Source: Silvibacterium bohemicum
GTDB lineage: Bacteria; Acidobacteriota; Terriglobia; Terriglobales; Acidobacteriaceae
Length of the DNA stretch: 64,000 nt
Direction of reading: 5' to 3'
NCBI RefSeq assembly: GCF_001006305.1
Contig: NZ_LBHJ01000020.1
Location: 434,001 to 498,000, forward strand
Each line of letters begins with the position of its first letter. Positions within the stretch are counted from its first letter, which is position 1. The position numbers and the translations under genes are program-made. This document shows positions 1 through 64,000 of the stretch, one piece after another. The notes under the pieces were generated by a model. That model was given only the letters and a program-made list of their open reading frames with translations. It was not told the origin of the DNA and searched no databases.

Positions 1-3000
1 AGATCGTCACCCTGACGACGCAGATTGTGGATGCGAACGGGAACGTAGTAGCAACCGGCGCACCTCTCACTCAGACAGTGGCCGCGATGACTCCGGGCAA
101 TTTCCCCTCCACCGCATCTCCGATGTTCAGCGAGCAGATCACCGTCAACAATCCGACATTGTGGTATCCAAACAATTCCATCTACGGCACACCATATCTG
201 TACACGGTCAATCACATTGTCAGCGTCAATGGCGTAGTGGTCGATGTTGCGCAGAGCCCGCTCGGCATCCGCACCATTACCTGGAATGCGGACTACCCAA
301 TCATCAACGGCTATCCGATGAATCTATGGGGCGCCTCGGGGCGCTACGACTATCCGGGATTGGGATCATCCGTTCCCGAAGAGCAGCAGTGGCGCGATCT
401 CTCGCTATTGGCTGCAGAGGGCGGAAACATCTATCGTCCGGGACACTCGACCAGCAGCGAAGAATTCGTGAACGCAGCCGATGCCTACGGCATCATGATC
501 GACCAGCCAAGCGGAGACAACGAAGAGGCCTTTGCCGACCCAACAGCCGATATGGTGACGCTGAAGGAAGAGCTGCATCGCGACATGATCGTTCGCGATC
601 GCAGCCATCCGTCCATTCTCGATTGGGAATCGAACAACGGCACCATGGAAGAGTCGGTCGGTGAACCGCTTCTGGCCATCGACTCTGAGTGGGACCCCAT
701 CAATACGCGGGTTGCAGCCGACCGCACGCCTGATCCGGTCAACGGCTATCTTCTCGGCTGCACCTTGGAAGGCTGCGAGGTGCAAATCAAGGAGGATTAC
801 CCGAACAATGCGGCCTGGGGCGCGGAGTATTGGGGCACCGGCACGGCGCGCGGCCTGGCGTGGAACTACGAGCTGGCCTTCGTTGCGCCCTTCCTCGACA
901 ACTGGCGTCAGGGCAGGGCTGCCGGCGCGATGGGAATGGCGCAGTGGTACCTCGCCGACACTCCCGGCGAGACTGGCCAGTTTGTGGAGGCCGGCAGCAG
1001 CACGACGGCTCCTGGAAACGCGAATGCGGTCCGGTCGCTCGGCGCATCCTCGCTGGATCAGAATCGCTTTCCGAAGCTGTTGTACTACGTGTATGAAACA
1101 GCGTGGACGCCATTTTCGATCAAACCGGTCGTTCACCTAGCCGGCCACTGGAACCTTGCCGCCGGGACTGTCCAGGTGAATGCCTTCAGCAACTGCCCAT
1201 CGGTGGAACTGCTGGTAAACGGTGCGCAACAGGGTTCAATCGAGACGCCAAATCCCTGGACGTCAAACGACGAAGGAAATCAGACGCAGACCGCAACCCA
1301 GATTCCCTTCCAGACTTCCTGGATGGTGCCATGGGTCTCCGGCACAGTAACGGCGGAGTGCCTCAACGAATCTGGAACAGTGGTCGCGACAGACAGCAGA
1401 ACGACTGCAGCAGGCGAAAGCAAGATCGTGCTCAATATTGTTCCTGAATTGACCGAGCCCAATGGCACGACCTTCGAAGTCACCGCCAACGGTTCGGACG
1501 CAGCATTTGTTACTGCCACAATCGAAGACGCAAATGGGAATTGGGAACCCCTCGCCTCTGACCTGGTCACATTTTCGGTAAGCGGCCCAGCCACCTATCA
1601 GGGCGGGACTCAGCAATATGTCTCCACCAACACCAACAACTACTCAAACGCCAACTCCACTTATGTGAACGGCGTGCCCGACGCTTACTACCACGCGCCG
1701 GGAGATCCCGAGTTACAGGTCGAAGGCGGCCTGACCAGAATTGCGTTCCGCAGCCAGTTCACTCCGGGCACCGTAACGGTCACGGCTACGGCTCCCGGCC
1801 TGACAAGCGGTTCCGTTTCCTTTCCGATCGTTGCCGTACCCGATCCTCGGACCACAACCAGCGCATGCGCCGCGGTCCCTCCAACGCCGGCCGGATTGAC
1901 GGCAACGGCCACCTCCTCCAGTGTCGTTACTTTGAGTTGGACAGCAGTCACCCCTCCGTCCCACTGCAGCGTCAGTTTTTACAATATCTACAGCAGCACA
2001 ACCAGCGGATTCACTCCGTCCTCAAGCAACCTGATCGCGAGCGGGATCACAACTGCCAGTTACGCCGACACAGGTCTCGCAGACCTAACGACCTACTACT
2101 TCATCGTGGAAGCAGTCGACGGATACGGTACATCCGCGCCTTCAGCGCAGGTTTCCGCATCTACACCGGTCACGCCCCCTTGCAGCACCGCTCCCTCAGC
2201 ACCAACCGGGCTAACGGCAGCAGCCACTTCCCCAAGCATCATCGGGCTCACATGGAACGCGGCCACTCCTCCGGCGAACTGCACCATCAGCTCCTATAAC
2301 GTCTACCGCAGCACCGCCAGCGGATTCGCTCCGGGCGCAGGCAGCCTGATCGCAAATGGTCTAACCAACCCCGCCTACTCCAACGCCGGCCTCGCTTCGA
2401 ATACGACTTATTATTTTGTCGTAGAAGCTCTGAACTCCGATGGAAATTCGCCAGCATCGGCGCAGTCATCCGCCACCACGCCGCCGGCAGATCTTGTATC
2501 GATCGACGCAGGCAGCACCACGGGAGCAGGCAACTCGAACGGCGGCGACAATCCATTTGTCGCGGACGAAGATTACACCGGTGGAACCACCTACTCGGTT
2601 CCGAATGCCATCACCATACCAGCCGATCTCGTAACCATTGCTGCTCCGGAGGCGGTATACCAGTCGGCGCGGCAAGGGGCGATCACGTACACAATTCCAG
2701 GCCTCACTGCCGGAGCCAGCTATACCGTGCGTCTGCACTTTGCGGAGCTGTATTTCACGGCAGCTGGCAGTCGTGAATTTAACGTTGCCATCAACGGCAA
2801 GACAGTGCTGGCCAACTTCGACATCTATGCAACGGCGGGCACGAACTACACAGCCGTGATTGAGCAATACGTCGCCACAGCCAACGGCAGCGGCCAAATC
2901 GTAATCACATTCACCAACGGCGCCCTCGATCAACCCACCATCAATGGCCTCGAAGTGCTTGGAAATTCTTCTGTTTGCTCTGCCGTTCCCTCAGCGCCAA

Positions 3001-4403
3001 CCGGATTGACGGCAACAGCATCTTCCTCCAACATCATCGGCCTGTCCTGGACGGCAGCTAATTCCCCGGCGAACTGCTCGATCAACTCCTACAACGTCTA
3101 TAGCAGCGCAACCAGCGGATTCACGCCGTCGTCGAGCAACCAGGTCGCCAGCGGTGTGACCGGTACGACTTACTCCAACACCGGCCTCGCAGCTTCGACC
3201 ACCTACTACTATGCGGTAGAAGCAGTCGATTTGTTCGGTGCATCGACGGCTTCGGCGCAAGCCAGTGCGGAAACGTCGGCTATTTCGTCATGCAACTCGG
3301 TCCCGCCCACAGGTCCAACCAATCTGACGGCCACAGCGTCGTCCTCCAGCTCCATCAGCTTGAGTTGGACCGCGGCGCCCGCGAATCCTCCCTGCACCAT
3401 AACTTCGTACGATGTCTACCGGAGCACTACCTCGGGATTTACGCCGTCGTCGAGCAACCTGGTTGCGAACGGAATAACGGGCACGAGCTACACCAACTCC
3501 GGCCTGACGGCGTCGACAACGTACTACTACGTTGTGGAAGCGTTCGATTCGTATGGATCGTCAGCAGCCTCTTCACCAGCCAGCGCCAGCACCGCAAGCG
3601 GTGGAGGCAGCTGCAATGTAGCTCCATCCGCGCCGGCGGGACTGACAGCGATAGCGTCATCTCCAAGCGTCATCGGCCTGAGTTGGACCGCGGTGACACC
3701 ACCGGCCAACTGCAGCATCAGCTCTTACTCAATCTATCGCGGCACCACAAGCGGGTTCACGCCTTTGTCGAGCAACCTGATCACTACCGCTACCGGCACA
3801 ACTTACTCCAACACCGGCCTGACGGCATCAACCACCTATTACTACAAGGTGGAAGCCTCCGATACGGAGGGTCCATCTGCCGCTTCCACCCAGGCCAGTG
3901 CCGAGACGCAAGCGGCCAGCGGCAGCACCGAGGTGATAGCCATCGCCGCTGGCGGACCGGCGCAGAGCAACTCCGGCGGTGGCGACTACTCCTTCGCCGC
4001 CGACGAAGACTTCAGCGCGGGCGGGGATAATCAGGTGAGTACCGCCACCATCAATCTGACTCAGCCGGGAGCTAACGCAGCGCCCATGGGCGTGTATCAG
4101 TACGGACGGGCCGGAATCTCCACCTATACCATTCCGGGCCTGACCGCGGGCGCAACTTATACTGTGCTTCTGCACTTCGCTGAAACCTACTTCACCGCCG
4201 CCAGGGACCGCCAGTTCAACGTGGCCATCAACGGCATTACGGTGCTCACCAATCTCGACATCTACGGCACAGTCGGCAAGAATGCCGCGCTGCTGGAAAC
4301 CTTCAACACCACAGCAAATTCCAGCGGACAGATCGTCATCGCCTTCACCACCGGCGCCGCGGACCAACCCCTCGTCATGGGGATCGAAGTCCGCGCCAAC
4401 TAA
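1..4403 (+). CDS. GH2-like glycoside hydrolase with FN3 and malectin modules (5' truncated)
   Basis: The frame is open to the left edge, so the N-terminus is missing; residue numbers count from the GTG at 27. The first ~380 residues resemble the immunoglobulin-like and TIM-barrel parts of GH2 enzymes (RDRSHPSILDW near residue 195; GAEYWG near 264). A DUF4982/Big-like beta domain follows at ~380-610. Then come FN3 modules at about 613-705 and 718-815, malectin at 821-978, FN3 at 983-1080, 1088-1180 and 1195-1295, and a C-terminal malectin domain at 1301-1458. Malectin and FN3 modules usually bind carbohydrate or act as spacers, so this is probably a secreted beta-galactosidase-like exoenzyme. 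Most FN3 modules carry a Cys at the start and another in a PANC-type loop. The usual GH2 Asn-Glu acid/base pair is not evident: the matching site reads WESNNG. The exact substrate is unknown. Confidence 0.75.
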   Translation, partial: IVTLTTQIVDANGNVVATGAPLTQTVAAMTPGNFPSTASPMFSEQITVNNPTLWYPNNSIYGTPYLYTVNHIVSVNGVVVDVAQSPLGIRTITWNADYPIINGYPMNLWGASGRYDYPGLGSSVPEEQQWRDLSLLAAEGGNIYRPGHSTSSEEFVNAADAYGIMIDQPSGDNEEAFADPTADMVTLKEELHRDMIVRDRSHPSILDWESNNGTMEESVGEPLLAIDSEWDPINTRVAADRTPDPVNGYLLGCTLEGCEVQIKEDYPNNAAWGAEYWGTGTARGLAWNYELAFVAPFLDNWRQGRAAGAMGMAQWYLADTPGETGQFVEAGSSTTAPGNANAVRSLGASSLDQNRFPKLLYYVYETAWTPFSIKPVVHLAGHWNLAAGTVQVNAFSNCPSVELLVNGAQQGSIETPNPWTSNDEGNQTQTATQIPFQTSWMVPWVSGTVTAECLNESGTVVATDSRTTAAGESKIVLNIVPELTEPNGTTFEVTANGSDAAFVTATIEDANGNWEPLASDLVTFSVSGPATYQGGTQQYVSTNTNNYSNANSTYVNGVPDAYYHAPGDPELQVEGGLTRIAFRSQFTPGTVTVTATAPGLTSGSVSFPIVAVPDPRTTTSACAAVPPTPAGLTATATSSSVVTLSWTAVTPPSHCSVSFYNIYSSTTSGFTPSSSNLIASGITTASYADTGLADLTTYYFIVEAVDGYGTSAPSAQVSASTPVTPPCSTAPSAPTGLTAAATSPSIIGLTWNAATPPANCTISSYNVYRSTASGFAPGAGSLIANGLTNPAYSNAGLASNTTYYFVVEALNSDGNSPASAQSSATTPPADLVSIDAGSTTGAGNSNGGDNPFVADEDYTGGTTYSVPNAITIPADLVTIAAPEAVYQSARQGAITYTIPGLTAGASYTVRLHFAELYFTAAGSREFNVAINGKTVLANFDIYATAGTNYTAVIEQYVATANGSGQIVITFTNGALDQPTINGLEVLGNSSVCSAVPSAPTGLTATASSSNIIGLSWTAANSPANCSINSYNVYSSATSGFTPSSSNQVASGVTGTTYSNTGLAASTTYYYAVEAVDLFGASTASAQASAETSAISSCNSVPPTGPTNLTATASSSSSISLSWTAAPANPPCTITSYDVYRSTTSGFTPSSSNLVANGITGTSYTNSGLTASTTYYYVVEAFDSYGSSAASSPASASTASGGGSCNVAPSAPAGLTAIASSPSVIGLSWTAVTPPANCSISSYSIYRGTTSGFTPLSSNLITTATGTTYSNTGLTASTTYYYKVEASDTEGPSAASTQASAETQAASGSTEVIAIAAGGPAQSNSGGGDYSFAADEDFSAGGDNQVSTATINLTQPGANAAPMGVYQYGRAGISTYTIPGLTAGATYTVLLHFAETYFTAARDRQFNVAINGITVLTNLDIYGTVGKNAALLETFNTTANSSGQIVIAFTTGAADQPLVMGIEVRAN

Positions 4404-4485
4404 GTACTGACGAAAGTCAGAGCGCATGGCAAGACGTTAGCGCCGTTATCACAACACAAACCACAGCAAGAACTAGGGGAATGTC

Positions 4486-7400
4486 ATGTCAGACAAAAAT
4501 TCAATACGCAGAGTAAAGATCCTTCTTCGCACTTCTCTGGCACTGTTTGTGGTTGGCGCGATGAGTTTTTTCGGTGCAAGAAATGCGGCCGCCCAGGACG
4601 TCGTTGCCATAGCAGCCGGAGGTCCGGCGCAAAGTAACGCCAGCGGTGGAGACTCCTCCTTTGCTGCCGACGAAGACTTCAACGGTGGCGGAGATAATCA
4701 GGTAAGTACAACCACCATCAACCTGGCCCAGCCGGGCGCCAACGCCGCGCCAATGGCGGTGTATCAACACGCGCGGGCGGGCGCATTCACATACACAATT
4801 CCCGGCCTCACGGCAGGCGATCAATATACCGTACTGCTGCACTTCGCCGAGACGTACTTCACCGCCGCGGGCGACCGCAAATTCGACGTTGCCATCAATG
4901 GCACCACGGTACTCACCAACTTCGATATCTACGCAACTGTGGGAGCGAACGCGGCATTGCTCGAGACCTTCACGGCCACCGCGAATAGTGCTGGCGATAT
5001 CGTCGTCACTTTCACCTTGGGCGCTGTAAACCAACCTGTCGTCAGTGGAATCGAAATACGCGGAACCTCATCGGCCTGCGGCGCTGTGCCATCAGCGCCA
5101 ACCGGCCTGACCGCTGCAACATCATCCTCCAGCGCCATCGCTTTGAGTTGGACAGCGGTGACACCTCCTGCGGATTGCACGATCACCTCCTATAACGTCT
5201 ACAGGAGCACCACCAGCGGCTTCACCCCCTCATCCAGCAACTTGATCTCAAGCGGATCAACCGCTACTAGCTACTTCAGCACTGGCCTCGCCGCCTCGAC
5301 GACGTATTACTACATCGTTGAAGCGCTGGACACCGAGGGAGCCTCAGTGCCATCCTCCCAGGTCAGCGCTGAAACTGCCGGTACGGCCTGCAGCACGGCC
5401 CCTTCCGCTCCAACCGGAGTAACCGCCGCAGCTACTTCTCCGAATTCCATCGGTCTGAGTTGGACCGCGGTCACTCCGCCCTCGAACTGCACCATCAGCT
5501 CCTACAGAGTCTACGGCAGCACTACGAATGGATTCTCTCCATCATCGGGCAACCTGATCGCGAGCGGAGTGGCCGGAACCACTTACTCCAATACCGGCCT
5601 TACGGCTTCTACCACTTATTACTACGTGATTGAAGCAGTCGACGCAGCCGGTCCATCGACGGCCTCGACACAAGTTTCGGCCATAACCCCTGCTTCCACT
5701 TCCACGGAAATTGTCGCCATCGCCGCGGGAGGTCCGGCGCAGAGCAACGCGAATGGCGGCGACGCCTCGTTCGTCGCTGATGAATACTTCAACGGTGGAG
5801 GAAACAATGGCCAAGTAACGGCCGCCATAAATTTGACTCAACCCGGCACGAATGCGGCGCCCATGGGTGTGTATCAGAACGGACGGGTCGGAGCTTCAAC
5901 CTACACCATCCCCGGTCTGGCCCCTGGCGCTCAATATGCGGTTCTGCTGCATTTTGCCGAAACCTACTTTACCGCCGCAGGCAACCGCGAATTCAACGTA
6001 GCGATCAACGGCACATCTGTGCTCACCAACCTGGATGTCTATGCCACGGTTGGATTGGACGCGGCCCTGGTCGAGAGCTTCACGGCCACCGCTAACAGCA
6101 GCGGCCAAATCGTGATCGCCTTCACCGGCGGCGCAGAGAACCAACCCTTGATCATGGGAATTGAGATCCGGGGCGCTGCCAGCGCGTGCACTCTCTTGCC
6201 TTCAGCCGCTCCCTCAGGACTGACGGCAAGCGCATCCTCTCCCAGCATCATGAGCTTGGCATGGACAGGAGTCACGCCTCCCCCGAACTGCGCCGTCAAA
6301 TACAACCTATACGCCAGCACAGTCAACGGATTCTCTCCGTCCTCGTCTACGCTGGTTGCAAGTGGACTTACGAGCACCAGCTTTTCCAACACAGGACTGG
6401 CCGCATCCACGACCTACTACTACGCTGTGGAAGCAGTGGACGCGGATGGCGCTTCGGCTCCATCGACAGAAGCCAGCGCTGAAACACATCCCGCTACGTC
6501 GTGCATCTCGATTCCGACGACTGCGCCAGGTGGCCTGGCGGCAAGCCCATCTACCTCCACCACCATCGGCTTGAGTTGGACGCCAATCACCTCACCCGCG
6601 AACTGCACCAACGTCACTTACAACGTATACGGCAGCACAACCAGTGGATTCACGCCCTCGGTCAATAATGAAATCGCCGTAGGGCTTACGGGCACAGAGT
6701 TCTTCAACACCGGACTCGCGCCCTCCTCAACCTACTACTACATCGTGCAAGCTGCGGATGAAGACGGTGTATCGGTAGAATTCTCCGGGCAGGAAAACGC
6801 CACTCCGCTGGCTCCTCCCACTGTGTTGACGGCGGCAGCATCTTCTCCCAACGAGATCGATCTAACCTTCCCTGCGAGCACGGCGGCTGCGCCAGTGATC
6901 TACAACGTATTCCGCAGCACAACATCGCCATTTACGCCATCCGGCAGCAATCAGGTTGGAAGCACCAAGTCCAACTTCTATAACGATGTTGTACTCACGG
7001 CGTCGACCACCTATTACTACACCGTCCAGGCCTCAGGCCCGTCCGGAACGACGACCGTGGGCGGCCCCGTCAACGCGACAACTTTATCGCTTGCTCCCAA
7101 CACCCCTCCCTTCTGGGACGCCAGCAATCTACCGGCTACGCCATCCGGAGACCTCATTACAATCAAATTCCTCAACCGGACCAACGGGCAATATCCCGAT
7201 AGTCAGGTTTACTGGAGTATCGACATCGGCGGTGTCACAACCACCAATTCAATCGCCGCTCAGCCAACGCTCGCGATGCCCGCCAACGCTTCAGGACGGA
7301 TCTACTTCTATCTCGGAGCCGTCAACCAGAATACAAACAACTACTGGGACTTTCTCGAATACACTCTGGGCGCAACCTTCATGAATATGAATTCAACCAG

Positions 7401-7983
7401 AGTGGACGCATTTGGCCTGAAGTATGCGTTCCAATTGAGCTGCAGCGACGGAACAGACATCGCCATCGGTGAAACCGGCGGATCGTTCGCGGAAAGCCGC
7501 GCTAGCTTCTTCCAACGCTACATCAACGCCGTTCCCGCGGATTTCCAGACGCTCGCACAGCTGCAGGCGCCCTATCGAATCGTCTCCCCTTCCGCCGGCG
7601 GCTTCGATACCGGCGGCGCATACCAGACCTACTACAACGATTGGATCGAGCAGCTCTGGGCGGTCAATGGGATCACCATTCCCCTCGCAATCCCCAATGG
7701 AGATGGGCTAGGAAGCTATCCTGACCTTTCTGCCGCAATCTACCGCCATGTCGGGGCTGTTGCGGGAACCTTTAATGCGAATGGCACGCTGGCTAATCAG
7801 GCACTGTGGGGTAACCCGAGCGCTTTTTATCAGACTGCGCCGGCAAGCTACTACGCGCAGTTTCTTCACGCCAATGCCATCAACGCACAGCAATATGCCT
7901 TCCCGTACGACGATGCAGGCGGCTATTCGGCAGATGTGAGTTGCACGAATCCGAAGACGCTTCTCGTAGCCATTGGATGGTAA
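4486..7983 (+). CDS. Secreted GH64-like beta-1,3-glucanase with malectin and FN3 modules
   Basis: This is a 1165-residue exported protein. The ATG at 4486 has GGGGA upstream and is followed by a signal peptide ending near AAAQ (residues 1-36). Modules in order: malectin ~39-195, FN3 ~200-295 and ~300-400, malectin ~405-563, FN3 ~567-667, ~672-775 and ~776-870, then a catalytic region at ~873-1165. That region resembles GH64 laminaripentaose-producing beta-1,3-glucanases: TRVDAFGLKYAF, DGTDIAIGETGG and the terminal YAFPYDDAGGYSADV signature. GH64 enzymes cut beta-1,3-glucans such as laminarin and fungal wall glucan. The N-terminal malectin domain is very close to the last malectin domain of the preceding gene, 82 bp upstream, which points to module duplication. 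Family assignment is from motif memory, without a profile search. Confidence 0.78.
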   Translation: MSDKNSIRRVKILLRTSLALFVVGAMSFFGARNAAAQDVVAIAAGGPAQSNASGGDSSFAADEDFNGGGDNQVSTTTINLAQPGANAAPMAVYQHARAGAFTYTIPGLTAGDQYTVLLHFAETYFTAAGDRKFDVAINGTTVLTNFDIYATVGANAALLETFTATANSAGDIVVTFTLGAVNQPVVSGIEIRGTSSACGAVPSAPTGLTAATSSSSAIALSWTAVTPPADCTITSYNVYRSTTSGFTPSSSNLISSGSTATSYFSTGLAASTTYYYIVEALDTEGASVPSSQVSAETAGTACSTAPSAPTGVTAAATSPNSIGLSWTAVTPPSNCTISSYRVYGSTTNGFSPSSGNLIASGVAGTTYSNTGLTASTTYYYVIEAVDAAGPSTASTQVSAITPASTSTEIVAIAAGGPAQSNANGGDASFVADEYFNGGGNNGQVTAAINLTQPGTNAAPMGVYQNGRVGASTYTIPGLAPGAQYAVLLHFAETYFTAAGNREFNVAINGTSVLTNLDVYATVGLDAALVESFTATANSSGQIVIAFTGGAENQPLIMGIEIRGAASACTLLPSAAPSGLTASASSPSIMSLAWTGVTPPPNCAVKYNLYASTVNGFSPSSSTLVASGLTSTSFSNTGLAASTTYYYAVEAVDADGASAPSTEASAETHPATSCISIPTTAPGGLAASPSTSTTIGLSWTPITSPANCTNVTYNVYGSTTSGFTPSVNNEIAVGLTGTEFFNTGLAPSSTYYYIVQAADEDGVSVEFSGQENATPLAPPTVLTAAASSPNEIDLTFPASTAAAPVIYNVFRSTTSPFTPSGSNQVGSTKSNFYNDVVLTASTTYYYTVQASGPSGTTTVGGPVNATTLSLAPNTPPFWDASNLPATPSGDLITIKFLNRTNGQYPDSQVYWSIDIGGVTTTNSIAAQPTLAMPANASGRIYFYLGAVNQNTNNYWDFLEYTLGATFMNMNSTRVDAFGLKYAFQLSCSDGTDIAIGETGGSFAESRASFFQRYINAVPADFQTLAQLQAPYRIVSPSAGGFDTGGAYQTYYNDWIEQLWAVNGITIPLAIPNGDGLGSYPDLSAAIYRHVGAVAGTFNANGTLANQALWGNPSAFYQTAPASYYAQFLHANAINAQQYAFPYDDAGGYSADVSCTNPKTLLVAIGW

Positions 7984-7998
7984 TACGCTTGAAACGCG

Positions 7999-8024
7999 AG
8001 CCCCTGCCGATGAATGCGGGGGCT
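7999..8024 (+). terminator. Putative terminator hairpin after the GH64-like gene
   Basis: Arms 7999-8007 and 8016-8024 form a 9-bp GC-rich stem with one G-U pair and an 8-nt loop, starting 16 nt after the stop codon. No clear T-run follows, so termination efficiency is uncertain. Confidence 0.45.
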
Positions 8025-8142
8025 ATCTTGGGAGCGAAGGTGATCTACAAGCTGTATCGGATTCGCAGCTAGCCTTGCTACTCAATCTCACTAACGTGGA
8101 GGAACGGGGACTTCGGCATTGGCATGAAGTCTCTCCAGCGCT

Positions 8143-9438
8143 TCAAAAGATGATCTCCATCCTCGCGCCGAAAAGAGTTGTAGCGTAAGCCTTAGTCGCG
8201 TAGGTGGGATGAATGGAGACTTCCATATCCGGGCCGATCCTCACGCTCTGAGTCAGGCGAAGCCGATAAAATGCCTCGAAGATGCTCTCGTGATGTCGAG
8301 CAGGGCGGCTCGGCTCGCTATAGTTGAATGCCGCCCCGAACATATCGCCCGTGCGTCCGAAAGGGCGAACGCGGGCAAGACCGATTCCCTCGATTTGCTT
8401 GATCGCAGTTCCAGCATTGGTGCCGTAGGCAAATCTCCCGAATGGCGTCCAGCCATTCGAAAGCTCATGCTCGAACCCTCCGCCTCCGCCAAATCCACTC
8501 CCGCTACTCTTCGTATCGTCTCGCCACATACCCAGGCGATAGTGCCGGTACTCCTCACCGAGTGAGCCCGACGAAAAGCCCAGTTCAATGCCTTCCATGT
8601 ATTTGCGGTCGACCAGGGTTTCGATATTCCTCTGCTGCGCACCCTCGGTGTCCACGGCGAGTGCATGGATGTAAAAATGAGGAGTGGCCTGGTACTCAAC
8701 CGCGGCGCCGCCCGCATAGGTCCCGTCGTACGCGACTGCGAGATTGCCGTCGTTGGCTCCGTTTAAAAACTGCGTACGCTCGTCGTTATTGAACATGCTG
8801 AGAGTCACGTATTCGTTCGGATGGATCTTGCCCACATAAAACGAGAGCTTCTTATCCAGAAGATCCTGCCGCCAGTAGAGGATATTCAAAGTGATCGGTT
8901 CCTGCGGACCGCCGCCCTGCAGACAATTGAGATAAAGCCCGGAGCCGATGCCATCGCTGAGGTTGAACTGCTGACTTCTACCGATGTTGGTTCCGGAGCG
9001 AACGAGCAGGCTGATAGATCCAGCGCTGCTGCCATGATCGTAGGCAGTCCAGCCTCCGGTGAAATCGAGACGACCACTGAATTGATTGTGCCGGACGCCA
9101 TCCGATGCGACAGTCGCATACTGATTCAAAAAGGTGTACGTCGCGCCGAATTTCAATCGGAGAGATTGCGCGCTTCGGTCTGCGAGTTTGTTTACCGGCA
9201 GAAAAAATGGGGCGAGAGGATCCGGTTCTATGAGAGGATCTGCGGGTATCTTCGACAATGCCAGCGCGTTTACATCCAGCTCCTGCCTGAGCTCGTCGGG
9301 GTCTTTTTTCCGTGGTGTGCTGGGAGCAGGTTGAGATGATTGTCCCGCTTGAACGGCGCTCGAACTTCCGTCATTTGCGCTTTGAGCGTCAGCGGACAAG
9401 CTCGATACAAGTAACAGCAAAAGCAAACAGATCTTCAA
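8143..9438 (-). CDS. OprB-like carbohydrate-selective outer-membrane porin
   Basis: This is an outer-membrane beta-barrel of the OprB family, which lets sugars diffuse across the outer membrane. Evidence is a signal peptide (MKICLLL... to ADAQ), a low-complexity Ser/Pro linker, alternating amphipathic strands, the family-like stretch LYWRQDLLDKKLSFYVGKIHPN, and a C-terminal phenylalanine typical of BAM substrates. The start is set at the TTG at 9438, because GGAGG lies 8 nt upstream (9447-9451) and translation from there gives an ideal signal peptide. An in-frame ATG at 9459 is the alternative and would make 438 residues. The gene faces the glucanase convergently, so uptake of released oligosaccharides is plausible but inferred. 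Confidence 0.75.
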   Translation of the reverse strand: MKICLLLLLLVSSLSADAQSANDGSSSAVQAGQSSQPAPSTPRKKDPDELRQELDVNALALSKIPADPLIEPDPLAPFFLPVNKLADRSAQSLRLKFGATYTFLNQYATVASDGVRHNQFSGRLDFTGGWTAYDHGSSAGSISLLVRSGTNIGRSQQFNLSDGIGSGLYLNCLQGGGPQEPITLNILYWRQDLLDKKLSFYVGKIHPNEYVTLSMFNNDERTQFLNGANDGNLAVAYDGTYAGGAAVEYQATPHFYIHALAVDTEGAQQRNIETLVDRKYMEGIELGFSSGSLGEEYRHYRLGMWRDDTKSSGSGFGGGGGFEHELSNGWTPFGRFAYGTNAGTAIKQIEGIGLARVRPFGRTGDMFGAAFNYSEPSRPARHHESIFEAFYRLRLTQSVRIGPDMEVSIHPTYATKAYATTLFGARMEIIF

Positions 9439-9459
9439 TTGTCTTGCCTCCCAATCCAT

Positions 9460-9920
9460 CCAGCCCGTCTGTTTGGAGTTTCCGGTAATTCATGATTCTT
9501 CAGTATCCGGTTTTGTCCCGATGCACCGGCGCCGCAATCTACTCCGCCGTGCCGATTGTCGCATCGATGAAGTGATTCCTGCGTGAAGCACATCCAGGTT
9601 CACCTGAATTCAGCCTCCAGTGATTTTTGCATACACCATCCACTTGCCAGCTTCGGCGCGAACCTCCGCACCAATCGTGAAAGATAAAACGATTTCTCCC
9701 TCGCCTCTTGCCTGAAGTTGTTCGACAAATTTGTCAAGAAAAACGGCATATTTGTTGCTTATAAGAAATTTTCAAATCGACGTCTGTCAGTTTCTTCGAT
9801 ACAGATCAGCCTTCTTGTCGAGTTGCGATAAGAATAGCTTCCAGAAAAGCCAAAAATGTCGAGTTTCTTATAAGAAAACCGGCACACCCGATGCTCTGTT
9901 TTGAGCGTTCAAGTACCTAG
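9460..9920. promoter_or_regulatory. AT-rich intergenic region with two copies of a CTTATAAG palindrome
   Basis: This non-coding stretch separates the divergent porin and small-protein genes. It is markedly more AT-rich than its flanks between about 9700 and 9880. It contains a 12-bp palindrome GACAAATTTGTC (9724-9735), TTGCTTATAAGAAA (9755-9768) and a perfect 14-bp palindrome TTTCTTATAAGAAA (9864-9877). The two CTTATAAG centres are 109 bp apart. They could be operators for a dimeric regulator or overlap -10 elements (TATAAG). No convincing -35/-10 pair was found. Confidence 0.4.
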
Positions 9921-9956
9921 TCTCCTTTGCAGCGCAGACCTGCGCTGCAAAGGAGA
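9921..9956 (+). promoter_or_regulatory. Perfect 16-bp hairpin enclosing the Shine-Dalgarno of the next gene
   Basis: Arm 9921-9936 (TCTCCTTTGCAGCGCA) is exactly complementary to arm 9941-9956, with the 4-nt loop GACC. The right arm contains AAGGAG at 9950-9955, the ribosome binding site for the ATG at 9963, so the folded RNA would hide it. No U-tract follows on either strand, which argues against a plain terminator. A translational switch (thermometer, ligand or trans-RNA controlled) or a processing site is inferred. Confidence 0.6.
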
Positions 9957-9962
9957 AAACAC

Positions 9963-10169
9963 ATGTTCAAGCATCTTTCCCGCAAGATGATCCCCGCAAT
10001 TGCGCTCGTCGCATTGACTCTTCCGATCGGACAGGCAGTAGCTCAGAGCACCTCAACGCCAACTGGCAATTCAACAACCCTCGGAATCACTGGTACCGAT
10101 CCCGTGCCAACCTCGCCCGGCACAGCGGCAGTCATTCTGAGCCTGTTACCGCTGTTGTTCCCAGCGTAA
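9963..10169 (+). CDS. Small secreted protein of unknown function
   Basis: A 68-residue product begins at the ATG at 9963, 7 nt after AAGGAG. Residues 1-29 form a clear signal peptide (basic MFKHLSRK, hydrophobic core, cleavage near AVAQS). The short mature part is rich in Ser, Thr, Gly and Pro and ends in a hydrophobic tail (AAVILSLLPLLFPA). No family is recognised. The tail could anchor it in a membrane or be a recognition element. It lies ~220 bp before a 7-TM gene on the same strand and may belong to the same module, but no terminator or shared promoter was identified. The ribosome binding site is sequestered in a strong hairpin. Confidence 0.6.
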   Translation: MFKHLSRKMIPAIALVALTLPIGQAVAQSTSTPTGNSTTLGITGTDPVPTSPGTAAVILSLLPLLFPA

Positions 10170-10386
10170 TCAGCGAGGCTATCGGACAGCCGTGACCGAA
10201 GTCGCAAATGAACGTGAATGAGTGACGTTTATCGCCAGACGCTGTCTCATGATCGCTATGTACTGGGTGGGGTCCGCAATCGCAGCGGCGCCCACCCAGG
10301 ATGCGAGAGCGCCCAGTTTTGCAAAACTCTAAGACGGTCGCGGTGCATAATGAACTTCGACGGACGACGCCACGGAGACATCGCAA

Positions 10387-11169
10387 ATGCAGGTGACCGA
10401 CTTGGGGCGCTGGCTATGGGCAGCCGGCTTTATTGGCCACATTCTTCTATTCACGGTGCTGATCGTGCGCAGCCGAGCGCAACAATTTCCCATCTTTACG
10501 ACATTTGTCTTATCGAATCTGGTACGAACGGTGGTATTGTTTTTCATCCTGAAGTTCGGAAGCCGGCATACGTACTATTACACCTTCTGGTCGCTCGGTG
10601 CGTTGGACACTTTGCTTCAATTCGGTATCGTTTACGAGATGTACGCGAAGACCTTCCGTCCGCTTGGAGTATGGGCATCGGACGTACGCAGAGCATTTCT
10701 ATCGCTCATATTTGGAAGCCTCATCATCGCCTTCGGACTTACCATGGCGGCAGCTCCACACACCAAACTCCCGATCCAGTCGACAATCCTTAGGGCCGAT
10801 TTTTTTTCGTCTGTCTGGATGGGAGAGCTTTTTGTAGGAATGATCAGCATCTCGGTAAAGGCCGGCCTACCGTGGCAGGCTCATGTGGGAAGAATTGCAA
10901 AATCTCTGGGGCTCTACTGCCTTCTCGATACGTTGATCGGAGCAATGGCGACTCATTTCGGCTTGGATCAGAGCACCGCTCCTTATCTCGTTCTTCAACA
11001 GATTCGGCAATTCCTCTATCTCGGCTGCCTCTCGTACTGGATCGTGATGCTATGGAAAGAAGCTCCCGATCCCAGACGCATGTCCGATGAGCTCCGTCTG
11101 CGGCTCATCCGGTTACAGGCGAGGGTCGAGGCCGACCTGCACTGGATACGCGCGAGGCATCCTTCATGA
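10387..11169 (+). CDS. Seven-transmembrane protein of unknown function
   Basis: This is a 260-residue integral membrane protein with about seven hydrophobic helices spread over residues 8-225, followed by a basic cytoplasmic tail of ~35 residues (RMSDELRLRLIRLQARVEADLHW) that looks helical. GGAG lies 9 nt before the ATG. The stop overlaps the next start (ATGA, 11166-11169), so the two genes are translationally coupled. No known catalytic motif or family was recognised. The topology suits a sensor or scaffold paired with the downstream single-pass protein, which is inference only. Confidence 0.65.
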   Translation: MQVTDLGRWLWAAGFIGHILLFTVLIVRSRAQQFPIFTTFVLSNLVRTVVLFFILKFGSRHTYYYTFWSLGALDTLLQFGIVYEMYAKTFRPLGVWASDVRRAFLSLIFGSLIIAFGLTMAAAPHTKLPIQSTILRADFFSSVWMGELFVGMISISVKAGLPWQAHVGRIAKSLGLYCLLDTLIGAMATHFGLDQSTAPYLVLQQIRQFLYLGCLSYWIVMLWKEAPDPRRMSDELRLRLIRLQARVEADLHWIRARHPS

Positions 11170-11726
11170 TCGGGCAATCTGCTCTTTTCCTTATTGTCGT
11201 CTCGATTGTCGTGCTTTGCTTGTTGGTCGTCGCGTTCTACTCTCTGCGCCGTGCCCGGAGATCCACGGAGGGCTCCTGGGAAAGTATTCTTCAGCGGCTT
11301 GTACTTGTGGACCGCAACGGTATCGAGGATATTGCTCTCGACATCATAGATACAGCCGGGAAACGGCGAACTGATGATGACAGCTTCATGATGGAGGCCA
11401 AAGAGATCTGGACGCTGGTGGGCGGATGGAAAGGCCTCAATGCATTGGAAGCGAACTGCCTGGTGCTGATCGATCTCGCCTTCTATCTTCAGCAGTTGTA
11501 CCCGGAGGCCTTTGCCGTCACTCAACAACTGCGTCTCAGTGCCCGGGAGATCGAGTGGCAAATCAGCCGGCTGAAGATCGCAGAGAAGACTGGAAAGCTG
11601 GACGGCACAATTACCATGTACGGCCAGCATGCGATTGCGACCTACTATCTTATGACGCGCCGCCTGCTGGATCTCTATGCGCAGCTTCATAGCCCGATGC
11701 TGCCCCAGCTACAAAAGGTTTTGTAA
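11166..11726 (+). CDS. Single-pass membrane protein coupled to the 7-TM gene
   Basis: The 186-residue protein has one N-terminal transmembrane helix (~6-28) followed by basic residues (RRARRST), predicting a cytoplasmic C-terminal domain of ~155 residues. That domain is helical in appearance and begins with an amphipathic stretch (WESILQRLVLVDRNGIEDIALD). No family is recognised. Its ATG sits in the 4-nt overlap with the preceding 7-TM gene, so co-translation and probably complex formation are likely. Confidence 0.62.
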   Translation: MIGQSALFLIVVSIVVLCLLVVAFYSLRRARRSTEGSWESILQRLVLVDRNGIEDIALDIIDTAGKRRTDDDSFMMEAKEIWTLVGGWKGLNALEANCLVLIDLAFYLQQLYPEAFAVTQQLRLSAREIEWQISRLKIAEKTGKLDGTITMYGQHAIATYYLMTRRLLDLYAQLHSPMLPQLQKVL

Positions 11727-11761
11727 TCCCGGAGGTCAAACGCCTCGGCCCGAAGCATTGT

Positions 11762-12508
11762 CTACGCGTTGGCCGAAAGCCCCTCAAAGCGTTGGAAGAC
11801 GGCGGCCACCTGTCCCACCACACTCACCTCGGTTCGATACTTCCAGTTCTCACTCATCACGGGTGAGGAATAATGCGGGTCCAGCGACAATATCGTCTTA
11901 CTTCGATCGAGAGAGCACCACGCGCAGACAAAACGCTCGGACGTTTCCAGGAAGTAAATCGGGCGGTCGTATTCACCTGTCCATTCCCTTCGATGGGCGA
12001 TCTTGCGTTTGTGGATGTTGATCAGCACGATCGTTCCCGGCTTCATCAGCGGGAAGAGTGCGAGATCGTCGTTTCCGATAATGCCGCGGCGATAATGGTT
12101 GGGCATGAATTCTAGAGACGGCAGCAGACGTGTCTTATCACATGTCCTCTCCGCAAGAATCTGGTCCGGAAGCCAGGTCCTCGCCTGCTCTTCCAACGGC
12201 CCTGAAGTGAGAAGAAGTGAGGCATTCGGACCATCCGAGGCATCCAGATTCGGAGCGCTCTTCGTCCCTTGCGAGCAGAGATCAAGCAGCTCTTCCGACG
12301 AGAGGTGGTAGATGTTGGAGAGCACAATCAATTTTGAAGAAGAGAAATCGTGTCCGTCCTGCTCGACGCGCGCCAGCCAGCTTGGTGAGATCCGCAGGTT
12401 GGGATTCCCGTACTTCTCGGAGAGACGTGCGCTCCTCTCCGCCACTTCCCGCAAGGTAAGTCCCCACTTCTGCCTGATTGCGCGAAGCCTACTGCCGATC
12501 CCCACCAT
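11762..12508 (-). CDS. XRE-family regulator with degenerate S24-like C-terminal domain
   Basis: The product (248 residues) starts at the ATG at 12508, which has GGAGG (12516-12520) 7 nt upstream; a longer in-frame start at 12559 has no such signal. Residues ~4-70 form an XRE/Cro-CI helix-turn-helix (GSRLRAIRQKWGLTLREVAERS). The C-terminal ~110 residues resemble the beta fold of LexA/CI S24 peptidases around FPLMKPGTIVLI. The expected catalytic Ser, in the D-S-M-x-P position, is replaced by a non-Ser residue and the Lys of the dyad is not apparent, so self-cleavage is unlikely. It is convergent to the 7-TM/1-TM pair, 35 bp away, and may regulate it; the target is unknown. Confidence 0.72.
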   Translation of the reverse strand: MVGIGSRLRAIRQKWGLTLREVAERSARLSEKYGNPNLRISPSWLARVEQDGHDFSSSKLIVLSNIYHLSSEELLDLCSQGTKSAPNLDASDGPNASLLLTSGPLEEQARTWLPDQILAERTCDKTRLLPSLEFMPNHYRRGIIGNDDLALFPLMKPGTIVLINIHKRKIAHRREWTGEYDRPIYFLETSERFVCAWCSLDRSKTILSLDPHYSSPVMSENWKYRTEVSVVGQVAAVFQRFEGLSANA

Positions 12509-12702
12509 TGGTGGACCTCCGATTGCTGAATTGAGCACGATGGCACTCGGCAGGCGCACGATACGCCCACCCAGCTAGGGGAGGTGATACCAAGTCTAGA
12601 CGAGCCCAGTCTCTTTCGGAGACAGGAGGACGTTTTTTAACTCTTGTGCGCGAGGCCATGCGGAGAATAAAACGGCATCGAAAGATAGCAGGTCTCGCGC
12701 CG

Positions 12703-14586
12703 CTATTTGGGCTCGGCCGACGGCCTAGCACTCTTCGCTTGCTCTAGCTGTGCGAGGCGATGCTGAGTATCCGTGTCGCTAGGATCAAGACGGAGAGCGG
12801 CGCGAAGCTCTTGCTCGGCGCGGTTGTTATCACCAGACCGCAGCCAGGCGCGGCCCAGCATGCGATGAAACTCCGGCTTGTCGGGGTTCGCGGCCTCAAG
12901 CTGTTGCAGCCGCGCGATGCCCGCTGCGACATCTCCGGACTCGACCAGCGCGGCGGCATAGATGGACGCCAGTTGCGGCGACGCCTGCAGGCGTGCACCG
13001 ATCGGTTGCAGCGTTTCAACGGCAGCATGGTAGCTGCCGGTCATAAAGAGGCTCACGCCCAGCGCAGAGCGGAACCAGGTGTCCTTCGGATGCTGCTGCA
13101 GATAGCTACCGAGGGGCGCTACGGCAGCGGCGTAATCCTTCGCCGAGTAGGCGGCGCGTCCAAGATTGTAGTCGAGCCCTTCGAGATGAGGATTCCATTC
13201 CGCGGCATGCTGGAAAGCGGAAACGGCTGCGGCAAAGTCTCCATCCTGTGCGGCGATGGCTCCAACATTGTTATAGCTATCGGCGATAGCCGGGCTGAGG
13301 CGCTTCTCCACTTCTTCCATCTGCTGCATCGCTTGTGGGTCGAGAGCCGGTACGGCAGCCTTATTGAGAGAATGGTCGGCCTTTTCAGATGCTGCGATCT
13401 CCGCTGCGCTCTTGCCCTGATTCTGCAAAGTGCTGAGCTTCAGGAGATCGGTCGAGGTCTGCATTTCGGCTTTTGCGGCATCCGTGTGGCCGGTCTGCAT
13501 CAACACACGGCCGAGCAGGTAGTGCGCTCGCTGCACCTGATAATGATTGCGCGAGGGGTCGGTGGTCAAGGCAATCGATTGACGCAATACCGATTCAGCC
13601 TCTCGCGGGCGGTTCGTATCGACATAGAGCTGGCCGAGCGACAGCTGTGTATCCGGATCGCGAGGGTTAAGCTCGGCAGCACGCCGCAGCTCCTTTTCCG
13701 CTTCACGATAGTTGTGTTCGTTAACCGCAATGTATCCCAGTTGGGAGTGGCTGAGGAAGTCGTCAGGATGAAGCGCGAGCTCCTTGTGAAACTCAGCCGC
13801 AGCCTTCGGAAAATCGATCTCGCCCATACTGAGCAGGTACGACGCGCCGAGAGAATAATGAAGGCCGGGCAGTTTCGGATCTTCGACCAGAGCCCTCTTG
13901 AACTCAATGATGGCCTGATCGGGATAGCCGGTCTCGCCGTAGGTACGGCCGATATCCAGGTGGACGGCGGCGTTATCGCCCGCACTGGCCAGCATCTCGG
14001 TGAAGATCTTCGCCGCAGAGTTTTCGTCCTTCTTCATGAGATACGCCTTGGCCAGGGCAAAACCGTTGGCAATACTCGGATCGATGGCAACGGCGATCTC
14101 GTATTCCTTGACCGCGCTGTCGGGATCGCCCGATCGCGAAGCGATGCTGCCAAGCAATGCGTGGGCTTCAGCGCTGCGGGGCTCCGCAGTGAGAAGTTGC
14201 TGTGCAAGCTCCTGGGCGCGAGCAGGATTAGATGCATCGCGTTCGGCCTGTGCGGTGCGAAGCAGCAAATCCAAATCGTTGGGATGGAGCGCCAGAGACT
14301 CTTCGAATTGTTTGGCCGCGAGAGGATTGTCGCCGATCTTCGAGCGGTCCTCAGCCAGCTCTGCGACGGCGCTGGCGATGAAAACTTTATAGGCGAAGAC
14401 GGCTTGCTCCATGTCGCCGGAAGATTGCAGACTTTGCGCCTTGTCGTATTGCTGCTGAAGATCCGGCTGCGCGGTCTGAGACGGCGCCACGATCGCAAAA
14501 TAAAAGAAGGCCACGGCAAGAAGGCCGATCTGCCATCCGTTTGATGATGTGCTCTGTGTATGCGGGATCTGTACTGCAGATGGCAT
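12703..14586 (-). CDS. Exported TPR-repeat protein
   Basis: The 627-residue protein has an N-terminal hydrophobic signal or anchor (~17-38, ending APSQTAQ) followed by many 34-residue TPR units almost to the C-terminus, for example DLDLLLRTAQAERDASN, AVHLDIGRTYGETGYPDQA and TQLSLGQLYVDTNRPREA. TPR superhelices mediate protein-protein contacts, here presumably in the periplasm. It follows the Oar-like receptor on the same strand, separated by a strong hairpin. Proximity to the receptor suggests a related envelope or polysaccharide uptake role, which is inferred. No enzymatic domain was seen. Confidence 0.75.
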   Translation of the reverse strand: MPSAVQIPHTQSTSSNGWQIGLLAVAFFYFAIVAPSQTAQPDLQQQYDKAQSLQSSGDMEQAVFAYKVFIASAVAELAEDRSKIGDNPLAAKQFEESLALHPNDLDLLLRTAQAERDASNPARAQELAQQLLTAEPRSAEAHALLGSIASRSGDPDSAVKEYEIAVAIDPSIANGFALAKAYLMKKDENSAAKIFTEMLASAGDNAAVHLDIGRTYGETGYPDQAIIEFKRALVEDPKLPGLHYSLGASYLLSMGEIDFPKAAAEFHKELALHPDDFLSHSQLGYIAVNEHNYREAEKELRRAAELNPRDPDTQLSLGQLYVDTNRPREAESVLRQSIALTTDPSRNHYQVQRAHYLLGRVLMQTGHTDAAKAEMQTSTDLLKLSTLQNQGKSAAEIAASEKADHSLNKAAVPALDPQAMQQMEEVEKRLSPAIADSYNNVGAIAAQDGDFAAAVSAFQHAAEWNPHLEGLDYNLGRAAYSAKDYAAAVAPLGSYLQQHPKDTWFRSALGVSLFMTGSYHAAVETLQPIGARLQASPQLASIYAAALVESGDVAAGIARLQQLEAANPDKPEFHRMLGRAWLRSGDNNRAEQELRAALRLDPSDTDTQHRLAQLEQAKSARPSAEPK

Positions 14587-14712
14587 TGCTAAGAAAGTAT
14601 ATCCAAGAGGGTGATAGAGAGGAGCAGGTCGAAGTTGGAAGCAGGCGCGAGAAAGCCATCTACTGAAGAAATCACATTCCCGTGAGGCCGTTCGAAATGC
14701 ATAGCTAAATGT

Positions 14713-14746
14713 CGAAAGGGCATCGCGGGTTGGCGATGCCCTTTCG
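14713..14746 (-). terminator. 14-bp perfect hairpin between receptor and TPR genes
   Basis: Arms 14713-14726 (CGAAAGGGCATCGC) and 14733-14746 are perfectly complementary around a 6-nt loop, 14 nt after the receptor stop codon. In the direction of transcription only a weak T-rich tract (ACATTT) follows. It may act as a terminator, as an attenuator lowering expression of the TPR gene, or as a 3' mRNA stabiliser. Confidence 0.65.
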
Positions 14747-14760
14747 GGGTTGAGGTTAAG

Positions 14761-17700
14761 TTAGAAGTGATACTTGATGTCGAGTTCGAGGTTACGTTGG
14801 TAGGGCGAACCATCTTTGCTATCGAGATAGCCAAAGTTTTGCACCGTCTGGCCTGACCCTGCATTCGGACTGTTTGCCTGATTCAAAGTAATGGCCTTGC
14901 TCGCATAATCGACGTTATAGCGCAGCGTCAATTGATTGAGAGAGCTGAATTGGGGTAGCGGATGGTTCAGCCAGTTGAAGGCAGAGATGCGGAATTCCAC
15001 ATTCTGCTCCTTGGTGATGGTAAAGGTCTTGGCCAAAGCCAGATCATTGTCGATGTACGCCGCCGTGCTCATATACGGATAGTTCTGGCCGCCATTGGTA
15101 CCGATGGCCGGAGCCTGGAAGCAGGCAACGTTGACTCTCTGGTAGTGGTGCAAGCCGGAGGTGGGATTGCAGCTGAGCACAGGATTGATAGAGATCGGCG
15201 CGTCCGTACCGAAGTAGGTCGGATCGCCGAGACCAGGAGCAACACCCGCATTCTGCGCAGCCTGAGGAATATTGATGTAGTTTTCTGTTAACCCGAAGTT
15301 GGGCACGCCGTTCCCCAGCCCCGCAATGATGCTTCCGCCCTCCTGCCAGGTGGAGATACCGGAGATCAACCAGCCGTTCACTGCGCCGCCGATCAGCTTG
15401 TTTCCGTTGTACCAACGGCCGGTCTGGTAGGAGTACGAGGAGTTGAAGACCAGCGGACGGTCGATCGCTTCGACGCCATAATTAGCGCGCAGAACGAAGG
15501 GGTTCGCCTGCAGTCCGGTCCCTAGGGTCTTGGACCAGGTTCCGTTGAGGTTGAAGGTGAGGTGGCCGGTCTGCTTGGAGAATGTCACCTGCAGGCCGTT
15601 GTAGTTCGTGTAGCCGATGTCCTTGCTTTCATAGGCACTGGCAGTGCCATAGGCGTAACCGAATGCGTGATAATCTGCCGCCGCATTGCAAACCGTGCCG
15701 GCGCAGGTACTATTAACCCTTTCCGGATTTTGAGCGATCAGGCCGGTCTTCGGATCGGCCTGGAAGAAGGACCCTACCGGGGCCTTATTCTGGTCGGCAA
15801 AGGCCGTGAACTGGCTGCCCGAGATGACTTCGCCATTGTCATTCAACTCGCTGCTACTGTTGCCGACATATGCCACTTCGAGAAGCATATGATGGGGCAG
15901 TTCCTGATCAATGGTGAAGTTGTAGGCGTAGGTCAACGGGATGCCGTAGTCGGTCGGATCGAGACCAGTCTGGTTGCCGCTGGTGCCGCAAGGCGGCGCG
16001 GTGCAGGCAGATGGTTTCAGTAGACCGATCTGTGAGAGTTGAATGCTGGATTGACCAGGCAGGTTATAGTTCTGCACGGCCTGCGCTGTAGTGAGAGCAG
16101 AAGCATAATCGTTGTATTGATCGGAGAAACGATATGCACCGAAGCCGCCACGGAGTACAGTCTTACCCGTTCCGAAGAGATCGTACGACAATCCGAAACG
16201 TGGCGAGACAAAGGCAAATCGGTTAGGTTGGCCACTGAGCGGCACGCCGGCATCGATCGAATGCCAGTAGTATCCGGGTGAAATCTTGCCTGCGAAATAA
16301 TCGGGCATAACCCGATCCGGATAGAAGACGGCCATGCCCGTTCCCTGCCGGTCATACCAGTGACCAACGTGATCGAAGCGCACACCCATGTCGATGCTGA
16401 GGCGGCGCGTGGCCTTGAAGTCGTCCTGAACAAAGAACGAAGTGTCCTGGTAAGCCATGTCGCTGACCGGAGCCCCGTTGCTCTCCGTGTAGCTGGTGAC
16501 AGTACCGGTGATGAAGTTGGCTACCGGGTTGTTCGGTGAACCGGTATTGATGCCTGTGATGAGGTTTTTTTGCTGACCGCTGAAGCTGTTGACGATGCCG
16601 TTCAGATTCGTACCGTCATTGCCCTGCAGGTTGCTGACGTTCTGGGTGAATCCACCGAATTTGACGGTGTGCGCGCCCCACACCTTGGTGAAGTTATCCG
16701 TGAAGCTGGGCACTTCCTTACGAACGATGTAGGATCCGCCTGGCTCGAAGATGTCCGACTGGGAGAAATCGGGGAAGGTGTCGGTTCCTCCTGAACTGTA
16801 GGAGGGGATCAGCTTGGAGCCGCCACCGAAGACCGATCCATAGCTGGAGGGATAGCCGAGCGTGCTCTTGTACGCAGCGGCGGTGTTCGGCGGTGCATAG
16901 GGAAAGTTGCCGAACGCCCAGGCCGCGATGAATTCGTTGGTGGTGGTGGAGTTGAAGATGTGAACGAAGTGTCCGGCGATGGCCTTGGAGAAGGTCAGCC
17001 CATGCAATCCGCCGCCCGGGAAGGGTATGGAGTTGCCTGGGGTCCAGTAGATGTGTGCGCCGTTGCCGTTCGCGAGCTCGCTGCTGTATCCCTGCTGATA
17101 AGAGATGAAAAACTTATCTTTGTCGCCAAGGTTGTAGTCAAGGCGAAGGCGATAGATCCAGCCATTGTTGGTATTGATGATCGGTTGGTAATAGTTGTAG
17201 CCGCCAGGCGTGGTCGCGGGATTGGCGTTGGCCTTGGGCCAGAAACTCGCCAGGGCCTTGGCGCCCGGATCGAGATACTGCGCGGGGATATGGCCGTTGG
17301 TTACGGGAGTGCCGTCCGGCAGGATGGTTCCGTTAAGGTTGTTGCACCAGCTACCCTGCGCTGCGGCCGTAAACCCACCCGGGCAGAGAACATTGTTATC
17401 TGCGTTATCCGAAGTAAAGTCGCCGGCCATCATCTCCGGACTGGGAATGTAGGACTGGAGTACGTTGGCATTGCCCTGATTCTGGAAGAAATGCTCGTAG
17501 CCGCCCCAGATGAACACCGTTTTGTGAGTGAAGGGGATGGGACCGCCGCCGTTGCCGCCAGGGTAGTAGTAGTGCGCTCCAGCCTTCGGTTTGTCCTGAT
17601 GATTGGATTGCCAGTCGTTGGCGTTCAGGGCGTCGTTACGAGCATCAAAGTAACCTTCTCCGTGATAGGACGCGGTTCCGGACTTACTGATCGCGCTGAC

Positions 17701-18501
17701 GACAACCGGTCCGAACTGCGCCTCGGCGCCGAAGTTCGAGGTCTGCACGCTGACTTCCTGCGTCATCTCCGGGCTGATGGTGGCCAGAGCGCCCGCGTCA
17801 TCGCCGGGATCGAGAATGCTTACGTTATCGGCGAGCAGTGCCGTGCCGCCCTTGTAGGGGACGCCATTGACTTGCAAACCGCTGCCGATGGCGCTCTGCG
17901 CCGCACCGGTGTTGACCGGGTTGAACTGGGAGCCGCTATTGGTGAGACCGCCGGAGACGGTGGTGACACCAGGCAGCACCTTGAGCAGCTCGGTCGTGTC
18001 GCGGCCCTCAAGCGCCAGGTTCTGAATGTCGGCGTAGGAGAGAACATCGGAACGCTCGCCGTTGCTCGTGATGATATTTTGCGTGGCAGCCGCTACAGTA
18101 ACGGTCTGCTCCGCGCCACCCACGGCAAGGGAGAGATCAGGAACGCTGAGCGAATCGCCTGCATGGAGGACGATGCCGTTGACGTTCTTGCTGCTGAAGC
18201 CCTTGGCCGAGATTTTCAGGGTGTAGGAACTGGGCAGGATGGCCGGGAAGGTGAAGTAACCCGCCGCCGTCGAAGTAATGACACGCGTGTCTTGGGTTGC
18301 CTCGTTCACAAGGGTTACGGATGCTCCAGGAATAACCGCCCCGGTCGTATCCTGTACGGTGCCGGACAGCGTTGCCGTGATGTTCTGAGCAGACGCAGCC
18401 GGCGCATGGATAAGGAGGGCTGCCAGCGCCAATAACGCGCATAAACAGATCCCCTGGTTGGTGAACGATCCCAACCGTGCAAACCAACTATCTTTTTTCA
18501 T
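14761..18501 (-). CDS. Oar-like TonB-dependent receptor with carboxypeptidase-regulatory domain
   Basis: This is a very large outer-membrane receptor (1246 residues from the ATG at 18501; an in-frame GTG at 18549 would add 16 residues). The ATG start gives a classic signal peptide, MKKDSWFARLG to AASAQ, residues 1-39. Next come a CarboxypepD_reg-like beta domain (~40-125, GTVQDTTGAVIPGASVTLVN), a plug region (~150-270, with LALEGRDTTELLKVLPGV) and a long beta-barrel ending in YHF. Such Oar/SusC-like proteins are abundant in Acidobacteria and are thought to import oligosaccharides or other large substrates using TonB energy. The actual substrate cannot be read from the sequence. Direct and inverted repeats lie in its upstream region. 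Confidence 0.88.
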   Translation of the reverse strand: MKKDSWFARLGSFTNQGICLCALLALAALLIHAPAASAQNITATLSGTVQDTTGAVIPGASVTLVNEATQDTRVITSTAAGYFTFPAILPSSYTLKISAKGFSSKNVNGIVLHAGDSLSVPDLSLAVGGAEQTVTVAAATQNIITSNGERSDVLSYADIQNLALEGRDTTELLKVLPGVTTVSGGLTNSGSQFNPVNTGAAQSAIGSGLQVNGVPYKGGTALLADNVSILDPGDDAGALATISPEMTQEVSVQTSNFGAEAQFGPVVVSAISKSGTASYHGEGYFDARNDALNANDWQSNHQDKPKAGAHYYYPGGNGGGPIPFTHKTVFIWGGYEHFFQNQGNANVLQSYIPSPEMMAGDFTSDNADNNVLCPGGFTAAAQGSWCNNLNGTILPDGTPVTNGHIPAQYLDPGAKALASFWPKANANPATTPGGYNYYQPIINTNNGWIYRLRLDYNLGDKDKFFISYQQGYSSELANGNGAHIYWTPGNSIPFPGGGLHGLTFSKAIAGHFVHIFNSTTTNEFIAAWAFGNFPYAPPNTAAAYKSTLGYPSSYGSVFGGGSKLIPSYSSGGTDTFPDFSQSDIFEPGGSYIVRKEVPSFTDNFTKVWGAHTVKFGGFTQNVSNLQGNDGTNLNGIVNSFSGQQKNLITGINTGSPNNPVANFITGTVTSYTESNGAPVSDMAYQDTSFFVQDDFKATRRLSIDMGVRFDHVGHWYDRQGTGMAVFYPDRVMPDYFAGKISPGYYWHSIDAGVPLSGQPNRFAFVSPRFGLSYDLFGTGKTVLRGGFGAYRFSDQYNDYASALTTAQAVQNYNLPGQSSIQLSQIGLLKPSACTAPPCGTSGNQTGLDPTDYGIPLTYAYNFTIDQELPHHMLLEVAYVGNSSSELNDNGEVISGSQFTAFADQNKAPVGSFFQADPKTGLIAQNPERVNSTCAGTVCNAAADYHAFGYAYGTASAYESKDIGYTNYNGLQVTFSKQTGHLTFNLNGTWSKTLGTGLQANPFVLRANYGVEAIDRPLVFNSSYSYQTGRWYNGNKLIGGAVNGWLISGISTWQEGGSIIAGLGNGVPNFGLTENYINIPQAAQNAGVAPGLGDPTYFGTDAPISINPVLSCNPTSGLHHYQRVNVACFQAPAIGTNGGQNYPYMSTAAYIDNDLALAKTFTITKEQNVEFRISAFNWLNHPLPQFSSLNQLTLRYNVDYASKAITLNQANSPNAGSGQTVQNFGYLDSKDGSPYQRNLELDIKYHF

Positions 18502-18549
18502 TTGCTTCTCTAGCCTCTCTTCAAATAAAGCGTTAAACATTTCTTCCAC

Positions 18550-19067
18550 TGGGAGCCGCTATCGCAGTTCCTGCCTCTTCGGGCTGCCAAACGAACTCCG
18601 TATGTGCGTCCGATACGACTGCAATTTCTCTCCCGCCTCCATAGTTGCGGCTTGCATTCAACCCGGTCTGTGGGGGATCGGGAGCCCATTCTTATTCGTT
18701 CGAGACGGGACGTGCCCGGCTACGAAACCAACCGGCAATGCGCATTCGATCCGTTAATTTAGCGGTCGATTGTGCGCGCTGCCTTCACCGCTAAATCGAT
18801 CTGCTAAATCGATTCACTGGCGGGAGAATGTTTACCGAAATCAGATATCGTCTGTCAATATCTTTTGTGATGAGAGGAGGATGCATCTATAAATTATTGA
18901 TATATATGCACTTAACTTACGTACTCTAAGGGATGGAACGAGCGTAAAACGGTTTATCGGATCGGAGAACGAAAACCGGCTCCGAAAACCTTTGTAAAAG
19001 TTCAACCAAGTTGGAACTTATTTCAATTGATAAATGGATAGCTGGAATGACCGGCGGGATAGTTTCC
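18550..19067. promoter_or_regulatory. Intergenic region upstream of the TonB-dependent receptor
   Basis: About 520 bp without a convincing gene. It holds ATTTAGCGG (18757-18765) facing CCGCTAAAT (18788-18796), and a direct repeat GCTAAATCGAT at 18790-18800 and 18803-18813 with a 13-bp period. The stretch 18890-19030 is AT-rich. These repeats are reasonable operator candidates for the receptor gene, which starts about 290 bp away on the minus strand. No promoter was assigned. Confidence 0.4.
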
Positions 19068-19102
19068 GGGAAGAAGCAGAACGGTCAGCTTTGCTTCTTC
19101 CC
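19068..19102 (-). terminator. Hairpin at the end of the efflux operon
   Basis: Arms 19068-19078 (GGGAAGAAGCA) and 19092-19102 form an 11-bp perfect stem with a 13-nt loop, 17 nt after the TolC-like stop codon. No strong T-run follows. It is taken as the transcription end of the four-gene RND operon. Confidence 0.5.
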
Positions 19103-19119
19103 TTTACGAACAGCTTCAC

Positions 19120-20730
19120 TTACTTTTGCATGACGTAATCGGTCTTGGAGGGTTTGACCGATAGCTGCTCGGGAGTCGGCAGCTGAGACACATCCCATCC
19201 TCCACCGAGAGCCTGGATGAGCTCAACCGACGCCACGCTCTCCTGGATCTGCAGCGAGGCCAGTGTCTCCTGATCGCCCAGGAGGGTAGTCTGCGCAGTC
19301 ATGACATCGATGTAGGGATCGATGCCCGTCTGGTAGCGGCCCATTTCGAGATCAAGGTACTGCTGCTCGGCCGCGACCGCTTCGCGCTGCTTGATCTCCT
19401 GCTCGGAGAGAATGCGCGTGGCCGCAAGATAGTCTTCCACTTGCTGGAAGGCGGTCAGGACAGTCTCGCGATAGGTGGCTACGTTGGCGTTGTAGGTAGC
19501 CGTGTACTGCTGCAGTTCAGCGCGGTAAAGGCCGCCGTTGAAGATGGTTTGCGAGATCGATGGACCAATGGACCAGAAACGGCTGGGCCAATCGAACCAA
19601 TGCTGGAAGGCGGATGCCTCAAAGCCTCCGCTGGCCGAAAGCGTGACGTTGGGGAAGAATGCCCCATAACCGATGCCGATGGTGGCGTTGTCCTCAGCGA
19701 GGAGGCGCTCTGCAGCGGCGATGTCCGGACGGCGCTGCAGGAGCTGCGCAGGCACGCCAGTGGGAATGGCCGGGGGAGGTATCAGCGATGGCTTCACGGG
19801 CATGGCAAAGTCAGTTGCGGGCTTGCCGATGAGCATGGCGATGGCATGCTCATACTGCGCGCGGGCAACGCCGAGATTCAGCGCAGCCGATTCGGCGGCT
19901 TTGAGAGTGGCAATCGCTCCTACGACCGAAATGTACTGATCGACTCCGGTGTCGTAAAGAGTCTGGGTTAAATCCAACGATTTTTTATCGGCGACAACGG
20001 TGTCGTCGAGGATCTTCTGTAAGGCATCCTGTCCGCGCAGCTCGAAGTAGAACTCAGCCAGGCTGGCCTCTTCGACCAGCTTTTCGTTCTCGAGATCGGC
20101 GGCACTGACCTGGGCTCCGTACTGCGCTTCACGCACCTCGCTGCGAATCTTGCCGAAGAAGTCGGGCGTCCATGAGACGTCGAAGGGAAAGGCCCATGTA
20201 GAGGCGGTGCTGCCGGCATTGGCAGTGGCGGAGCGTCCCAAGTTGCCCGAGCTCTTGTTGCGGCTCCATCCGGGGCTGGTCGTGATCGTAGGCCAGTATT
20301 GGGCCTTGGCTTCGCGGATGAGCGCTCGCGCCTCCATGAAGTTCTCGAACGAGACTTTAATGTTCTGGTTGTCGATCTGGAGCTGTTCTTCGAGCGCATT
20401 GAGCTCAGGCTCGTTGTAGATCTCCCACCACTTTCCCTTCAGCATGGCATCCTGCGGGTTGGCGACCTTCCATCCTGGAGCGTCCTGAAAGTTCACCGTG
20501 GACTCTTTGTAGGCCGGTGCGGCGGATGCGGGCGCAGACGGAGTGTGGTACTTCGGTCCAGGCAGGCAACCTGTGAGGGCAAGGGGGAGAAGGAGCGAAG
20601 CTGCAACTGATCCTACGCCCCAGGTGCTGAACGTTGGATGCCCTGCAGTCTTCGACCACGTCGGTTTCGAGTGGCGAGCAAGAGAAGGGTTCGATTTCAT
20701 ACGGAGCTTCTTTTTGAGAGGCGATGTCAT
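19120..20730 (-). CDS. NodT/TolC-family outer-membrane efflux lipoprotein
   Basis: The 536-residue outer-membrane channel of the RND efflux system has a lipobox (LALTGC) about 54 residues from the N-terminus, so it is probably lipid-anchored. The two OEP repeats typical of TolC/OprM/NodT proteins follow; the second half contains RRPDIAAAERLLAEDNATIGI and SISQTIFNGG. Its ATG overlaps the stop of the preceding pump gene by 4 nt (20727-20730), showing translational coupling. A downstream ATG at 20700 would give a shorter leader. It would connect the inner-membrane pump and adaptor to the outside of the cell. Substrates are unknown. Confidence 0.9.
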   Translation of the reverse strand: MTSPLKKKLRMKSNPSLARHSKPTWSKTAGHPTFSTWGVGSVAASLLLPLALTGCLPGPKYHTPSAPASAAPAYKESTVNFQDAPGWKVANPQDAMLKGKWWEIYNEPELNALEEQLQIDNQNIKVSFENFMEARALIREAKAQYWPTITTSPGWSRNKSSGNLGRSATANAGSTASTWAFPFDVSWTPDFFGKIRSEVREAQYGAQVSAADLENEKLVEEASLAEFYFELRGQDALQKILDDTVVADKKSLDLTQTLYDTGVDQYISVVGAIATLKAAESAALNLGVARAQYEHAIAMLIGKPATDFAMPVKPSLIPPPAIPTGVPAQLLQRRPDIAAAERLLAEDNATIGIGYGAFFPNVTLSASGGFEASAFQHWFDWPSRFWSIGPSISQTIFNGGLYRAELQQYTATYNANVATYRETVLTAFQQVEDYLAATRILSEQEIKQREAVAAEQQYLDLEMGRYQTGIDPYIDVMTAQTTLLGDQETLASLQIQESVASVELIQALGGGWDVSQLPTPEQLSVKPSKTDYVMQK

Positions 20731-23700
20731 AAGGCGACTTCTCCCTCAGCTTCTGGATTGAAGGTGTCGTGATGCTTGCCCAGCACGCGGAGCCGGGTGC
20801 GGTCGAGGAACAGGTAAACGACCGGTGTGGTGTAGAGAGTGAGAAGCTGGCTCATGATGAGCCCGCCGACAATCGTGATGCCTAGCGGCCGGCGCATCTC
20901 GGAGCCGGTGCCGGTGCCGAAGGCCAGCGGCAGCGCACCGAAGAGCGCGGCCATGGTCGTCATCAGGATGGGACGAAAACGCAGCATGCAGGCCTCGAAG
21001 ATGGCTTCTTCCGTGCTCTTGCCCTGCTCGCGTTCGGCCATCAAGGCAAAATCGATCATCATGATGGCGTTCTTCTTCACGATACCGATGAGCAGGATGA
21101 TTCCGATGATGGAGATGACGTTCAGGTCTACCTTGAAAATCATCAAGGCCAGCACCGCACCGACGCTGGCCGAGGGCAGCGTAGACAGAATCGTGAGCGG
21201 ATGAATCAGGCTCTCATACAGAATGCCAAGAACGATGTAAACCGCCAGGATCGCCGTGATGATGAGCATGGGCTCGGTGCTCAACGAAGCCTGGAATGCT
21301 TGCAGGGTTCCTGCGAAGAAGCCGTGGATGGTCGAGGGAGTGCCCAGACGGTCCTGCATCTGTTGAATCTCTTGCGTCGCCGTGCTCAACGATACTCCGG
21401 GCGCGAGATTGAAGGAGATGGTAACCGAAGGGAAGAGCCCGGTGTGCGCTACGGAGATCGGAGTCGTGTTCGCCCGAGCGGTGGTCATCGTTGCCAGTGG
21501 GATGACTCCGTTGCCCGAATTCAGGTAAATGTTCTTCAGGCCATCGGGATTCTGCCAGTAGGGCGGTGCTACCTCCAGAACCACATAGTACTGGTTGTAC
21601 TGGGTGTAGATGAGCGACACCTCGGACTGCCCGAAGGCTGAGTAAAGCGCGTTGTCCAGGGATTGGGAGGTCTGACCGTAACGCGCTGCAGCTACGCGGT
21701 CGTAGGTGAGATATTCGGACAGGCCGGCGTCCTGAAAATCGGTGTTGACATCCTGCAAGCCCGGCTGCTTCTTCATCTGTGCAAGCAGAATGGGAGCCCA
21801 ATGTGTGAGGTCGTTGGTATTGTCGGCCTGGATGGTGTACTGATAAAGCGCATTGCTGCTGCGTCCGCCAATGCGCAGATCCTGCGCAGCCTGCAGGAAT
21901 AGGGACGCGATGGGTTGGTTGTTGAGCTTTGGCCGGAGACGGTTGATGATATCGGGCGCGGAAATCTTACGCTCATCAAGCGGCTTCAGCGAAACATACA
22001 CAAAGCCGCCGTTGCCGGTGCCGACATAGCCGATGACATTAGCGACTGCGGGATCGGCCTTGATGGTCTTCACCAGCTTCTGGATGGAGTCATCCATGAC
22101 CGGGAACGAGGCATCCTGTGGACCTTGCACACCACCGACCAGCGCACCGGTATCCTGCTGGGGGAAAAATCCCTTGGGGATTTTGAGGAGCAGGACGCCA
22201 TTCAGCACCACCACCATGACGAGGACGACCAGCGTGAGCCCGGGGTTCTCGAGAACCCATTCCAGGCTGCGCCGGTAGCCGTACAGCATGCCGTCAAAGA
22301 CTTTTTCGCTGAAGCGATAGAGTCTCCCATGCTTCTCCTGGTCGTGCGCCTTGAGCAGATGCGCGCACATCATGGGCGTGGTGGTGATGGAGATGATCAT
22401 CGACACCAGGATGGCCGTCGAAAGCGTCACCGCGAATTCGCGGAAGAGACGCCCGACGATGCCGCCCATGAGCAGGATGGGAATGAAGACGGCTATCAGC
22501 GACATGCTGATGGAGAAAACGGTGAAGCTGATCTCGCCTGCGCCCTTGAGGGCGGCGGCAAAGGGTTCTATCCCCTCTTCGAGATGGCGGGTGATGTTCT
22601 CCATCACCACGATGGCGTCGTCGACCACGAAGCCGGTAGAGATGGTGAGGGCCATCAGCGAAAGATTGTCCAGGCTGAAGCCGAGCAGATACATCACCGC
22701 GAAGGTGCCGATGAGCGAAACCGGCACGGCAACGGTCGGGATGAGCGTAGACCGCGGACTGCGCAGGAAGAGGAAGACCACCACGATCACCAGCACGATG
22801 GAGATGATCAGGCTGCGCTCGACATCGTTGACTGAGGCGCGAATGGTGGTGGTGCGATCCATCACCACCGTCATGTCAGCGCCTGCCGGGATAGTCGCTT
22901 TCAAGAATGGCAACTGTGCGCGGATACGGTCGACGGTCTGAATGATATTGGCGCCGGGCTGGCGGAAGATGATGATGGGAATGGCCGGCAGGCCATTGAG
23001 GTATCCGCCGTTGCGGATGTTCTGGGTCGAATCGATGACCTGGGCGACATCGGACAGGCGCACCGCCGCGCCGTTCTTGTATCCGACGATCAGCGGGGCG
23101 TACTCGGCGGCGTGCGAGATCTGTCCATTGACGATGATGTCGGCAGTGGAGCGGGGGCCGGCGAGCTGACCCCGTGCGAGCTGCGAGTTCTCCGTGCTCA
23201 GGACGGCTTGAATATCGGAGAGGGTGAGGCCATAGCTGTTGAGCTGAGTCGGATTCGCCTCCACGCGCACCGACGGCAGCGCGCCGCCGCCGACGACGAC
23301 CTGGCCCACGCCCTGAATCTGCGAGAGCTTCTGCTCCATGACCGTCGACGCTTCGTCATACAGCTTCGAACGCTCATAGATATTGGAGGTGAGACCAATG
23401 ATCATGATGGGCGAATCGGCCGGATTCACCTTGCGATAGGTGGGGTTGCCGGGAAGATTGGCCGGTAGATAAGTGCGTGCGGCGTTGATCGCAGCTTCGA
23501 CATCGCGCGCGGCAGCGTCGATATCGCGGTTCAAATCGAACTGCAGAGTAATGTTGGTCGATCCGAGCGAGCTCGACGAGGTCATCTCCGTGACCGCGGC
23601 AATATGCCCGAACTGCCGTTCGAGCGGCGTAGCCACGGACGAAGCCATGATCTGCGCGCTGGCGCCGGGCAGACCGGCCTGCACCTGAATGGTGGGGAAA

Positions 23701-23822
23701 TCGACCTGCGGCAGCGGCGAGACCGGCAGCACGGTAAAGCCGATGGCTCCGGCGATGGCCACGGCAATGGTCAGCAGCGTAGTAGCGACCGGTCTCCGGA
23801 TGAATGGCGCGGAGATATTCAT
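20727..23822 (-). CDS. mdtC: RND efflux transporter, MdtC-like
   Basis: This 1031-residue HAE1-family RND proton/drug antiporter of the inner membrane has the normal length for MdtC. Visible features are the N-terminal NISAPFIRRPVATTLL helix, the proton-relay Asp pair in [21 protein letters not shown] (TM4), and TM10 with GIVKKNAIMMIDFAL. It starts 2 nt after the stop of the MdtB-like gene, so the two are co-expressed, as in the MdtBC heterotrimer of enterobacteria. Heterotrimer formation here is inferred from the pairing of two distinct pumps with one adaptor. It probably exports hydrophobic or amphipathic toxic compounds. Confidence 0.9.
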   Translation of the reverse strand: MNISAPFIRRPVATTLLTIAVAIAGAIGFTVLPVSPLPQVDFPTIQVQAGLPGASAQIMASSVATPLERQFGHIAAVTEMTSSSSLGSTNITLQFDLNRDIDAAARDVEAAINAARTYLPANLPGNPTYRKVNPADSPIMIIGLTSNIYERSKLYDEASTVMEQKLSQIQGVGQVVVGGGALPSVRVEANPTQLNSYGLTLSDIQAVLSTENSQLARGQLAGPRSTADIIVNGQISHAAEYAPLIVGYKNGAAVRLSDVAQVIDSTQNIRNGGYLNGLPAIPIIIFRQPGANIIQTVDRIRAQLPFLKATIPAGADMTVVMDRTTTIRASVNDVERSLIISIVLVIVVVFLFLRSPRSTLIPTVAVPVSLIGTFAVMYLLGFSLDNLSLMALTISTGFVVDDAIVVMENITRHLEEGIEPFAAALKGAGEISFTVFSISMSLIAVFIPILLMGGIVGRLFREFAVTLSTAILVSMIISITTTPMMCAHLLKAHDQEKHGRLYRFSEKVFDGMLYGYRRSLEWVLENPGLTLVVLVMVVVLNGVLLLKIPKGFFPQQDTGALVGGVQGPQDASFPVMDDSIQKLVKTIKADPAVANVIGYVGTGNGGFVYVSLKPLDERKISAPDIINRLRPKLNNQPIASLFLQAAQDLRIGGRSSNALYQYTIQADNTNDLTHWAPILLAQMKKQPGLQDVNTDFQDAGLSEYLTYDRVAAARYGQTSQSLDNALYSAFGQSEVSLIYTQYNQYYVVLEVAPPYWQNPDGLKNIYLNSGNGVIPLATMTTARANTTPISVAHTGLFPSVTISFNLAPGVSLSTATQEIQQMQDRLGTPSTIHGFFAGTLQAFQASLSTEPMLIITAILAVYIVLGILYESLIHPLTILSTLPSASVGAVLALMIFKVDLNVISIIGIILLIGIVKKNAIMMIDFALMAEREQGKSTEEAIFEACMLRFRPILMTTMAALFGALPLAFGTGTGSEMRRPLGITIVGGLIMSQLLTLYTTPVVYLFLDRTRLRVLGKHHDTFNPEAEGEVAL

Positions 23823-23824
23823 CG

Positions 23825-26800
23825 CTAAGCCTGCGCCTCTCCTGTTTCAGGGCCGCCGGCCGGAGCCGCCTGCGGATGCGCGGCATTCTTTCCGCGCTTG
23901 CCGGAAAGCCTCTGCGCCAGGTTGTCGAAGAAAATATAGATGACCGGCGTCGTGTAAAGCGTGAGCACCTGGCTGAGCAGCAATCCGCCAACCATCGAAA
24001 TACCGAGAGGACGGCGCAGCTCGGAACCGATGCCGCTGCCGAAGGCCAGCGGAATGCCTCCCAGCAGCGCGGCCATGGTAGTCATCATGATGGGGCGGAA
24101 GCGCAGCAGGCTGGCCTCATAAATGGCGTCGGTCGAACTCAGCCCACGCTCGCGCTCGGCTTCAAGTGCGAAGTCGACGATCATGATGCCGTTCTTCTTC
24201 ACGATGCCGATGAGCAGAATGATGCCAATGATGGCCACCACGCTCAGGTCCTGATGGAAGAGCATAAGCGCGAGCAGCGCGCCCACGCCTGCCGAGGGCA
24301 GCGTGGAAAGAATCGTGATCGGGTGAATGAAGCTCTCGTACAGCACGCCGAGCACGATATAGACGGTGACCAGCGCCGCCAGGATGAGCAAGGCTTCATT
24401 CGAGAGCGAGTTGCGGAAGGATGCCGCCGTGCCCTGGAAATCTGCCTGCAGGCTGGCCGGGAAGTGCATGTCGGCGGCGGTCTTATCGATATCGGTGATG
24501 GCGCTTCCCAAGGCCGCGTTGGGACCGAGATTGAAGGAGATCGTCACCGCGGGGAACTGTCCCTGGTGATTGATCGAGAGCGCTTCGGTGGTGGTCTGGT
24601 AATGAGTGAAGGCGCTCAGAGGCACCGCGCTCGGGCCAGCCGAGGAGCTTGCCGTGTTTGACGTGGTGGTGACCGGGGTCAGGATCTTCGTGGGCGGCGT
24701 GAAGACGCTCGATGAGGGAGTATAGAGCACCGACGAAGTAGTGGCATTGGAGCCGGCAGAGACTGAACCCGATGCGGCGAAAGAGGTCGCGGCCCCGGGA
24801 CCGCTGGTGCCGGAAGACGCTCCCGACTTGATGTAAAGATTGCTCAGCTGCTTCGGATCCTGCTGGAAATCAGGCAGAGCTTCGAGGATCACGTGGTATT
24901 GATTCAGCTGCGTGTACATGGTGCTGATCTGTCGCTGGCCGAATGCGTCGTAAAGCGTGTTATCCACGGTGCCCGGCGCGATGCCCAGTCGTGAAGCGGT
25001 AACCCGATCGATCATCAAGGAAACGGCGCTGGCGCCCGTCTGCTGGTCGGTGGCGACATCCTCAAGCTCGGGCAGCTTCTGCAGCTTGGCCACGAAGCGG
25101 TTGGTCCACTCATTCAGTTCGTCGAGGTTGGGATCTTCCAGTGTGTACTGATACTGGGTGCGGGTGACACGGTCGTCGACCGTGATGTTCTGCACCGGCT
25201 GCATGTAGAGCTTGATGCCATGGATGTCGGCAAGCTTGTTTTGCAGGCGGCGGATGACATCGGCGGCGCTGAGGTCGCGCTGATTGAGCGGCTTCAGATT
25301 GATGGAGAAGCGGCCGCTATTAAGCGTGGTGTTGGTGCCATCAGCTCCGATGAATGAAGACAGGCTCTCCACAGCCGGATCAGCCAGGATGATCTTCGCC
25401 AGCTCCTGCTGCTGCTGCCTCATCGACTCGAAGGAGATCGATTGCGGAGCCTGGGAGATGCCTTGGATCACGCCCGTATCCTGCACCGGGAAAAAGCCTT
25501 TGGGGATGGCGATGTACAGCAGGATGGTAAGAACCAGCGTGCCCAGCGCGACCAGCAAAGTAATGACCTGAAATCTGAGAACAAACTTCAGAGTCCGGCC
25601 GTAGAACGCGATCATGCTCTCAAAAACGCGTTCCGATGCGCGATAGAAGCGGCCCTGCTGCGCCTCAGGATTATGACGCAGGATGCGCGAGCACATCATC
25701 GGGGTGAGGGTCAGCGAGACCACCGCCGAGATGATGATGGTCACGGCGAGAGTGACGGCGAACTCGCGGAACAGCCGGCCGACGACGTCTCCCATGAAAA
25801 GCAAGGGGATGAGCACGGCAATCAGCGAGACGGTCAGCGAGACGATCGTGAAGCCAATCTGCCCGGCCCCCTTGAGCGCGGCCTGCATGGGCGAATCGCC
25901 CTCTTCGAGATAGCGCGAGATGTTCTCGATCATGACGATGGCATCGTCGACGACGAAGCCGGTCGAGATAGTGAGCGCCATGAGCGAAAGATTGTCCAGG
26001 CTGTAGCCAAGCACGTACATCACGCCGAAGGTGCCGACGAGCGACAACGGCACAGCGATGCTGGGAATGATGGTGGCGTAAAGGTTGCGCAGGAAAAGGA
26101 AGATGACCATCACAACCAGCGCGATGGTGAGCATCATCTCGAACTCGACATCATCCACCGAAGCCTGGATGGAGGTGGTGAGATCGGTGAGCGTGGTGAT
26201 GTCGATGCCCGCCGGCAGGTTGGCCTGCAGCTGGGGCAGAAGCTTCTTGATGCTCTTGACGACGCTGATGGTATTCGCGCCGGGTTGTCGCTGGACGTTG
26301 AGAATGACCGCCGGGGTCTGGTTCATCCACGCGGCCTGCTTGCTGTTTTCTACGCCATCGACGACGCTGGCTACATTTTTGAGAAAGATCGGCGCGCTGT
26401 TGCGATAAGCAACGACGACATTCTTATAGTCGTCGCTGGTTTCAAGCTGGTCATTGGCGTCAATCTGATAGTCCTGGCGCAGACCGTCGAAGTTGCCCTT
26501 GGCCGCATTCACGCTGGAATTTACCAGTGCCGTGCGCACGTCCTCCATGTTGACGCCGTAGTTGGAGAGCTGCGCGGGATTGACCTGAATGCGGACAGCA
26601 GGCTTCTGTCCACCGCTGATGCTCACCAGGCCAACGCCGTTGAGCTGCGAAATCTTGGGCGCGAGACGCGTGTCCACCAGATCCTCGACCTGCGGCAGAG
26701 GAATGGCCTTGGAGGTGATCGCCAGGGTGAGGACCGGTGCATCGGCCGGATTGGTCTTGCTGTAGACCGGTGGCGCGGGCAGAAGCGAAGGCAGCAGGCT

Positions 26801-27148
26801 TTGCGCCGCGTTGATCGCAGCCTGGACCTCTTCTTCTGCGACGTCGATATCCAGTGTGAGGCTGAATTGCAGGACCACGACCGATGTTCCACCCGAACTG
26901 GTGGAGGTCATCTGGCTAAGCCCCTGCATCTCGCCGAACTGCCGCTCGAGCGGAGCGGTCACGGTTGTCGCCATCACATCGGGGCTCGCGCCGGGATAGA
27001 AGGTGACCACCTGGATGGTCGGGTAGTCCACCTCAGGCAGCGCCGAAACCGGTAGCTGCGTGAAGGAGACCAGACCAACGAGCAGGATCGCGGCCATCAG
27101 CAATGAGGTTGCTACAGGCCGCAGAATAAATGGGCGGGACGGACTCAC
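23825..27148 (-). CDS. mdtB: RND efflux transporter, MdtB-like, with periplasmic insertion
   Basis: This 1107-residue HAE1-family RND pump subunit carries the TM4 Asp pair ([21 protein letters not shown]) and TM10 [15 protein letters not shown]. It is ~70 residues longer than usual. The extra length is a Ser/Thr/Ala/Gly-rich low-complexity segment at about residues 773-835, between LYIKS and VPLSAF, a site that in AcrB-type pumps falls in the docking region facing the outer-membrane channel. The start overlaps the adaptor gene stop (27145-27148). It is likely to assemble with the MdtC-like partner encoded next. Confidence 0.9.
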
Positions 27149-28539
27149 GGGGCGCTGCTCTCGCTGGGGTTCTCGCTATCGCTCGAGGGGACGGTCTTGG
27201 TGGAGATGATCACCTTGGAGCCGGGCTGCAACTTCTCAAAGCTGCTGGTCGCAATCCTGTCACCGGGATTGATGCCCTCGACGGCCGTGATGCCATGATC
27301 GGAGGTCCCGGTCTTCACGTCCTGCTTCTTCGCGATATAGCTGGGCCCCTTGGGAGCGCTTGCATTGGCGCTACCGCCCTTTGCGGAGTTGTCGGCAGGC
27401 GCACTCTCAGGCGCGTTGTCCGAACCGGCGGCGGGCTGAGTGTGCCCCTTGCCTCCCGGCGGTGCGGGCGCAATCACGTATACAAAAGCTTCCGTCCCGT
27501 TGTGCTGGATGGCGGAATCCGGAATGAGCGTCATGTTGTGTTCGGTAGTTACGAGCAGCCGGGTGTTCACGAACTCATTCGGAAAGAGGATGTTCGTGCG
27601 GTTGTCGAACTGCGCGCGGAGCTTGACGGTGCCGGTGGTGGTGTCGATCTGGTTGTCGAGAGCAGTAAGCACCCCGGTAGCCAGCTTCGCGGTCTGATCG
27701 CGGTCGTAGGCCTCAACGGCAAGATGCGCCCCGGTTCTCATCTGAGCCAGTACCTGGGAAAGATGATCTTCGGCGAGAGTAAAGACGACGGTGATGGGCT
27801 GAATCTGAGTAACGACGGCGAGCACCTGGCTGCCGCTCGACTGAACCAGGTTGCCGGGGTCGACGAGTCGCAGACCGACGCGGCCGGTGAACGGCGCGAC
27901 GATATGGCAATAAGCCAGCTGCACCTTGTCGAAGTCCAGCGTTCCCTGGTCGGATTTCACCAGTCCTTCGTCCTGCGCAACCAGCTTCTCCTGGTCGTCA
28001 AGCTGCTGCTTGGCGATGGCATTCTTCGCCCATGCAGCCTGATAGCGTTCAAGGTCCATTTTCGCCTGAGCCAGCAGCTGAGTATCGCGGGCCAGAGCGC
28101 CCTCGGCGGTCTCCACATTAGCCTGGAACTGGCGGGGATCGATGTCGACCAGCGGCGCGCCCTTCTGCACCGTCTGCCCTTCACGATAATGAACCTCGGT
28201 GATGACGCCGGTGACCTGGTTGTAGATTGACGCGGTATAGACCGGAGTAACCGTCCCGATGGCTTCGAGGTAAACCCCTATGTCGCCTTTCTGGGCGGTG
28301 GCAACCGTCAGTGTCACCGGCCCGCCAAAGCCATGACGACCGCCGCCGGCAGCAGCCGACTTCGTAGTGTCGTCATGATGGCGCAGGATGAGAAACAAAA
28401 TCCCGGCAAAGACCAGCAACAGAATGATCCAAAGCCATTGCCGCCGTTTCTTAACGGGAGGCTTAGGGCTAGGGTCGGAGGTTGTCCTGGGCAGCTGATG
28501 ATCGGGCGGTATGGGCGGCTCTGGCGGCTTTTGTTCCAT
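27145..28539 (-). CDS. mdtA: RND efflux periplasmic adaptor, MdtA-like
   Basis: The 464-residue membrane-fusion protein of the HlyD/MdtA family has an N-terminal Pro-rich cytoplasmic segment, one transmembrane anchor (~34-52, [18 protein letters not shown]), a lipoyl/barrel-sandwich half ([23 protein letters not shown]), a coiled-coil hairpin of ~65 residues and a beta-barrel domain. A low-complexity Ala/Pro/Gly/Ser stretch lies near residues 355-395, inside the membrane-proximal region. It links the inner-membrane pumps to the TolC-like channel. It is first in the four-gene operon, and no dedicated regulator gene is adjacent. Confidence 0.9.
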
Positions 28540-28930
28540 CGTAATTTGAGTGCACCAATGTCGCGGCTCGGGCAGAAGAGCGGCGGTCAGAAGTTGAGGT
28601 TTGGGTCAGACCGATAGCTGCCGCGGCGGGCGTCAGTTTGGAGTGTCCCGTAGCAATGCATACAAACCTAGTTGGAAGCAGAGGCGAACGGATCTTGTCT
28701 GCAGATACTTATTTTTGCCAAAACTTGCGTGATCCTATGGACGATACAGTCGTGCAGATGGTTGCAGTAACTTCCAGGGATTAAGGTATCACCGGCGGCG
28801 TGAATTCCGCGAAGTCAGTGATTCCCTTCCCTTTTCACGGAGGAGCGCCAATTTCCAGGGAAACGTCACCGCCGGATGAAAAAGTGGATCTATTCTTCTG
28901 AGGAAAATTAATATACCGAGAACCAGCGAG
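28540..28930. promoter_or_regulatory. Intergenic region upstream of the efflux operon
   Basis: About 390 bp between the mdtA-like start and the end of the next minus-strand gene. It should contain the efflux operon promoter. No convincing promoter, operator or small gene was recognised. Confidence 0.25.
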
Positions 28931-28988
28931 AGTCTGCGGGGGGACGCAGACTATGTTTGCAGGGCACGGGCTAGAATCCGTGCCCTGC
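28931..28988 (-). terminator. Tandem hairpins after the His/Gly-rich gene
   Basis: There are two adjacent perfect stem-loops. Arms 28959-28969 (GCAGGGCACGG) and 28978-28988 give 11 bp with an 8-nt loop. Arms 28931-28938 (AGTCTGCG) and 28945-28952 give 8 bp with a 6-nt loop. They lie 30 nt past the stop codon on the minus strand and probably end that transcript. Confidence 0.55.
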
Positions 28989-29018
28989 CTTCCTAGCTGG
29001 GTCTTCTATCGGAGACGT

Positions 29019-29414
29019 CTAGCGCGGACGGCCTTCGTGGCCTCGTCCATCGCGGAAGTCGCCGCCGTGAAAGTTCTCGGCGTGGTGCTGCATCAGGTGC
29101 GCATCGGCATGTTCGCCGCGGTTCGGAAAAGCGCCGTGGTAGCCATGGTTTGGATCGAAGTGGTTATCCACGTGGCCATAAAAATCGTGATGACCGTGAA
29201 ACCACGGTCCCGCGCCGATGAAGACGCCGCCGGTGAACCATTCCGGGCCGTAATAGCCGTAAGGCGCGCAATTGTAGGGCGCGAAATCATAGTAGCCGTA
29301 AGGGCAAACCGGCGCGACTCCAATGTTGACCGATATCTGAGCTGGCGCCGGCGAGGTATTGCTGAAAAAAGCTGCGGCGAGCACCGGCACTGCGAACAAC
29401 TTCCATGTACGCAT
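29019..29414 (-). CDS. Exported His/Gly/Tyr-rich small protein
   Basis: The 131-residue protein has a strong AGGAGG site before the ATG and a signal peptide (residues 1-26, ending APAQ). The mature part starts with PVCPYGYYDFAPYNCAPYGYYG, with two Cys, then GGVFIGAGPWFHG and a His-rich tail containing about 14 His in its last 60 residues. Similar tyrosine/tryptophan-glycine exported proteins are common in soil bacteria without known function. The His content suggests metal binding, which is inference. It is monocistronic, with hairpins at its 3' end. Confidence 0.7.
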   Translation of the reverse strand: MRTWKLFAVPVLAAAFFSNTSPAPAQISVNIGVAPVCPYGYYDFAPYNCAPYGYYGPEWFTGGVFIGAGPWFHGHHDFYGHVDNHFDPNHGYHGAFPNRGEHADAHLMQHHAENFHGGDFRDGRGHEGRPR

Positions 29415-29504
29415 TTGATCTCCTCCTGACTGCTCTTCGTTAGAAGGTTCAAGCAGCCGGGGAGTTGTGCGTCCCGTCGTGGAAAGGACTTACAGATATA
29501 CCAC

Positions 29505-30167
29505 TTAGGACGTAGGAGAAGAGCGCAAAAAAGCCGCTAGATCCTCATGTCCGCGCTCGCGAGCATAGTCGGAGGCAGTTTTACCTTGGTCGCAGCATGC
29601 TGCCATGTCGGCCTTGTATTCGAGCAGCAGAGCCACGACTGCGGCATTTCCTGCGGATGCTGCCTGGTGCAGCGGAGTGTATCCGCCAGCCTGCGTGGCA
29701 TTGATGTTTGCTCCGGCCTCGAGCAGGAGACGCGCGCTCTCGATGGAGCTGCCAAACGCGATGGAGGCATGCAGAGCCTGATTGCGCATGGCATTGTGCG
29801 AAATCAGGTGAACATGGGCTCCGTGCTCAAGGAGGAACTCGACCGCCTGCGGTGTGGCGAAGGCCGCAGAGAGGTGCAGCGGAGGCCAGCCATCGGCCGA
29901 GACAGCACGGGCCTGCAGAGCATCGGCGGTGATGAGCTCATGAAGACGGGCGCATTCGCCCAGTGCCGCGGCTTCATGTACATCCAGTTCGCCGGCGCGG
30001 GCGCGCAGAATGTCGCGGATGAGTGGCTGGCGGGTGTACACGGACCAGAGCAAGGCCGACACCCCCTGCGCGTCGCGGCTCCGCGCCAGTTCAGGCGTTT
30101 CTTCCACGGCGGCGGCGATCTCGGCGATCTCTCCCCGGCGAATCATATTGAGGAAGAGCTGACTCAT
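29505..30167 (-). CDS. Ankyrin-repeat protein
   Basis: The 220-residue cytoplasmic protein consists of ankyrin repeats: GWPPLHLSAAFATPQAVEFLLEHGAHV, ALHASIAFGSSIESARLLLEAGANI and GYTPLHQAASAGNAAVVALLLEYKADM are the clearest. The ATG at 30167 is preferred; an in-frame GTG at 30212 adds 15 residues but neither has a strong ribosome binding site. Ankyrin domains mediate protein contacts; the partner is unknown. No signal peptide or catalytic domain was seen. Confidence 0.8.
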   Translation of the reverse strand: MSQLFLNMIRRGEIAEIAAAVEETPELARSRDAQGVSALLWSVYTRQPLIRDILRARAGELDVHEAAALGECARLHELITADALQARAVSADGWPPLHLSAAFATPQAVEFLLEHGAHVHLISHNAMRNQALHASIAFGSSIESARLLLEAGANINATQAGGYTPLHQAASAGNAAVVALLLEYKADMAACCDQGKTASDYARERGHEDLAAFLRSSPTS

Positions 30168-30242
30168 GTGAACCAGTATAAGAGGTGTGCGGTGAAGATG
30201 CAGGCTCTCCACCTCATCGAAGCGGAGGAATAGATTCGATGA

Positions 30243-31403
30243 CTAAGTCCGCTTCAGAGCCCAGCTACGAATCCAGCGCTGGCATGGCCGCTCCACTGAG
30301 AGCATCACCAGGATCGCACCCGAAACCAGCAGGAAGTAGCTCAGCCACGGGTCGAATTTCGCCAGATGCAGCCGATCGAGAATATGGGAGTCGTGGATCA
30401 GGTTCCAGAGATTGAAGTGGATGATGTACAGGCAATAGCTGGCCCGGCCGATGGCTACGAAGAGTGGAAAGCCGAAGAACCGGGCAATCAGGTTGTGTCC
30501 GGCCAGGCCCAGGATAGCTAGGCCGAAGAGCGGCATCAGCAGACCGTCATGCATGAGCGGATACGGCATCCGGTCTCCAAAATAAAGGATGGTGTAGAGA
30601 CCCGCCATTCCTGCCACGCCGAAGAGAAGCCGCCGCCAGCTGGATCGGGGAATCATTCCGTCCAAATCGGCCAGCGCGATACCGAAGAGAAACGCCGGCA
30701 CGTGCGGCGGAGGAGTGAATTTCAGCGCGCGTATCCAAAAGCCGTCCGTATAGCGGCCGGGATGCAGGTCGCCATCCGGATGGAGCCACATATAAAGGCT
30801 GGGCAGCACCATGCCCAAAAGCCACAGCCCGGCCAAGACTCCTAATAGCGGCCAGATTCTCCTGGGCCGCTTCCACAGGATTACGGCTGGGAAGATCAGA
30901 TAGAAGAAGGCCTCTGTACACATGGTCCACGCCGGCGTATTCCAGAAGGTCGCCAGCATCGGGCTCCATGCCTGCAGCAGAAGCGGAGTCAGGACGACTC
31001 CCAGCGCAAATTGAGCATGGCTGCGCGCCTGCCATTCCATGACCAGCATGCCCAGCGAAAGCAGGAGGGCGAAAACATAGACCGGATAGAGCCGAGAGAA
31101 GCGGGCGATCCAGAAGTTGCGCTTGTCGAGCTGTCCAGCCGCCGCGCGATCCGCGTAGTTGTAAGCCAGAATGTAACCGGACATCAGCAGAAAGAAGCTG
31201 ACCGACGTATAGCCGTTATCCACGACGGGCGCAAAGGGGCCGAACCACTTGGGATTCGAGAAGTGAAAGAAGACGATGTTCAGCGCCGCAAAGCAGCGCA
31301 GACCGGTGAGCGCCGGGAGCAGCTCCTTCTTCTCTCTTCGCACCGGCGCGGAGGCGATCGCGGAAACCGCTGCCGATCTGCTGTTGGCCTGGGAGGGTTC
31401 CAT
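30243..31403 (-). CDS. Acyltransferase 3 (OafA/YrhL-type) membrane protein
   Basis: The 386-residue multi-pass inner-membrane acyltransferase begins its family domain at ELLPALTGLRCFAALNIVFFHFSNP, with the conserved Arg and His motif (R36 and the FFHF His). It continues with ARFSRLYPVYVFALLLSL and ~10 hydrophobic helices to SVERPCQRW. Family members transfer acetyl or other acyl groups to exported polysaccharides, lipopolysaccharide or peptidoglycan. It lies 73 bp downstream of pyrH on the same strand and may be co-transcribed. The acceptor is unknown. Confidence 0.87.
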   Translation of the reverse strand: MEPSQANSRSAAVSAIASAPVRREKKELLPALTGLRCFAALNIVFFHFSNPKWFGPFAPVVDNGYTSVSFFLLMSGYILAYNYADRAAAGQLDKRNFWIARFSRLYPVYVFALLLSLGMLVMEWQARSHAQFALGVVLTPLLLQAWSPMLATFWNTPAWTMCTEAFFYLIFPAVILWKRPRRIWPLLGVLAGLWLLGMVLPSLYMWLHPDGDLHPGRYTDGFWIRALKFTPPPHVPAFLFGIALADLDGMIPRSSWRRLLFGVAGMAGLYTILYFGDRMPYPLMHDGLLMPLFGLAILGLAGHNLIARFFGFPLFVAIGRASYCLYIIHFNLWNLIHDSHILDRLHLAKFDPWLSYFLLVSGAILVMLSVERPCQRWIRSWALKRT

Positions 31404-31476
31404 GAGCGGGGGGACGAGTTGGACGGGCGAACTCAGAGAGCTACCCTCGAAGCGCCGGACCTCAAGGGACTGAGCC

Positions 31477-32181
31477 CTACGCCGTTACCAGCGAACCGAC
31501 TTTTTCGCCGGAAATCACGCGGCGGATATTTCCCGCCCCGTTCAAGTTGAAGATGATCATGGGGAGATTGTTGTCTTTGCACAGGCTCACCGCGGTGGTA
31601 TCCATCACCTTTAACCCGAGGCGCAGGATTTCCATGTACGTAATCTGCTCGAATTTCACGGCATCTTTGGTAATTACCGGATCGGCGTCATAAATCCCCT
31701 CCACCTTCGTGGCCTTGAGGAGAACGTCTGCCTTGATCTCCATGGCCCGCAGCGAGGCGGCCGTGTCCGTTGAAAAATACGGATTTCCGGTGCCTGCGGC
31801 GAAGATGACGACTCTGCCCTTTTCCAGATGCCGGATGGCGCGACGGCGGATATACGGTTCAGCCACCTGGTTCATCTCGATGGCCGACATGACCCGGCAG
31901 TGCAATCCCCGCTTCTCGATCGCATCCTGAACGGCCAACGCATTGATGACGGTGGCCAGCATGCCCATGTTGTCCGCCGAGACGCGGTCCATGGCCTTGG
32001 CCTGCTCCGCTACGCCGCGAAAAAAATTGCCGCCGCCAACTACGATGGCCAGTTCGACGCCGAGCGCGTGAACCTCGGCAATCTCGGCTGCAATCTCATG
32101 AACCCGGATGACATCGACGCCGAAACCCTTACCTGCAGCCAGGGCTTCGCCAGACAGTTTGAGAACGACGCGCTTATACAT
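31477..32181 (-). CDS. pyrH: UMP kinase
   Basis: UMP kinase phosphorylates UMP to UDP in pyrimidine nucleotide synthesis. The 234-residue product from [14 protein letters not shown] has the amino-acid-kinase fold signatures: N-terminal [39 protein letters not shown], and [13 protein letters not shown]. The start was placed at 32181 because bacterial PyrH proteins begin at this point; a longer frame continues upstream to 32412 but lacks conserved sequence. pyrH often sits with tsf and frr, which are not present here. Confidence 0.93.
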
Positions 32182-32309
32182 TCCTCTTGGAGTATCGCAT
32201 GTAAACCGAATTTGACGAAAAGCCATGAGAACTGCGGGGTGCCTGGACAAGATCCTGTTACACCGCGTTGAAGAGATCGCGGAGCGTCGAGGGCAAGCGG
32301 CAGCCGGGC

Positions 32310-32346
32310 TGTGATGACCGTCACAAGCTGTCGTGACTCCGGTCAC
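32310..32346 (+). promoter_or_regulatory. CRP/FNR-family operator candidates upstream of the UspA gene
   Basis: TGTGA-TGACCG-TCACA (32310-32325) is an exact match to the CRP core consensus TGTGA-N6-TCACA. A second dyad, GTGAC-TCCG-GTCAC (32333-32346), follows. They lie 53-74 bp before the UspA ATG at 32399. A Crp/Fnr regulator with a CRP-type recognition helix is encoded 1.4 kb downstream. Confidence 0.55.
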
Positions 32347-32398
32347 TGCGCCGTCCCCCCTTTGAAGCGCATATTGAGGATGCTTGCAGGAGATCACC

Positions 32399-33346
32399 AT
32401 GCAGACTCGCATCGAAAGCCGTTTTGAAAATAGAATCCTCGCCGCACCCGATCAGATTGTCATGGCCACAGACCTGACCGACGCCGATTTTTTGCTTCCG
32501 CATGTCATTGCACAGGCTAAGGCCAGCAATGCCCACGTAACGCTGGTGCACGCTATCCTGCCGGCGAACCTTCTGCCCACAGAAGCAGGAATGATCGACT
32601 ATGCCGATCAGGAAAAAATTGATGACGACGTACAGCGGACGCTGCTCGGCATCGCCGCGAAGATTCAAAGCTGCGGAGTTTCCTGCGATGTGATCGCGGA
32701 GCACGGATTTCCCGCCGACGTCGTTCAGGAGGTCATCAAGATAACGCGCGCGGATCGTCTCATTATGGGAACCCACGGCCGCAAAAAACTGGCTCAGATG
32801 GTGCTGGGCTCGGTTGCCGACGAAATCCTCCGCAATGTGAATATTCCGGTTTTGGCCGTGGGCCCGCGCGCGCGCCAGAATCCCGATCACGCCACTCCAC
32901 GCAGGATTCTTCACCCGGTATCGTTGCGCGGCGACTATCGCAGGACCGCTCAATTCGCCATGGACCTGGCCCAGGCAAATCGGGCAGAGCTCACCCTGCT
33001 CCATGTGCTCGACCCGGACTCCGAGGAAGCTTCAGAACGCACGCTGGCCTGGGCCAAGACGGAGCTCTCTGCTCTCGCGCCCAACGGCGCCGATCTTGTA
33101 CCGCCGATTCACACTCTTGTCGTCTGCGGCGGCCGCGTAGAAGAGATTCTTCACACCGCATTTAACATCCAGGCCGACTGGATCGTACTTGGAGTGGATA
33201 CGGCCTTTCCTTTCTGGCCGTTCCGGGACAGCACCGCCTATAAAGTGCTCTCTGCCGCGGGCTGCCCTGTCTTAGGCTTCCGGCATGAACCGCGTGAGAC
33301 GCACAGGACCAAGGCCAGGAAGGAAGAGCTCGTGGTCCTGGCCTAG
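32399..33346 (+). CDS. Tandem universal stress protein (UspA family)
   Basis: The 315-residue cytoplasmic protein has two Usp domains. Domain 1 (~20-150) carries the nucleotide-binding signature [31 protein letters not shown], the G-x2-G-x9-G-S pattern. Domain 2 (~165-300) is degenerate in this motif ([30 protein letters not shown]). The ATG at 32399 is preferred because AGGAG stands 8 nt upstream; the in-frame TTG at 32384 is less likely. Tandem Usps bind ATP or AMP and help survival under starvation or redox stress. A CRP-like palindrome sits in its upstream region, and a Crp/Fnr gene lies two genes downstream. Confidence 0.88.
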
Positions 33347-33370
33347 CGATCAAGGCATAGCGATCAAGGC
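33344..33370. repeat. Short tandem repeat at the UspA stop codon
   Basis: TAGCGATCAAGGC occurs at 33344-33356 and 33358-33370 (14-bp period). The first copy begins with the stop codon of the UspA gene. A degenerate third unit may follow. Confidence 0.5.
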
Positions 33371-33451
33371 CTAGCCGTTCTGGCATAGCCATTGGGACTA
33401 ATCCGATGGCCTCCGGGCCGTCCGTTTCCTGGCGATTGATGAGGAGTACCC

Positions 33452-33691
33452 ATGCATTGCGCGAATCCCAATTGTTCCTCTGAATCCAAATATTTCAGGG
33501 GCGGAAGCCTGCACTGTATCGACTGCGGGGAAGCAGCAGGCGAGCAGTTTCGAGGAGCGCGGCGGCCCTTGATCTGGTTCTGTCCGGATTGCGCCGCTCA
33601 CTGGGCGGTTGAAACCTGGAGACCGGCGGGTCAGCAGATGCGCTGCCTTTCCAGTCCATTGCACGCCGGAGATCTACCCATTAGCGCGTAG
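33452..33691 (+). CDS. Small cysteine-rich zinc-ribbon-like protein
   Basis: The 79-residue protein has an excellent GAGGAG ribosome binding site before the ATG. Cysteines are arranged as C3, C8, C22-x2-C25 and C44-x2-C47, plus C65, consistent with one or two zinc ribbons (HCANPNC, HCIDCG, FCPDCAAHW). The function is unknown; such proteins can be regulators or metal-binding accessory factors. It lies between the UspA gene and the Crp/Fnr gene on the same strand, suggesting a small stress-response cluster. Confidence 0.6.
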   Translation: MHCANPNCSSESKYFRGGSLHCIDCGEAAGEQFRGARRPLIWFCPDCAAHWAVETWRPAGQQMRCLSSPLHAGDLPISA

Positions 33692-33793
33692 ACGGCATGG
33701 GGCGCGAGAGCTGCCAACACGTCAAATACAGATTGCATTAAGCTACCCGAAAGAGGAGGATGAAAGTAATCGAACCTCTTACTCGGTGACCCT

Positions 33794-34504
33794 ATGCAAG
33801 CTGGCTCCCGGATGCCCGGCGAGAGCTGCCAGGAATGTGAATACCGTTCGTTACGGCTCTTCTGCAACTTGAGCGGTGCAACCCTGCAGCGCTTCGAAGG
33901 GCTCGGAGTTCACGCCGCATTTCCCGGCCGCACCATCGTATTCGAGGAAGGCCAGCGCCCACGCAGCATTTTTGTGATCTGCACCGGCCAGTTGAAGCTA
34001 TCCACTACCTCCAAAGAGGGTCGAACCATGATCCTCCGCATCGCCGGGCCGGGAGATGTTCTGGGGCTCAGCGCGACGCTGAATGACCTGCCCTATGAGG
34101 TAACCGCCGAGACGCTGGAGCCGACCCGCGTGAAGAGCGTGCATCGCACAGAGTTTCTGCAGTTTCTCGAAGAGCATGGCGAAGTGGGACAGAATTCGGC
34201 GAAGGTAATCGCCAAGGAATATCGCGAAGTATTTCTCGACGCGCGCCGCCTGGCGCTCTCAGGATCGGCCGCCGGAAGGTTGAGCCAGCTGTTGCTGGAG
34301 TGGGCGCAGGGTTCCTCCTGCGGCAAGCCGGAGCTTCGCTTTACCATGGCGCTCACCCATGAGGAGCTGGCGAATATGGCGGGGATCTCGCGCGAAACGG
34401 TGACTCGCCTGCTGAACCAGTTCGAACGCGATCACCTCATCAGCCGCCACGGCGTGGCCTTCACCATCCTCGACCCGGCGAACCTCGAACTGCTTGTCCA
34501 GTGA
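33794..34504 (+). CDS. Crp/Fnr-family transcriptional regulator
   Basis: The 236-residue protein has a cyclic-nucleotide-binding-like beta-roll (~30-145) and a C-terminal winged helix (~160-230). The N-terminus carries C12-x2-C15-x8-C24 (CQECEYRSLRLFCNLS), with a further Cys at 63. This recalls FNR Fe-S ligands, but the spacing differs from the E. coli FNR pattern. The recognition helix reads SRETVTRLL, with R-E-x3-R as in CRP rather than the E-x2-S-R of FNR, which predicts binding to TGTGA half-sites. Redox or gas sensing through the cysteines is inferred. A 9-codon leader frame (33760-33789), placed directly after a strong GGAGG, ends 4 nt before this start. Confidence 0.88.
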   Translation: MQAGSRMPGESCQECEYRSLRLFCNLSGATLQRFEGLGVHAAFPGRTIVFEEGQRPRSIFVICTGQLKLSTTSKEGRTMILRIAGPGDVLGLSATLNDLPYEVTAETLEPTRVKSVHRTEFLQFLEEHGEVGQNSAKVIAKEYREVFLDARRLALSGSAAGRLSQLLLEWAQGSSCGKPELRFTMALTHEELANMAGISRETVTRLLNQFERDHLISRHGVAFTILDPANLELLVQ

Positions 34505-34513
34505 CTGCTCGTC

Positions 34514-34534
34514 CAGTAATCGAGACGATTACTG
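34514..34534. terminator. Bidirectional hairpin between convergent genes
   Basis: CAGTAATC (34514-34521) and GATTACTG (34527-34534) pair perfectly around a 5-nt loop. The hairpin lies between the Crp/Fnr stop and the GH39-like stop, which it overlaps. T-runs are absent. Confidence 0.4.
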
Positions 34535-36391
34535 CCGCTTGAAGCGCGCGTAAACCGGTCCCATCGATTCGTTCAAATCGATTTCCTTCTGATCGTTTTC
34601 GTTACTCGCCGCCGTCATCGGCTCACCGAACATATTGCTGAAAGACAGCACCTGGCCGGAAGAAAACTGCATTCGCGCGGATGCCTCGTTCTCGCTCCAC
34701 AGGACGAAGACGGAATCCTCGGGACCATCGAGACGCATGGCATGCAAGCCTGACGGCACATCGCGCACCAGCCCAACGTAACGACGATTCGCGGCGACTT
34801 TCGAGAGCGCCTGCAAGGCTTGCATCGCCGGTTTATCGCTGCCATCGCGATGAAGCAGCCCGAAGTTGTGTTCCTGATTCAATGCGTTCTGGCCGTCGTC
34901 GCGCAGGTCATACCAGACGGCGACAGGCAGTCCGAGCGCCCATGTCGTGAGACACTCGCGGACAGCGAGGATGGCTTGCTTTCGTTGACCGGCATCGCTA
35001 TGACCATCGCTGCGAGCGTCGTCCGCGCGCGCGTACGACGCGTAGCCCCACTCCGTTTCCCACACAGGCAGCGACTGCCCTGTCGAACCGGCCACGAGAT
35101 CTTTCAGGGCAATCAAGTCCGCGGGCAGTGTCTCCGGCGCCGCGTCCCGATAGGGATGCACCGCTATCGCACTCGCCTTTTGTGCGGAACCCGAATCCAG
35201 CATGTGGCTGATAAATGGAAGATCGAATCCGGAGGTGCCTCCGGTGCTGACCTGAGCCGCCGGATCTTCGCGGCGAATGGCATCGAGCGCGGCACGCAGC
35301 AGGTCTGGATAGACAGTCGAGTTCGCCAGAAACTTCTTCTGGTTCGGTTCATTCCAGATCTCGTAGCGGACATGGTGTCCGCGATAATGAGCAACCACCG
35401 CGGCGGCGTAGCGAGCGTAGGTCGCGATGTCCTCGGGCGTCTGCGGTGACGATCCGCCGTGATCGGGATGACCGTAGGCGAGCAGCCACAGCACACCCAT
35501 GTACCGGGCTTCGAGCGACTGCATCAATGCGTCGAAGGGCGTGAAGTCGTATTGTCCGTCCTTCTCCAGCCGCGCCCAGGGCAGATCCATGCGCACAAAG
35601 CTGAAGCCGGCAGCTCGTGCGCGATCGAGGAGGGCGTCATTGCTCAGAAAGTGAATGTCGACTCCCAGCCTGGGCCGCAGCTCGCCTGCACTCTCTGGAG
35701 CGGCACTGAGCGCAGCCGCAGGATCGAAACTAAGAGCGGAGCCAGCAGTCGAGATCAGTCGCAGGTCGTCGAACTCCATCTGTCCCTGAGCCGGACGAGG
35801 GTAACGCGCGTTGGCGAGGATCGCGATGGAGACGATCTTGCCCTGCAGTTGTCCGCTATTCGCTCCGCCCCAATGGGCATCCGTATGACCGGTGATTGGG
35901 ATAACAATTCGCTGTCCTTCTCCGCCTTCTTGGTGCTCCAGCGTGAAACCATTCGCGGAGAACTGCAGCGTTTGGCCACTCAGATCCTGCACCCGCACCG
36001 TGAAATCAACATCCGGCGAAAAACGCGTCCACACAGTCAATGCAGCGCCCGGCTTCACTTCAATCGGAGCAGGCGCCGTCCAGGTTGCGGCGACATAATG
36101 CCCGCAATGTGCTCTGTCAGAACAGGTAAATCGATAGGTGAGGATGGCGTGGCGTCCGTTTTCCTCGGGACCATCTGACCCGGCTTCTGCACGTCCCAGC
36201 GAAAGCGATCCGTCACTTCCGGGAAACTCCGGCCCATTCGAAAAGCTCCAATGATGAAGGTTCTTGGAGTGGTCGAAATGATCGAGGACGATGTCGGAAG
36301 AGGTGGACTCGGGAGAATCCTCTGGCGTCTGGGCCGGTGAGTTGAAGACGCCGAGCAAGAACAGCAGAACGATCGAAAACAGCTTGACCAC
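34529..36391 (-). CDS. Secreted GH39/clan GH-A glycoside hydrolase
   Basis: The 620-residue protein has a signal peptide (1-20, ending SPAQ). The N-terminal ~210 residues form a beta-sandwich/CBM-like domain (LDHFDHSKNLHHWSFSNG ... MEFDDLRLIS). A (beta/alpha)8 barrel at ~240-530 resembles GH39 enzymes such as PslG: RLGVDIHF, FSFVRMDLPWARLEKDG, the acid/base E348 in YEIWNEPN and the probable nucleophile E447 in VWETEWGY. A small C-terminal beta domain follows. Both catalytic glutamates are present, so it should be active on a polysaccharide or beta-glycoside. The substrate cannot be predicted; exopolysaccharide trimming is one option. Confidence 0.8.
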   Translation of the reverse strand: MVKLFSIVLLFLLGVFNSPAQTPEDSPESTSSDIVLDHFDHSKNLHHWSFSNGPEFPGSDGSLSLGRAEAGSDGPEENGRHAILTYRFTCSDRAHCGHYVAATWTAPAPIEVKPGAALTVWTRFSPDVDFTVRVQDLSGQTLQFSANGFTLEHQEGGEGQRIVIPITGHTDAHWGGANSGQLQGKIVSIAILANARYPRPAQGQMEFDDLRLISTAGSALSFDPAAALSAAPESAGELRPRLGVDIHFLSNDALLDRARAAGFSFVRMDLPWARLEKDGQYDFTPFDALMQSLEARYMGVLWLLAYGHPDHGGSSPQTPEDIATYARYAAAVVAHYRGHHVRYEIWNEPNQKKFLANSTVYPDLLRAALDAIRREDPAAQVSTGGTSGFDLPFISHMLDSGSAQKASAIAVHPYRDAAPETLPADLIALKDLVAGSTGQSLPVWETEWGYASYARADDARSDGHSDAGQRKQAILAVRECLTTWALGLPVAVWYDLRDDGQNALNQEHNFGLLHRDGSDKPAMQALQALSKVAANRRYVGLVRDVPSGLHAMRLDGPEDSVFVLWSENEASARMQFSSGQVLSFSNMFGEPMTAASNENDQKEIDLNESMGPVYARFKRQ

Positions 36392-36633
36392 GTATTCCCC
36401 GCTTCAAGAACAAGAATAGCGAAGAGTCGAACGCGAAATCGGCGTCATCGCGGCGAAGCGGCACTTGAATTTGAAGTCATCGGAAAGAGCAGTCTCATCC
36501 GATTGTAAGAACCTCGTGAGGCACTCGCTTTGCAATCGAGGACGACACAACAGGGCGATCGGCGCTGCCGCTTGGCTTGACTACGAGAGTTAATATGAAT
36601 AGTAATGAGGACAGGGCGCAACGCCCTTGAATT

Positions 36634-36708
36634 GCGGGAGTAGTTCAGTGGTAGAACGTCAGCTTCCCAAGCTGAATGTCGCCGGTTCGATCCCGGTCTC
36701 CCGCTCCA
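36634..36708 (+). tRNA. tRNA-Gly (anticodon CCC), CCA encoded
   Basis: The acceptor arm GCGGGAG (36634-36640) pairs with CTCCCGC (36698-36704). The anticodon stem TCAGC/GCTGA encloses the loop TTCCCAA with anticodon CCC at 36666-36668. The T arm CCGG-TTCGATC-CCGG is canonical. The genome encodes CCA at 36706-36708. Confidence 0.97.
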
Positions 36709-36882
36709 TTCCATCCTTCCTGCGGAATGGCCAATCACTCGAGTCAGAAAATCGGAAAAGACCGGTCCAGCTTTAGAAACTCACCCGTGATGGGAGCTTC
36801 GCGACCGGACCGAATCTTTTCGCTGTGCGCCGCATGCGCGCTGACGTCGAAAGAACCAGGCGACCGTATCTACACAACGTGA

Positions 36883-37032
36883 TTACACAACATGAAGCAG
36901 CAGCAGGATCACCAGGATCAACACGATCAGGCCCAGTCCGCCGCTCGGATAGTAGCCCCAGCTACGGCTGTAAGGCCACGAGGGAAATGCACCGATCAGC
37001 AGCAGGATCAAAATCACAACCAAAATAGTCAT
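36883..37032 (-). CDS. DUF3309-type small membrane protein (49 aa)
   Basis: The short gene begins with ATG at 37032, with GGAGG 7 nt or so upstream. The 49-residue product starts MTILVVILILLLIGAFPSWP, continues YSRSWGYYPSGGLGLI and ends in a second hydrophobic helix (LIVLILVILLLLHVV). Two helices joined by a Trp/Tyr/Gly-rich loop match DUF3309, a widespread stress-associated mini-protein family of unknown function in soil bacteria. It is monocistronic, between tRNA-Gly and the uracil-DNA glycosylase gene. Confidence 0.8.
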   Translation of the reverse strand: MTILVVILILLLIGAFPSWPYSRSWGYYPSGGLGLIVLILVILLLLHVV

Positions 37033-37104
37033 CGCTCTTCCTCCGCTTTCTAGAAGCTTCTCCCACAGATGCGATATCTCGCGCAGGAAGATGCCCGTAC
37101 TGCT

Positions 37105-37815
37105 TTATTTCAGCCCAGCGAGCTCGCGGGCTCTGCGGAAGATGGCATAAAACATCGGTGCGGTGAGCCTGCCGGTGTTGGTGTTTTGCAGCGATGGATG
37201 ATACGTGGCGAGAAGAAATCGTGCACCCGGAATGGCGAACTCCGCTCCGTGCGCAAATTGCAGCTCGCCGCGCCGGGCAATCTGTCCGGTGCGGATGAGG
37301 TGCTGCACTACCCCGTCAAAGCCGATCTTTCCCAGCGCGACGATCACCCGCAAATTCCTGAGCGCGGCTATTTCTTCGTCGAGATAAGGCGCGCAGTTGG
37401 CGAGCTCCTGCGGCAGCGGCTTGTTGTCCGGCGGTGCGCAGCGTACGACCGAGGTGATCCGCGCATCGCGCAGCTTCATGCCGTCGTCTCTCCCGGTTGC
37501 CGTTGGCTGTGAAGCGAAGCCTGCCTCGTACAGCACCGGATAAAGGAAATTGCCGGAGCCGTCGCCGGTAAAGGGGCGGCCGGTGCGGTTCGAGCCGTGC
37601 GCGCCGGGAGCCAACCCCACCAGCAACACCCGCGCCTTCGGATCTCCGAAAGAAGGCACCGGCAGACCCCAATAGTCATGATCGAGATAGGCGCGGCGTT
37701 TGGTCGCGGCGATGCGCGCGCCATATTCGCGCAGCCGCTCGCATCGCGTGCAGGCCACGATGCGTGTATTCAGCGCATCCAGCGCGCTCGCGGCATCGAA
37801 TTTCGTTTCAGCCAT
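37105..37815 (-). CDS. Family 5 (UDGb-type) uracil-DNA glycosylase
   Basis: This DNA repair enzyme excises uracil and other deaminated bases. The 236-residue product from the ATG at 37815 has motif 1 as GLAPGAHGSNRTGRPFTGD (family 5 style, without the catalytic Asp/Asn of other families), motif 2 as TYHPSLQN, and four Fe-S cysteines: C22-x2-C25, C126 and C141. Length fits UDGb enzymes. The frame continues upstream to 38259 but shows no conserved sequence there. It is divergent from the mutarotase gene. Confidence 0.9.
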   Translation of the reverse strand: MAETKFDAASALDALNTRIVACTRCERLREYGARIAATKRRAYLDHDYWGLPVPSFGDPKARVLLVGLAPGAHGSNRTGRPFTGDGSGNFLYPVLYEAGFASQPTATGRDDGMKLRDARITSVVRCAPPDNKPLPQELANCAPYLDEEIAALRNLRVIVALGKIGFDGVVQHLIRTGQIARRGELQFAHGAEFAIPGARFLLATYHPSLQNTNTGRLTAPMFYAIFRRARELAGLK

Positions 37816-37990
37816 CGAAGCGATTCTAAATACTGCGTTCGAAACCCGCTCGTTGAGCGCGATCTGCTCGCTTCGTCGTAGAATAGGCTCGCTTTTGTTT
37901 GGTGGACGTCGAGCCTTGGATGGACAGGCGATACGAGGTCCGCTGGAAACGTTTGCTGTGCCCACAACCAAAACCCGAGGTTCGAACTTC

Positions 37991-39199
37991 ATGTCCTTAC
38001 GCCTGCAACATCTTCTTCCCGTCGCCGCGGCCGCATTGTTCACCATCAGCGGCTGCAAACAGGCGCCCGCTCCTTCCGAGTCGGCGACGACGCAGCCGCA
38101 GCCAGCCGCAACAGCTCCGCAGCAGATAGGCGGAGAAGACATCGTTACGCTGGAGCGCAAGCCCACCTCCAACGGAGCCAAGCCGGAATTCATCTCGGCC
38201 GTTGTGCTGCCGGGCCGCGGCATGAACCTGTTCAGCCTCAAGGCCAACGTTCCCGGCAAGGGAGATGTCGATGTGTTCTACACGCTGCCGCTTGCCGATG
38301 CCGCAGCCAAGCTTAATGGCGGTACTGGTGACGAGAACGGCAATGCCAGCTTCCTGCAGGGCGGAGCCTTCCTCGTTCCCTACCCCAATCGCATTCGCGG
38401 CAAGCTCTCAGCGGATGGCAAGACCATCGCTGTCGATTGGAAGGGCAAGACGATCAACCTGCCCGCCAACTGGAAGGGCAAGAACGCCGGCGCCGAGCCA
38501 CACGCGATGCACGGCCTCATCCTTGCCTCGAAGACCGACGATGTGAAGACCGAGACCACCTCGGATGGGCAGACCGTTACCGGAACCATCCACGCCGGCG
38601 ACTTCGGAGGCTACTGGCCATCGAAGACCGATCTCGCCTTCACCATTGCGCTTGCCGGCGACGCGGTCGATGCCACCATCACCGCGAAGAATGTCGGCGA
38701 TCAGCCTGAGCCCATGGCGATCGGCTGGCACCCATACTTCAATATCCCCAGTGGCGATCGCAAGCAGGTTCGCCTGCATGTTCCCGGCGAGCAGACCGCC
38801 GAGGTGAATAACTACGACGACGTCTTCCCCACCGGAAAACTCGTTCCCGTCAAAGGCACGAAGTACGACTTCACCGCTCCCGATGGAAGGCCTCTCGACG
38901 ATATTTTTCTCGACGACAACTGGTCCAAGCTGCAGCGCACCGATGGCGCAGTGGACGTGAAGCTGATCGACCCGGCATCGAGCTATGGCATCGACGTGCT
39001 CGGCATGTCGCCGGAGATCAAGACGGTGCAGGTGTACGCGCCGCCGACGAAGGAGTTCACCGCCATTGAGGAGCAGTTTAACTTCGGCGATCCCTGGGGC
39101 AAGGAGTGGCATGGCGTGGACACCGGCATGGTCACTCTGAAGCCGGGACAGGCTGTGACCTGGCACGTTCGGCTGAAGCTGTTTACGCCGGCAAAGTAG
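37991..39199 (+). CDS. Aldose 1-epimerase (mutarotase) lipoprotein
   Basis: Aldose 1-epimerase interconverts alpha and beta anomers of hexoses. The 402-residue product from the ATG at 37991 has a lipoprotein signal peptide (lipobox TISGC, about residue 22) and a Pro/Ala-rich linker. The catalytic domain carries FLVPYPNRIRG, HAMHGLI, the proton-donor motif IGWHPYFNI, and the base region FTAIEEQFNFGDP. A lipid-anchored, periplasm-facing mutarotase fits a carbohydrate-scavenging lifestyle. A longer in-frame start at 37700 would overlap the divergent glycosylase gene and is rejected. Confidence 0.88.
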   Translation: MSLRLQHLLPVAAAALFTISGCKQAPAPSESATTQPQPAATAPQQIGGEDIVTLERKPTSNGAKPEFISAVVLPGRGMNLFSLKANVPGKGDVDVFYTLPLADAAAKLNGGTGDENGNASFLQGGAFLVPYPNRIRGKLSADGKTIAVDWKGKTINLPANWKGKNAGAEPHAMHGLILASKTDDVKTETTSDGQTVTGTIHAGDFGGYWPSKTDLAFTIALAGDAVDATITAKNVGDQPEPMAIGWHPYFNIPSGDRKQVRLHVPGEQTAEVNNYDDVFPTGKLVPVKGTKYDFTAPDGRPLDDIFLDDNWSKLQRTDGAVDVKLIDPASSYGIDVLGMSPEIKTVQVYAPPTKEFTAIEEQFNFGDPWGKEWHGVDTGMVTLKPGQAVTWHVRLKLFTPAK

Positions 39200-39217
39200 G
39201 TCGCGTTCAGGAAGTGC

Positions 39218-39248
39218 AAAAGGGGCGACCTGTCGCCCCTTTTGTTTT
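39218..39248 (+). terminator. Rho-independent terminator after the mutarotase gene
   Basis: AAAAGGGGCG (39218-39227) pairs with CGCCCCTTTT (39234-39243), followed by GTTTTG. It has a GC-rich stem, short loop and T-rich tail, 18 nt after the stop codon. Confidence 0.85.
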
Positions 39249-39593
39249 GTCACGAACCTGGCTGATGTTTGTCCCTAAACTCCGACAGATAAATCTTGCT
39301 CGCGCAAACCCGCCGCCTTGTCTCGCGCATTGAAAGTCTCCCGCTCCCCCCTGATAGTGTCATTCCCATCCGGCTGAAATTGGGAGGAAGAAATGTCCTG
39401 AAAATGGGCTGGTTGGCATCGACGAAGGACCTCATTCTTAAGAGTGTCGTTCTGCCAGCGTCTGGAGTTTTACAGCTTAGAACCTCGGAGCGACTGCAAT
39501 CTATGTTCTTGCGAAAGAGCCGCGTCCGATGGCGCGGCCCTGGTGCGAAGGATTCTCGCACGTTCAATTCAACCGAGCGAAAGGCGGGACAGA
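39249..39593. other. Intergenic region before the SDR gene
   Basis: About 345 bp in which no convincing gene, repeat or RNA was seen. It probably contains the promoter of the downstream SDR gene. Confidence 0.3.
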
Positions 39594-40337
39594 ATGTCTC
39601 AATCGTTAAAAGATAAAGTTGCCCTGGTCACCGGAGGGTCGCGCGGAATTGGCGCGGCGATCGCGAAGCGTCTGGCAACCGATGGAGCAAGCGTGGCGAT
39701 TACGTATTCGAAGGGCGCGGATGCCGCAGCTTCCGTCGTCAGCGCCATTGAGAAAGCGGGCGGCAAGGCGATCGCGATCCAGGCAGACGCAGCCAATGCC
39801 GAAGCGGTCAAGGCATCGGTCGAAAAGACCGTCGCGACCTTCGGCGGCATCGATGTGCTGGTAAACAATGCCGGCACCGCTATTCCCAAGAAATTCGAAG
39901 ACACCACGCTCGAAGAGATGGACTACATGTTCGCCATCAACGTCCGCGGCACGCTGGCCGCGACGCAAGCGGCGCTCAAGCACATGAAGAGCGGCGGCCG
40001 CATCATCATGATCGGCTCATGCGTGGGCGAGCGCACGCTGACGCCAGGGCTGGTGGCCTACTCGGCGACAAAGGGCGCGGTCAAGATGTTTACCCAAGGG
40101 CTGACGCGAGAGGTCGGAGCGCGGGGCATCACGGTCAACAACGTTCAGCCAGGTCCGATCGACACGGATTTGAATCCCGCGGCGGGCGACTGGGCCGTCC
40201 CCCAGATCGCGGTCACTGCACTGAATCGCTACGGGCATGTGGATGAGGTGGCCGCGCTGGTGGCGTTCGTGGCCAGTCCCGAATCCTCATACATCACCGG
40301 CGCAAACCTGACGGTGGACGGCGGCACGAACGCCTGA
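39594..40337 (+). CDS. FabG-like short-chain dehydrogenase/reductase
   Basis: The 247-residue classical SDR has the cofactor motif TGGSRGIG (~14-21), NNAG (~91-94), catalytic Ser in IMIGSCVG, Tyr-x3-Lys in YSATK, and the terminal TGANLTVDGGTNA. The start at 39594 follows AAGGCGGGA. NADPH preference is suggested by the Arg in the glycine motif. It resembles 3-oxoacyl-ACP reductases, but many SDRs of this type act on other alcohols or sugars, and it stands alone rather than in a fatty-acid operon, so the substrate is uncertain. Confidence 0.85.
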   Translation: MSQSLKDKVALVTGGSRGIGAAIAKRLATDGASVAITYSKGADAAASVVSAIEKAGGKAIAIQADAANAEAVKASVEKTVATFGGIDVLVNNAGTAIPKKFEDTTLEEMDYMFAINVRGTLAATQAALKHMKSGGRIIMIGSCVGERTLTPGLVAYSATKGAVKMFTQGLTREVGARGITVNNVQPGPIDTDLNPAAGDWAVPQIAVTALNRYGHVDEVAALVAFVASPESSYITGANLTVDGGTNA

Positions 40338-40358
40338 TAACGAACATGCCGAATCGTA

Positions 40359-40384
40359 GACGGTAGCCCGGCGGGGCTACCGTC
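40359..40384. terminator. Bidirectional terminator hairpin
   Basis: GACGGTAGCCC (40359-40369) and its complement (40374-40384) form a perfect 11-bp stem with a 4-nt loop between the convergent SDR and HdeD genes. Confidence 0.6.
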
Positions 40385-40400
40385 ACACCTGCTGCAGAAA

Positions 40401-40952
40401 CTATGCCAGCTTGCGAGCGCCCATGGAGAACATCAGGCGCGAGGTTCCGCTGAAGAGCATGCTGATGCCTACCAGCGTTCCAATGGCCCAGGGCGCGCTG
40501 AAAGGCCAGGTGCGCCAGATCATGATGGCCACGATCAATGTGATGATGCCGTCGAAGAGCAGCCATCCCCAGCCCGGATGCGGCCGCAGCCGGAAGGCGA
40601 GAACCAGCTCCAAGATGCTTTCGGCTAAGAGATAGCCCGCCAGCGCGAGAGTAAGCGTAGCTAGACCCGCCACTGGATGTTCCAGCAGAAAGATGCCGGC
40701 CACGATGTAGACCATGCCGACGATCAACTCCCACAGCAAAGAGCCCTTGCTGCGATGGTGCCAGCCAAAGATGAGATGGAAAGCACCGCTGACTACCAGC
40801 AGCCATCCGACCAAAACTGTAATTGCAATGCCTGCAACCGGCGGGATAAAGATGGCCAGCAGCCCCGCCAGGATCATGAAGATGCTGATCGCAATCGACC
40901 AGCCGTGAGAGCCGCGCCCTGCAACGGAAAGAGAGGTTGAAGCGTCGTTCAT
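40401..40952 (-). CDS. hdeD: HdeD-family (DUF308) membrane protein
   Basis: The 183-residue inner-membrane protein has six hydrophobic helices arranged as two DUF308 triplets (ISIFMILAGLLAIFIPPVAGIAITVLVGW, LIVGMVYIVAGIFLLEHP). HdeD protects against acid stress at high cell density in E. coli. Here it stands alone, without hdeA or hdeB. An acid-tolerance role would suit an acidobacterium but is inferred from family membership. Confidence 0.88.
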   Translation of the reverse strand: MNDASTSLSVAGRGSHGWSIAISIFMILAGLLAIFIPPVAGIAITVLVGWLLVVSGAFHLIFGWHHRSKGSLLWELIVGMVYIVAGIFLLEHPVAGLATLTLALAGYLLAESILELVLAFRLRPHPGWGWLLFDGIITLIVAIMIWRTWPFSAPWAIGTLVGISMLFSGTSRLMFSMGARKLA

Positions 40953-41115
40953 AGCGTTCCTCGAAATAACTTAGGATGGCTGCGGTGAGTGCATCACTTC
41001 ATACCCGATGCAACGTTCTCATCGGACAGGAAGTATTCGCCACAGCCTAATCAGAAGATTCTCTCTACACAAACCAGGGTGCGTTTCAACCGTTGCAAAC
41101 AGCGCGCGTTCAGAC

Positions 41116-42183
41116 TTACTGGACCTTGCCCAACGGACGAAGCTTCCTTAGCTCCTGGGCGCAGGCCAGCGCATTGAGCGCGCCGAATTTGAGATTGTCG
41201 ATCGAAGCCCAGATCCAGAAACGCTTGGCCTCTGTCGCCTCGCCGTTGTAGGTGCGCACTCGCACCATCACGTCGCCCTGCCCCGCGCTACTGAGGTTGT
41301 TGGGAGAATCCGCGTCGCCCAACACCACGTCGATATGCTCCGCGCCCAGCGCAGCTTCGACATGCTCAGGCAGAACCGGCTCGTCCAATTCGACCGCCAG
41401 CGAGATGCCGTGGCCATGAAAGACCGGCGCATGCAGTAGCTGGATTGCGGTTTCCGGCAGGAGGCCTCCGGAGAGCAGATCGTAGTGGCGGCGGATGCGC
41501 GCCTCGCTGGCGGCAAGATGGATCTTCGCAGCCTCTCCCAGAACCGGCACGACATTGAAGGAGACCTGAGTGTCGTACATCTGCTTGGGCAGAGTCTGAA
41601 AGCTGAGCAGACCCACTGTCTGCTGGTGCAGCTCGTCCATCGCTGCGCGGCCGTATTCTGACGCCGGCTCGAGCACGGTAGCCGAAGCGCTTTTGATTTC
41701 GCCCAGCTCCTGCAGCCGTGCCAGCATCAAGCCGAGCGCGACGGAAACTGGATGTGCGGGAACGATGGCCGGCGTGCTCAGATCGGGATCGCTGGCACGC
41801 GGTTCGGGCTTGGCTTCGGGAAGGCTTTCGCGCAGCGCATCACGCACCCAGGGAGCGCGAACCAGAACTCCCGGTTCGCCTTCCAGAGCATAAGTAAGAT
41901 CGATGATGCTGGCTGCGGCCTTGAGCGCCGGCTTCCAGTGCTTGTGCGTGGACTCTTCGGAGCCGGAGAAGAAGACGAAATCTTCATGGGCGAAGGCGCC
42001 GGGCTCGATGCGTTGAATGAATGTGACCTCGTCGCCGACCGATTCCAGCTGGCCCTGCTCCGACTCATCATCCATCAATGAGAAATCCGCCCCAGCAAAG
42101 GACGATTCGGTCAGCACCTCGTTCAACTCTTTGCCGCGCAACGACGCGGCCCCGACAATGGCAATCTTGTATTTTTCTGGCAT
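41116..42183 (-). CDS. Aspartate-semialdehyde-dehydrogenase-like protein lacking the catalytic Cys
   Basis: The 355-residue protein has an N-terminal Rossmann region (YKIAIVGAASLRGKELNEVL) and an Asd/ArgC-type C-terminal dimerisation region (APVFHGHGISLAVEL). In true ASADHs the nucleophile Cys lies in an N-C-S/T motif; here the corresponding stretch reads VPAHPVSVALG (~141-151). The only Cys in the protein is near the C-terminus (ALACAQEL), so normal dehydrogenase chemistry is not expected. It follows pssA by 29 bp on the same strand, placing it in a phospholipid operon. The role is unknown and could be non-enzymatic or a divergent activity. Confidence 0.75.
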   Translation of the reverse strand: MPEKYKIAIVGAASLRGKELNEVLTESSFAGADFSLMDDESEQGQLESVGDEVTFIQRIEPGAFAHEDFVFFSGSEESTHKHWKPALKAAASIIDLTYALEGEPGVLVRAPWVRDALRESLPEAKPEPRASDPDLSTPAIVPAHPVSVALGLMLARLQELGEIKSASATVLEPASEYGRAAMDELHQQTVGLLSFQTLPKQMYDTQVSFNVVPVLGEAAKIHLAASEARIRRHYDLLSGGLLPETAIQLLHAPVFHGHGISLAVELDEPVLPEHVEAALGAEHIDVVLGDADSPNNLSSAGQGDVMVRVRTYNGEATEAKRFWIWASIDNLKFGALNALACAQELRKLRPLGKVQ

Positions 42184-42212
42184 CTATTTTTTCTGCGATC
42201 AGTCTTTCGCAA

Positions 42213-43079
42213 TCAAGGGGTACTGGTGTGGGTGGTCAGCGATTCAGGCTGCGGCTCGGTCTGCGACGACTTTCGATGACGCTGCCGGGAGTAAGCCAGG
42301 CGCGCGGTGATCCCGGAGAACATATAGACGAGAGCGAGTACGAGCAGTACCACCCGGGAAAAGAAGACGAGCAGGTAAATTACCAACCCGATAAGAATAA
42401 TCAGCTGGAAGGGATGGCGCCGGGAGAAGTTGATCTCCTTCCCGCTCCAGAAGCGCCAGGTGCTGACCATGAGGAAACCGGTGAAGCCCACCAGCAGCAG
42501 CCAGATGGAGGCGGTCCAGGCGTTGAAGGGATGCCCCTGAAAACCATGCACGACAGCAGCAATCACGCCGGCGGCCGCGGGAATAGGCATGCCCACAAAA
42601 TATTTGCGGCCAGGACGCCCGGGATTCTTGGGTGCGGGATCGTGGCTGATGTTGAAGCGCGCCAGGCGGCTGGCCCCGCAAAGCAGGAAGAGGAAGCAAA
42701 CGAAGGCTCCCAGCTGCACCAGCTTCTCGTGCAGGTTCGCATCCATGGTCGGAGGCAGCATGCGAAAGCCCCAGCTGAAAGCCAGAATGCTCGGCGCCAC
42801 TCCGAAGGTGATCACATCCGCCAGCGAATCGAGCTCCTTGCCGAATTCGCTGGTGGTATTCGTCATCCGGGCGATGCGCCCGTCGAGCGCGTCGAAGGGG
42901 ATGGCGAAGCCGATGGCCAGCGCCGCATAGTCGAAGTGGTGCGGCTCGCGGATGGAGCCTTGCAAACTTTGCGTGATGGCGTAGTATCCCGCTGCGATAT
43001 TGCCGGCCGTAAACAACGAGGGAAGGATGTACATGCCCCGCCGCCGGCGGCTTCCCCGCAACTGATTGGGATTTCTCAA
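42213..43079 (-). CDS. pssA: CDP-diacylglycerol-serine O-phosphatidyltransferase
   Basis: The enzyme makes phosphatidylserine from CDP-diacylglycerol and L-serine in the inner membrane. The 288-residue protein has several transmembrane helices and the CDP-alcohol phosphotransferase signature D-x2-D-G-x2-A-R-x8-G-x3-D-x3-D (DALDGRIAR ... GKELDSLAD). Its start overlaps the psd stop by 4 nt (43076-43079), so the two steps to phosphatidylethanolamine are translationally coupled. The C-terminal ~25 residues are hydrophilic and Ser/Thr-rich. Confidence 0.93.
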
Positions 43080-43744
43080 ACCAGTGTCTCCACCAGCAGA
43101 TCGTCTTCCTGCCCCAAGGGATCTTTTTGCGGAATACGCGCCAGCACGGTCGACCCGCCCTGCACATGATCGCCCGGTTTCACCAGAATCTGCGCATTGC
43201 CCGGCAATATCACGTCCACCCTCGATCCGAACTTGATCAAACCAATGCGCTCTCCGCGCTGCAGCCGAGTGCCGGGTGTCGGCCGGAAGACGATGCGGCG
43301 CGCCAGAAGGCCGGCAATCTGTTTGAAGGCCACAGTGTACCCCTCGTCGGCCAGCACCACCGCGAGATTCTGCTCGTTCTTCTCGGCCGATTCGGGATTC
43401 ATCGCGTTCAAATACTGTCCCTTCTGATAGCGGACCTCGTGCAGCACTCCGGAGATAGGCGACCGGTTCACGTGCACATTGAACACGTTAAGAAAGATGC
43501 TCATGCGCTGCGAATCGCCGTCCGGCGTGGCTACGCGTAGAACCGATGTCACCTTGCCGTCCGCAGGAGAGACAACCAGACCTTCGCCCTGAGGGATGGA
43601 GCGCCGCGGATCGCGGAAGAACCATAGAAAGAAGAGTGCCAGCAAAACAGGCACGATCGGCCACAGCCAGCTTCCGGTCAGGAAGTACAACAGCGCAGCC
43701 ACTACCAGCAGAGAAATCCCGTAATAATATCCATCACGAACCAT
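43076..43744 (-). CDS. psd: Phosphatidylserine decarboxylase proenzyme
   Basis: The enzyme converts phosphatidylserine to phosphatidylethanolamine. The 222-residue short-form (PSD-A/archaeal-like) proenzyme has an N-terminal membrane segment ([31 protein letters not shown]), [22 protein letters not shown], and the self-cleavage site GGST (Ser about residue 198), where the pyruvoyl group forms. It is the first gene of the psd-pssA-ASADH-like group. Confidence 0.93.
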
Positions 43745-43898
43745 GAGCGAGAGAAAAGCGAAAAACCTCCTCTTGATTATAGGTTCTTCGCCCTTCTATG
43801 GCGCATTGTCTGACAATACCCGCGCACAAATCTCTCCTGAATAGAGGAGGATGAGCCCGCACGTGACACAGATGGATTCGGTTTTGGGGAGTTAGAGC

Positions 43899-44120
43899 CT
43901 AGGCAACGTAGGCTCGGAGGTGTTGCCCGCTTCGTCGGGCGGCCAGCTGATCCTTAATGCGAAGCTTGAGCTTTTTCAGCCGGACTTCTTCGAGTTGTTC
44001 TTCTTCTGACAGGTAAGGCTTCTGGATGAGTACTTCTAACTGCTCCGAATAGCGGCGGTGTTCCTGTTCCAGTTGGTGAATCTCCGCGCTGTCCGGTAAG
44101 CGATTCGCTTCCAGGTCCAT
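43899..44120 (-). CDS. DUF465/YdcH-like small helical protein
   Basis: The 73-residue protein has its start set at the ATG at 44120, which has GGAGG 8 nt upstream; a longer in-frame start at 44210 is unlikely. The sequence is mostly one or two charged helices, HQLEQEHRRYSEQLEVLIQ and LEEVRLKKLKLRIKDQL, matching the short DUF465 family of coiled-coil proteins of unknown function. It lies 67 bp downstream of rimI on the same strand. Confidence 0.78.
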   Translation of the reverse strand: MDLEANRLPDSAEIHQLEQEHRRYSEQLEVLIQKPYLSEEEQLEEVRLKKLKLRIKDQLAARRSGQHLRAYVA

Positions 44121-44187
44121 TGAAGATACCTCCTTCTTCTTCAGACGTACCAAGCTAGCACCGGGGACGCCCGTGAACAACCCGATT

Positions 44188-44682
44188 TTAGGGATTTTTT
44201 TCCACCGCACTTCCTGCAGAATCGAAGGTCAATCCCATCAGCAGCGCATCTTCTTCCGGATCACTGTAATAGCCTCTCCGCACCCCGTCGCGCACAAATC
44301 CGTAGCGTTCATAGAGTGCGATGGCCGGGTGATTACTCACGCGTACTTCGAGCTCGATATGCAGTCCTCCGCGCTCGCGGGACCATGCAGTCACGCCATC
44401 GAGGAGCGCCGTGGCGATGCCCCGGCGACGGAACTCCTCAGCGACGACAACGCTTTCCAGATCGCACACTTCCAGGACCAGAGATCCGGCCGCGAAGCCG
44501 GCCAATTGGCCCTCGCATTCAGCCAGCAGGACGACCGCCGAAATCTCCTCGAATTGCTCGAAGTTGCCGCGCGTCCAATGCGGCGAGCCGGGCGAACGCT
44601 GGGCCAACTTCATCACGGCATCGATATCTTCGGAGTGCATCGGGCGGATCGAAACAGGACCCGCGGTGCGAATCGAAGGCAC
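44188..44682 (-). CDS. rimI: Ribosomal-protein-alanine N-acetyltransferase
   Basis: The GNAT acetyltransferase is 164 residues long. Motif A reads LESVVVAEEFRRRGIATALLD (acetyl-CoA pyrophosphate loop R-R-x-G-I-A) and motif B reads LEVRVSNHPAIALYERYGF. The start is a GTG whose first base overlaps the tsaB stop (TAGTG at 44680-44684), so the genes are coupled. The tsaB-rimI pair is conserved in many bacteria; RimI acetylates the N-terminus of ribosomal protein S18, though broader targets are possible. Confidence 0.9.
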   Translation of the reverse strand: MPSIRTAGPVSIRPMHSEDIDAVMKLAQRSPGSPHWTRGNFEQFEEISAVVLLAECEGQLAGFAAGSLVLEVCDLESVVVAEEFRRRGIATALLDGVTAWSRERGGLHIELEVRVSNHPAIALYERYGFVRDGVRRGYYSDPEEDALLMGLTFDSAGSAVEKNP

Positions 44683-45338
44683 TACTTCCTGCCGCCCGCA
44701 GGCCTGGCAAACAACTCAGCATCTGTGCGGCGCACGTAATTGCCATCCAGAGCCGCGATGTCGTCGTAATCCTGGATCAGCAGCCGTGGGAGAGCAGCTG
44801 CGATGGCTTCCGCCGCCGTGGGGGGCGCGATCAGACGCGCTGCGGGCCAATCCTGTGCGAGATTTTCCTCGCATACCGCTATCGGCTCTGCGGTCTCGCG
44901 CAGGTCTTCGAGTGCAGCTAAAGACTCAAGCGCTTTCCCGTTCGCGTACCTACCGAAATAGACTTCCCTGCGACCTGCATCGAGAGCAGCAGCCTGCGTT
45001 TCGCCCTTCTGCGCCAGCAGCACGAGTCGCGACAGCGCGATGACCGGGATCTGCAGAGCCTCGGCCAATCCCTTCGCCGCACTAACGCCGATGCGCACGC
45101 CAGTGAAGCTGCCTGGTCCGTTCACAACGATGATTGCCTCTAAATTTTGCAGCGTGGCCGACTGCTCTTGCAGCAATTCGCGAATGCGGGGGACGAGCTG
45201 AGCGGCGAAGGTCTTCCCTGCCAGCTCGATTTGGATAAGAGCGATCACCGATTCACCCTCCCGGCGAGCGAGCGCAATGGTTCCAATCGTGCCGCAGGTG
45301 TCGATGGCCAATAACATTACTTCGCCGGCCAACAGCAT
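44682..45338 (-). CDS. tsaB: tRNA t6A37 threonylcarbamoyladenosine synthesis protein TsaB
   Basis: TsaB is the partner of TsaD in forming t6A at position 37 of ANN-decoding tRNAs. The product (218 residues from 45338) has the ASKHA fold signatures LLAIDTCGTIGTIAL and NGPGSFTGVRIGVSAAKGLA. The start region is tandemly duplicated: ATGs at 45338 and 45317 sit in two near-identical 21-bp copies. The first has GGAGG 7 nt upstream (45346-45350) and overlaps the mce stop (TAATG); the second matches the usual TsaB N-terminus better. Either may be used. Confidence 0.9.
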   Translation of the reverse strand: MLLAGEVMLLAIDTCGTIGTIALARREGESVIALIQIELAGKTFAAQLVPRIRELLQEQSATLQNLEAIIVVNGPGSFTGVRIGVSAAKGLAEALQIPVIALSRLVLLAQKGETQAAALDAGRREVYFGRYANGKALESLAALEDLRETAEPIAVCEENLAQDWPAARLIAPPTAAEAIAAALPRLLIQDYDDIAALDGNYVRRTDAELFARPAGGRK

Positions 45339-45347
45339 TACTTCGCC
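45306..45347 (-). repeat. 21-bp tandem duplication at the mce/tsaB junction
   Basis: Copies 45306-45326 and 45327-45347 match at 19 of 21 positions. Each contains GCGAAGTAATG, that is, the mce stop context followed by an ATG. The unit is seven codons, so both ATGs are in the same frame and the TsaB N-terminus repeats MLLAGEV/MLLA. Confidence 0.85.
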
Positions 45348-45775
45348 TCCGCGGCAGGAACGTCCTGGCATATCTCCAGCAGCACGCCGCCGGCGCTCGA
45401 TGGATGCACGAAGAAGTAGAGATGCCCGCCGGCGCCAACCTGGATCTGCTCATTGACCAGCCGCGCGCCCTGCGCCTTCAGCGTTGCCAGCGTAGACGCG
45501 ATATCTTCGACCTGCAGCGCTACATGGTGCAGGCCTTCGCCGCGCTTCTTCAGGAAGCGGCCCACCGGGGAATCTTCGCTCGTCGGCTCCAGCAGCTCGA
45601 TGCGGCCGGTGTCGCTGGATGACATGGGGATCATCGCCACCTTCACCTGCTCATGCTCGACCGTCTCCGTGTGCGCGACCGCGAGGCCGAGCGATTCGTA
45701 GAGCCGGCGCGCAGCGTCCAGGCTGGCGACGGCTATGCCCAGGTGGTCGATCTTGATTTGACCCGGTTCGTTCAT
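45338..45775 (-). CDS. mce: Methylmalonyl-CoA epimerase
   Basis: The enzyme interconverts (S)- and (R)-methylmalonyl-CoA in propionate and odd-chain/branched metabolism. The 145-residue VOC-fold protein has metal ligand His in DHLGIAV (H11), HHVALQV in the second half and the terminal Glu in VLLEICQD. It starts 4 nt after the meaB stop and its own stop overlaps the tsaB ATG, forming the operon meaB-mce-tsaB-rimI. The methylmalonyl-CoA mutase itself is not in this window. Confidence 0.92.
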   Translation of the reverse strand: MNEPGQIKIDHLGIAVASLDAARRLYESLGLAVAHTETVEHEQVKVAMIPMSSSDTGRIELLEPTSEDSPVGRFLKKRGEGLHHVALQVEDIASTLATLKAQGARLVNEQIQVGAGGHLYFFVHPSSAGGVLLEICQDVPAAEAK

Positions 45776-45779
45776 CTGC

Positions 45780-46787
45780 TCACTTCACTTCCTGCACTGC
45801 ACTTCCTCTGTCATGCGGCGCACTTGAAAAAATATCCGCCACCAGCCGTGGAACCAGCCGATAAGGATCTTCCCTGACGCTCACCACCCGCTCGGCGTGG
45901 CGGGCGAAGTCTTCCGCGCTCAAGCCGTGCGCACGGGCTTCTTTCAACAGCGCCTGCCGGACCATCTCTTCCATCCGCAGACGCCAATATTCTTTGCGTC
46001 GCGCTTCGAGCCGGCTTTCCTTCGTCAGCCATTGATGCGTTTCATCCATGACTGCCAGCAATTCCGTGATGCCAACTCCACTGGTTCCGATGGTACGCAC
46101 AATCGGAGGCACGCGCGGTTCGTGGCTCTGCCCCAGCGACTGCATGGCTCGAATCTCTTTCTCGACGCGGTCTGCACCCTCGCGATCCGCTTTATTGATC
46201 ACGAAGATGTCGGCGATCTCCATGATGCCGGCCTTGATGCTCTGTACATCGTCGCCCATGCCCGGAACGAGCACCACGATGGTGATATCGGCGAGGCGCA
46301 CGATATCGACCTCATCCTGACCGACGCCGACCGTCTCGATGAGCACAATGTCCTTGCCGCTCGCTTCCATCAGCAAGGCAACGTCTGCCGTGGTCCTGGC
46401 CAGGCCGCCGAGCGATCCTCGCGTCGCCATGCTGCGAATGTAGAGGCCTTCATCCCCCAGGCGTCCCTGCATGCGGATGCGATCACCGAGGATCGCTCCG
46501 CCGGTGAAAGGGCTGGTGGGATCGACGGCGGCGATACCGACGCTCCTGCCCGCCTCGCGCCAGACGTGCGCCAGACGGTCGACCAGCGTGCTCTTCCCCG
46601 CTCCCGGCGCGCCGGTGATGCCGATGCGCAGTGCCTTGCCAGTGTGCGGAAAGCAGGCGGAGAGCAGCGGCTGCGCCTCAGGCGCATCGTTTTCGACCAG
46701 CGAGATGGCGCGTGCCAATGCACGAACATCGCCGGCTACGACGCGGCCCGCCAGCTCTCGCACGGCATGGTTGGAGGATTGGGTCAT
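45780..46787 (-). CDS. meaB: MeaB/ArgK-family P-loop GTPase, methylmalonyl-CoA mutase chaperone
   Basis: This is a G3E-type GTPase that protects and reloads B12-dependent methylmalonyl-CoA mutase. The 335-residue product starts at MTQSSNHAVREL (ATG at 46787). It carries Walker A GAPGAGKS (59-66), AAVDPTSPFTGGAILGDRIRM, the switch/Walker B region VLIETVGVGQDEVD, and the base-specificity motif NKADREG. The longer upstream frame to 47273 lacks similarity. Its neighbour mce supports a methylmalonyl-CoA role. Confidence 0.93.
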   Translation of the reverse strand: MTQSSNHAVRELAGRVVAGDVRALARAISLVENDAPEAQPLLSACFPHTGKALRIGITGAPGAGKSTLVDRLAHVWREAGRSVGIAAVDPTSPFTGGAILGDRIRMQGRLGDEGLYIRSMATRGSLGGLARTTADVALLMEASGKDIVLIETVGVGQDEVDIVRLADITIVVLVPGMGDDVQSIKAGIMEIADIFVINKADREGADRVEKEIRAMQSLGQSHEPRVPPIVRTIGTSGVGITELLAVMDETHQWLTKESRLEARRKEYWRLRMEEMVRQALLKEARAHGLSAEDFARHAERVVSVREDPYRLVPRLVADIFSSAPHDRGSAVQEVK

Positions 46788-46934
46788 CCGGTAATGATGA
46801 TAACGAAGACGAGGGATTCCCCAGGTTCCAACCGCAAGACGTGTCATCCGCCAATGCCGCAATCGGATTTCGAGTAACACGGAAGCGCCGGATTTATGCC
46901 CTTGCTGACAGCACAAAAGCGGAAGTAGGCTGAG

Positions 46935-48632
46935 ATGGCCATGACACGACCAGTTTTTGCCTTCCTGCTGGCTTTTTCGGCCGCCTCTACGCTCGCGCCC
47001 GCCGGCTCCATGTATGCCCAATCCGCTCCGCAGGTCATGCACCATCATCACGACGAAGCGCCAACCCCGGACGAGAAGCTGGGACAGGTTTCCTTCCCCA
47101 CCTCCTGCGCAGCGCAGTCGCAGGTTTCGATCGAGCGCGGCATCGCTCTGCTGCATTCCTTTGGCTATACGTTGGCGGAGATGCAATTCGAAGGCATCGC
47201 CAAGGCTGATCAGGCATGCGCCATGGCACACTGGGGCGTTGCCATGACCCAGTACCAGGAGCTGTGGCAGCATCCGACACCCGAGCAGTTGAAGCGCGGA
47301 GCCGAGGAGATGGCTAAAGCGCGTGCCTTAGCAGAGCCGCCCGCCCAAATCACTCCACGCGAACGGGCGTATATCGCAGCTCTGAGCGCCTTCTTCGATT
47401 CCGCCGATGCCTCCTATCAGCAGCGCGCAGATGCTTATGAAGCAAAAATGAATGCGCTGCACCGTGAATTTCCCGATGATGTAGAGGGTGCGGCCTTCGA
47501 TGCACTCTCCATGATCGCTTCGGTGCCGGCAGGCGACACTTCCCTCACCCACGAGCATCAGGCGCTGGCCATCCTGGTGCCGCTGTTCGCAGCGCATCCC
47601 GACCATCCCGGACTGGCGCATTACATCATTCATACCTGCGACACGCCGGCGCTCGCTGCCGACGGACTCTCGGCGGCCAGCGAGTACGCCAGAATCGCGC
47701 CCTCTTCGCCGCACGCGCTGCACATGCCGGGACACATCTTTGCCCGGCTGGGCATGTGGCAGGAAGATATCGATTCGAACCTGGCATCGGTTGCAGCTTC
47801 AGAAAAAGCGGAAGCCGCGGGTCAACCTGGCGCGGCGCACCAGATGCACGCGGAGGAGTTTCTGATTTACGCCTACCTGCAGATTGGGCAGGATGAGAAG
47901 GCGCGGATATTGACGGCGGGTATGCCTAAGATTGGCAGGCAGATGGCGGCAATGCCAGGCATGGACGATATGAAAGAGATCGGCCCATTCTTCGACAACG
48001 AGCTCGCCGCCATTTATGCAGTCGAGATGCATGACTGGAAGGCCGCAGCCGCTTTGCAGCCGGAGCCAGGATCGCCGGCCTACGAGTCCTTCGACACGTA
48101 CTGGGGACAGGGCATCGCCGCCGGGCATCTGCGCGATGCGGCACTGGCCAAGGCAGCCTTGGCCAGTCTCGATCGCGATATCGAGGCGCTGAAGGGTTCT
48201 CCAATGGAGGCTTATGCCTCGGAGAGTATCCGGATCAAGCGGGACGAGATGATTGGCTGGCAAGCCTTCGCGGAAGATCATCCGGATGCCGCGGTTGTCG
48301 CTATGCGCAAAGCCGCCGATCAGCAGGACAAGCTGGGACAGGATGAGGTGGATATCCCGGCTCGCGAAATGCTGGGCGATCTCCTGCTGCTGGAGCATAA
48401 GCCACAAGAGGCGCTGGTGGAGTATCGCGTGGCCCTGAAGCTGAGCCCCAACCGCTTGAATGGACTGCTAAGTGCCGGCAAGGCCGCCGAAGAAGCTGGA
48501 CATCCGGAGGAAGCGCTCGCCTTCTACAAAGCCGCGGCGATACAAACGAACTCCGGAACCCACAGTGGGCGGCCTGAAGTGGCGCATGCAGTGAAGGCAG
48601 CCGGAACTGCGGTCGTTGCCAAGGGAGAATAG
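46935..48632 (+). CDS. Exported TPR protein with conserved His motifs
   Basis: The 565-residue protein has a signal peptide (1-29, ending MYAQS) and a His run (MHHHHDE). TPR-like helices cover most of the chain, clearest at the end (AREMLGDLLLLEHKPQEALVEYRVALKLSPNRLNGLL). The middle contains GLAHYIIHTCDTP and ALHMPGHIFARLGMW, a His-rich pattern seen in a family of soil-bacterial TPR proteins. Metal binding is possible but not shown. It stands alone, divergent from meaB. The function is unknown. Confidence 0.75.
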   Translation: MAMTRPVFAFLLAFSAASTLAPAGSMYAQSAPQVMHHHHDEAPTPDEKLGQVSFPTSCAAQSQVSIERGIALLHSFGYTLAEMQFEGIAKADQACAMAHWGVAMTQYQELWQHPTPEQLKRGAEEMAKARALAEPPAQITPRERAYIAALSAFFDSADASYQQRADAYEAKMNALHREFPDDVEGAAFDALSMIASVPAGDTSLTHEHQALAILVPLFAAHPDHPGLAHYIIHTCDTPALAADGLSAASEYARIAPSSPHALHMPGHIFARLGMWQEDIDSNLASVAASEKAEAAGQPGAAHQMHAEEFLIYAYLQIGQDEKARILTAGMPKIGRQMAAMPGMDDMKEIGPFFDNELAAIYAVEMHDWKAAAALQPEPGSPAYESFDTYWGQGIAAGHLRDAALAKAALASLDRDIEALKGSPMEAYASESIRIKRDEMIGWQAFAEDHPDAAVVAMRKAADQQDKLGQDEVDIPAREMLGDLLLLEHKPQEALVEYRVALKLSPNRLNGLLSAGKAAEEAGHPEEALAFYKAAAIQTNSGTHSGRPEVAHAVKAAGTAVVAKGE

Positions 48633-48726
48633 CGAGCGCCGGCTGCCCACTCTGCGTGCGCTGCGATAACAAGGCCGTCTGCGTCGAGGCCTGCTCGGCA
48701 CGGTGGTGGGAGGATGGATCGCCCAG

Positions 48727-48963
48727 CTATGGATGCGCCGCAATCACCGGGCACTCTATCTGCTCTCCGCCTGGGGCGGCCATTCTGGCCGTTAGAGATG
48801 CCATTTCCGGCGCAGTATAAGACGCGGTATAAGCTCGAACGCTAGACTCGTTCGACGACGAGCTCGCAGTCCCATTCTGTCGTGCCGAAAGTGGCTGGAT
48901 CAGACCGGTAAGAAAAAACACTGTTACGAATCCGGTACAAACAGCTCGTTTCTTGAGGTTCAT
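48727..48963 (-). CDS. Possible small exported protein
   Basis: The frame from the ATG at 48963 encodes 78 residues beginning with a believable signal peptide (MNLKKRAVCTGFVTVFFLTGLIQPLSARQ) and then a Ser/Thr/Ala-rich tail with no recognised domain. The ribosome binding site is weak. It could be a real short exported protein, the remnant of a longer gene, or a chance frame. Confidence 0.35.
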   Translation of the reverse strand: MNLKKRAVCTGFVTVFFLTGLIQPLSARQNGTASSSSNESSVRAYTASYTAPEMASLTARMAAPGGEQIECPVIAAHP

Positions 48964-49192
48964 AGAACAATTATGCCTGGGAGTAAGTCCCATTCTTCGG
49001 TCCAGTCATCCACGCAATAAGGGGAGTGCCGCGACGCTTGCCAGAAAGAGTAGGAATAGAACAGTTTCGGTTGTGTTATAGGTAGGCGCGAAGAAATTTT
49101 TGAAGCCACTTCTTCATTCGTACCCGTCCCCGCCGATGCAGTCCGACCACAGCATCACTCTGTTCCACACTTTCTCTCCGTAAGAGGCACGT

Positions 49193-50989
49193 ATGCAGTT
49201 AGTCTTCGTTCGCCCCATCCTCGCCATCGCGGCAATATTCCTCTCTCTTGCGAACCTGGCCTCCGCTTCGTCCGACAAGCTGATCTATGAGCGCTCCGAA
49301 AACCAGTGGTATATGTCCTGGCGAATACCGATGAGCGTCTCTCCAGATGGGAGTTGGGCGCTGTTTCACGGTGGTCCGGAGAACATGCACCTCTACTCCA
49401 TTCGTGCCGGGAGCGAGGAGAACGAGACCTTGACGAAAGGCATGGATGTCGTCGAAGATGCGGCATTCTGCGGCTCCGGCTCTTCGTCGCTCGCGCGACG
49501 TGGACGACGAGGCAGCGAAACGGGTTGGTTTTTCCCCGGAGAGGAACACGTTTCTTCTCTTCCCGCCCAAGTGACGCTGGCTTGCTCACAAGATGGGCGT
49601 AAGATCGCTTACTTCGATTCGAGTGCACCGGATCGCAAACTCTTCGTTGGATCTCAAGGGAACTATCGCCCGTACAGCCCTGCCGGAACAGTGACGGCCA
49701 TGGCCTTCTCTGCCGATGCCCGCATGTTTTATTACCTTGCTTATGATTCGAATGCGGAGACGACACTATTCCGCATCGTTTTATCGACAGGCGAGCCACA
49801 AGCCGTAGTCAACCACCTCGACGCAAGCCGCCTTGCCAATAACATCGCTCTTGCGCCAGATGGCAAAAGCGCATACCTCACACTCGCATCCGATAGCTTC
49901 CCGGAGAATGCAGCGCGCCATCAGCCGCATGCCGCTCGCTGGCTAAAGATATACCAGGTCGATTTTGCTACAGGCACGCGCAGGCTCGTAGTTGATTCCC
50001 CGGGCGAGAACAATGCCAGTCCTGCTTTGGCTGCGGGCTTTCTCTACTGGAATCACAAGGTGATACAGGACACCATTGTCACCATTCCGACCGAGGGTGG
50101 CGTGGCGAAGAACGTGATTGCCGGCGGCGCCTTTCCAATGTGGAATCCGGATGGATCGCAGATTGGATATTTCTTCGGGGATTTACGCTTCGCAGATTTA
50201 CCGCTCAATTTCGACGACGCCGTCGTCAACGTGGATGCGAATGCGAATCGCACCTCGGAACCCAGAGTGATCGTCTCAGGATATGGCGAGGACTTTCCCC
50301 CGGCATGGTCCCCGGACGGGAAATGGATCGCCTTCCACTCCCATCGCTCGCCAACTCCTGTCCCGACCTATGCAAGCCCGGGCACCACCGACGACGTTTT
50401 TCTGCGTCGAGCCAACGATGTTCATGCGCCGGAGATCCGGTTGACGGACTTCGGCCTGGAGACTGGCCCCGCCTACTGGTCTCCTGATGGAAAGAAGCTG
50501 ATCTTCGTCTCATGGAAGCGCGGTGGAACGCCCGGTATCAATAAGCTCTGGGTACTCACCCTCGATACGGAAAAAGGGGCTGTATTGAAGACGGAGATGT
50601 TGCCGCTTTCGGAGGACATCCTAAACCCGAGCGCGGGCATGTGGTCGCCGGACGGGAAAGAGATCGCCATTGAAGATGATCGCGGCGAAAGACGTAGCAC
50701 GCTTTGGGTCGTGCGCGCCGACGGATCGCACCCGGAAAAGGTTATCGACTATGAGGGAACAACCTACGGCGGCCTGGACTGGGAGCGCGATGGCAAAACT
50801 CTGATTTACAGCGGACTGGCAGGCGATCATCTGCAGCTTTTCTCCGTGCCACGCATCGGCGGAACACCCACGCAGTTGACGCATGACGTTGGCGACCTTC
50901 TACAACCGGAAGTTTCTCCCGACGGCAAGCGAATCGCTTGTTTTCGCGAGGTGCAGTCGAATCAGATCTGGCGCCGCTCGCTTCCCTGA
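49193..50989 (+). CDS. Exported beta-propeller (WD40-like/PD40, TolB-type) protein
   Basis: The 598-residue protein has a signal peptide (1-26, ending ASAS) and repeated PD40 blades such as VSPDGSWALFHGG, LAPDGKSAYLTLA, WSPDGKWIAFHSH, WSPDGKKLIFVSW, WSPDGKEIAIEDD and VSPDGKRIACF. The architecture resembles the periplasmic TolB propeller and the propeller of DPP IV-type proteins, but no hydrolase or HTH domain is attached. It likely binds proteins or glycans in the periplasm. It is monocistronic. Confidence 0.82.
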   Translation: MQLVFVRPILAIAAIFLSLANLASASSDKLIYERSENQWYMSWRIPMSVSPDGSWALFHGGPENMHLYSIRAGSEENETLTKGMDVVEDAAFCGSGSSSLARRGRRGSETGWFFPGEEHVSSLPAQVTLACSQDGRKIAYFDSSAPDRKLFVGSQGNYRPYSPAGTVTAMAFSADARMFYYLAYDSNAETTLFRIVLSTGEPQAVVNHLDASRLANNIALAPDGKSAYLTLASDSFPENAARHQPHAARWLKIYQVDFATGTRRLVVDSPGENNASPALAAGFLYWNHKVIQDTIVTIPTEGGVAKNVIAGGAFPMWNPDGSQIGYFFGDLRFADLPLNFDDAVVNVDANANRTSEPRVIVSGYGEDFPPAWSPDGKWIAFHSHRSPTPVPTYASPGTTDDVFLRRANDVHAPEIRLTDFGLETGPAYWSPDGKKLIFVSWKRGGTPGINKLWVLTLDTEKGAVLKTEMLPLSEDILNPSAGMWSPDGKEIAIEDDRGERRSTLWVVRADGSHPEKVIDYEGTTYGGLDWERDGKTLIYSGLAGDHLQLFSVPRIGGTPTQLTHDVGDLLQPEVSPDGKRIACFREVQSNQIWRRSLP

Positions 50990-51061
50990 CGGCGGAACAC
51001 CCAATGTGCTCTCGAACACGAGACCTGGGGCACCCGGTGCAGTCGATCAACCAACGATCGT

Positions 51062-51544
51062 TCAGGCGACCTCCAGCCGGTATCGACACTTCTGGCGCAT
51101 GCCGCGTGCGTAATACTGGCTGCTCTCCGGCAGATCGACGGTCCCGATAAATTCTGCTCCGGCAAGCTCGCAGCTCCGCCTCGACGCGATGTTCTCCGGA
51201 TTGCATGTGATCCAGAGATGCGTATATCCGTGCTGCTGCGCTAGCGGCTTCAAAAGCGTCACGGATCGCGATGCATAACGCCGGCCGCGAAATGCCTCAT
51301 CCACTCCATAACCGAAGTGCCCCGCGTATAAGGTGAGGTTCTCGTCCCATCCCAGCCGGAGATTGATGCTGCCTGCCTCACTTCCGGATTGCGCATCAAT
51401 CATCCGGAAGTGATAGGTGGGAACCTGGTGGATCGCATGAGGCGTGAATTCAGCCAATTCAAGGCGTAACTCGCCCTCCTTGAGGGGGCCGGGATCGAGC
51501 GGAGCGGTGGAGATATTCGGTGCAATGTCCATCTGGAATTTCAT
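51062..51544 (-). CDS. GNAT-family N-acetyltransferase
   Basis: The 160-residue protein resembles RimJ/RimL-type acetyltransferases: HFGYGVDEAFRGRRYASRSVTLL contains the acetyl-CoA loop (R-G-R-R-Y-A), and TCNPENIASRRSCELAGAEFIG is the typical second motif. The substrate is unknown. It is convergent to the beta-propeller gene. Confidence 0.85.
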   Translation of the reverse strand: MKFQMDIAPNISTAPLDPGPLKEGELRLELAEFTPHAIHQVPTYHFRMIDAQSGSEAGSINLRLGWDENLTLYAGHFGYGVDEAFRGRRYASRSVTLLKPLAQQHGYTHLWITCNPENIASRRSCELAGAEFIGTVDLPESSQYYARGMRQKCRYRLEVA

Positions 51545-51806
51545 CTGCTCTTCGGTGAGGCCATCTACTATTTGCAGGAGCTGTGTCTGTGTCGACTGCA
51601 GATAGTCGGCAGCCTTGGAACGCTCTGCAATATCCGGTTGCTGCAGTAAGTTTCGGATAAGTCATCCTTAGATTTTTATATGTTTTCGCTTCGACCTGTC
51701 GCTCGCACGATCATAGGAAGGAAAACCGACCCTTCGCTGACGACCAGAGGGAGGAAGCACGCGAAGCGCTCGCCCGCGACGGCCAGTCGCCGCCCGTGAC
51801 GACCAG

Positions 51807-53003
51807 TCACCCGCGCGACGGATGGACCTTCAAAATCTCCCTCGCGATCACCATGCGTTGTATCTCGCTGGTGCCTTCACCGATGGTGCAGAGCTTCACG
51901 TCGCGATAGAACTTCTCGGCAGGATAGTCCTTGATGAAGCCGTAGCCTCCGTGGAGCTGCACGGCTTCGTCGCAGATGCGCACCGCGACCTCGCTCGCAT
52001 AGAGCTTGGCCATGCTGGATTCCCGCGTCACCCGTTGTCCTGCGTCCTTTAGAACCGCAGCACGCTGCGTGAGCAGGCGGGCGGCGTCTAGCTCCGTTGC
52101 CATGTCGGCGAGCTTCCATTGGATACCCTGAAACTCCGCGATGGCTTTGCCGAACTGGCGGCGCTCCTTCACGTATTTCAGCGACGCATCGAGCGCGCCG
52201 CGGGCGATGCCGAGCGAGAGAGCGGCAATCGAGATGCGTCCGCCATCGAGGATGCGCATGGCGTCAATGAAGCCCTCGCCGAGCTTGCCGATGAGGTTTT
52301 CCTCGGGGATCACGCAGTCCTCGAAGATCAGCTCCGATGTATCGCTGGCGCGCAGGCCAAGCTTGTTCTCTTTCCTGCCGGGACGGAAACCGGGCGTGCC
52401 TTTTTCGACAAGGAATGCCGAGAGGCCATGTGTTCCCTGCGAGCGGTCGGTCACCGCGATCACCACTGCCACGTTGGCATGGCTGCCGTTGGTGATGAAG
52501 GTCTTGGTGCCGTTGAGCAGCCAGCCCTGGCCCGTGCGCGTGGCCATGGTTCGCGCAGCCGAGGCGTCGGAGCCGGAGCCGGGCTCGGTCAATCCCCAGG
52601 CGCCCAGCCATTCGCCGCTGGCCAGCCGCGGAACGTACTTGCGGCGCTGCTCTTCGCTGCCGGCAAGAAAGATGTGATTGGTGCAGAGCGAGCTATGCGC
52701 GGCAACGATGATGCCGATCGACCCATCAACGGCAGAGAGTTCTTCGATGGCCAGCATGTAATCGACGTAGCCCATACCCGAGCCACCGTATTCGGCAGGA
52801 AAGATGATGCCCAGCAGACCCATCTCGCCCAGCTGTTTGACCGCAGCGGAGGGAAACTCGCTGGCCTCGTCCCAGCGCATGATGTGCGGCGCGATCTCGC
52901 GGGCAGCAAACTTGCGGATGGCGTCGCGCAGCTGCTCCTGGTCCTCGGTAAGCGTGAAAGGGTAGGTATTGGGTGTAACTTCGGCGATGGAAGCAGCGGT
53001 CAT
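51807..53003 (-). CDS. Acyl-CoA dehydrogenase
   Basis: This FAD-dependent enzyme introduces the 2,3-double bond in acyl-CoA. The 398-residue product from the ATG at 53003 (GGAG 7 nt upstream) shows the family signatures [13 protein letters not shown] (flavin contact), LAMITNG-like [33 protein letters not shown] and the catalytic Glu region [14 protein letters not shown]. Chain-length preference (short-chain/butyryl versus branched) is not resolved. An upstream ATG at 53090 gives a longer leader without conservation. It is not in an operon with other beta-oxidation genes. Confidence 0.9.
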
Positions 53004-53163
53004 GAAGACTCCGGAAAGCGAAGGTGCGAAAACCGGAGATGCTAGCAGGTTTCGGGGTGGGTTGGCGAGGACGGAGCATCGAACCGCCAAGTCCGTTCGG
53101 AATCAAATTCCAAATCGGGTTTAGAAGTTCAGGATAGACCGCGAAAAAAATATAGGGAGGAGT

Positions 53164-53910
53164 CTAGGCTGGCGACGTCCTGTTTCGGGTAGGCCAGTTT
53201 CGTATGGCGACTACCGCCAGCAGCGCGATTTCGAGCCAGAGCGCACGATTCCCCAGCTTTGGGGTTACGAAGCCGCCGCCCATTGCCCCGGCCAGAAACG
53301 ATAGGCAGATAAGCGAGAAGTCACGTATCACCCGGCCGGTTTCCGGCTTCCGTTCGGAGGAGAAGCGATCCACGATGGCCTCGCTGAGCGTTCGCAGATT
53401 GCCGGTGGTGAAAGTGGAGTTGTAGCTTCTCCCGTTCACATCGCGGAAAGTGGCAACCTGGACCGAGGCGGCAAAGGCGATGCTGGTGGTGATCCAGAAG
53501 GCCCCGGTGCTCTGGGGAAGAACGCTAATCACGCTGAGGATGGCAATTTCGAGAGCCAAAACGGAGAGATTGGGAAAGCGAATCCGGGAGCGGGCGCCGG
53601 GAAGCTTCATGATCCGGGCTGCGGAGATGCCGATGATGAAGGCCACAATCGGCGGAAGATGGCGAAAGCCCGTTTGCCAGGTTCCCGATACGCAGCTGAT
53701 GCCCAGCAGAACCACGTTGCCGGTCATGGCGTTGGCAAAGACATGCCCGTGGCCAACGTAAGTGAAGCCGTCGAGGTAGCCGCCGCCCAGCGCCAGCAGC
53801 GAGCTGGTGAGGGTGGACGACACGGGCACCTCCTGCAGAATGCCGGGAGCGTTCGCGGGCTTCTGCGTTTTCTGCTCTTCCTCTTGACCCGCACTTGCCG
53901 GTTCACTCAT
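53164..53910 (-). CDS. YoaK/DUF1275-family membrane protein
   Basis: The 248-residue inner-membrane protein has six helices. The family signature is visible in GGGYLDGFTYVGHGHVFANAMTGNVVLLG and ATFRDVNGRSYNSTFTTGNLRTLSEA. DUF1275 proteins are widespread with no settled function. The N-terminal ~30 residues are hydrophilic and Glu/Gln-rich. Confidence 0.87.
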   Translation of the reverse strand: MSEPASAGQEEEQKTQKPANAPGILQEVPVSSTLTSSLLALGGGYLDGFTYVGHGHVFANAMTGNVVLLGISCVSGTWQTGFRHLPPIVAFIIGISAARIMKLPGARSRIRFPNLSVLALEIAILSVISVLPQSTGAFWITTSIAFAASVQVATFRDVNGRSYNSTFTTGNLRTLSEAIVDRFSSERKPETGRVIRDFSLICLSFLAGAMGGGFVTPKLGNRALWLEIALLAVVAIRNWPTRNRTSPA

Positions 53911-54194
53911 GGGTTACTTCAGCTTATAGGGAGTGGCGATGGACATGGGCATTGCCGGGAGGGATTGGGATCCGGTCGAGACGCTGTTCGCGAAAATCGC
54001 CCGCAATACTGGGACAGGAGATACGGGGGACAGGACCTGTGGTGAAGATCAGCCCAACGCGGATTTAAAAATGTTCAAACAGGGCGCAAATCATTGGAAA
54101 TACAGAGCTTTCAAATCACGATTACTGCGCTCATTTCGGATGAAAAATCTGTCTTTCAGGCGCTCAACGATGCCGCTAGCCTCGATGCAGGCCT
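53911..54194. other. Intergenic region, nothing recognised
   Basis: About 280 bp between DUF1275 and the zf-HC2-like gene, both on the minus strand. No gene, repeat or hairpin of note was seen. Confidence 0.3.
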
Positions 54195-54656
54195 TTAGGC
54201 TACGTTGCGGGGCAGGCGGCCGCGGAGCTCTTCAGGGATGCGTCCTTGCAGAACGCGGGCCTGGGCCAGAGCCATGCCGGTCAGGTAGACGGGAGCAGGC
54301 GTGGTCACCGCGATCAGCACCCAGGAAACCAGTGAGACCAGGAGGCCCAAAATCGCCGCAGCCTGCAGGGTCAGATCGACAGACCGGTGCTCCAAGTGCA
54401 TGACCAGGGCCCAGTTGCGCAACGGCTCGACGTGGTGAATCACCATCAGCGCCATGACGAAGGCAATGATTGACAGGGTGCTGACGCCAATCAAGGCTAC
54501 ATCGATGGTGCGGTGCAGCCGCTGCCGTCTGCGGCAGTGGTCGCACTCCTCAAGATGGCTCTTGTAGTCCTTGCTCATCTCCGGAGAGATACCCGAGATG
54601 TCGTAGCGCCAGCTGGAAAGGATGTCGCCTACGACTTGATCGGTACATTCTGTCAT
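54195..54656 (-). CDS. zf-HC2-like membrane protein
   Basis: The 153-residue protein has an N-terminal zinc-finger-like H-x3-C-x2-C motif (HLEECDHCRRRQ, ~34-45) as in anti-sigma factors. Two transmembrane helices (~53-73 and ~95-120) and a short tail follow. No ECF sigma gene is adjacent, so an anti-sigma role is only a possibility. Confidence 0.65.
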   Translation of the reverse strand: MTECTDQVVGDILSSWRYDISGISPEMSKDYKSHLEECDHCRRRQRLHRTIDVALIGVSTLSIIAFVMALMVIHHVEPLRNWALVMHLEHRSVDLTLQAAAILGLLVSLVSWVLIAVTTPAPVYLTGMALAQARVLQGRIPEELRGRLPRNVA

Positions 54657-54782
54657 CGCTTTAAAAAATTCCCCGCGTTTTACGCGATCTGCAAAAACTC
54701 ACCGCCGGAGTATGCCAATTTGAGGCTACTCAGCGGGCCGGATCACACTACTTCCAAGGAACGTTCTTCTTAATATATCACC

Positions 54783-55769
54783 TTACAGAACAATAGATTC
54801 CAGAGGAGCCTCTTGGGTCGCTAGTAAAAGTTTGTTGGCCAGCAGGCTCATGTGGTCGCGCAACGCGCGCTCGGCCGAAATCCGTGCGAGCTCAGGAAGA
54901 TTATTGCTTTCAGAGATATGCGCAAGCACCACGTAGGCTGCCTGGCCGTCATAGCTCTCTTCGAGGAACTCCGCCGCAGCGTGATTCGAGAGATGCCCGA
55001 CCCGGGACATCACCCGCTGCTTCACCGACCAGGGGTAAGGCCCGTCGCGCAGCATGTCCAGGTCGTGGTTCGATTCGAGCATCAGCACGTCGCAGCGGCG
55101 CAGCCGCATGGCGGCGTTGGCCGGCATGTAGCCGAGATCGGTGGCCAGCCCGATGCGTATCCCTTCGGCTTCAAAGACAAAGCCCACCGGATCGGCTGCA
55201 TCGTGCGGGATGGTGAAAGGCGTCACCGCGATGTCGCCTACCGAAAAACCCTGCCCCGCCGAGAAATACTCGACACCGCCGGGCAGAGCGCAGGGATCGG
55301 TCTCGCGACGGGCTTCCATCTTGGATGCAGCACTCATCGGGTCAGCAACGCCATTCAGATCAATGGCCTGCTCTTCTTCAAACGCCTCTTTTTCTTCTAT
55401 TTCGATATTCAAAGCTGCTTCCGAGCTCGCAGCGGCCTCCGCCTGCTGTTTCCGCTGTGCCAGCCAGTCGGCATAGGTCAGCCGCTTGCGCGGCGTCATC
55501 CAGCGCACCCAGGCGCGATGCGTGGGCTCGGTAAAGTACACGGGGATTCCCAGCTTGCGGGCGGTCACGGCCAACCCCTGCACATGGTCCTGATGCTCGT
55601 GGGTAACCAGAATGGCATCCAGGGTGCGAGGATCTTCCCCTGCGGCCAGCATGCGCTTGAAGAGCTCGCGGCAGGAGAGCCCGGCATCGACGAGGATGCG
55701 GGTGCGGGAGCTGGAGACAACCGTGCTGTTACCCTTGGAACCCGAGGCCAGCACCGTCATCCTCACCAT
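54783..55769 (-). CDS. MBL-fold hydrolase, WalJ/YycJ-like
   Basis: The 328-residue metallo-beta-lactamase-fold hydrolase begins VLASGSKGNSTVVSS and has the metal motif THEHQDH (56-62), TIPHDAADPVGF and GLATDLGY, as in WalJ/YycJ proteins (proposed 5'-3' exonuclease involved in DNA repair). Residues ~102-168 form an extra acidic, Ala/Glu-rich segment not usual for the family. The C-terminus (HISESNNLPELA) retains the last ligand His. Confidence 0.85.
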   Translation of the reverse strand: MVRMTVLASGSKGNSTVVSSSRTRILVDAGLSCRELFKRMLAAGEDPRTLDAILVTHEHQDHVQGLAVTARKLGIPVYFTEPTHRAWVRWMTPRKRLTYADWLAQRKQQAEAAASSEAALNIEIEEKEAFEEEQAIDLNGVADPMSAASKMEARRETDPCALPGGVEYFSAGQGFSVGDIAVTPFTIPHDAADPVGFVFEAEGIRIGLATDLGYMPANAAMRLRRCDVLMLESNHDLDMLRDGPYPWSVKQRVMSRVGHLSNHAAAEFLEESYDGQAAYVVLAHISESNNLPELARISAERALRDHMSLLANKLLLATQEAPLESIVL

Positions 55770-55846
55770 ATCTCAAGAGAATACCCCCGATCGGTGTGGA
55801 AGGCGCGCCGGGCAGGGCTGAAACTCGCAGCGGGAATCTTTCTCGA

Positions 55847-56722
55847 CTACAGGTGCCCATATCGGGAACGGGCGACGGCCAGCCACTCCGCAGCCCGCTC
55901 CCTGCGATCAGGAAGTCTGGTCGTCAGGATCGCACCCCAGACCGCGCCCTGAAGATCGCGCGCCGCGAAAAACGGGTCCAGCGAAACAGGGTCCAGTCTG
56001 TCGCCATAAGCAGCCAGCGCCGCCTCTTTCGGCTCACCCGAGGTGCGGATGAAGCAGGCCACATCCCACTCGACCGGTCCCGAACAGGCATCTTCGAAAT
56101 CCGTCCATACCAGTCCCTTGGCAGTCTTGAGCAAATTCTTTTTGTGCGCGTCGCCGTGCAGCGGCTGCTCGGGCAGGCGCAGCGCATCGATCCCGGCCGC
56201 GACCACGCTGAAGCCGCGGCGCAGCATGGCGAGGTCGGCGTTATCGAGCACATTCCACGACGCGATCTCATCCAGCCACTGAGGGATCTCCGCAAACGGG
56301 CTCAGCCGCTTCAGAGAACCTCTGTATCCGCGCAGCACCGCATGCAGTTCGCGCAGGAATGGACCTACCTCTGCGGCATCGGCCACATAGGCGCGGTCGT
56401 GTTCGACAAACTCCCAGAAGGTGAGGGTCAGCCCATCGTGCAGGTGCGGACCGGGCGGCAGCTCGCGGCTAGGCGGCACCACCGGAAATTGAGCTGCCGC
56501 AAGGTATCCAGCGATGTCCAGATCGAGCGCCAACCACCACTGCGCCGGCTTGCGCACCAGCGCCGTCGTGGTTGCTACTCGCGCGACCACCGAAGCAGGT
56601 TTGAGATGCACCAGCACATTGCTGCCGTCGGCCACCACTTCAGGCTGATCGTCGCAGCGCAGGCCGAGCGAGCGCGCCACATGGAGCGCGGCAGCCACTG
56701 CCCTCATGCTCAGCGTGTCCAT
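55847..56722 (-). CDS. Aminoglycoside phosphotransferase (APH)-family kinase
   Basis: The 291-residue small-molecule kinase fold has the Brenner motif LHGDAHKKN, the Mg-binding WTDFEDACSGPVEWD and a strong GGGAGG start signal. The APH family includes choline, homoserine and fructosamine kinases as well as antibiotic-resistance enzymes; this divergent member cannot be assigned to resistance. It follows the 3-hydroxyacyl-CoA dehydrogenase gene by 23 bp, so co-transcription is likely. Confidence 0.8.
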   Translation of the reverse strand: MDTLSMRAVAAALHVARSLGLRCDDQPEVVADGSNVLVHLKPASVVARVATTTALVRKPAQWWLALDLDIAGYLAAAQFPVVPPSRELPPGPHLHDGLTLTFWEFVEHDRAYVADAAEVGPFLRELHAVLRGYRGSLKRLSPFAEIPQWLDEIASWNVLDNADLAMLRRGFSVVAAGIDALRLPEQPLHGDAHKKNLLKTAKGLVWTDFEDACSGPVEWDVACFIRTSGEPKEAALAAYGDRLDPVSLDPFFAARDLQGAVWGAILTTRLPDRRERAAEWLAVARSRYGHL

Positions 56723-56745
56723 TCGTCCCTCCCAGCTCGTTCCTC

Positions 56746-57603
56746 TCAGCCATCGTACTCATAAAACCCGCGCCCGCTCTTGCGCCCGAGCCAGCCGGCA
56801 TCGACCATGCGAATTAGCAGGGGGCAGGGACGATATTTTGGGTCGCCCAGCCCATCCTGCAGCACGCGCATGATATCCAGGCAGACGTCGAGGCCGATGA
56901 AGTCCGCGAGGGTGAGCGGGCCCATGGGATGCGCCATGCCCAGCTTGAAGACCTCGTCGACGGCCTGAGCGGTCGCCACACCTTCCATCACCGCATACAT
57001 GGCCTCGTTCAGCAGCGGCATCAGCACGCGGTTGGAGACGAAGCCGGCTGCGTCGTTGACCTCAACCGGCGTCTTGCCCAGCCGCTCAGACAGAGCCTTC
57101 ACTGTGTCATAGGTGGTCTGCGAGGTTTGCAGCCCGCGGATCACCTCTACCAGCTTCATCACCGGGACCGGGTTGAAGAAGTGCATGCCGATGACCTGCT
57201 CCGGCCGCCTGGTCTGCGCTGCGAGCCTGGTGATCGAGATGGATGAGGTGTTAGACGCCAGGATGGCATGGGCGGGCAGAAGTTCATCAAGCTCGGCAAA
57301 GAGCTGCGCCTTGACCTCGAAGCGCTCGGTGGCTGCTTCGACTGCGAAGTCGCATTCGGCCAGCGCGCCGCGGTCGAGGGTGCCGGTGATGCGGCCCAGC
57401 GCCAGTTCCTTGTCCTCTGCGGAGATCTTTCCTTTCGACAGCTCACGATCGAGATTCTTGCGAATGGTCTCGATGCCGCGATTGAGAAACTGCTGCTCGA
57501 CCTCGCACAGCAGGACACCGAAGCCGCTGCGTGCAAAAACGTGCGCGATGCCGTTTCCCATGGTGCCTGCGCCCAGCACGCCGACCATCTTGATATCAAT
57601 CAT
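56746..57603 (-). CDS. 3-hydroxybutyryl-CoA dehydrogenase
   Basis: This NAD(P)-dependent enzyme oxidises 3-hydroxyacyl-CoA or reduces acetoacetyl-CoA. The 285-residue product from the ATG at 57603 (AGAGG 8 nt upstream) has the Rossmann motif GVLGAGTMGNGIAHVFA, the catalytic region SNTSSISIT and GMHFFNPVPVMKLVEVI, GFVSNRVLMPLLNEA, and the C-terminal GRKSGRGFYEYD. Length matches the Hbd/PaaH family. Together with the acyl-CoA dehydrogenase gene it indicates short-chain acyl-CoA metabolism. Confidence 0.92.
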   Translation of the reverse strand: MIDIKMVGVLGAGTMGNGIAHVFARSGFGVLLCEVEQQFLNRGIETIRKNLDRELSKGKISAEDKELALGRITGTLDRGALAECDFAVEAATERFEVKAQLFAELDELLPAHAILASNTSSISITRLAAQTRRPEQVIGMHFFNPVPVMKLVEVIRGLQTSQTTYDTVKALSERLGKTPVEVNDAAGFVSNRVLMPLLNEAMYAVMEGVATAQAVDEVFKLGMAHPMGPLTLADFIGLDVCLDIMRVLQDGLGDPKYRPCPLLIRMVDAGWLGRKSGRGFYEYDG

Positions 57604-57702
57604 TCCCACCGCCTCTTTCACTCATTTCTACCTTCGTGGAGCCGCAAAACAAATGAGTCTATCAGCAGCGAAGCCGGAGGGGAGCAGAGCGGGAAAAGAG
57701 AA

Positions 57703-58464
57703 TCAGCGAATGATATCGGCGGGCATCCGGGTGACGATGCAGGTGATGTTATCGTGGCCGCCGGCCTGGTTGGCTGCCTCCACCAATCCGCTCGATAGCG
57801 CTTCCACATCTTCCTGGCCGCCTTCAAGCATCCGGTTGAGGAGCTCAGTGATGCGATCGTCGGGCAACTCACGGGTCAGCCCGTCGGAGCAGAGCAGCAG
57901 CAGATCGCCCGGTTGGAGGTCGATCTCGGAGGTTTCGGGCGCGACCGTCTTCTGCGTTCCGATGGCGCGGGTGATCACATTGCGCAGCGGCGAGCGGTCA
58001 GCCTCATCCTGGGTAAGCTGTCCGAGGCGCACCTGCTCGTCTACCAAAGAGTGATCATTGGTTTGCCGCAGCAGTTGACGGTGGCGAAACAGGTAGCAGC
58101 GGCTGTCGCCCACGTGAGCGATCACCGCTTTGTCGCCCACAATCACAGCTGCCACGAGCGTCGTACCCATGCCGTGCAGAGCTGTATCTCTCTCGGATCG
58201 CACATAGACCAGGCGATTGGCGGCTTCGATTGCGGCCTCGAGCACACCCTGCGTGTGCGCATCGCGTTCTGTGTCGCAAATGCGCTCGATCAGCGTGTCG
58301 ACGGCGAGACGGCTGGCAATTTCTCCGGCAGCGGCTCCGCCCATGCCATCGCATACGACAAAGGCGCCGGCATCGAGACAATATCCGAAGGAGTCTTCGT
58401 TGGTGGTCCGCACGCTACCGGTGTGACTACAGGCGGCGGCTTCAAGCTTGGTTGGTGTCTGCAT
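57703..58464 (-). CDS. PP2C-family serine/threonine protein phosphatase
   Basis: The 253-residue phosphatase (Stp/PrpC type) starts at MQTPTKLEAAA. Metal-binding and signature motifs are present: RTTNEDSFG, VVCDGMGGAAAGEIAS, AHVGDSRCYLF, TNDHSLVDEQV, LLLCSDGLT and GGHDNITCIV. It reverses phosphorylation by Hanks-type kinases; no kinase gene is adjacent. A longer frame to 58557 is not conserved. Confidence 0.9.
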   Translation of the reverse strand: MQTPTKLEAAACSHTGSVRTTNEDSFGYCLDAGAFVVCDGMGGAAAGEIASRLAVDTLIERICDTERDAHTQGVLEAAIEAANRLVYVRSERDTALHGMGTTLVAAVIVGDKAVIAHVGDSRCYLFRHRQLLRQTNDHSLVDEQVRLGQLTQDEADRSPLRNVITRAIGTQKTVAPETSEIDLQPGDLLLLCSDGLTRELPDDRITELLNRMLEGGQEDVEALSSGLVEAANQAGGHDNITCIVTRMPADIIR

Positions 58465-58760
58465 TCTGGAAGACGATTTTCGACCTGCTCCAAGATACAC
58501 TAGCCGCTCAAAAGCAACCTCGGAAATCACCCGTTGGGGGCAAATACCGGCTGCCATGCGATGAACATATCTGGAGAGTGAGTGAATGTTGTGACGTTGG
58601 AATGTCGATGGGTAACTTATTCCGCCCGGTATTTTCGCGGAGTATCTCGAAGGAAGGAAAAGGGCCGAATTTATTCAGTCCCAGACTGCTGACAAAGTTA
58701 TACAGAGCTGAGAAGGCAGAAGATCCAGCGCTAAAGCCCTCGGAATATCATCGGCTTATT
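58465..58760. other. Intergenic region between PP2C gene and atp operon terminator
   Basis: About 300 bp with no convincing gene. It is presumed to hold the PP2C promoter on the minus strand; nothing else was recognised. Confidence 0.3.
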
Positions 58761-58780
58761 CGTGAGGCTGAAGCCTCACG
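58761..58780 (-). terminator. Second hairpin downstream of atpC
   Basis: CGTGAGGC (58761-58768) pairs perfectly with GCCTCACG (58773-58780) around TGAA, in a backup position 35 nt past the main atp terminator. No T-run is present. Confidence 0.4.
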
Positions 58781-58814
58781 CTCCCTCCGAAAATCAATCG
58801 TGGGATTTTTCACC

Positions 58815-58839
58815 GACAAAAGACTGGCCTCAGCCAGTC
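58815..58839 (-). terminator. Rho-independent terminator of the atp operon
   Basis: On the minus strand GACTGGC (58839-58833) and GCCAGTC (58828-58822) form a 7-bp stem with a 4-nt loop followed by TTTTGTC. It lies about 30 nt after the atpC stop. Confidence 0.8.
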
Positions 58840-58867
58840 CCTTTGTTTCGATGAAACGCCGAGTCTG

Positions 58868-59287
58868 TCAGGAGTGACCCTGAGCGCTTTCCATCTGCGA
58901 TTCTGCTTCGCGGATGACGGCATTCGCCTCATCGTATTTCTCTGCGTCATCGCCGGCTTCATTCCAGAGCTTCCTGCCCTCGTCGAGATCCTTCTGCGCC
59001 TCTGCGGTATCGATCTCTTCCGGCTTCAACGCGCTTTCGGCAAGGATGGTCACGCGCTCGGGAAGCACCTCGACAAAGCCTCGCGCCACATTGAAGCGCT
59101 GATCGCCGCCCTCGCCGCCGTGCAGACGCACTTCACCCGGACCAAGCTCGGCAAGCAACGGCGCGTGGCCGTAGAGCACTTCGAGATATCCGGACTTGGA
59201 TGGCACCTCGACCGCATCCGCCGTCTGATCGACGAGGATGCGGTCGGGAGTTACGAGCCGGACTGTAAGTTTGTTGGTATCTGCCAT
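58868..59287 (-). CDS. atpC: ATP synthase epsilon subunit
   Basis: This is the F1 central-stalk subunit that inhibits or tunes ATP hydrolysis. The 139-residue protein has the N-terminal beta domain (LTVRLVTPDRILVDQTADAVEVPSKSGYLEVLYGHAPLLAEL, signature GHAPLL) and a C-terminal helical hairpin (EIDTAEAQKDLDEGRKLWNEA). It is the last gene of the operon, followed by a Rho-independent terminator, and lies 105 bp after atpD. Confidence 0.95.
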   Translation of the reverse strand: MADTNKLTVRLVTPDRILVDQTADAVEVPSKSGYLEVLYGHAPLLAELGPGEVRLHGGEGGDQRFNVARGFVEVLPERVTILAESALKPEEIDTAEAQKDLDEGRKLWNEAGDDAEKYDEANAVIREAESQMESAQGHS

Positions 59288-59392
59288 TCTTCAGTTCTCA
59301 GAGCACAGAGCACAGGGCTCAGAGCTCAGTCTCTTTCAGTGATCACTTTCAGCTCTTGCTAAGCCCTGAGCCCTAAAACCTGAACCCTGCTA
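59288..59392. repeat. Low-complexity spacer between atpD and atpC
   Basis: The 105-bp spacer is built from short degenerate iterations of CAGAGCACAG, GGGCTCAGAGCTCAG and AGCCCTGAGCCCT. No gene is present. It breaks the otherwise compact operon spacing. Confidence 0.45.
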
Positions 59393-60859
<1,467 letters not shown>

Positions 60860-60904
60860 CTAATGTTTTCGCCGGCCGCTTCTCAGCCAACCGCTTCCCA
60901 GCCG

Positions 60905-61993
<1,089 letters not shown>

Positions 61994-62002
61994 GGTCGAG
62001 TC

Positions 62003-63556
<1,554 letters not shown>

Positions 63557-63621
63557 TGCTTCACTTTTCCAACCGGGTTCTCAACTCTTGATGATGACGT
63601 GGCTGCGCTTGAAACTCGACG

Positions 63622-64000
63622 TTAGCTCGCTGCCAGCTCTTCTTTCAGCCGGTTCAGGCGTCCGCGCACCGAACCGTCATAAACTGTACTGCCTACCTGC
63701 AGGATGACTCCGCCGAGCAGCGAAGAGTCTTCATGGAAGGTAGCACTCACACGCGTCTTCGTCATTTCCGCGATCCGCGCTTCGAGATCCTGCCGCCCCT
63801 GTTCATCCAAGGAATGAGCGGTTGTCACCGACACTTCGGAGATGCCCAGCCGCACATTCATCTCATGACGAAAGGCAGCCAGCACCTCATCGAGCGCATG
63901 AATCCGGCTGTGATTGATGAGCACCGCGACGAAATTCCGCGCCTGCTGGGACATGCCAAGACGCGAATTCAGCTTGTCCAGAATCGCAACCTTCTGCTCC
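63622..64000 (-). CDS. atpH: ATP synthase delta subunit (N-terminal part outside the window)
   Basis: This is the F1 peripheral-stalk subunit. The frame runs off the right edge: codons before the internal Met at 63954 read KVAILDKLNSRLG, continuing into MSQQARNFVAVLINHSR, the expected delta-subunit pattern. The C-terminal region HEDSSLLGGVILQVGSTVYDGSVRGRLNRLKEEL is diagnostic. The 126 residues seen are the C-terminal ~70 percent. It precedes atpA by 65 bp; atpF, E and B are presumably further right. Confidence 0.93.
   Translation of the reverse strand, partial: EQKVAILDKLNSRLGMSQQARNFVAVLINHSRIHALDEVLAAFRHEMNVRLGISEVSVTTAHSLDEQGRQDLEARIAEMTKTRVSATFHEDSSLLGGVILQVGSTVYDGSVRGRLNRLKEELAAS

Follow-up and report, generated by a model that had tools for sequence, protein, structure and literature searches.

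A long leader hairpin, probably half promoter, upstream of an exported peptide gene in Silvibacterium bohemicum

In bacteriophage T4, long early transcripts of gene e form an inhibitory structure, whereas transcripts from the late promoters just upstream of the gene lack the 5′ portion of this structure and are well translated (PMC3014915). A similar leader is described for I-TevI in the excerpted text of PMC2988022, and 5′ stem-loops that protect the mRNA, of the ompA type, are described in excerpts of PMC7509114 and named in reference titles of PMC3997798. Here we analysed a 64,000 nt stretch of the S. bohemicum genome (6.46 Mb), referred to below as the window, in which a long perfect hairpin precedes the gene of a small exported peptide (Table 1). 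As far as the excerpts go, the locus resembles T4 gene e and I-TevI in that a promoter, here a putative one recognised by its sequence elements, occupies the 5′ side of a hairpin sequestering the ribosome binding site, with long transcripts locked and short ones free; in the window the sequestration of the site in RNA with both arms comes from folding prediction. It differs from T4 gene e, for which the early and late timing has been demonstrated in the phage, in being a chromosomal peptide gene with a hypothetical long transcript, and in that a short inner hairpin would remain at the 5′ end of the mRNA. This remaining hairpin is like the ompA type, going by the excerpts, in its expected position at the mRNA 5′ end with the ribosome binding site close downstream, and differs in being tied to one gene family, with stabilisation predicted here by analogy. 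A stable hairpin immediately before a ribosome binding site that it does not include is also found, according to the excerpt of PMC2988022, in seg43 of Aeromonas phage 25, which is an unrelated gene and for which the effect on translation was there still to be determined. A read-through analogy with IS50 was dropped, as it had no support in PMC4265352, and our literature search found no paper on dRNA-seq in acidobacteria. The explanation that we favour for the window, with moderate confidence, is a promoter fused to a 5′-terminal leader hairpin, the full stem of which would lock only RNA begun upstream.

Table 1. Features of the leader and the adjacent genes (positions within the window)
Feature	Position	Strand	Remarks
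Dyad GTTTC-N6-GAAAA	9863..9878	+	Probable transcription-regulator site, centre at about −60 from the predicted start
−35-like box TCTGTT (TCGGNN in relatives)	9895..9900	+	17 bp 5′ of the −10 box
−10-like box TAGTCT	9918..9923	+	Shares its final three bases with the 5′ end of the left arm
Left arm of the 16-bp repeat	9921..9936	+	5′ half (about 9921–9928) putative promoter DNA; 3′ half putative mRNA 5′ end
Inner hairpin AGCGCA-GACC-TGCGCT, conserved part	9931..9946	+	Predicted start coincides with, or lies close to, the mRNA 5′ end
Right arm with Shine-Dalgarno AAGGAG (9950–9955)	9941..9956	+	
68-aa exported peptide	9963..10169	+	GTDPVP motif; signal-peptide-like start
260-aa membrane protein	10387..11169	+	Seven predicted membrane helices; no Pfam family
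186-aa protein	11166..11726	+	Hydrophobic N-terminus; start codon overlapping the membrane-gene stop codon; relatives in 53/143 loci, many with too little flank to tell
XRE-type helix-turn-helix regulator	11762..12559	−	HTH_31 above cut-off; relatives in 33/143 loci, many with too little flank to tell; candidate binder of the dyad

The leader repeat and its relatives

The two arms of the leader repeat are exact reverse complements, which as RNA form 16 bp around a GACC loop, and the repeat finder reported the same repeat (9921–9956) as 17-nt arms with 2 nt between them. It is the longest perfect inverted repeat in the window (loops of up to 10 nt), ahead of repeats with arms of 14, 13 and 12 nt, and since the longest arm in 40 random windows matched for dinucleotide composition was 10 nt, it is not a product of chance. 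Two other perfect repeats, at 14713–14746 (14 nt arms) and 39217–39244 (13 nt arms), also exceed the random maximum. The predicted fold of 9900–10020 had an energy of −44.9 kcal/mol (z = −5.06; 0/200 shuffles as low), and the 45-nt stretch with the 16 perfect pairs one of −30.3 kcal/mol at 37 °C. The AAGGAG in the right arm lies 7 nt 5′ of the ATG at 9963, and the terminator scan called no terminator at the hairpin. This bears out the first-pass annotation, which had described a perfect 16-bp hairpin lacking a terminator-like U-tract, with the AAGGAG inside its stem and a 68-residue exported peptide behind it, and had suggested the folding calculation. An Rfam search of 9500–10500 gave no riboswitch or other described family at the gathering score. 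A dispersed hairpin repeat was ruled out, since the genome has two copies of CTCCTTT-N-AAAGGAG and the extended stem is missing from one of them. A separate GC-rich inverted repeat (15-nt arms, 87% complementary) lies between the peptide and membrane genes at 10263–10299, likewise with no call in the terminator scan.

Searches of 61 genomes with the leader-and-peptide DNA returned the locus itself alone, and a peptide search in 61 genomes returned three places in its own genome and a weak match (L006) with internal stops. The two paralogues in its own genome (38 and 47% identity) both have a hairpin 5′ of the ribosome binding site, and in both cases a gene related to that of the 260-aa membrane protein comes next. 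The peptide being divergent, the membrane protein was the useful search anchor, and 143 loci (139 non-redundant) were gathered with it, the named relatives including an Acidobacteriales MAG, Acidicapsa dinghuensis and Granulicella sp. L46. Leaders that were near-identical, contained N, had short upstream sequence, lacked a recognisable ribosome binding site or preceded a low-scoring ORF were skipped before counting. Two different sets of 53 leaders were used, one defined by the hairpin only, and one by the hairpin plus a TANNNT box (for the locking test and the −35-like box); the latter required the box 3–9 nt 5′ of the stem, so that its mean offset of 6.4 nt (sd 1.1) is bounded and is not evidence.

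Among 81 non-redundant leaders, a hairpin just 5′ of the ribosome binding site was present in 53 and absent in 28. The inner stem was compared in 35 aligned leaders (alignment A3), with 5/40 leaders (L029, L097, L127, L140 and L149) left out for their different stem sequence. Paired cells made up 87.9% of this stem versus 80.9% in shuffles, and 14 cells had changes on both sides versus 5.3 in shuffles, with 0/500 shuffles as high in either case. Two of the five covariation measures failed to exceed shuffles, as the number of pairs with two-sided changes (3 of 6) was reached by 90/500 and that of further pair types by 168/500, and the loci are related and were picked for having the hairpin, which makes the test weaker than its figures. 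An RNA model (R1) gave 17 matches in 15/120 genomes, eight of which were leaders already in the set. The nine further matches examined comprise six that precede peptide ORFs (L174, L176, L177, L178, L181 and L182), two that do not (L179 and L180), and one (L183) upstream of an unlike ORF of 285 aa. New places account for six of these nine matches, and three of the six (L174, L176 and L181) precede peptide genes.

Promoter elements in and upstream of the stem

A TANNCT box was located 3–9 nt 5′ of the stem in 37/53 non-redundant hairpin leaders, most commonly at 6 nt (14 leaders) or 7 nt (11 leaders), with a background at offsets of 15–60 nt of 0.065 occurrences per offset on average for the 53 leaders together. 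The hairpin combined with this box preceded 49/94 peptide ORFs versus 2/214 other ORFs in the window and the same loci, and is thus missing in 45/94 peptide leaders; the hairpin alone was less specific (65/94 versus 63/214). One of the two other ORFs (L036, position 850) appears to encode an exported protein like the peptides, only longer, and the second (L025) is a membrane gene of the family. A search of the S. bohemicum genome for the box-and-hairpin pattern gave 7 matches versus 5 for a backwards control pattern; three of the seven are at peptide loci, including one match to the opposite strand, and the remaining four have no ribosome binding site after them, as judged by eye.

In the 23 leaders of the subgroup to which the window belongs, the box reads TAGTCT in 17. 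TCGG is found 23 nt 5′ of the box in 9/23, and TCGG, TCTG or TGGG at this position in 12/23, with 5 occurrences at all other scanned offsets together. Farther upstream is a dyad, GTTTC-N6-GCAAC, a motif defined in this analysis and not derived from a database, which was spotted by eye in some of the sequences and then scored, with its position outside the score. Its best match is centred 46.5 or 47.5 nt 5′ of the box in 21/23 leaders (the exceptions being L042 and L201), and 14/23 leaders score 9 or 10 out of 10 (that of L201 being elsewhere) versus 1.6% of shuffled regions. The dyad was not seen in the other subgroups, where the best scores were 6–8 out of 10 (30 leaders). At 9755–9768, 109 nt farther upstream in the window, there is a sequence, TTGCTTATAAGAAA, that is a near copy of the dyad palindrome TTTCTTATAAGAAA.

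Reading of the sequences by eye placed the first base of the inner stem, an A, 7 bases after the box in 19/23 leaders, 8 bases after it in three (A9931 in the window being one of these) and 9 bases after it in a single leader. Since the boxes and the dyad occur at fixed distances, TAGTCT is likely to be the −10 box of a promoter, and with the −10 box at this position transcription is expected to start about 7 nt downstream, near A9931 (9929–9932) and so inside the stem. The outer half of the hairpin would then probably be promoter DNA. The first-pass annotation had named a start mapping downstream of the left arm as speaking against its switch, and a start of this sort is what the −10-like box, the −35-like box and the spacing of the dyad predict.

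Transcript start and access to the ribosome binding site

Folding of RNAs ending at 10022 predicted an unpaired probability of the ribosome binding site of 0.00 with each of six 5′ ends in the range 9860–9921, 0.11–0.26 for 5′ ends at 9923–9927, and 0.38–0.48 for those at 9928–9934. Over five RNA lengths, 5′ ends at 9928–9932 gave 0.38–0.99 versus 0.00 for a start at 9915, and the lock thus requires a start upstream of the −10-like box. The inner hairpin had a pair probability of 0.95–0.97 in RNAs ending at 9962, and of 0.44–0.97 with coding sequence included; for starts at 9931 and 9932 with coding sequence to 10022 its pairs fell at 0.63 and 0.44, respectively, and it was not the lowest-energy fold. 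The residual pairing of the site in short RNA arose only once coding sequence was added. The claim of the first-pass annotation that the stem blocks initiation is therefore retained for predicted RNA with both arms, but its premise that the mRNA normally holds both arms is at odds with the promoter elements, which predict a start inside the stem.

According to the explanation that we favour, a regulator, probably the adjacent XRE protein, would bind the dyad, and RNA polymerase would use the −35-like and −10-like boxes to start near A9931. The mRNA would then open with the short inner hairpin, with the ribosome binding site directly after it and, without its left-arm partner, largely open. By the precedent of ompA, the 5′-terminal hairpin would most likely protect the 5′ end of this short message. 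Only transcripts from farther upstream would contain the whole left arm, with their ribosome binding site modelled as completely locked, and the same DNA may thereby silence read-through RNA yet leave messages from its own promoter translatable, by analogy with T4 gene e. A role of the full-length stem as a read-through lock is possible on the folding model; the gene upstream of the window promoter points away, and no source of read-through is thus evident. The predicted locking in long transcripts, no stronger than for permuted pairs, likewise speaks against such a lock. Against the explanation as a whole count the near-contiguous stem of L174 and the CUCC:GGAG pairing in the subgroup (both described below), which favour a lock, as well as the modest pairing of the inner hairpin in short RNA that includes coding sequence, the 45/94 peptide leaders without the combined element, and the absence of the dyad from other subgroups.

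Alternatively, the element may be a 5′-terminal stabilising hairpin only, with the outer complementarity in the window a coincidence between the TCT of the −10 box, the CC next to it and the GGAGA of the ribosome binding site, plus four chance pairs (TTTG/CAAA). We regard this as unlikely, though the best placed of the alternatives. It agrees with the contiguous extension past the inner stem, which is 10 bp in the window versus 0–2 bp in the other 22 subgroup leaders, with the outermost stem pairs being uncompensated in the 23 leaders, and with the predicted locking in long transcripts, which was no stronger than for permuted pairs (P = 0.35 and 0.96). It is opposed by the permutation test of complementarity, in which the −10 box and spacer matched the ribosome-site side better than permuted pairs, both in the subgroup without the window (P = 0.009) and in other subgroups (P = 0.0002), in a set of related loci with kinship not controlled; the segment farther upstream had no such excess (P = 0.42–0.52). 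The excess also counts against the explanation that we favour, as a promoter alone would not need the complementarity. A further point against coincidence is L174, a subgroup-like locus outside the 23, in which a 13-bp stem with one bulge (−25.0 kcal/mol) covers the ribosome binding site.

The reading closest to that of the first-pass annotation, in which the main mRNA has both arms and stays locked until the stem is opened by a trans RNA, a ligand, heat or a ribosome translating upstream, appears improbable. It draws on the complete pairing of the site predicted for RNAs starting at or before 9921, on the excess complementarity of the outer segments and on the near-contiguous stem of L174; CUCC:GGAG pairing is possible in 21–23 of the 23 subgroup leaders as well, but these pairs hardly vary and so say little. 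Against it stands the overlap of the left arm with a putative promoter backed by three elements at fixed distances, and the distribution of the stem in relatives, since a contiguous stem reaching the ribosome binding site was found in 1/23 subgroup leaders, that of the window. Loss of pairing in relatives and covariation of the arms, both put forward earlier as checks on the hairpin, gave a divided answer: the inner stem recurs with compensating changes, the outermost pairs show none, and the outer segments have an excess of complementarity but not of predicted locking. RNA thermometers are imperfect stems that are marginally stable near growth temperature, whereas 16 perfect pairs at about −30 kcal/mol are too stable to be opened by heat, and the lack of an Rfam family at the gathering score in this region also speaks against a switch. 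No sign of control by a ligand, heat or a trans RNA was found. Overall, the interpretation of the hairpin as a switch is only partly supported.

Lastly, a DNA operator, with the repeat as a repressor-bound dyad over the −10 box and start site, would account for the overlap with the promoter and start and for the outer complementarity extending into the −10 box, but is very improbable given that the loop between the half-sites varies (3–5 nt in the subgroup, and up to 9 nt, the limit searched, elsewhere) and so fits an RNA role better than a DNA dyad, that the stem sequence is altered on both sides with G-U pairs present (35 aligned leaders), and that a different dyad is present upstream at a fixed position. 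In the 23 subgroup leaders the ribosome binding site begins 0–5 nt past the stem, a further difference from the ompA type.

The peptide gene module

No Pfam or NCBIfam model matched the 68-aa peptide at E 0.1, in agreement with the first-pass description of a protein of no known family, but its paralogues and many relatives show that it does not stand alone. In the 129 of 139 non-redundant loci with >600 nt upstream of the membrane gene, a small exported ORF was present 5′ of this gene in 98, versus 7/129 on the reverse strand with the same finder, and 72 of these 98 ORFs contain a [DNSAT]PxP motif, versus 0/7 on the reverse strand. Some precursors contain internal repeats or lie in tandem gene arrays. 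Tandem internal repeats were noted in L019, L020, L022, L038, L041 and L086 (for example GPSAPAPLPPPAFA in L041), and arrays in L013 and L040, with four peptide genes in tandem upstream of a single membrane gene; such repeat precursors and arrays resemble multi-copy precursors of peptide signals.

The membrane protein was found in 234/250 sampled genomes of one acidobacterial family (E 1e-15). Across 297 genomes sampled from the phylum it occurred in 30, all 30 of them members of that same family. None of 26 members had a Pfam match at E 0.01, and searches with the peptide, membrane and 186-aa proteins were negative against NCBIfam (E 0.1) and PADLOC (E 0.01). A structural model built from four sequences was fair (mean pLDDT 74.3, pTM 0.67) and has seven long helices and a C-terminal one; that from a single sequence was of low quality (mean pLDDT 53.7). 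In a Foldseek search no PDB entry reached E 0.001, the best being a microbial rhodopsin (0.028), and a second fold comparison matched GPCR-like bundles with Z up to 13.3 (197 residues, rmsd 4.1); these borderline matches are not evidence of a relationship and may reflect a common helical arrangement only. In the 23-member subgroup, with the twin L160 standing for L103, the XRE gene is present in 20 loci (some partial or 25–28% identical) and the 186-aa gene in 22, and the missing cases had little downstream sequence. Ten membrane-gene leaders were inspected. In those of L020, L037 and L041 a strong hairpin (−23.6 to −30.0 kcal/mol over 60 nt) sequesters the ribosome binding site of the membrane gene itself, with arms that differ yet are complementary; the other leaders have weaker or other structures.

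Peptide-responsive XRE regulators are known from the Rgg/PlcR type, and the locus is like these in that the gene of a small exported peptide lies close to one for an XRE-type regulator; it differs in the presence of a predicted seven-helix membrane protein and of the 186-aa protein. We propose that the module has a role in signalling, with a peptide of GxDPxP core (in at least five repeats in some precursors), a seven-helix protein as possible sensor, a 186-aa partner, and an XRE protein that would drive the promoter. The joint reading, in which the leader controls an acidobacterial peptide-signalling module and restricts translation of the signal to transcripts from its own start, is speculative and rather doubtful. 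No description of a peptide communication module of this kind was found in the open-licence literature, and we consider this an undescribed peptide gene module of soil acidobacteria.

The arrangement proposed for this leader would combine a T4-like embedded promoter with a retained 5′-terminal hairpin. The locus also illustrates how a striking hairpin can mislead, as half of it is probably promoter. The element is recurrent, with a putative promoter, a 5′-end hairpin and a ribosome binding site fused at near-fixed spacing, and is open to experimental testing. Should the module indeed signal, a common phylum of soil bacteria would have a peptide communication system.
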